A DNA stretch of 22,068 nt from a virus. The position numbers and the translations under genes were made by a program. Of the stretch, positions 1 through 22,068 are shown one piece after another. Each line of letters begins with the position of its first letter. The stretch's first letter is position 1. Where the stretch lies: positions 1 to 22,068 of IMG/VR virus record IMGVR_UViG_3300031364_000014; one strand, given 5' to 3'. The notes beneath the pieces are model-generated. The model was not told the DNA's origin, ran no database searches, and saw only the letters and a list, made by a program, of their open reading frames with translations.

Positions 1-743
1 ACTTCCTGTGTAGAGGGCGGCGCTGGGTTTGTTCCATCAAGCTTGTAAATACAATTATTCATACCTCCGTTTGCAGCGGCGCGAATCAAATCTCCGACTT
101 CTTGTGATGTTGAAACCGTTGAACTGATGTCATATGTATTTCCAGACCACGCAGGAAACTGGGCATATGTAAATGACAACGCATTGCCGAAAAGATATAG
201 TGAATTTAAATTAATCAATCCAGAAATAGCTGCTATATCATCTGTTAATGAATTATTAAAAAGAGACAAATTAACCAAATTAATTAATCCAGAAACAGCT
301 GATATGCCGTCAGTTAGTAAATTGCCGCTGGCATATAGCGTAGATAAGTTAGTTAATTTGGAAACAGCTGATAAACTACCAGGTATTGAATTAGTGCGGA
401 GATCTAAAGTAGTCAAATTAATTAATCCTGAAATTATACTGTCTAAATAATTTACTATATTGTTACTCATCGCCGCTAGATAAGTGGCTCCGCCAAGATC
501 ACCTGTAATCCTTATAGCTTTGCTACCTGCCAATGGATACTCGTGATCCCAATAAACGCCACCCGTCGTCAACACCAGCGGTTCAATCGGCCCGCCGTCT
601 CCTGGGTCAAAATACAGCGTGCCCGTCCCCTTCCAGGTGCTCGAGAAAGTACCAACCTTTGTGGTGACAATCGTCGCCACATTGTCTCTCTTATTATAAG
701 TAGTTTGATGAGGATAATAATTTGGATATATTACCGGAATCAT
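1..743 (-). CDS. Leucine-rich-repeat tail/fibre protein, N-terminal 247 residues (runs off left edge)
   Basis: The minus frame opens with ATG at 743 and stays open to base 1, so the C-terminus lies outside the window. An AGGT about 6 nt upstream serves as ribosome binding site. Residues 1-100 are a beta-rich module starting MIPVIYPNYYPHQ, with a segment GTLYFDPGDGGPIEPL. Residues 105-196 are four 23-residue LRR units of the form SGLINLxxLxLxxNxLxxxI. After them comes a module (STVSTSQEVGDLIRAAANGG, then YKLDGTNPAPPS) of the kind that follows LRRs in many phage and bacterial surface proteins. It is the last gene seen after the baseplate genes, where Mu-like phages put fibres and receptor-binding proteins, so a host-recognition or virion-surface role is inferred. 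Base composition changes sharply within the gene. Confidence 0.85.
   Translation of the reverse strand, partial: MIPVIYPNYYPHQTTYNKRDNVATIVTTKVGTFSSTWKGTGTLYFDPGDGGPIEPLVLTTGGVYWDHEYPLAGSKAIRITGDLGGATYLAAMSNNIVNYLDSIISGLINLTTLDLRTNSIPGSLSAVSKLTNLSTLYASGNLLTDGISAVSGLINLVNLSLFNNSLTDDIAAISGLINLNSLYLFGNALSFTYAQFPAWSGNTYDISSTVSTSQEVGDLIRAAANGGMNNCIYKLDGTNPAPPSTQE
156..431 (-). repeat. Four tandem 69-bp leucine-rich-repeat units
   Basis: Reading the minus strand, units lie at 431-363, 362-294, 293-225 and 224-156, each 23 codons. Their starts are SGLINLTTLDL, SKLTNLSTLYA, SGLINLVNLSL and SGLINLNSLYL, and each carries the LRR asparagine (TNSI, GNLL, NNSL, GNAL). Units 1 and 3 share gga tta att aat ttg exactly. 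The period is constant, so loss or gain of units would keep the frame. Confidence 0.85.
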
Positions 744-746
744 ATA

Positions 747-1097
747 TTAACCTGGCACTTTCGACATCACAGAAATACTCAAAACTCCATTAGCAGTAGC
801 TGACGTAGCTCTAATCACAGCTATTTTTAAACCCGTAGTGTCGGCAACAAATTTTACTATGCTACCTTCCGGTAAATATACATCAGTATCTACAACAGCA
901 GTAGGATCATTTGTAGCAATTTTTATCCAACTATTTACTGTTGACACAATACTATATTGTTCTCCTTTTGTCAAAACAGTAGATCTTGCACTTGTCGCAG
1001 TTACTGCAATATTAGCTACAACACCGCTAACAGGGCGCCCCATAATTTGACGTTGTACAAGATTCATTAGTTGCGGACCACTTCTATGACTGTACAT
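747..1097 (-). CDS. Small putative tail-associated structural protein, 116 aa
   Basis: I choose the ATG at 1097 (MYSHRSGPQL), because it has a strong GAGGTG 5 nt upstream and lies one base past the stop of the preceding gene. The upstream ATG at 1127 has no such site. The protein is rich in Thr, Val and Ser and looks all-beta, with segments TATSARSTVLTKGEQYSIVS and DVYLPEGSIVKFVADTTGLK. No catalytic motif, membrane segment or signal peptide is visible. It sits between the gp48-like baseplate protein and the LRR protein, so a small virion protein of the tail tip or fibre base is likely from context only. I do not recognise a named family. Confidence 0.75.
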   Translation of the reverse strand: MYSHRSGPQLMNLVQRQIMGRPVSGVVANIAVTATSARSTVLTKGEQYSIVSTVNSWIKIATNDPTAVVDTDVYLPEGSIVKFVADTTGLKIAVIRATSATANGVLSISVMSKVPG

Positions 1098-1098
1098 A

Positions 1099-1782
1099 TT
1101 ACACCTCAATCCAGTAGATAACGGCATGCGCTTGTGTAACTTTTTCTAAAATACATTTCAATATTTCATTGTCTAACGCACCGCTATTAATTGTTATTTG
1201 AAAACGCGAATTTCCAGATCTTCCACCCATACGTTCAACATTCATTCTAGCAACGCCCATTATTCGAGCATTTAAATCAACGATATTTTCTTCAACTGTT
1301 ATATCATAGCCAAGACTTTCAGCAACGTCTAAATAAAATTGTTTATTTGTTGTTTGCGAGCCAAATAAAAATTTCACATGCGCAATTTTTTGCAAATCAC
1401 TTTCAGTTAATTCTAATTGTGACATGCATTCATCCGGAATACCTAATACACGCAAAAAATCAGTCAGATGATCACCAGTACAATTTATAGGATCGGTATC
1501 ATTTAAATAACTAATTGCATTACTTTCAAGCTCAACAAGTCTAGAAGCAAAACAAGCAAGCAAACGTTTAAATAAATCACCTTCTGAATCACCAGTTAAA
1601 ATGGAATCGTACAAAATATCATCTGATGATATAGAATCATTATATACTGTACTGGACGTTATTGAATCTTGTACAATATAAGACAAGAAAAGTTTTTCTA
1701 GTCTATATAATATACCTTTTGGCAATAGTCTACACAATGCTTCGGTATAATCATAAACTGTACGTGTAAGACTAAAAGTCAT
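1099..1782 (-). CDS. Mu gp48-like (YmfQ/DUF2313) baseplate protein
   Basis: A 227-aa protein with the family's N-terminal signature YTEALCRLLPKGILYRLE (in relatives usually LLPRGxxW) near residues 12-29. A mid-region LVELESNAISYLNDTDP matches the family's helix ending in DP. The C-terminal SRFQITINSGALDNEILKC and AHAVIYWIEV match the part where relatives have ALECxxxRLKPAHTxV. Known members are baseplate components assembled beside gp47. The start overlaps the gp47-like gene by 11 nt, and a GGAG lies about 11 nt upstream of the ATG. A Ser/Asp-rich stretch at residues 38-67 separates the two conserved parts and contains three degenerate 10-residue repeats. Confidence 0.9.
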   Translation of the reverse strand: MTFSLTRTVYDYTEALCRLLPKGILYRLEKLFLSYIVQDSITSSTVYNDSISSDDILYDSILTGDSEGDLFKRLLACFASRLVELESNAISYLNDTDPINCTGDHLTDFLRVLGIPDECMSQLELTESDLQKIAHVKFLFGSQTTNKQFYLDVAESLGYDITVEENIVDLNARIMGVARMNVERMGGRSGNSRFQITINSGALDNEILKCILEKVTQAHAVIYWIEV

Positions 1783-2833
1783 TATAAGTCAATTCTCCTA
1801 ACTTCAATAATTCTGGTGGATCACTTGTTACATTGTCTACACCAATAGACACACTACCTTTTACAATATCAATTATCTCATAATCCGTAGGAAATGTACT
1901 AGATATTGCGCGTTGTATTTCCCACAAATATAATGTTGCTCCTGAACGAGCACTCACAATGAATAAATCTTCAAGCGCACTTTCAATCAATGCTTGCTGT
2001 GTTACTGTGTTTGGATTCAAAACCAAATCAATATCGACATCTATAGGAGTACAATTTATATAAGAAACATTAGCTGGAACTGGCTTTTGTGCCTCAATGT
2101 AATCCTCTGCCGCATCTTTCACTTCTGTACTCACAGGAGACAGTGTATTAGTTGCGAACACACAGGCAACTGTGCCGGCACCTAACCAATATTTTCCTGG
2201 TATACACCAACAATAACCAATACCTGTAACTTGTTTACCCCATCGTTCATAGTCTGCTTGATTTCCAGAGTGCGGTGGACTGCGAAAACGATCAAGTACG
2301 CGCGCGCGCCAAGCTTCAAGACCTTCAATATCTTCACCATTATCAAAACCAGAAACTACAGAAACATCAGAATCAATATCAGAACTAATTTCTGACAATG
2401 AAAAAGTTATTTCGGTTGTATTATATTCTGTGCCTGTATCTAACGCAACAGTTGACACTGACACAGTTGTTCCGATAATAAAATCATCTTCTGTTTTGTA
2501 CTCTTTACCGGATGGACTTACAATAAGTGTTCCAGCGTCAACAGTGTAATCAGTTGTACCAGTAAAAGCAACAAAACCGCTTGTATATGTCGCGCCTTTT
2601 CGCGGTAAATTGAAAATAGTCCCCCAACGTTTTAGACCTTTTTCATCGCATAAATCTGGTAAAAACTGTCGCCACAAATAATCTAAATAGCCATTCATTC
2701 CGTGTATAGCACCAGAAAACACAAGTGCTAAAAGACCAAGTGTTGAAACATCTGGTACATCTTTTTTTGTAATACGTGACTTCATATCAGCAGTTATATC
2801 ATTATAAATTTCTAAAAGTGTTTTTCTTGCCAT
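1772..2833 (-). CDS. Mu gp47-like baseplate J protein
   Basis: A 353-aa protein of the usual family length. N-terminal MARKTLLEIYNDITADM leads into the conserved helix with LARVFSGAIHG-like text (here LLALVFSGAIHGMNGYLDYL), where relatives read the same element. The strongest match is GLEAWRARVLDRFRSPPHSG followed by NQADYERWGKQVTGIGYCWC, the family's E-x-WR-x-R and G-x-x-x-DY segments. The family forms the baseplate wedge that links the hub to the fibres in contractile tails. The gene starts 2 nt after the stop of the gp46-like gene and overlaps the gp48-like gene. Confidence 0.95.
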   Translation of the reverse strand: MARKTLLEIYNDITADMKSRITKKDVPDVSTLGLLALVFSGAIHGMNGYLDYLWRQFLPDLCDEKGLKRWGTIFNLPRKGATYTSGFVAFTGTTDYTVDAGTLIVSPSGKEYKTEDDFIIGTTVSVSTVALDTGTEYNTTEITFSLSEISSDIDSDVSVVSGFDNGEDIEGLEAWRARVLDRFRSPPHSGNQADYERWGKQVTGIGYCWCIPGKYWLGAGTVACVFATNTLSPVSTEVKDAAEDYIEAQKPVPANVSYINCTPIDVDIDLVLNPNTVTQQALIESALEDLFIVSARSGATLYLWEIQRAISSTFPTDYEIIDIVKGSVSIGVDNVTSDPPELLKLGELTYNDF

Positions 2834-2835
2834 TT

Positions 2836-3216
2836 TTATTCCGTGTAGTGTATCTCCAAATTTATCCGATTAATTGCTTGTCGATACACAGAAACATCAA
2901 TAGAGGATACCATTTTTTGGTCTAGTAACCATTGTAAAGCGTCAATACTATACTGCTTTATTAAAGCTATTGTCGTGTCATTTATTGTCGCTCTTTCTAA
3001 TGTCCACAACAATGAGCCAATACTCCTACCGAGCAATACGTCGCCCCAAAAACCTTGTTCATTGTTATAACGTTTATCAATAAATAATGAATTGACAATA
3101 GCTGTAGCTATTGTGTTGTCTGCGATTAGATCACTATTCTCAACGCGCAAACGTCCAGTTCCTGGTAAAGTACCACCAGCAGTAAAGTAAAAAAGTTTTA
3201 CATCAAATATTGCCAT
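2836..3216 (-). CDS. Mu gp46-like baseplate protein
   Basis: The 126-aa product has the family core in order: an early Asp-rich beta region, then AIVNSLFIDKRYNNEQGFWG, then GSLLWTLERA and YSIDALQWLLD. Relatives show the equivalent LxTAVxISLFTDRRA, RGWWGD, GSRLWLL and ALQWL elements. The family has the fold of T4 gp25 and forms the inner baseplate wedge joining the sheath to the hub. Its ATG overlaps the stop of the gp45-like gene as TAATG, which implies translational coupling. Confidence 0.92.
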   Translation of the reverse strand: MAIFDVKLFYFTAGGTLPGTGRLRVENSDLIADNTIATAIVNSLFIDKRYNNEQGFWGDVLLGRSIGSLLWTLERATINDTTIALIKQYSIDALQWLLDQKMVSSIDVSVYRQAINRINLEIHYTE

Positions 3217-3773
3217 TAATCAGCCTTTAAATTACTACTACCAGTTGATCCTGGACCACTTCCAAAAGCGGCTTGAAAAGCAGTTTTTAAAGAAGCGCCA
3301 TTATCAATTGTAGGTGAAATTGGCGGCACCCAAGTTGAAAATACAGTATATAGTTTCTGCCATAATAAGTCATTCTTATTAGCAATAGTCACATTTGACG
3401 CGCCAGTGCCTACAGAAAAAATATTTTGTGTAGTCTCAATATTTCCGTTTTTAGCGAGTAATATTTTTTGGCCATATTGAGAATAAATTGCTACTTCACC
3501 ATTTTCAACTTGTACTCTATACACACCACTATCACAAGCAATAACTATTTGATGATCTTTATCTCCAGACAAACAAAGAGATACTCCTTCACTATTCTGT
3601 GGTGGGTTACTAGTTAAACCATAATTTTGTATTCGTTCAACTTTATCTGTCACTTCATCATACAATCCAGATATTTTAACAAGCTGTATTTGGTCGGAAT
3701 CATACACTGCTTTTACTAAAACTTTAGTAACAATATTTTGCATTCTACGAGTTATTTTATTGACTACACTCAT
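3216..3773 (-). CDS. Mu gp45-like baseplate spike protein (gpV class)
   Basis: A 185-aa protein. After an N-terminal OB-like region comes ERIQNYGLTSNPP, where relatives read HYGFTSxP. Then follow KDHQIVIACDSGVYRVQVEN and GEVAIYSQYGQKILL, matching the beta-helix spike core. The C-terminal tail has TWVPPISPT, DNGASLKTAFQ and GSGPGSTGSSNLKAD, an ending common in this family. The protein trimerises into the membrane-piercing spike. I see no HxH iron-binding tip motif of the sort found at the end of P2 and Mu spikes, so a separate tip protein or a blunt apex is possible. The gene overlaps its neighbours on both sides. Confidence 0.9.
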   Translation of the reverse strand: MSVVNKITRRMQNIVTKVLVKAVYDSDQIQLVKISGLYDEVTDKVERIQNYGLTSNPPQNSEGVSLCLSGDKDHQIVIACDSGVYRVQVENGEVAIYSQYGQKILLAKNGNIETTQNIFSVGTGASNVTIANKNDLLWQKLYTVFSTWVPPISPTIDNGASLKTAFQAAFGSGPGSTGSSNLKAD

Positions 3774-4798
3774 TTAGTTAAGCTCACTTGCTCACTTGGA
3801 TTTGCTGAATAAGTTCCAGGCGGAACAAATGTAAGTCTAATTTGTGTTCCTTGATCTCCCTGAGATAAATCCAATTCAGACAATATCCATAAACTATGCC
3901 GATTTTGTTGATCTGTAAAAGTAATTAAATCGCCTAATTTCCAAAAAGATTTGTTATTAAATACAATCGTCGATACAATTTGTAGCGATTTACCACGGCC
4001 ATTTCTTACTTGTGCTTCCCAATATACACGTTCTCTAAGTGTTTTTCGAGCAAGTCTTCCTTCAACTATAAATAGCCTTGGCCTATATCTATTCAAAGAA
4101 GCGTCATAAGCTTTTGCTCCAGTTGATATAATAGACTTTGTCCAAGCTTTGCCTTGGCCTGAATATTGCGACAATCCAATATACTCAGAATTTATATCAC
4201 TGCTTGACTCAGTATAATCCATAGATAGTATATCTTTTTGTCCAATATAAAAATTATATACTGATACGCTTGATTCACTTGAATTCTCTATTGATAAATT
4301 TCCATTTGGTAATTGTTTAGGTAAAACAGCATAAAAACGACACAGTCTTTCAATGGCTTCAAAAGCAGTTTCATTCGTTTGAAAATTAAATTTTTCAATA
4401 ACAGGATTATTACTTACATTACTTTCAAGTTGAATTTCAAAAGGATCTAGTATTACTTTCAATAAATCAATAAATGTCTTTCTAACAAAAGATCGTTTAA
4501 GTAATGCGCTACTCTCTACAAGATCAACACACCTTGATTCACAAGTTATACTTGTTAATGTACCATTATCAGAGTAACTTCTTTTAAGCGTCGTGATATA
4601 ACCAGAAAAAAATTGTATCTTATTTCCTTTATACTCAATGCGTGCTTCACAAGTAGAGCCTAGCTTACACACAAAATCTTTATCATATATATCAACTGAG
4701 AGCTCATGAACTATAGAATCAAGAGAACTTTGAAAAGAAATAAATTCCTTTCTGAATATTTTAGTATTATCGATTAATAGTTCGAAGATAGCTTTCAT
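3770..4798 (-). CDS. Mu gp44-like baseplate hub protein (late control D class)
   Basis: A 342-aa protein. The N-terminal beta-barrel region has the family's ELSVDIYDKDF and GSTCEARIEYKGNKIQFFSG, then GYITTLKRSYSDNG. The middle contains ESRCVDLVESSALL and the domain with FQTNETAFEAIERLCRFYAV, which in relatives reads ETAFEAIERLARxxG. The C-terminal part KSFWKLGDLITFTDQQ matches the late region. The family has a T4 gp27-like hub fold and forms the trimeric base on which the gp45-class spike sits. The start overlaps the gp43-like gene as ATGA. Confidence 0.92.
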   Translation of the reverse strand: MKAIFELLIDNTKIFRKEFISFQSSLDSIVHELSVDIYDKDFVCKLGSTCEARIEYKGNKIQFFSGYITTLKRSYSDNGTLTSITCESRCVDLVESSALLKRSFVRKTFIDLLKVILDPFEIQLESNVSNNPVIEKFNFQTNETAFEAIERLCRFYAVLPKQLPNGNLSIENSSESSVSVYNFYIGQKDILSMDYTESSSDINSEYIGLSQYSGQGKAWTKSIISTGAKAYDASLNRYRPRLFIVEGRLARKTLRERVYWEAQVRNGRGKSLQIVSTIVFNNKSFWKLGDLITFTDQQNRHSLWILSELDLSQGDQGTQIRLTFVPPGTYSANPSEQVSLTK

Positions 4799-5967
4799 TT
4801 TGTTTTTACAGTCAACTCTATAGCAGCGGGTACGAATAAAGGATGCTCAATATTATTTGCAGCTAAAATTATTTCTTCATAATCAAGATCACCATTAATA
4901 CTATAACACAACTCAAGACTAGTTTGTTGTTGTAATAGACTAATATTTTTATTAGTCGGAAGTGATAAAAAGCGTTGATCTAAATCAAAATATAGTGCTT
5001 GTCTCAAACTACGTACAGCGGAAAATAAGTCATCAGAAATAGGACTACTAGAAAAAGAATTAATTTCACTAAATATAAATTGTGCATTTTCATTGGCTTC
5101 ATTTGACGTTTCAAAAGCTGTCTCGCCAATCAAAACACTAAAAGAAGCAAGCGACAAATAATACACAAGCTGTGCTATTTGAACAGCCGAATCATTATTA
5201 CTATTCTGTTCTTTTAGCTGTATCATTTCAGCCATTAAAGAACGTTGTTCATATAATTGATTTCTACCATCATCAATAGTAAAAAATTCTCCAGTCACTA
5301 TTTCTGTGCCTAAAGACACAATATCATCTAAAGCATTTACTAGTATACTAGGAGTTAAGCTTAACTCGACAACTTTTCCTTTAGCATTTTCAAGCACGCG
5401 TCTCACTGACGCAGTTGAAACAGCAGCTTGACGAATACGCGCAATAACATCAAGACACTCTTCTACAACATTTTTTACCGCGTCAAATTGCGCCTTAGCT
5501 TTATCCAGTAAAGAATACTCTTGAACAAAATCAGTTTTTGCTTGTTCTGTAAATACACTTCGCGCTTCTCTCAATTCTTTTCGAGTATCTTTTACACTTG
5601 GTGCAAGTTGATCTGTCTCTTCTCTATTAAAAGTTATTGTATAATAAATTACACCAAAATCTTTTGTATCCGTATGTGCTGTGTATCTGTCAACACTACA
5701 ATAGATAGGCCCCCGCCAAGGGCTAATTAAAAAACCACTTTGACCATCTTCCAGTACACGTTCAAAGTTGTCTCGTTGATCTTCAATATTATCGCCCAAA
5801 ATATACGCATTATTGACAACAAATGAATAATCAATAAGACCCATTTTTTCTTTATCAGATCTATCGATACCAGGATACACATGTGCGCTAATTCTGGTAC
5901 CGCTAGTTTTAGTCTCATCAGGTATATAAAAAGAAATTCCTTTATAGCTAGCTTTTAAATATTGCAT
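4795..5967 (-). CDS. Mu gp43-like tail protein (DNA circularization N-terminal family)
   Basis: A 390-aa protein. The first 130 residues are the recognisable domain: YKGISFYIPDETKTSGTRIS, then HVYPGIDRSDKEKMG, NFERVLEDGQSGFLISPWRG and YYTITFNRE. Relatives have the same G-x-x-F, H-x-YPxRD, LxxPGxGxLxHPxxG and F-x-E pattern. The remainder is helical and less conserved. Despite the family name, Mu-type members are tail/baseplate components between the tape measure and the hub. Its ATG overlaps the tape-measure stop as TAATG. A Glu/Lys-rich helix at residues 128-160 could be a coiled coil. Confidence 0.9.
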   Translation of the reverse strand: MQYLKASYKGISFYIPDETKTSGTRISAHVYPGIDRSDKEKMGLIDYSFVVNNAYILGDNIEDQRDNFERVLEDGQSGFLISPWRGPIYCSVDRYTAHTDTKDFGVIYYTITFNREETDQLAPSVKDTRKELREARSVFTEQAKTDFVQEYSLLDKAKAQFDAVKNVVEECLDVIARIRQAAVSTASVRRVLENAKGKVVELSLTPSILVNALDDIVSLGTEIVTGEFFTIDDGRNQLYEQRSLMAEMIQLKEQNSNNDSAVQIAQLVYYLSLASFSVLIGETAFETSNEANENAQFIFSEINSFSSSPISDDLFSAVRSLRQALYFDLDQRFLSLPTNKNISLLQQQTSLELCYSINGDLDYEEIILAANNIEHPLFVPAAIELTVKTK

Positions 5968-7925
5968 TATAGAGCCCCCTCCATAACGCCACCTTTATGC
6001 TCAATAGCAATAGATTTAACATTTTTACCATTTTTTACTTTTGCGCGTACGCCTGGCAAACCTTCAATAACAACAGTAACATTTGAGTCTACTGATTGTT
6101 TTTTGTCTTCGCCCCACAATTCATCCAGTATATCAGGTAAATAAGAGCCTTTATATTTATCCTCTAATTCTTTATCAATATTTTTTAAATGCACATTTCG
6201 TTTGGCTTGCTCTAATTGTTTCAAGCGATCTTCTTGTACAGACACAAAACTTGATTTGTATCCAAAACCTAAACCTCCTCCGCGTGCTTGTGCTGCAAAA
6301 TCAAGTTCCGCTACAGCCGCTCTATCAGAAGCGACAACTTTTTTAGCATTAACAATATCTTTATCTAGTTGTTTCTCGCTACGTTTAGATAAATCACGTT
6401 TCTTTACAGTATCCTCAAGATCTTTTCGAAGTAGTTCTATCTCATGTCTGGCTTTAGCAGCTGGCTCAATAATATTGTCGTGAATAAGCGTACCTATTTC
6501 CCAACCAACAGCGCCAGCTGCTAATAAACTAACAGCTGTAGTAGTACCTTTAGCTACTTTACCTGCTGTAGATAATTTTGTGCTTGTAAGTTCCGCTTGT
6601 AAACCTGTTTCCTTCAATGCAACTGCTTGTGCTTTTTCAGCTATAATTGCTTGGTTTGTTATTACCAAATACGCTCTATGCACATCGCGAAGTTTTCCAA
6701 ATACCGTTATAATACCAGAAATAGCCCCCATTGTTTTACCAAAGAGTAACACAAGTGGCCCTATTGTAGCAATCAAGCCAAGAATCTTTAAACGTGTTTC
6801 CAGTTGCTCGTCAGATAAACTATTAAATTTATCGATCAAATTACTGACATGAGGCAACAATTTTGCCAACACGGGCATCAATTTATCGCCAATTTCAATA
6901 AACATTACTCGAACTTGCTGAACACTTTGATCAAAGGCAAAACCAGTTTTATTTATTCCTTCTGTTTGTGCTTTAAAAGCTCTATCCAAGGCTCCACTAG
7001 CGTGAGCCATCTCTTCTGTTTTTTGTTTTAAGGTATCTGCTTGTTTACCAGTTAAAGCAAACAACGCAATTAAAGCTTCTTTTCTTTGGATCAATTCACC
7101 AAATTTTTCAGCTTGTCCACCAGTAGCTTTTTGTAGTTCCTCTAATGTTTTCTCGAAGCCAAGTTTTTGAACCATAGCGACAGCCGATCCATATTTCTTG
7201 GCAAGTTTTTCCATGTCCGAAGTAGGCTTAACAAAAGCACCCAATAATGATTTTATTTGTGTAGCTACCTCAGCAGTATTACCAGTTACACCAGTCAATG
7301 TAGCAAATTGACCAAATAATTTTTCTTGCGAAATACCTAATTTATCAGCAAGTGGGATTACAGATCCCATTGTTGCGGCCAATTCTGGAAATGTTGTTTG
7401 ACCTAAACGAACAGTTTCAAAAGATAAATCAGCCGCTTTCTGAACAGCTTGCGCGCTAGTATCACCATAGCCTTTTGTTACTGCGGACAAAAGATTTAAT
7501 GATTCAGCAGTTGTAGATACACCGGCTTTTGCCGCCTTTGCTACAACAGCAAGTCTACTCATTGTTTCAGTAGAATCGCCAAAAGCAGAAATAGTTTGAT
7601 ACAAACCTCCTTCGGCAAGTTCTCTTTCGTTTGTTGCCGTCACTTTTGACAAATTTAATAACTCAGTTTTGAGATCTTGTAACCGCTTTGTTTGCCCAGG
7701 AATAAGTGTGCCAACATTGGCCATAGAAGCATTAAAATCTTTGGCCATTTTCAGACTTGCGACACCAGCAATGGCAATAGGAAGTGTCACAGATCTAGTA
7801 AGCGTTGAGCCAGCTTTTGTAACAGTTGCACCCATTGCAGCAAAACTTTTGTGCAATCTATTAAAGTCTTTTGTCCATTTATCTTGTGATAAAATTGGGA
7901 CTTTAATTGGTGCAGTTGTTGGCAT
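5967..7925 (-). CDS. Tape measure protein (TP901 type)
   Basis: A 652-aa protein. Residues 1-60 are the amphipathic start, with KAGSTLTRSVTLPIAIAGVA. Residues 65-330 are the TP901 core: DFNASMANVGTLIPGQ, the stretch GGLYQTISAFGDSTETMSRL, SLNLLSAVTKGYGDTSAQAV and FPELAATMGSVIPLADKLGI. A hydrophobic segment ILGLIATIGPLVLLFG at about 380-400 fits the membrane-inserting part. A Lys/Glu/Asp-rich coiled-coil region follows near 490-590. The protein sets tail length and is released on DNA ejection. At about 650 residues it predicts a fairly short tail by the usual 1.5 angstrom per residue rule (inference). Its ATG overlaps the stop of the frameshifted chaperone as TAATG. Confidence 0.92.
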   Translation of the reverse strand: MPTTAPIKVPILSQDKWTKDFNRLHKSFAAMGATVTKAGSTLTRSVTLPIAIAGVASLKMAKDFNASMANVGTLIPGQTKRLQDLKTELLNLSKVTATNERELAEGGLYQTISAFGDSTETMSRLAVVAKAAKAGVSTTAESLNLLSAVTKGYGDTSAQAVQKAADLSFETVRLGQTTFPELAATMGSVIPLADKLGISQEKLFGQFATLTGVTGNTAEVATQIKSLLGAFVKPTSDMEKLAKKYGSAVAMVQKLGFEKTLEELQKATGGQAEKFGELIQRKEALIALFALTGKQADTLKQKTEEMAHASGALDRAFKAQTEGINKTGFAFDQSVQQVRVMFIEIGDKLMPVLAKLLPHVSNLIDKFNSLSDEQLETRLKILGLIATIGPLVLLFGKTMGAISGIITVFGKLRDVHRAYLVITNQAIIAEKAQAVALKETGLQAELTSTKLSTAGKVAKGTTTAVSLLAAGAVGWEIGTLIHDNIIEPAAKARHEIELLRKDLEDTVKKRDLSKRSEKQLDKDIVNAKKVVASDRAAVAELDFAAQARGGGLGFGYKSSFVSVQEDRLKQLEQAKRNVHLKNIDKELEDKYKGSYLPDILDELWGEDKKQSVDSNVTVVIEGLPGVRAKVKNGKNVKSIAIEHKGGVMEGAL

Positions 7926-8394
7926 TACTTTCCATGCTCACGTTTATAAACATCAATTGCTAAATCTACCCATTGAAGTATCTCAGATAATGTCATTTTC
8001 TTAAGCTCACTAAGCGGCCATCGCAAAACCCTTGCGATAATAGCCAAAAGTTCTAAAGTGTTTTGCGGCCACTTAGTAAAAAATCATACGCGATTAAGTA
8101 ACACTTAAGCGCATCAGGAGGCGTTAGTTTATGGATAACCTCTATAGACACACCACACATACCAGCAATTATAGGATCAAAATGACCTTGTTTATAATCA
8201 CTAGGATCAATTGGTAGGTGTTGACGCATTCCAAAAGTAATTTCGTTTATAAAAACAAGTTGTTCAAAAACTTTTTTTCCAAATGAGATTGGCCTGCTCA
8301 ATTTAAAAGTAATAGGTAGACCATTATCATTTAATGAATTTTCTTTTTTTTCGTTAAATTCAGTGCTAACAGTTTCTTCTGAAAAATTATCCAT
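7925..8394 (-). CDS. Tail assembly chaperone, -1 frameshifted long form (GT-like), 156 aa
   Basis: Ribosomes slipping -1 on the heptamer at 8083-8077 would read residues 1-106 of the short chaperone, then 50 further residues from 8077 to the TAA at 7927-7925. The extension begins TKWPQNTLELLAIIA and contains RWPLSELKKMTLSEILQWVD. That text is typical of the downstream partner of tail chaperones, ahead of the tape measure. The -1 frame has no stop from the slip site to the TAATG shared with the tape-measure start, and it has no good start of its own. Long-tailed phages commonly make such a pair (lambda G and GT) to wrap the tape measure during assembly. Frameshifting here is predicted, not shown. 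Confidence 0.82.
8009..8077 (-). promoter_or_regulatory. Stem-loop stimulating the -1 frameshift
   Basis: On the minus strand the 5' arm at 8077-8060 (ACTAAGTGGCCGCAAAAC) pairs with the 3' arm at 8029-8009. The lower part is 11 bp including one G-T wobble, then a 3-nt bulge (8022-8020) on the 3' side, then 7 bp. The loop is 30 nt and contains the short-form stop codon. The stem starts at the last base of the slippery heptamer. If the lower 6 bp are melted by the ribosome, the remaining stem sits about 6 nt downstream, the usual spacing for a stimulator. Confidence 0.75.
8053..8394 (-). CDS. Tail assembly chaperone, short form (G-like)
   Basis: The unshifted product is 113 aa and ends in LLSGRKTL at the TAG at 8055-8053. 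Its middle reads PITFKLSRPISFGKKVFEQL and FINEITFGMRQHL. Relatives in Mu-like phages have the same L-x-x-P-x-x-x-G, then LxxRxPTxxD elements; here PIDPSDYKQGHFDPIIAGMC. It lies between the tube and the tape measure, the fixed place for this gene. The ATG has AAGGTG 5 nt upstream and follows the tube stop by one base. The short form is expected in excess over the frameshifted form. Confidence 0.87.
   Translation of the reverse strand: MDNFSEETVSTEFNEKKENSLNDNGLPITFKLSRPISFGKKVFEQLVFINEITFGMRQHLPIDPSDYKQGHFDPIIAGMCGVSIEVIHKLTPPDALKCYLIAYDFLLSGRKTL
8077..8083 (-). promoter_or_regulatory. -1 ribosomal frameshift slippery heptamer T TTT TTA
   Basis: In the chaperone reading frame the codons are gat ttt tta cta, which gives the X XXY YYZ heptamer T TTT TTA. 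Both the P-site and the A-site tRNA can re-pair on TTT after a one-base backward slip. The reading frame then continues act aag tgg. Confidence 0.85.
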
Positions 8395-8395
8395 A

Positions 8396-8770
8396 TCACA
8401 CCTTTATTTCTGTACAGCTACTCGCTACACAGTCAAATGGAATTTCTGCGTTTTCTGTATCAATCTCCAAGTCTCCTTTATACACGCAATCCTCTAATAA
8501 ATATTGTTTACCGCTACAAAGAGAAATAACAATTGTTGCATTTTGCATATTTCCAATAGTCTCGATCACATTGAGATCTCGATTATTTCTAATTGTGCCG
8601 CTTGCTCCAGGCGCAGTTGGCATTTCTTTAATGCCATGTAAACCATCCGGACCTACAAGCTCCTCACGTTTCGGCGTTCCAGGACGTATTTTAAATGCTC
8701 CCGCAGCTTGAAGTCTATTTCCATTTGATGTTACTTCGATTCTTCCTGCAATTTTGTCTGTTGACCCCAT
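8396..8770 (-). CDS. Tail tube protein (Mu gpM-like)
   Basis: A 124-aa protein close to the Mu tube protein in length. It shows the family order: GRIEVTSNGNRLQAAGAFKI near the N-terminus, then GPDGLHGIKEMPTAPGASGT and IRNNRDLNVIETIGNMQNAT, and a C-terminal beta segment DLEIDTENAEIPFDC. Relatives carry the same G-x-x-x-V-x-DG, G-x-x-E-x-P and TV-x-L-x-NGK elements. It polymerises inside the sheath into the rigid tube that carries DNA. GAGGTG lies 5 nt before the ATG. It follows the sheath gene by 11 nt. Confidence 0.9.
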   Translation of the reverse strand: MGSTDKIAGRIEVTSNGNRLQAAGAFKIRPGTPKREELVGPDGLHGIKEMPTAPGASGTIRNNRDLNVIETIGNMQNATIVISLCSGKQYLLEDCVYKGDLEIDTENAEIPFDCVASSCTEIKV

Positions 8771-8781
8771 TTTATCACCTC

Positions 8782-10245
8782 TTATTGCTCAAAATACATT
8801 GTGCCAGATCCAACTAGAAATTGATTCATCAAATTTGGTGGCAATGAAAAATTGAGTCTATTTACATTTGTGTCATCGCGAGTTACTTCAAGTAATTCAA
8901 TAAACCTATCGAGCAAATTTTCAAACTTACCCTGGCGAACCATTCGTCTAAACCAAATAATCGCTTCAGCGCGACCGATACTAGGCGTCATTATCTGCTG
9001 TCCTGGATCTAGCCCTTCGGTAGTTGCGCCCAGTTTTGCGCGAGAATATTTTATAGTAATCTGTACCTCTAACTGGTAGCGAGTATCTAATAATGTAAAC
9101 ATTGTATTCAATTGTTTATATGAATTATCAGGCGCGCCTGACTCATTCAGTCGATACATTGTAATCATCGATGAAGTTTGAACACCACTATAGTCTGTAA
9201 TAGTAGACACTCCATTTTGAGCAAGATAATTTCGATCACTGAATATAACACGATCTGATTTTTCAAGCGTCAAAAAACCGTTAAGCTTAATCGATTTTAA
9301 AGGTTGCGCAGAGTCTGATACAATCGATTGTGCAACTGCCGCTGCAATACCTGCCGACAATTCAAAAGTTGATTCGCATCTATTATAAGCAGGGAACAGT
9401 GAAGAATACTGACTATTCCTACTAGCATTAGTTGCAAAAGTAACCATATTAGCTATAGTGTCTCGTTTCGCGTAAAAACAAACCCCTTCTTTTCGAGTGA
9501 GAATATCCGCGCGCGCAAGCATTGCTGTTTCAACTTTACCCATATTAGTTGCGTCGTCATATGCAGATACTATTACTGGATACCAATCATCATCCAATAC
9601 AGCTAAAGCATCGTCAACATCTGGGTCGCCAGTTCCGGCAGTATAAACAATTGCGTGCGACAGACCGGAAGGAGTTGCTTCACTAAAATTATAATTGAAA
9701 CGCACATTAAGATCGCCTGCGGATACACCTTTATTTTTCGCAGTAAGCGTCAATGTACCAGTAGTGTTATCCGTCAGTGTACAAGGCAAATTAGCAAGAT
9801 CAAGATATAACAAATTATAAAGCGCTGTACACGCAACAGCAGCTGTATCGCCTACAGCAACGGAAACAGAATACCGACGACCACCAATATAAATAACAAG
9901 ATAACCGTTTTCTGTAGCTGTTCCAGAAAAAGTTATCACGTTTGTAGCGGCGGTATTACCAGAAGGTAGATCATCCAAAGCAATAAACACAATTGGAATA
10001 GTCGTTGAATTAAGAAATATCTTTTTAGACATTAAATGAATTTGTGAGCCATAGCCAAACGCCTTGCCTACTTCAAATTCGTTTCGAAGTACAAGCGGTA
10101 TTTCACTATCTTGTTCGCCAGTTGATAACTTTTGTCCAATGCACAAAAGTTGAACTGGAAATTCAAAATTACCCGCGCCAGATCTTGACGAATCAAAATC
10201 AATAGCAAAAATCGGTTCAACTACATTACTAGGAATACCAAACAT
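8782..10245 (-). CDS. Contractile tail sheath protein (Mu gpL-like)
   Basis: I start at the ATG at 10245 (MFGIPSNVV), which has GGAGG 5 nt upstream; the ATG at 10257 overlaps that site. The product is 487 aa, near the Mu sheath length. It begins with I-P-x-N-x-x-x-P, then AIDFDSSRSGAG (relatives: A-x-x-x-x-S-x-A). A domain with AVLDDDWYPVIVSAYDDATN follows, where relatives read W-x-x-I-x-x-P-Y-x-D. The C-terminal part has MTPSIGRAEAIIWFRRMVRQ and FENLLDRFIELLEVTRD, and ends NRLNFSLPPNLMNQFLV. This conserved C-terminal domain supplies the intersubunit contacts of the sheath. Confidence 0.93.
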   Translation of the reverse strand: MFGIPSNVVEPIFAIDFDSSRSGAGNFEFPVQLLCIGQKLSTGEQDSEIPLVLRNEFEVGKAFGYGSQIHLMSKKIFLNSTTIPIVFIALDDLPSGNTAATNVITFSGTATENGYLVIYIGGRRYSVSVAVGDTAAVACTALYNLLYLDLANLPCTLTDNTTGTLTLTAKNKGVSAGDLNVRFNYNFSEATPSGLSHAIVYTAGTGDPDVDDALAVLDDDWYPVIVSAYDDATNMGKVETAMLARADILTRKEGVCFYAKRDTIANMVTFATNASRNSQYSSLFPAYNRCESTFELSAGIAAAVAQSIVSDSAQPLKSIKLNGFLTLEKSDRVIFSDRNYLAQNGVSTITDYSGVQTSSMITMYRLNESGAPDNSYKQLNTMFTLLDTRYQLEVQITIKYSRAKLGATTEGLDPGQQIMTPSIGRAEAIIWFRRMVRQGKFENLLDRFIELLEVTRDDTNVNRLNFSLPPNLMNQFLVGSGTMYFEQ

Positions 10246-10246
10246 T

Positions 10247-10798
10247 CTATCCTCCATTTTTTATATCTATCCCAAAGGATAGAAAATCGACAAGTTTTTC
10301 ATTACTCCATGATTGAAGATTATACCTTATATTTACATTTATTGAATTTGCTATTGTCGCAATTTCAATTTTTGAAGTCAAAACATAGGGTGTTACTGAT
10401 TTTATACAATGGCCCATTGTCAAGCCATCATTAAATTCTTTCGATGAATCATAATTTGGCAATAATTTAGAAAATTTATAATCATCATATAACGCTCGAA
10501 TAATATCGTGCTCTAAATTATCTATAGTGTCTTGCGCATTTTCACTATCAGGTATACTTACAACTGGAATAATAAAAATATCTAAAGTATTTTCATACTC
10601 ATCAACTTTATTACCAGACCCAACAATAGGATTAAATGAATCGTCATTAAATACAATCAACACACAAGGCAAATCAATATATGTCAACGGGGAGGTTTCT
10701 AAATCTCTATTGATAAAAACACGATCACCTACAGCAACTTTTGTTTTTATTAAAAAGTCTAAATAATGTCGAATAAGTGATCTTGGCGTAATCTTCAT
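10247..10798 (-). CDS. Probable tail terminator / tail completion protein
   Basis: The ATG at 10798 (MKITPRSLIRHYLDFL) overlaps the upstream stop as ATGA and gives 183 aa; the longer frame adds 17 residues inside the previous gene. The plan fits tail terminators: an N-terminal helix, then VGDRVFINRDLETSPLTYID and LPCVLIVFNDDS, then a beta strand ENTLDIFIIPVV and a helix with IDNLEHDIIRALYDD. The middle element LPxxxVYxxxE and the N-terminal R-x-x-x-x-x-L helix are shared by lambda gpU-type proteins. It lies just upstream of the sheath, where Mu-like phages put this gene (Mu gpK region). It would cap the finished tail for head joining. Confidence 0.65.
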   Translation of the reverse strand: MKITPRSLIRHYLDFLIKTKVAVGDRVFINRDLETSPLTYIDLPCVLIVFNDDSFNPIVGSGNKVDEYENTLDIFIIPVVSIPDSENAQDTIDNLEHDIIRALYDDYKFSKLLPNYDSSKEFNDGLTMGHCIKSVTPYVLTSKIEIATIANSINVNIRYNLQSWSNEKLVDFLSFGIDIKNGG

Positions 10799-11205
10799 TT
10801 TGATACGCTTAATGTCAAATCTGTTATACCTAAGCCATCTTGAGTACACTTTTCAACTGTATATTTCACACCACCCAAAGTTAGATAATCTTTTTTTGGC
10901 TGTATTGAATGAGTTAATAAATGTGATGGTATTTGTATTGATGGTTGTACTCCATTAACAATGGCTTTATCGATAGTAGCTTCTATAGAAGGATCATCAA
11001 ATATACAAGGATAACTTTTCGTTATTTTCCCATTTGCGTGATAGTAATAACATGGAACTTTCTTTTTGAAATCAGAAAAGAAAACATTCTCTAAGTCTGT
11101 TTGTAATTGTTTTTCAAAATCAGTATAGGCAATATCCGATACACTAAGAGAAAGCTCTAAGGCTACCGCCGATAGTATAGTATCAACAATAGCTGTTGTT
11201 GCCAT
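10795..11205 (-). CDS. Probable head-tail joining protein (lambda FII-like)
   Basis: I start at the ATG at 11205 (MATTAIVDTILSAV), which has GAGG 4 nt upstream just after the previous gene's stop; 136 aa. The second half, PCIFDDPSIEATIDKAIVNG, PSIQIPSHLL and KKDYLTLGGVKYTVEKCTQD followed by GLGITDLTLS, matches small joiners. In those proteins a strand VIFDNE is followed by V-x-x-x-x-P-x-x-x-x-x-D, then GD-x-LxVxGxxYxVxxxxPDGxGxTxLxLS. These proteins seal the filled head and receive the tail. Position between head genes and the terminator agrees. The N-terminal half with a Lys-rich segment SDFKKKVPCYYYHANG is not recognised. Confidence 0.6.
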   Translation of the reverse strand: MATTAIVDTILSAVALELSLSVSDIAYTDFEKQLQTDLENVFFSDFKKKVPCYYYHANGKITKSYPCIFDDPSIEATIDKAIVNGVQPSIQIPSHLLTHSIQPKKDYLTLGGVKYTVEKCTQDGLGITDLTLSVSK

Positions 11206-11218
11206 TTTACCTCGCTCC

Positions 11219-11614
11219 TCACAAGGTAATAATACCTTGTTCATTCCAAAGTATAGTTATATCCTCACCTTGTGTTACAACTGCTTCTAAAAAATTAAAA
11301 TAAGCAATTAATAATGTATCTTCTATATAGTCAGAATCTCGATACAGTACAATTCCTTGCACTATATTTCCGATACTGATACTTTCAAATATTGGTTGTG
11401 ATGCTTTAAATATATTGCTATCAATATATTTACCTAATAAAAGTGTTTCAGATAACAGCAAGTCTTCCGGAATATCCGAGTAATAAACATCGCTATCAAA
11501 ATTAGGCTCGTAGCTTTGTACCATTAAGCCAACAACAATACTGTCACTCAGTAAATCTATTTTTTTTACTGAACGCGCATATTTAAAGCACTCAAATATT
11601 CCGGAAGATGCCAT
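11219..11614 (-). CDS. Conserved-type phage structural protein of unknown role, 131 aa
   Basis: The product begins MASSGIFECFKYA, followed by KIDLLSDSIVVGLMVQSYEP and NFDSDVYYSDIPED, and ends FNFLEAVVTQGEDITILWNE. This pattern (short helix, a strand with D-x-I-x-VxLM, then FDxDxYxSD, and a C-terminal yIDFxxxVTxxGxxFxIxW) is one I have seen in small proteins between capsid and tail genes of phages, but I cannot name a function. Upstream of the ATG the DNA is A-rich with no clear ribosome binding site, so coupling to the preceding gene, which ends 5 nt before, is likely. The next gene overlaps slightly only in its non-preferred long form. Confidence 0.75.
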   Translation of the reverse strand: MASSGIFECFKYARSVKKIDLLSDSIVVGLMVQSYEPNFDSDVYYSDIPEDLLLSETLLLGKYIDSNIFKASQPIFESISIGNIVQGIVLYRDSDYIEDTLLIAYFNFLEAVVTQGEDITILWNEQGIITL

Positions 11615-11619
11615 TTAAG

Positions 11620-11952
11620 TTATTTTTTCTTTCGTCTTTTCTTCTTTGGTTTTTCTTCAATATCATTATTTTCTTCAGTATCATTATTCTCCTCAATGAT
11701 GACAGTTTCTTCAATATCATTATTCTCTTCAAAAACATACGTAGACTCAGTACTATTATTTTCTTCAACAGCATAAGTCAATTCAGCGCTATCTTTTTCT
11801 TCACTATCAATTATCTTGATATGCGCACCATTTGAAATCAATTTTTCTGCAAGTTCACGCGGCATTTCAAAAGCACCATTTTTATTAGTCTTTGGTTTTC
11901 CGCGATAAACGATTGAATGCTTGATGACTCTTACTCTTACTTTTACACACAT
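11620..11952 (-). CDS. Small head-region protein with acidic Glu/Asn repeat tail and Lys/Arg end
   Basis: The first 45 residues (VRVRVIKHSIVYRGKPKTNK, then GAFEMPRELAEKLISNGAHI) look like a compact beta-helix module. Relatives with a K-V-L-x-x-x-x-x-x-GKxYxxG, LPxxxAxxLxxxGAA layout are frequent downstream of phage capsid genes. Residues 48-100 are low complexity with repeats of EENND and DIEE, and the chain ends KPKKKRRKKK. Two starts are possible: ATG at 11961, inside the capsid gene, or ATG at 11952, one base after its stop. I prefer 11952 (MCVKVRV, 110 aa) by position. Function unknown. Confidence 0.7.
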   Translation of the reverse strand: MCVKVRVRVIKHSIVYRGKPKTNKNGAFEMPRELAEKLISNGAHIKIIDSEEKDSAELTYAVEENNSTESTYVFEENNDIEETVIIEENNDTEENNDIEEKPKKKRRKKK

Positions 11953-11953
11953 A

Positions 11954-13003
11954 TCAGTCATCCGATCCCACAGTCAAACGAACAAAAGCATTCGTTTGAT
12001 GAAAACCAACAAGAGGAGAAGACTCAAGCGAAATTGCGCGCTGACGTCCATCATCATCTTCTGTTTGATTCGGAAAACGAGTACCAATAAAATCACCAGT
12101 TTTGAAATTTTCAATTTTCGCGTAGTGAAAACGAACATCTGCATTTGTTGAACCAAGAATGACATTCCAAGGATCAATGTAGCGATACGCTGTTCGAGTA
12201 CCTTCTACCATTTTTTCGTAAATACCTTGATAGACAAACACAGCAAGATCAAAACCAATTCCCGTTACTCGTCCAATGTATGTTGCGCGTTGCTGGTTTA
12301 GTTGTTGATAATTAATCTCACCGGTTATCAATCGACGATTATCAAGAGCAGCAAGAAAAGCAGTGTTTTTTGGAATACATGCACCCGCTGAACCACCACA
12401 AATCATTACATTAGGAGGCGGCGCCCCGGTATCTGCAATCAAAGTTGAATAAGTTGCAAGATTGTCTAACATTGGAGCATCAGGATCACTCCAATCAGTG
12501 TCAAGCGAATCTACAAGATGATCGGCACTTTGCTCGAAATCAATTGTGTAATTGGTTTCTTTTCCATCAACAGTTACCGTGCCTTCTTGCAACGCCTCTG
12601 CAAGTTGAAGTTCTTCAAGACGATCAAAACGATCTTCCAAATCATTCAAAGCACGCTCAACAAAACGAGACAGATACGCAACTTGATCATCATACACAGT
12701 AAGGCCTGCTCCACGAATATCAATATCACTTGGCTTGTAACAGAATTTCTCAGTCACATAAGGAGCAACAAAGTGATTCGTAGAGAAGCCACCTTTCCCA
12801 ACGACATTCATGTCCCCCTCACGAGAAGAATACCGCGCGACTAATTGTTTGCCAAAAATTTTATCAATATCCAACACAACTTTGTTAGTTGCGTTACGCT
12901 CTTTTACAAACATTGATTGCAAAAAATTTGTCGGGCGAGGCATCTCTTCAAGCAATCGGAGCATATCTCGCGGCGTAAAGTCTGTAATAGTAAAGTGTCC
13001 CAT
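11954..13003 (-). CDS. Major capsid protein (lambda gpE-like family)
   Basis: I start at the ATG at 13003 (MGHFTITDFTPRDML), which has GGAGG 9 nt upstream; a TTG at 13012 abuts that site and is unlikely. The 349-aa product shows the family order: FTPRDMLRLLEEMPRPTNFL, FVKERNATNKVVLDIDKIFG, APYVTEKFCYKPSDI, the E-loop-like region with RFVERALNDLEDRFDRLEEL, QLAEALQEGTVTV, then YRYIDPWNVILGSTNADVRF near the C-terminus (relatives: P-x-x-x-V-x-x-G). It forms the icosahedral shell. It follows the decoration gene and the protease in the lambda order C-D-E. Confidence 0.94.
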   Translation of the reverse strand: MGHFTITDFTPRDMLRLLEEMPRPTNFLQSMFVKERNATNKVVLDIDKIFGKQLVARYSSREGDMNVVGKGGFSTNHFVAPYVTEKFCYKPSDIDIRGAGLTVYDDQVAYLSRFVERALNDLEDRFDRLEELQLAEALQEGTVTVDGKETNYTIDFEQSADHLVDSLDTDWSDPDAPMLDNLATYSTLIADTGAPPPNVMICGGSAGACIPKNTAFLAALDNRRLITGEINYQQLNQQRATYIGRVTGIGFDLAVFVYQGIYEKMVEGTRTAYRYIDPWNVILGSTNADVRFHYAKIENFKTGDFIGTRFPNQTEDDDGRQRAISLESSPLVGFHQTNAFVRLTVGSDD

Positions 13004-13008
13004 ATCTG

Positions 13009-13677
13009 TCAACCTCCAATCAGATCATTGTCTGCATCGGACAAATCAAGATAGATATTTTTTTCTTCAAGTGCATCAATCAAATCGGTAATTGTGACAC
13101 CCGAAGCAGCTGTAAGCGCTTGTGACATAAAGCGCCCCGTCTTTGCAACTGGACACACATCAGTTTCACCTACGCCAGTTGTTGAAGATCGAAGCAGCAC
13201 ACCAAAAATTTTATTAGTGCCGTCACCATTCGCGGTATCCAACGGATAGCCATAACCATCACCAGCTGCGACAGCAAATTCATAAGTATCGCCAACAGCG
13301 TAATCGTCAGAACCATTTGATACTGGTAACGTAAATACTAAACCGCCACCATTAAATTCAACGGTAGTGTAGGCGACACCGATATTTAAACCATCGGGGT
13401 CAGTCACTTGAAAAACACCCCCAGTAGTATCCACAACCGCAACACAAGTTGCTGTATACGTGCCAACTTTAGCTAGCACAGTTGTATCAAGTGCGGCAGT
13501 AGCTGTTGTCGCCGGAGTAAAACCTGTAGGTGTAACAGTAATAGTATCATCCAGTGTTTGCTTACCAATCAAACAACCACGCGCCAAAGTTTGAGAAGCT
13601 GCAATTTCTGCTTCTCCTGACACAACTGGAAATTGATTTGGCGAATAGAGATTATCTCTTGTGACATCAGTTGACAT
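13009..13677 (-). CDS. Head decoration protein (lambda gpD-like) with inserted beta domain
   Basis: The ATG at 13677 (MSTDVTRDNLYSP) has GGAGG 8 nt upstream, while the ATG at 13692 overlaps that site, so the product is 222 aa. That is about twice lambda gpD. The gpD-like parts are at the ends: IAASQTLARGCLIGKQT near residues 25-40, then GDGTNKIFGVLLRSSTTGVG and a C-terminal TITDLIDALEEKNIYL. Between them, residues 42-135 form a Thr/Val/Gly-rich insert with TGGVFQVTDPDGLNIG and DDYAVGDTYEFAVAAG. Relatives with the same G-x-F-x-VTDP and F-x-x-GD-x-F elements are known. The insert probably projects from the capsid surface as a beta-sandwich (inference). Confidence 0.85.
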   Translation of the reverse strand: MSTDVTRDNLYSPNQFPVVSGEAEIAASQTLARGCLIGKQTLDDTITVTPTGFTPATTATAALDTTVLAKVGTYTATCVAVVDTTGGVFQVTDPDGLNIGVAYTTVEFNGGGLVFTLPVSNGSDDYAVGDTYEFAVAAGDGYGYPLDTANGDGTNKIFGVLLRSSTTGVGETDVCPVAKTGRFMSQALTAASGVTITDLIDALEEKNIYLDLSDADNDLIGG

Positions 13678-14095
13678 TATATTTACCTCCATTCATTGCA
13701 GCAATGCGCTGTTTACGCGCTTTAATCAAAGCCTCACCTAGGTCAACTTTTGGCTTGGCATCAGACTCCAAGGTTTTTGGTACTGGCATTGTAGGCGGCG
13801 TTGTCTCTTTTGACAGCGTCAAAGAATCTTTTCTATCTGCTGTTTCAGCTGCAAAAAATTCTTTTTGCGAATCTGCCACAACTTTCAACAAATGTTCTGA
13901 AACTGTCGCCTTAGTATAACTTTTATCATACTTTAGACGATCTATTTCATTACGAATTTTCTCACGAACACTTGAAGAATGACCGGTAAACATCTCATTC
14001 AAGCTCTCAATCTCTTTGATTCGCGACACTTCTTTTGTCACCTCAGCCGTCACATCAACAGCATTGGCAACTGTCTTTTCATTTTGATCTGCCAT
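13667..14095 (-). CDS. Nested scaffold protein from internal start (lambda Nu3-like), 142 aa
   Basis: An in-frame ATG at 14095 (residue 259 of the protease, MADQNEKTVANAVDVTAEVT) is preceded by AGGAGA at 14110-14105 with a 9-nt spacer. The ribosome binding site is as good as any in the window, and it lies exactly where the protease domain ends. The product is a highly charged helical protein with a likely coiled coil (TKEVSRIKEIESLNEMF, then VREKIRNEIDRLKYDKSY) and a Pro/Thr-rich linker. Lambda makes its scaffold Nu3 in the same way from inside gene C. The internal start is predicted from sequence only. Confidence 0.7.
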   Translation of the reverse strand: MADQNEKTVANAVDVTAEVTKEVSRIKEIESLNEMFTGHSSSVREKIRNEIDRLKYDKSYTKATVSEHLLKVVADSQKEFFAAETADRKDSLTLSKETTPPTMPVPKTLESDAKPKVDLGEALIKARKQRIAAMNGGKYNVN

Positions 14096-14869
14096 TGCAA
14101 ATACTCTCCTATTATTTTGAGTTTCTAAACTACTCAAAAACGCTGGTAACGGCTGAACGTTATCAACCATTCCTCTATTTTTTGCTTCATCAGCGGCAAA
14201 TACAGCGCCGCGACCAAAATCAGATAAAACTTTTTCAACAGTTGTATTTCTGTAAGAAGCCATAGTTGTCACAAATACATTCGCTTGATCGTCAACAAGC
14301 TTTTGCAATTGTGCTTTGCCTACATCAGAAGTAGGATCTATATTTTTATTTTCTGATTGAGAAGACACAATATCGATAACATTTGAGTCACTATTTTTAA
14401 CAAGTGAAAGAATCACACCAATTGAGCCGGCAACACCAGTAGGTGTCAAAATTATTTTATTTGTGCTTGCAGCAATCCAATAAGCAGCTGATAAAGCTTT
14501 TTGTGCAAAAGAATAAGTCGGCTTTATAACACTTCTAACCAAAGCCGCAAAATCAGCTACACCACTAAGCACACCACCCGAACTATCAATATTTAGTACG
14601 ATAGCTCTTACTTGCGGATTATCACGCAAAGTAATCAAATCATTTTTTAAACTTTCAATATCTGTCCCATAACCAAAATAGGTCATAAAATTTTCGCGTG
14701 GTAAAATTGTGCCATACACATGAATATAGCCAATTCCATTTAAAATAGTAGTCGATAATCCTTTATAACGTTCAGTAACGATTTGACCAGTAGCATTTTT
14801 ATTATGCTGACTACACAAGGTGTCAAAATGTTCTCTTGACATTGCCCACTGATAGTCACTAATCAGCAT
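13667..14869 (-). CDS. Prohead protease of the S49 (SppA/lambda gpC) family, with scaffold domain
   Basis: A 400-aa protein. The protease part is residues 40-245: IGYIHVYGTIL, then DNPQVRAIVLNIDSSGGVLS around residues 84-103, and KALSAAYWIAAS with the likely nucleophile Ser127. Lys175 in SQSENKNIDPTSDVGKAQ is the best candidate for the general base of the family's Ser-Lys pair. The end of the domain shows GRGAVFAADEAKNRGMVD. Residues 259-400 are charged and helical, the scaffold part. It cleaves scaffold and portal or capsid tails during head maturation. GAGGAA lies about 6 nt before the ATG, which overlaps the portal gene's end. Confidence 0.92.
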   Translation of the reverse strand: MLISDYQWAMSREHFDTLCSQHNKNATGQIVTERYKGLSTTILNGIGYIHVYGTILPRENFMTYFGYGTDIESLKNDLITLRDNPQVRAIVLNIDSSGGVLSGVADFAALVRSVIKPTYSFAQKALSAAYWIAASTNKIILTPTGVAGSIGVILSLVKNSDSNVIDIVSSQSENKNIDPTSDVGKAQLQKLVDDQANVFVTTMASYRNTTVEKVLSDFGRGAVFAADEAKNRGMVDNVQPLPAFLSSLETQNNRRVFAMADQNEKTVANAVDVTAEVTKEVSRIKEIESLNEMFTGHSSSVREKIRNEIDRLKYDKSYTKATVSEHLLKVVADSQKEFFAAETADRKDSLTLSKETTPPTMPVPKTLESDAKPKVDLGEALIKARKQRIAAMNGGKYNVN

Positions 14870-16460
14870 TTGTTTCTTCCTCTGTTTGTGGTTGCTCGAT
14901 AATTTGTTGCTGTTGAGGCAGTCTCTGTTCGCCTAATAATTCATTTATTCGTTTTTCTTCATCAGCATAACGTTCGATCATACTGTCCCAACGTCCACCA
15001 AAAAGCGTTGTGTATTCATCTTCTCTTGTAGAAAGTTTATTCTTAACGCCCTCAACTGACGCTTTTATCTCTTTCCAAGGATCAACATATCCGCGACCTA
15101 CACCTACCCAATAACCTTTTGAATAAGACTTTTTATTTAGATAAGAAGTAAAATATTTAGGTGCACTAATATATTGCTTCAACACTGATTCTAAAAGAAG
15201 TTCTTCAGAAAGTGGCGTACAAAAACCACTAGAAATAATCGCACGATCTTCAATACGATGTTTCCAAACGGCATTATCAGCAGCTCGTGCAGCGGTATAA
15301 GAGCTAGCATAATGCATTACAGCTTGTTCATAGGGCATATTTGCACCACCACAAGCTTGTATTGCTTGGTTATCAAAAAACTGATGATAATCTGCGTCTG
15401 TTTTATTTGGATTTGCTATTGATATATCCTTTCCACCACCAATATAAGCTATATTTCCGTAGCCCATCTCAAGATCTTGATTAAAACTGTCTGGATCAGT
15501 TTGATTTTCATTGTATCTATCGATAGATGTATAAGCTGGATTAATCGCGCCACCTAAATTAGTAGCATCTTTAACAAAAACAGTAAAGAAAGATGATACC
15601 AATTGCCCCATTACTGTAGCCTCGTTTAATCGAGTTAGTTGTTTTAGTGTTTCCGCAACATTTGATAGAACAGGTAAACCACGCGATTGATCAAAACGTT
15701 CAGGATTAAAAACATGATAGATTTGTTTTCGGCCACGTTCCGTATAAACTGGTATTCTTGTTGAATATATTTTTTTAGCTATGGAACCAGTACTATCAGT
15801 GCCATCGCTATAATTATTCCAAACGTGAAAAGCTACTACTTCACCATTATCATCTGTCTCAACGCCATTTTGCATTCTATCCAATGGTACATTATATGGA
15901 TTTCGAACTAAATCTGCGTCAATAATGCGCACTGTTAGCTCGAATGGAAATTCAGGATTTTTTGGTTTTCGCCAAATAGGCATCCAAAAAAAATCACCGT
16001 TCATCAATAAAGATAAATACACGAGACCTTGTAATTGACCAAAATTCAAATTGCCTTTTATGTCACAAAAAGTTGACTCTGCCCACAAATCAAAGTAGCG
16101 TTCATAATTTTTACCAAAATCACGTGCTTGATCTGTTGTCATTCCAAGAATGCTTCTATCTGGAGTTGACTGAAATTTTAAACCTGCACAAATAGTTTGT
16201 GTTTTGTGACGTTTAATAATAGCGGCACCAAGCGCGCTGGTCATATACACGTCTCGAGATAAAGCACGTATACCGTCAAGCTTATCTGAAATATCAGCTT
16301 TTGGTGATTTAAGACCAATTGATCTCAAACCGTTCATTGATTTTTTATTACTATAAGGAGTTACATATCCGCCAATAGCATTTGCAAAAGCTCGATACTT
16401 TAATCTGTTTGCACCCCATTTTGGAGAAATTGACAAAGCTATTTTATCTAAAAAATTCAT
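14859..16460 (-). CDS. Portal protein (lambda gpB-like family)
   Basis: A 533-aa protein with the family's landmarks in order. Residues 60-110 contain GIRALSRDVYMTSALGAAII and KRHKTQTICAGLKFQS, where relatives read R-x-x-x-R-N-x-x-A-x-x-x-x-x-x-x-N-x-x-G. Then follow LSLLMNGDFFWMPIW and IDADLVRNPYN, and the region with YHVFNPERFDQSRGLPVLSN, where relatives have H-x-x-x-x-x-R-x-x-Q-x-R-G-x-P. The twelve-fold ring is the DNA gate and terminase docking site. The C-terminal tail is Gln-rich (LPQQQQIIEQPQTEEE). The start overlaps the gpW-like gene as ATGA-type spacing. Confidence 0.95.
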   Translation of the reverse strand: MNFLDKIALSISPKWGANRLKYRAFANAIGGYVTPYSNKKSMNGLRSIGLKSPKADISDKLDGIRALSRDVYMTSALGAAIIKRHKTQTICAGLKFQSTPDRSILGMTTDQARDFGKNYERYFDLWAESTFCDIKGNLNFGQLQGLVYLSLLMNGDFFWMPIWRKPKNPEFPFELTVRIIDADLVRNPYNVPLDRMQNGVETDDNGEVVAFHVWNNYSDGTDSTGSIAKKIYSTRIPVYTERGRKQIYHVFNPERFDQSRGLPVLSNVAETLKQLTRLNEATVMGQLVSSFFTVFVKDATNLGGAINPAYTSIDRYNENQTDPDSFNQDLEMGYGNIAYIGGGKDISIANPNKTDADYHQFFDNQAIQACGGANMPYEQAVMHYASSYTAARAADNAVWKHRIEDRAIISSGFCTPLSEELLLESVLKQYISAPKYFTSYLNKKSYSKGYWVGVGRGYVDPWKEIKASVEGVKNKLSTREDEYTTLFGGRWDSMIERYADEEKRINELLGEQRLPQQQQIIEQPQTEEETNAD

Positions 16461-16678
16461 TCTATAGGCACAACCCTTTGTAACCGAATAGAACCACCTT
16501 CAAGTGAATTTATTTCCGCATATAAATCAACTATAGCTTTTCTTATTTCCGAAAGATCTGCACGAGTCAAAGATCGTTGACGCATAGAATAGGCTTGACC
16601 TTGTAGAACAGCAGTTTCAGCGGCAATATATTGAGATAATCGAGTTCTTGTCTCGGTTATACGCGTGGTATCTGTCAA
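16457..16678 (-). CDS. Small head-tail joining protein (gpW-like / DUF6148 type)
   Basis: A 73-aa protein: TRTRLSQYIAAETAVLQGQA, then YSMRQRSLTRADLSEIRKAI, then LYAEINSL. The middle reads like the family signature A-x-x-A-x-x-x-G-x-x-Y-x-x-x-x-R-x-LTRADLxxI. It lies between terminase and portal, the place of lambda gpW. The protein binds under the portal to stabilise packaged heads. The start is a TTG at 16678 that overlaps the lipoprotein stop as TTGA. No ribosome binding site precedes it, so translation is probably coupled to the upstream gene; no in-frame ATG exists near the start. Confidence 0.85.
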   Translation of the reverse strand: MTDTTRITETRTRLSQYIAAETAVLQGQAYSMRQRSLTRADLSEIRKAIVDLYAEINSLEGGSIRLQRVVPIE

Positions 16679-16977
16679 TCAATATTAATACAGCTTTTTA
16701 TCTTATCACACAAAGGCGCTGTTTGAATACAATTAGTATCAATAGACAAAAGAATATTTTTTTCCTCATTGCATTTTAAAAAGCATGAAGCAAAATCAAA
16801 TGTGTCAAAAAATACTTTTTGTACAGTCGAGTCTTCCCAACAATTCAAATACTCAACTGTCGCACAAATAATTGCGCAATTACGCGAGTCATCAGTTGTA
16901 CTTGGTAGTGGCTGTTGAATTGTTGAACACCCAAAAATGCAAACTAACGTAACAAACAGAACAAAAAAATATTTCAT
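16675..16977 (-). CDS. Cys-rich putative lipoprotein, 100 aa
   Basis: The N-terminus MKYFFVLFVTLVCIFGCS is a short basic start, a hydrophobic stretch and a lipobox (IFGC) with lipidation expected at Cys17. The mature part holds eight more cysteines, at 34, 38, 46, 65, 69, 83, 90 and 96, which form a twin C-x3-C pattern (CAIIC and CFLKC). This suggests a disulphide-linked helical hairpin in the periplasm. Cys-rich lipoproteins with that spacing are common in Myxococcota-like bacteria. It is the first gene after the structured gap and before gpW. A superinfection-exclusion lipoprotein is possible; an Rz1-type spanin is less likely because it has no Pro-rich body. Function unknown. Confidence 0.75.
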   Translation of the reverse strand: MKYFFVLFVTLVCIFGCSTIQQPLPSTTDDSRNCAIICATVEYLNCWEDSTVQKVFFDTFDFASCFLKCNEEKNILLSIDTNCIQTAPLCDKIKSCINID

Positions 16978-17017
16978 ATTCTTTTTGCCTTACAAATATA
17001 TAATTAGAAAATTTAGA

Positions 17018-17023
17018 ATTATA
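17018..17023 (-). promoter_or_regulatory. Possible -10 box TATAAT ahead of the head operon
   Basis: A perfect TATAAT sits 40 nt upstream of the lipoprotein start and right after the GCTTTTA tail of the nearer hairpin element. At 17-bp spacing the -35 position reads TGGCTG, a poor match, so this would need an activator or may be chance in AT-rich DNA. Confidence 0.25.
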
Positions 17024-17026
17024 GGT

Positions 17027-17085
17027 TAAAAGCTGTCTCACAGCCAGATTAACGGGGAACCTATAGGCTGTGAGACACCCCCGTT
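17027..17085 (-). ncRNA. Interleaved-helix RNA element, copy 1 (proximal to head genes)
   Basis: Minus strand, 5' to 3'. Helix I 5' strand AACGGGG (17085-17079), 1 nt, helix II 5' strand TGTCTCACAGCC (17077-17066), 8-nt linker, helix I 3' strand CCCCGTT (17057-17051), 5-nt linker AATCT, helix II 3' strand GGCTGTGAGACA (17045-17034), then GCTTTTA. The order of strands is that of a pseudoknot. The 1-nt link is too short to span a full 12-bp helix II, so the two helices may instead compete. Helix II plus the T-run also reads as a terminator. Copy 2 supports both helices by compensatory changes. Confidence 0.65.
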
Positions 17086-17124
17086 CACTAATAATACTAA
17101 ACTATTGAATAGAAAAAGACAAGA

Positions 17125-17181
17125 TAAAAGCGCCCCCTAGCCTGATTTGTGGTCGTTATTGGCTAGGGGGCAACCCCACAA
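17125..17181 (-). ncRNA. Interleaved-helix RNA element, copy 2 (distal)
   Basis: Minus strand, 5' to 3'. Helix I 5' strand TTGTGG (17181-17176), GGTT, helix II 5' strand GCCCCCTAGCC (17171-17161), 8-nt linker AATAACGA, helix I 3' strand CCACAA (17152-17147), ATCA, helix II 3' strand GGCTAGGGGGC (17142-17132), then GCTTTTA. The arrangement, linker lengths and tail match copy 1, which lies 39 nt further on. Four of six helix I pairs and four of eleven helix II pairs differ from copy 1, and each change keeps the pairing. Confidence 0.65.
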
Positions 17182-17222
17182 CAAGAAAGGAGACAAGAAC
17201 GAAGCACAGCACCCAATAATTA

Positions 17223-17441
17223 CTATAAGTCTGTTGGCCAATTACTGCAAGTAAAAAAACCAAGCCTCCTTAAATCAGATGCTCCAATAAAAATAGAATC
17301 TAAGTTTCTTGCAGTACTTCCAATAAGTATACCAGCTTCGGTAGCTACTGATTTAGGACAATAGCCCGTCTCTCTATCATTAATAGGATCTACAATAATA
17401 TTTATTCTGTCGCCTTTATTCACTCTTTTTATATTTTGCAT
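17223..17441 (-). CDS. Hypothetical protein, 72 aa
   Basis: I choose the ATG at 17441 (MQNIKRVNKGDRINIIVDPI), with AGGAA about 5 nt upstream, over the ATG at 17468, which lies inside the preceding small frame and lacks a site. The product is soluble-looking, with VDPINDRETGYCPKSV, then GILIGSTARNLDSIFIGASD and a short C-terminus LRRLGFFTCSNWPTDL. I recognise no family. It is the last gene before the gap with the two hairpin elements. Confidence 0.65.
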   Translation of the reverse strand: MQNIKRVNKGDRINIIVDPINDRETGYCPKSVATEAGILIGSTARNLDSIFIGASDLRRLGFFTCSNWPTDL

Positions 17442-17452
17442 ATTTTCCTGCT

Positions 17453-17566
17453 TTATAGTATGTAACAATTGTACAAGCCAATTGCGTTAGTTGCGCCAAA
17501 CCATAATACAAAAGTACTAAAAACAATCCTGTAATAATAAGGATTATTAAGTATATTATCAAGCAT
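17453..17566 (-). CDS. Putative 37-aa single-span membrane peptide
   Basis: The ATG at 17566 overlaps the end of the 56-aa gene by 8 nt (ATGCTTGA), and the TAA lies just before the ribosome binding site of the next gene. The peptide starts MLDNILNNPYYYR and continues with a hydrophobic stretch IVFSTFVLWFGATNAIGLYN, consistent with one membrane span. The upstream sequence is purine-rich (AAGAAGAAAAAGAAA) without a classical site. Its fit into the tight gene chain is the main support; function unknown, a small holin-like or inhibitor peptide being only one option. Confidence 0.45.
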   Translation of the reverse strand: MLDNILNNPYYYRIVFSTFVLWFGATNAIGLYNCYIL

Positions 17567-17729
17567 TTTTCTTTTTCTTCTTTTTATCTCGTCTCAAAAA
17601 ACCAACAAACATTGGTTTACTTTTATTCTCTCCACAATTACACACATAAGCACCATGTTCAAATACGTGTACTTTAAATCCTTTTTCATTTACATAACAA
17701 GGTTTATTATCACAAAATTCAAATTCCAT
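17559..17729 (-). CDS. Small Cys-rich, zinc-ribbon-like protein, 56 aa
   Basis: An ATG frame from 17729 to the TGA at 17561-17559, with AAAGGA about 11 nt upstream. The product begins MEFEFCDNKPCYVNEKG, then has FEHGAYVCNCGENK and ends in a basic tail RRDKKKKKKNA. Four cysteines (6, 11, 30, 32) could bind one metal ion. The CNC near an F-E-x-x motif resembles the CxC of two other small proteins in this window (at 21857-21612 and 20514-20251). The Lys tail suggests nucleic acid binding (inference). Confidence 0.65.
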   Translation of the reverse strand: MEFEFCDNKPCYVNEKGFKVHVFEHGAYVCNCGENKSKPMFVGFLRRDKKKKKKNA

Positions 17730-17745
17730 AACCACACAATCCTTT

Positions 17746-18099
17746 CTAGTAGACTACTCTAAAACAGAAATCAAAGCATTCTGTTTGAGCTATTTTAGAT
17801 TGTTCTTCTAAAGATAACATACCATGCATCTTCATATAGGCTTTTACATCTATAGTACTTAAACCTAATCTCATAAGCTGTATATTATTTGATTCTAATC
17901 TAGTAAATAGTGTTTGCATTTTAATAATTGTAATATGGTCCTCTTTATGGCTACTAGTATTAGGACATTTTTTATACCACCTACAATACACTACATATTG
18001 TTCTGTAGTCAAATTACTATAGTCTTCAGTAATAATTTCATCACAATTAAATAAACAGCTTACTACGTGGGCAACTCTATCTTTATTTGTAACTCTCAT
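17746..18099 (-). CDS. Hypothetical protein, 117 aa, coupled to terminase
   Basis: The ATG overlaps the large-terminase stop as ATGA. The product is mostly helical, with segments MRVTNKDRVAHVVSCLFNCD, then EQYVVYCRWYKKCPNTSSHK, and IIKMQTLFTRLESNNIQLMR. It has eight cysteines or so spread along its length and no signal peptide or membrane span. I do not recognise it. Its coupling to TerL suggests production together with the packaging motor. Confidence 0.8.
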   Translation of the reverse strand: MRVTNKDRVAHVVSCLFNCDEIITEDYSNLTTEQYVVYCRWYKKCPNTSSHKEDHITIIKMQTLFTRLESNNIQLMRLGLSTIDVKAYMKMHGMLSLEEQSKIAQTECFDFCFRVVY

Positions 18100-20060
18100 A
18101 ATCCATCACTCCCGTATTTCTTGACACGCACCTTGCGTGTTTTCTGTTCAACAAAACCATTCTTCAATCTGTGGGATAAATTAACAGGATATGCTAGAAA
18201 GGCACAATAGGCATATTGTCTACAATCCAAAGGCTCATTACGTGCGCCAGTCTTATTAACCCACACAAGCTTAAGTCTTCCTCCTGTTATTCGACTTTCT
18301 CTATATTCACAAGTAAGACCGTAAAAATGTGCTTCATTATAAATATCTCTAATAGGAAAATGGCAATAAGCTGGTCCGATGCTATCTATTTTAAGCATCG
18401 CATAGATCTTATTTTTCAGCTCATAACCATGAGCTCTATACTGTAAAGTACCATATCTTTCATGACGTGATTTATTACAAGACCACAACCCTTTACTCCA
18501 TCCCTCAATACCACAAATAGGATACACTCGTCTTGTCTCTCTTTGTTTACAAAAGATATTAACTTCCTCTGTCTTATAATGTGAATCAATCATCGTGCAT
18601 TCAATCGGTAGTTTGTACCCTGATGGATGTTCAAATTTCGTCAGCAAGTAATCGTCTAATAATTTCCAAACAGTCGGCTGTCCATCGGGCAACAAACTTT
18701 GAACATCACCCAACTGACTTGTATCACCATAAATAACAGTATAGTCAATCGACCAATTTTCTTCAAACATTCCCCACCCAACTACCTCTACCTCAATACG
18801 ATCATCTTGAATATCGGCCCCTGCGGTCAACACAAGGCAACCTTCCGGCACTTCATTGGAATATTGTTCACGACGTTGTACCAAATAATTAGTCGATATT
18901 TCGCGCCCTTCATCCGCGAATGTTTCACCCCAAGTTTGATTGATGATAACTTTTAGTTTTTCAATATCATTTGTCGCGGTATACTCGAACCACTCTCGAA
19001 TTGCATCACGCCAAGAGAATTGACCTACAGGAGAGTAAAAAGACGACAAATGAAACGAAGGAAACTCAACGTCACCCACTAAGTATCTTTCTAAGGATTC
19101 TTCTGAGTTTTCTGGATTCTTAGTTGAAAACCAGTCTCCATTATTAAGCATGTAATCTTTATGCTCAAGCTCTATTATTTTATCGGCACAACTAGGACAC
19201 TCGAGAAATATTTCAATAGGCAGACCACTACCATCTAGTTTCTTTGAATACTTTATTTGCTCCCATTTGATTACAAAAAAATCACCACAATGAGGACACG
19301 GAACATAAAAGTATTCTTGTGAGCCGGCCAAGAAAGCCGGTTTTATTGTGCTTGTCTCTTCAAGCGTTGGTGTCGACAAGCGAAACATTTTCTTATCCGA
19401 AAATGTCTGTTGTCGTTTTCTAATCAACCCAATAGGGGAACCTTGATCACTCACATTTAATTTATACGTGTCCTCTTCGTCCACCGCTGCATAGCGAACT
19501 GATTTCGATCTAATAAAATCAGACGATCCACTAGCACCACCCATTGCAATAAAGCCACCAGGATACCCGTGATTGTCCCACGACCGAGAAAGATAATTTG
19601 GTTTATTATCACCAAGTATGTACAATAATTTCTCGCAAGCTTTGACGCTAGGTTTCCACTTCTGTTTAACGAAGTCTTTTACTGCGTCGTCCGTGTTTTG
19701 CGTATAGATACATGGGCTCGGATACACATCAGCAATGTACAACAGCCAAGTAATTACCAATTCAGTAAAGCCAAGCTGAGCACCCTTCATTACAACAATT
19801 TCTACTGCGTTTGATTTTGGGTTTAGCGCACGCGCTATTTTTTTCAAAAAGGGAAAGCGGCGTAAAGACCAGTCGCCATATTCGGCCGATGACTCACGAG
19901 GTAACTTTCGATAAAGCTCTCCCCAAGTTTCAAGATCAAGATCTTCCGATAGAGCAAGTGCCGTATAAAAAGCAGAAACAATAACTGCTATTTTCTCACT
20001 ATCTGATACTATTGGCAGATCTTGTGGTAATCCTGTTTGTATTGGTCTACCGCGCGGCAT
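18096..20060 (-). CDS. terL: Terminase large subunit (GpA family)
   Basis: A 654-aa packaging motor of the lambda gpA class. The ATPase region has a Walker-A-like KGAQLGFTE at residues 92-100 (lambda type KxAQxGxTE), then GGASGSSDFIRSKSVRYAAV leading to a Walker B acidic cluster DEED at 194-197. A zinc-binding insert has CPHC at 255-258 and CPSC at 288-291. The nuclease domain opens with AGADIQDDRIEVEVVGWG at 413-430, whose Asp416 is the expected first metal ligand. The C-terminus is basic (KTRKVRVKKYG). The family cuts concatemers, usually at cos sites. The ATG lacks a ribosome binding site and overlaps the stop of a 27-aa frame as TAATG. Confidence 0.96.
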   Translation of the reverse strand: MPRGRPIQTGLPQDLPIVSDSEKIAVIVSAFYTALALSEDLDLETWGELYRKLPRESSAEYGDWSLRRFPFLKKIARALNPKSNAVEIVVMKGAQLGFTELVITWLLYIADVYPSPCIYTQNTDDAVKDFVKQKWKPSVKACEKLLYILGDNKPNYLSRSWDNHGYPGGFIAMGGASGSSDFIRSKSVRYAAVDEEDTYKLNVSDQGSPIGLIRKRQQTFSDKKMFRLSTPTLEETSTIKPAFLAGSQEYFYVPCPHCGDFFVIKWEQIKYSKKLDGSGLPIEIFLECPSCADKIIELEHKDYMLNNGDWFSTKNPENSEESLERYLVGDVEFPSFHLSSFYSPVGQFSWRDAIREWFEYTATNDIEKLKVIINQTWGETFADEGREISTNYLVQRREQYSNEVPEGCLVLTAGADIQDDRIEVEVVGWGMFEENWSIDYTVIYGDTSQLGDVQSLLPDGQPTVWKLLDDYLLTKFEHPSGYKLPIECTMIDSHYKTEEVNIFCKQRETRRVYPICGIEGWSKGLWSCNKSRHERYGTLQYRAHGYELKNKIYAMLKIDSIGPAYCHFPIRDIYNEAHFYGLTCEYRESRITGGRLKLVWVNKTGARNEPLDCRQYAYCAFLAYPVNLSHRLKNGFVEQKTRKVRVKKYGSDGL

Positions 20061-20143
20061 TAGAATAATATACTAAGTACAATCCATGTAAGCCACGCAG
20101 TAACAACAATGACAAGTAGTAAGTTTTTATTGTATAGTCTCAT
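20060..20143 (-). CDS. Putative 27-aa membrane peptide upstream of terL
   Basis: The ATG at 20143 has GGAG about 6 nt upstream. The peptide is MRLYNKNLLLVIVVTAWLTW followed by IVLSILF: a short basic start and one hydrophobic span to the end, so N-in orientation. Its TAA overlaps the terL ATG as TAATG. TerL has no ribosome binding site of its own, so this frame may serve chiefly to couple terL translation. A role as a membrane peptide in its own right is open. Confidence 0.6.
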   Translation of the reverse strand: MRLYNKNLLLVIVVTAWLTWIVLSILF

Positions 20144-20146
20144 TTA

Positions 20147-20251
20147 TTACTCCAGTAAAAATATTACTGTGTATATTTCCCATTTACAAAATATACACAA
20201 ATGATAACGATCACAAACTACTGATGATAGCGGAAATAATTTAGTACACAT
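20147..20251 (-). CDS. Putative 34-aa Cys-containing peptide
   Basis: The ATG at 20251 overlaps the previous stop as TAATG, and AGGTG lies 4-5 nt upstream. The peptide starts MCTKLFPLSSVVCDRYHLC and continues IFCKWEIYTVIFLLE, with cysteines at 2, 13, 19 and 22 (a C-x2-C at the end). The stop is followed at once by the TAA ATG of the 27-aa frame. A perfect 10-bp inverted repeat runs through it, so part of this stretch may be selected as structure rather than as protein. Confidence 0.45.
   Translation of the reverse strand: MCTKLFPLSSVVCDRYHLCIFCKWEIYTVIFLLE
20169..20198. repeat. Perfect 10-bp inverted repeat, AT-rich
   Basis: GTGTATATTT at 20169-20178 and AAATATACAC at 20189-20198, separated by 10 bases. 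It lies 26 bases before the 27-aa start in the minus direction. It could be an RNA hairpin or an operator; there is no U-tract after it. Confidence 0.6.
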
Positions 20252-20514
20252 TAGTCACCTTCTTGTATAGTTATAGGAGTAAAGCGAGTGACATAAGAAT
20301 TAAAAAAGCTATCTTTTAGATGTTTGATAGCTCTATTAGATGTGCAATGCATCTCGTCAGCTTCAATTAAATACTGTGATTTTGCACAATGACATCCAAA
20401 AGTTTTTGTATCGTCATGAAAGTAACAGCCATTATTTTTTCGTGACCCAGAACAAATATAGTATATTTGCTCACCGTCTGTTCGCAAAAGACAATTATTT
20501 TGTATCTTACTCAT
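20251..20514 (-). CDS. Small Cys-rich protein, 87 aa
   Basis: The ATG overlaps the transglycosylase stop as ATGA. Six cysteines at 8, 21, 30, 41, 43 and 57 suggest a metal-binding or disulphide fold. Residues 8-21 have C-x12-C (CLLRTDGEQIYYIC), then comes CYFHDD, then GCHCAKSQ. The same C-x12-C and CxCxKxQ arrangement recurs in the 81-aa protein upstream of TerS, so the two look like diverged paralogues. No signal peptide is visible, so a cytoplasmic metal-binding role is more likely than a secreted one. Function unknown. Confidence 0.75.
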   Translation of the reverse strand: MSKIQNNCLLRTDGEQIYYICSGSRKNNGCYFHDDTKTFGCHCAKSQYLIEADEMHCTSNRAIKHLKDSFFNSYVTRFTPITIQEGD

Positions 20515-20972
20515 TTTACAAATTTCCTCCTAAGCCGCTGCGCAAACCTATACCGCATACGCGCCTTTCGCAAATAGAATTCATTGTGCTTCAAGCACTG
20601 CCCAGATCTATATTTAACTAAACTGACTAACCAGCTACCACACATATTTTTTCCGCGTCGCAGTAGATATGCGCTACACAAAACACCTCCTCGGATAGTC
20701 GTTGGTTTGTAGCCTTCGTGTTTACACAATTCGCGTGCTTCTCCGTGTACTTGTGCCAAACCTACTTCGCCCGCGTGACCAATTACATTTGGTTTAAAAG
20801 AGCTCTCAAAAAATGTGTTCGAAATGATCAAAAAAGGATCCACATCGTATTTATAACTTGCCTCAATGTAACTACTTGCTAGTAGCTGTAACGCTTGCTC
20901 ATCTTTATGTAAGTAGTGATTTGGTTCTAGTACAATAATAAAAAGTATTGCTGCTTTTATTGCTTCAATCAT
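20511..20972 (-). CDS. Lytic transglycosylase (SLT / lysozyme-like), probable endolysin
   Basis: A 153-aa protein with a hydrophobic N-terminal segment MIEAIKAAILFIIVLE, either a signal anchor or a cleaved signal. The SLT core follows: YKYDVDPFLIISNTFFESSF with the likely catalytic Glu56 in ESS, then IGHAGEVGLAQVHGEAR, matching the family G-x-x-GExGLxQ at residues 65-74. The C-terminus is very basic (RKARMRYRFAQRLRRKFVK). The family cleaves murein between MurNAc and GlcNAc. The gene sits between the two terminase genes and is coupled to TerS by ATGA. It could be the lysis enzyme, exported by its N-terminus, or a virion enzyme; the hydrophobic N-terminus favours lysis. Confidence 0.85.
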   Translation of the reverse strand: MIEAIKAAILFIIVLEPNHYLHKDEQALQLLASSYIEASYKYDVDPFLIISNTFFESSFKPNVIGHAGEVGLAQVHGEARELCKHEGYKPTTIRGGVLCSAYLLRRGKNMCGSWLVSLVKYRSGQCLKHNEFYLRKARMRYRFAQRLRRKFVK

Positions 20973-21628
20973 TTTATAGTATCCTTTATTCCCTCAAAGT
21001 TTTGCATAAATTCAAATGGTACGTTTGTGATTTTTTCTTTTACCAGATCATTAAATACTGTCCGCAAAACTTCTCTTCTTTCACTCAGTGTTTTTGTCGC
21101 GCCAAGTTTAGGTGCTACTTCTATTATGTATCTATCTATAAAGCCTTTCAAATCAATACCAAGCGCAATAGCTACTTTGCTTACAAGCTCTCTATCTATA
21201 GACTGATTATTATCGTGGCGAAGTGCCACTTGTTGGCGCTTTATTTTAAGCACCTCATTTCGATACTTCGCCGATGTCAGATCAAATACTGGTTGAATAG
21301 CGATACCATTCTCATCAAAGACAAGGTCATCAGTCTCCTCTTGTGTCGTATCTTCCTCTTGTTCAATAGGCGCTACACTATAGTAACGCTTTACCGTTGC
21401 CAAATTTACAAAGAGTTTTGTTTTTGTTACTCTACTTGCTTTATAAGCATAACATTTATTAAGTGGTATTCCGCCAACAGTAATCGCATATCGAATTGAG
21501 CTACCATGCTTTTGACAAATATCCGCTGCTTCACTTAAAGACACAAATGTTGGTTTAGGTGGCTTGGTGTGTACCTTGAGCCTTTCAATTATTTCTTTTT
21601 GGCTCCAAGTATTACTTACTTTCGGCAA
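20969..21628 (-). CDS. Probable terminase small subunit
   Basis: A 219-aa protein. The N-terminal region FVSLSEAADICQKHGSSIRY followed by AITVGGIPL looks like an excisionase or Nu1-type winged helix that reads a DNA site. An acidic linker (EQEEDTTQEETDDL) follows. The C-terminal region SAKYRNEVLKIKRQQVALR, then a helical part with FIDRYIIEVAPKLGA, matches the Nu1-type family layout, where YxxxRxxxxxxQxxL precedes the oligomerisation helices. It would recognise the packaging site and load TerL. The start is a TTG at 21628, overlapping the preceding gene by 17 nt, with no strong ribosome binding site; no ATG occurs in frame until late in the protein. Confidence 0.72.
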   Translation of the reverse strand: MPKVSNTWSQKEIIERLKVHTKPPKPTFVSLSEAADICQKHGSSIRYAITVGGIPLNKCYAYKASRVTKTKLFVNLATVKRYYSVAPIEQEEDTTQEETDDLVFDENGIAIQPVFDLTSAKYRNEVLKIKRQQVALRHDNNQSIDRELVSKVAIALGIDLKGFIDRYIIEVAPKLGATKTLSERREVLRTVFNDLVKEKITNVPFEFMQNFEGIKDTIK

Positions 21629-21857
21629 GGTTCAAACCATTTTGTATTGTGTTCAAATCAAGTATAACATTTTTTTGCGCTTTAGTGCAATTACACAATT
21701 GTATACCGTGAGCATCTTCAAACTTAAATGGACACATTTGATATTGCGAAGTTTTTTTGTATTTACAAATAGTAATGTCTTTATTTGTACACACAAAGCG
21801 CAATTTATCGTTTAATATTACTAGACCACAGTAATTATTTTTTATTGTTTTTAGCAC
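21612..21857 (-). CDS. Small Cys-rich protein, 81 aa
   Basis: Starts at a GTG at 21857 that overlaps the previous stop as TAGTG; AAGGAT lies about 10 nt upstream. Six cysteines at 10, 23, 31, 42, 55 and 57 form C-x12-C, C-x7-C, then CPFKFEDAHGIQLCNCTKAQ. The first and last elements match the 87-aa protein at 20514-20251, so both may belong to one family of small metal-binding phage proteins. No signal peptide or membrane span. Function unknown. Confidence 0.7.
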   Translation of the reverse strand: MLKTIKNNYCGLVILNDKLRFVCTNKDITICKYKKTSQYQMCPFKFEDAHGIQLCNCTKAQKNVILDLNTIQNGLNLAESK

Positions 21858-22042
21858 TACTTTTTAATCCTTGTCATTTTAACTACAAACTTATTAAAAA
21901 AGTCTCTTGGATTATCTAAAAGATATTTATCTACATCAAAGTCTTCATGTACCATACAGTAATAATACTGTAATACTCTTGCAATAACATTTATTACACC
22001 TAGTTTTAAAAAAAGGGTAAAATCTGTGAAAATAATATACAC
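21857..22042 (-). CDS. Hypothetical protein, 61 aa, start uncertain
   Basis: The frame opens with GTG at 22042 directly after an in-frame TAA, and its TAG is shared with the next gene's GTG. No ribosome binding site precedes 22042. A shorter start at the ATG at residue 30 (MVHEDFDVDKYLLDNPRDFF) is possible. The first 28 residues are hydrophobic (FTDFTLFLKLGVINVIARVL), the rest is charged. Not recognised. The 26 bases to the right end hold nothing I can call. Confidence 0.45.
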   Translation of the reverse strand: MYIIFTDFTLFLKLGVINVIARVLQYYYCMVHEDFDVDKYLLDNPRDFFNKFVVKMTRIKK

Positions 22043-22068
22043 TTAAAAGAACATCACTCGCCGTTAAC

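Follow-up and report, generated by a model that had tools for sequence, protein, structure and literature searches.

Genomic setting of the two elements

A gap ahead of the head genes of a contractile-tailed phage holds two GC-rich hairpins of one design, raising the question of whether they are RNA structures kept by selection and whether they end the late message or serve it in another way. We analysed IMG/VR record IMGVR_UViG_3300031364_000014, positions 1-22,068 (the whole 22,068-nucleotide stretch is called the window). The window carries genes for a lambda-type terminase GpA, portal, head maturation protease, capsid E, and tail sheath, on the minus strand throughout, and its GC content is 36%. 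Both elements lie in 245 non-coding bases between the end of a gene of 72-81 amino acids (17223) and the start of a lipoprotein-like gene (16977), on the coding strand, with co-oriented genes on either side. An earlier note took this to be the only non-coding gap, which is not exact: positions 20061-20250, upstream of terL, likewise have no long coding-strand open reading frame.

Copy A occupies positions 17181-17132 and copy B positions 17085-17034 of the minus strand. Read 5' to 3', each consists of a helix I strand, a short link (GGTT in A, G in B), a helix II strand, a linker of 8 nt in both copies, the second helix I strand, another link (ATCA in A, AATCT in B), the second helix II strand, and GCTTTTA. 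The lipoprotein start codon lies 57 nt downstream of the end of copy B. The sequences, coordinates, strand order, and two-copy geometry are all as the earlier note gave them. In the feature list, L002 (39.2 kb) and L003 (10.6 kb) are two related contigs.

17223-17441, minus strand: upstream gene, 72-81 aa, 78% identity to its L002 counterpart
17176-17181, minus strand: copy A, helix I 5' strand, TTGTGG, identical in L002 and L003
17161-17171, minus strand: copy A, helix II 5' strand, GCCCCCTAGCC, identical in L002 and L003
17153-17160, minus strand: copy A, linker L2, AATAACGA, 8 nt
17147-17152, minus strand: copy A, helix I 3' strand, CCACAA
17132-17142, minus strand: copy A, helix II 3' strand, GGCTAGGGGGC
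17125-17131, minus strand: GCTTTTA tail after copy A; the same heptamer stands in the same place after copy B
17079-17085, minus strand: copy B, helix I 5' strand, AACGGGG, its core AACGGG invariant in the relatives
17066-17077, minus strand: copy B, helix II 5' strand, TGTCTCACAGCC, with two compensated pairs and a paired insertion in L002 and L003
17058-17065, minus strand: copy B, linker L2, TATAGGTT, 8 nt, complementary to 17020-17027
17051-17057, minus strand: copy B, helix I 3' strand, CCCCGTT
17034-17045, minus strand: copy B, helix II 3' strand, GGCTGTGAGACA
16978-17033, minus strand: GCTTTTA tail and 80% A+T leader, up to the lipoprotein start
16675-16977, minus strand: downstream gene, 100 aa, cysteine-rich, with a lipoprotein-like signal; the head-tail adaptor gene adjoins

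Neither the upstream 72-81 aa protein nor the downstream 100-aa protein has a family match, and tblastn of both against named phages found nothing. The cysteine-rich 100-aa protein with its lipoprotein-like signal is an insertion in the head operon and might be a superinfection-exclusion or other surface moron. Several small genes lie between terL and the adaptor gene, and their content varies even among L002, L003, and the window; the order in the window lineage is small genes after terL, RNA elements, lipoprotein gene, adaptor gene. The region is part of a lineage-specific insert lying between terL and the head-tail adaptor, with the elements at the seam between accessory insert and head genes. 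The mosaic small-gene interval spans 17223-18099 in the window, 3057-4511 in L002, and 4180-5040 in L003. A 117-aa gene is identical in the window and L002 and divergent in L003, an extra 203-aa gene is present in L002, and an 81-aa gene is, near its end, identical in L002 and L003.

Support for helix II and helix I

The topology was described as helix I, 0-6 nt, helix II, and a loop of 13-30 nt containing the second strand of helix I. Under this descriptor copies A and B score 46 and 50.5. Shuffling gave lower maxima: 45.5 when the whole strand was dinucleotide-shuffled 350 times (7.7 Mb), and 43.5 in 14,461 shuffles of the gap. The copies also rank as the two strongest hairpins in the window. 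Helix II, with a stability of about -21 to -25 kcal/mol, is therefore real beyond doubt in both copies.

For helix I, the loop and 5' flank were shuffled with helix II fixed, counting Watson-Crick pairs. The resulting P was 0.15 for A and 0.006 for B, so copy A alone is not convincing. An empirical background came from 656 kb of phage DNA, in which 112 strong hairpins have a loop of 14-24 nt. Four of these, A and B included, have a helix of at least 6 pairs within 6 nt upstream; of the other two, one belongs to a repeat array and one to GC-rich DNA. The background rate of such pairing is thus ~2% (about 2 of 110 unrelated strong hairpins), against 2 of 2 here. Because helix I is rare among strong hairpins, yet occurs in both copies, and the 8-nt linker is common to them, we regard it as probable, not proven.

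Pairing in related phages

L002 and L003 are the only two other IMG/VR contigs with homologues; two exact DNA patterns gave them, as did searches with the lipoprotein, the 72-aa protein, terL, and portal. These two are identical through the gap except for a 2-base indel in the leader, and part of the neighbouring 81-aa gene is identical at synonymous sites, despite a 25% difference at terL third positions. We therefore count them as one haplotype that has spread by recombination. Relative to this haplotype, copy A is unchanged, loops included (2 of 79 sites differ, both in the far tail), and the leader after B differs from that of L002 by 1 substitution and 1 indel in 56 nt. Copy B, of 52 sites, differs by 12 substitutions and 2 indels, near the terL third-position divergence of 29%.

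Helix II of copy B keeps its pairing through these changes. In L002 and L003 one C-G pair has become T-A and one T-A pair C-G, insertions of one base in each strand face one another and make a new G-U pair, and the terminal pair is lost. Sliding the alignment out of register lowers the paired cells from 93% to 32-50%; a shuffle control of the pair counter was not beaten (135 of 500), a comparison in which two sequences cannot discriminate. The orthologues indicate that pairing of helix II in copy B is kept by selection, on covariation that is small in number because there are only two independent haplotypes. In helix I of copy B, six pairs are invariant, the inner pair is lost, and the outer pairs have changed on one side only, giving no covariation between the orthologues. 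The earlier proposal that both helices covary, and that base pairing itself is kept, thus stands for helix II, while helix I shows no such changes. The compensation between A and B on which that proposal drew is nearly circular and not independent evidence, since both stems are perfect and an alignment of any two perfect stems will show apparent compensation.

The G-U pairs of L002 are paired in coding-strand RNA only and are A-C mismatches on the other strand, so coding-strand RNA is favoured as the working form. They also bear on a reading of the hairpins as a DNA-level element (a packaging, replication, or recombination site) or as a GC-rich mobile palindrome. Such a reading has in its favour the nearby packaging genes, the presence of GC-rich palindromes in a 36% GC genome, an 8-bp direct repeat TCTTGTCT that flanks copy A and is kept in L002, and the segment shared by L002 and L003 down to the synonymous sites of the 81-aa gene, which implies that it moves by recombination. 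However, the G-U pairs fit the coding strand only, helix I would have no role in a DNA palindrome, the copy A core and the B 3' flank occur nowhere else in IMG/VR, and no similar DNA was found in named phages (distant blastn) or, for copy A, in plasmids. We consider a DNA-level role unlikely. The direct repeat stands on both sides of copy A (window 17106-17200, minus strand), also in L002 and L003, and is like a target-site duplication.

A descriptor scan of ten relatives by terL and portal, at about 40-58% identity (L004, L007-L010, L012, L018, L019, L022, and L024), did not find the element; in the stretches read, a small pre-portal gene follows terL more or less directly. No further copy was found in the remainder of the L002 contig, and in the genome collection a terL query returned no relative and a portal query one distant Clostridia locus. 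The spread of the element is narrow, which limits its reach at present.

Feasibility of the proposed pseudoknots

The earlier note held that full simultaneous pairing would be strained and that the helices may therefore compete. A steric search with rigid A-form helices and a linker limit of 6 Å per link, coarse in its beads and approximate sugar and base positions, gave clash-free placements of both helices. Out of 60,000 trials each, 61 were clash-free for A, 13 for B when its helix I had 6 pairs, and 117 for L002 copy B, likewise with 6 pairs. The same rigid-helix search found none for B with the full 7 + 12 pairs and none for short-linker controls. In the model the two helices can pack alongside one another, the 8-nt linker spanning helix II from end to end, suggesting that the pseudoknot is feasible with slight fraying. 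Simultaneous pairing is therefore less strained than supposed, and competition between the helices is not required. Both hairpins are probably knotted by pairing of the loop with the bases just upstream, as H-type pseudoknots.

Two other candidates were dropped. An HDV-like ribozyme would seem to have no room for its P3 hairpin and linkers that are too short, and programmed frameshifting does not suit elements outside any reading frame. The copy B linker TATAGGTT is fully complementary to downstream AACCTATA (17020-17027, minus strand), a possible alternative helix; this third helix has a chance P of 0.002 in the window, its 6-bp core is kept in L002 and L003, and it is absent from copy A.

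Transcription end or message boundary

Helix II had been likened to a terminator stem with a weak T-run. Both copies indeed have the GC-rich hairpin of an intrinsic terminator, but the U-tract directly after the stem is lacking (tail nT 0.5-2.4). Carafa-type D-scores are negative throughout: copy A has -35, or -16 if a further wobble pair is counted, copy B -47, and the L002 copy B -53, against +2.6 for an arbitrary strong-terminator control. Further, the copy B tail in L002 and L003 is AGCTTCTA while the stem is preserved, which argues for a function of the stem other than U-tract termination. Given the negative D-scores and this altered tail, intrinsic termination is not favoured, and weak attenuation is possible.

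The two hairpins could still be tandem weak intrinsic terminators or attenuators, with helix I as an early-forming competitor, such that some polymerases stop before the head genes. GCTTTTA is common to the 3' sides of both stems, an extra U-rich stretch follows A, and a fold without pseudoknots allows pairing between the tail and the helix I G-run. In addition, unrelated phages carry the 10-bp stem of A; both of the cases read lie in late operons, and T-runs follow the stem in some of these phages (TTTTTTT in L070; TTTTCC in L071 and L074, after the major capsid gene). These points are set against the D-scores, the broken T-run of copy B in L002 and L003, the 2 nt between stem and T-run, and a terminator scan, covering loops up to 8 only, that gave no match. 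On balance we think such attenuators rather unlikely.

The stem-only pattern, CCCCCTAGCC/GGCTAGGGGG, was found on 12 other IMG/VR contigs (L068-L079) of unrelated phages in about seven groups, often with an 18-nt loop. The loops are unrelated in sequence, and unlike A and B these hairpins have no helix I (4 pairs at best). Loops of exactly 18 nt occur in L068, L069, L072, and L077 (near 887, 5451, 218, and 4530) and in L071, L074, and L078 (near 6221, 3510, and 1352); the L069 hairpin lies in the terL-portal interval and that of L074 after the major capsid gene. The 12 contigs were rejected as one family, since they lack helix I and form about seven groups, and were treated as convergent hairpins. 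The recurrence of the stem with an 18-nt loop may reflect convergence among late-operon terminators or else a hairpin family not yet described.

The structure is real, is maintained by selection in one copy, and corresponds to no catalogued RNA; its likeliest role is to set a boundary within the late mRNA, not to end transcription. Our leading reading, held tentatively at a probability of about 0.35, is that the tandem structures form a post-transcriptional boundary, either a nuclease barrier or a processing or stability signal. Both would be transcribed together with the late operon, each as a hairpin of 11-12 pairs with its loop paired to its own 5' flank and helix I bracing the hairpin base. 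They would divide the message between packaging and accessory genes on one side and lipoprotein and head genes on the other; after transcription they would block an exonuclease or act as a processing or stability signal, and the two message segments would be kept at different levels.

Several observations are consistent with such a boundary. Both hairpins belong to the coding strand and have genes of one orientation on either side; helix II is highly stable, and the two helices are sterically compatible. Copy B has changed at 12 of 52 sites, yet two double changes and a paired insertion preserve its stem, which also outlasts the T-run in L002 and L003. The L002 G-U pairs can form in coding-strand RNA alone, and the D-scores are negative. 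However, conservation of copy A extends to its loops, more than a plain nuclease barrier requires, and hints at a specific binding partner. A new phage cis-acting RNA, with tandem pseudoknots, a fixed 8-nt linker, and each hairpin loop pairing its own 5' flank, might be bound by a phage or host protein and so set the balance of packaging and accessory against head gene expression, although we regard this version as doubtful.

Relation to known RNAs

Rfam scans of the window, the gap, and each element, strict and permissive, gave only chance-level or eukaryotic miRNA hairpin matches, none at gathering threshold, bearing out the earlier statement that no named RNA class matches. The best non-miRNA match of copy A is DUF3800-IX RNA (RF02968), with a score of 17.7 against a threshold of 36.8. 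The likeness, a GC-rich 11-bp stem with a large loop and then U's, is confined to the stem, and no DUF3800 gene was seen near the elements. The put RNA of phage HK022, which the earlier note had proposed, resembles the elements as a structured RNA in a phage operon; it consists of two adjacent simple hairpins, belongs to early operons, and acts by binding RNA polymerase, with processive antitermination as the result.

The gene 32 operator of phages T4, T2, and RB69 is an H-type pseudoknot in a phage mRNA leader (PMC535899, PMC3014915). Copy B, a probable pseudoknot, likewise stands 50-70 nt upstream of a start codon and has an A+U-rich stretch after it, and the elements could be a translational operator in which a phage protein binds the pseudoknot and a leader containing the ribosome site. 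Copy B lies 57 nt from the start codon, ahead of an 80% A+T, nearly invariant leader. The gene 32 system combines an unstructured leader carrying UUAAA repeats with an autogenous repressor; here the leader is partly structured (mean unpaired 0.41) and has no such repeats, and the small lipoprotein-like downstream product is unrelated and matches no nucleic-acid-binding family. Moreover, there are two pseudoknots rather than one, helix II has 11-12 pairs, and an 8-nt interhelix linker replaces the short coaxial junction. An operator of this kind seems distinctly unlikely.

Tandem H-type pseudoknots ahead of a gene are also found in the type III ToxI antitoxin RNAs (PMC8860590), where conserved tandem repeats with short stems are followed by a terminator and the ToxN endoribonuclease (PMC8860590). 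All of these traits are lacking here: copies A and B differ, and no toxin was found among the neighbouring genes by Pfam, PHROGs, NCBIfam, or PADLOC. A small non-coding RNA precursor, or an RNA bound in trans in the manner of antitoxin pseudoknots, would suit the tandem arrangement, the full conservation of copy A including its loops, and the resemblance of A to DUF3800-IX RNA, which is weak and falls below threshold (E 0.1). No endoribonuclease toxin or defence gene adjoins, however, no promoter match was found in the gap, and A and B are unlike in sequence, making this origin very improbable. Since defining features of gene 32 operators and of ToxI were looked for and not found, we claim membership in neither, and keep a gene 32-like mode of working as a rival.

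A 2010 review named the T4 gene 32 pseudoknot as perhaps the sole viral example in translational autoregulation (PMC3014915). If our reading is true, a tandem, differently built late-operon pseudoknot would be a second design beside gene 32, and would offer a small, testable system for how a phage divides a long late message into segments.

Three perfect inverted repeats, CTACACACAAA, TCACACACATG, and TAACACACAAC, lie in the early region at about 5365, 6675, and 13875 of L016 (30365, 31675, and 38875 of the L002 contig). They have ACACAC/GTGTGT arms and are candidate operators of a phage regulator.
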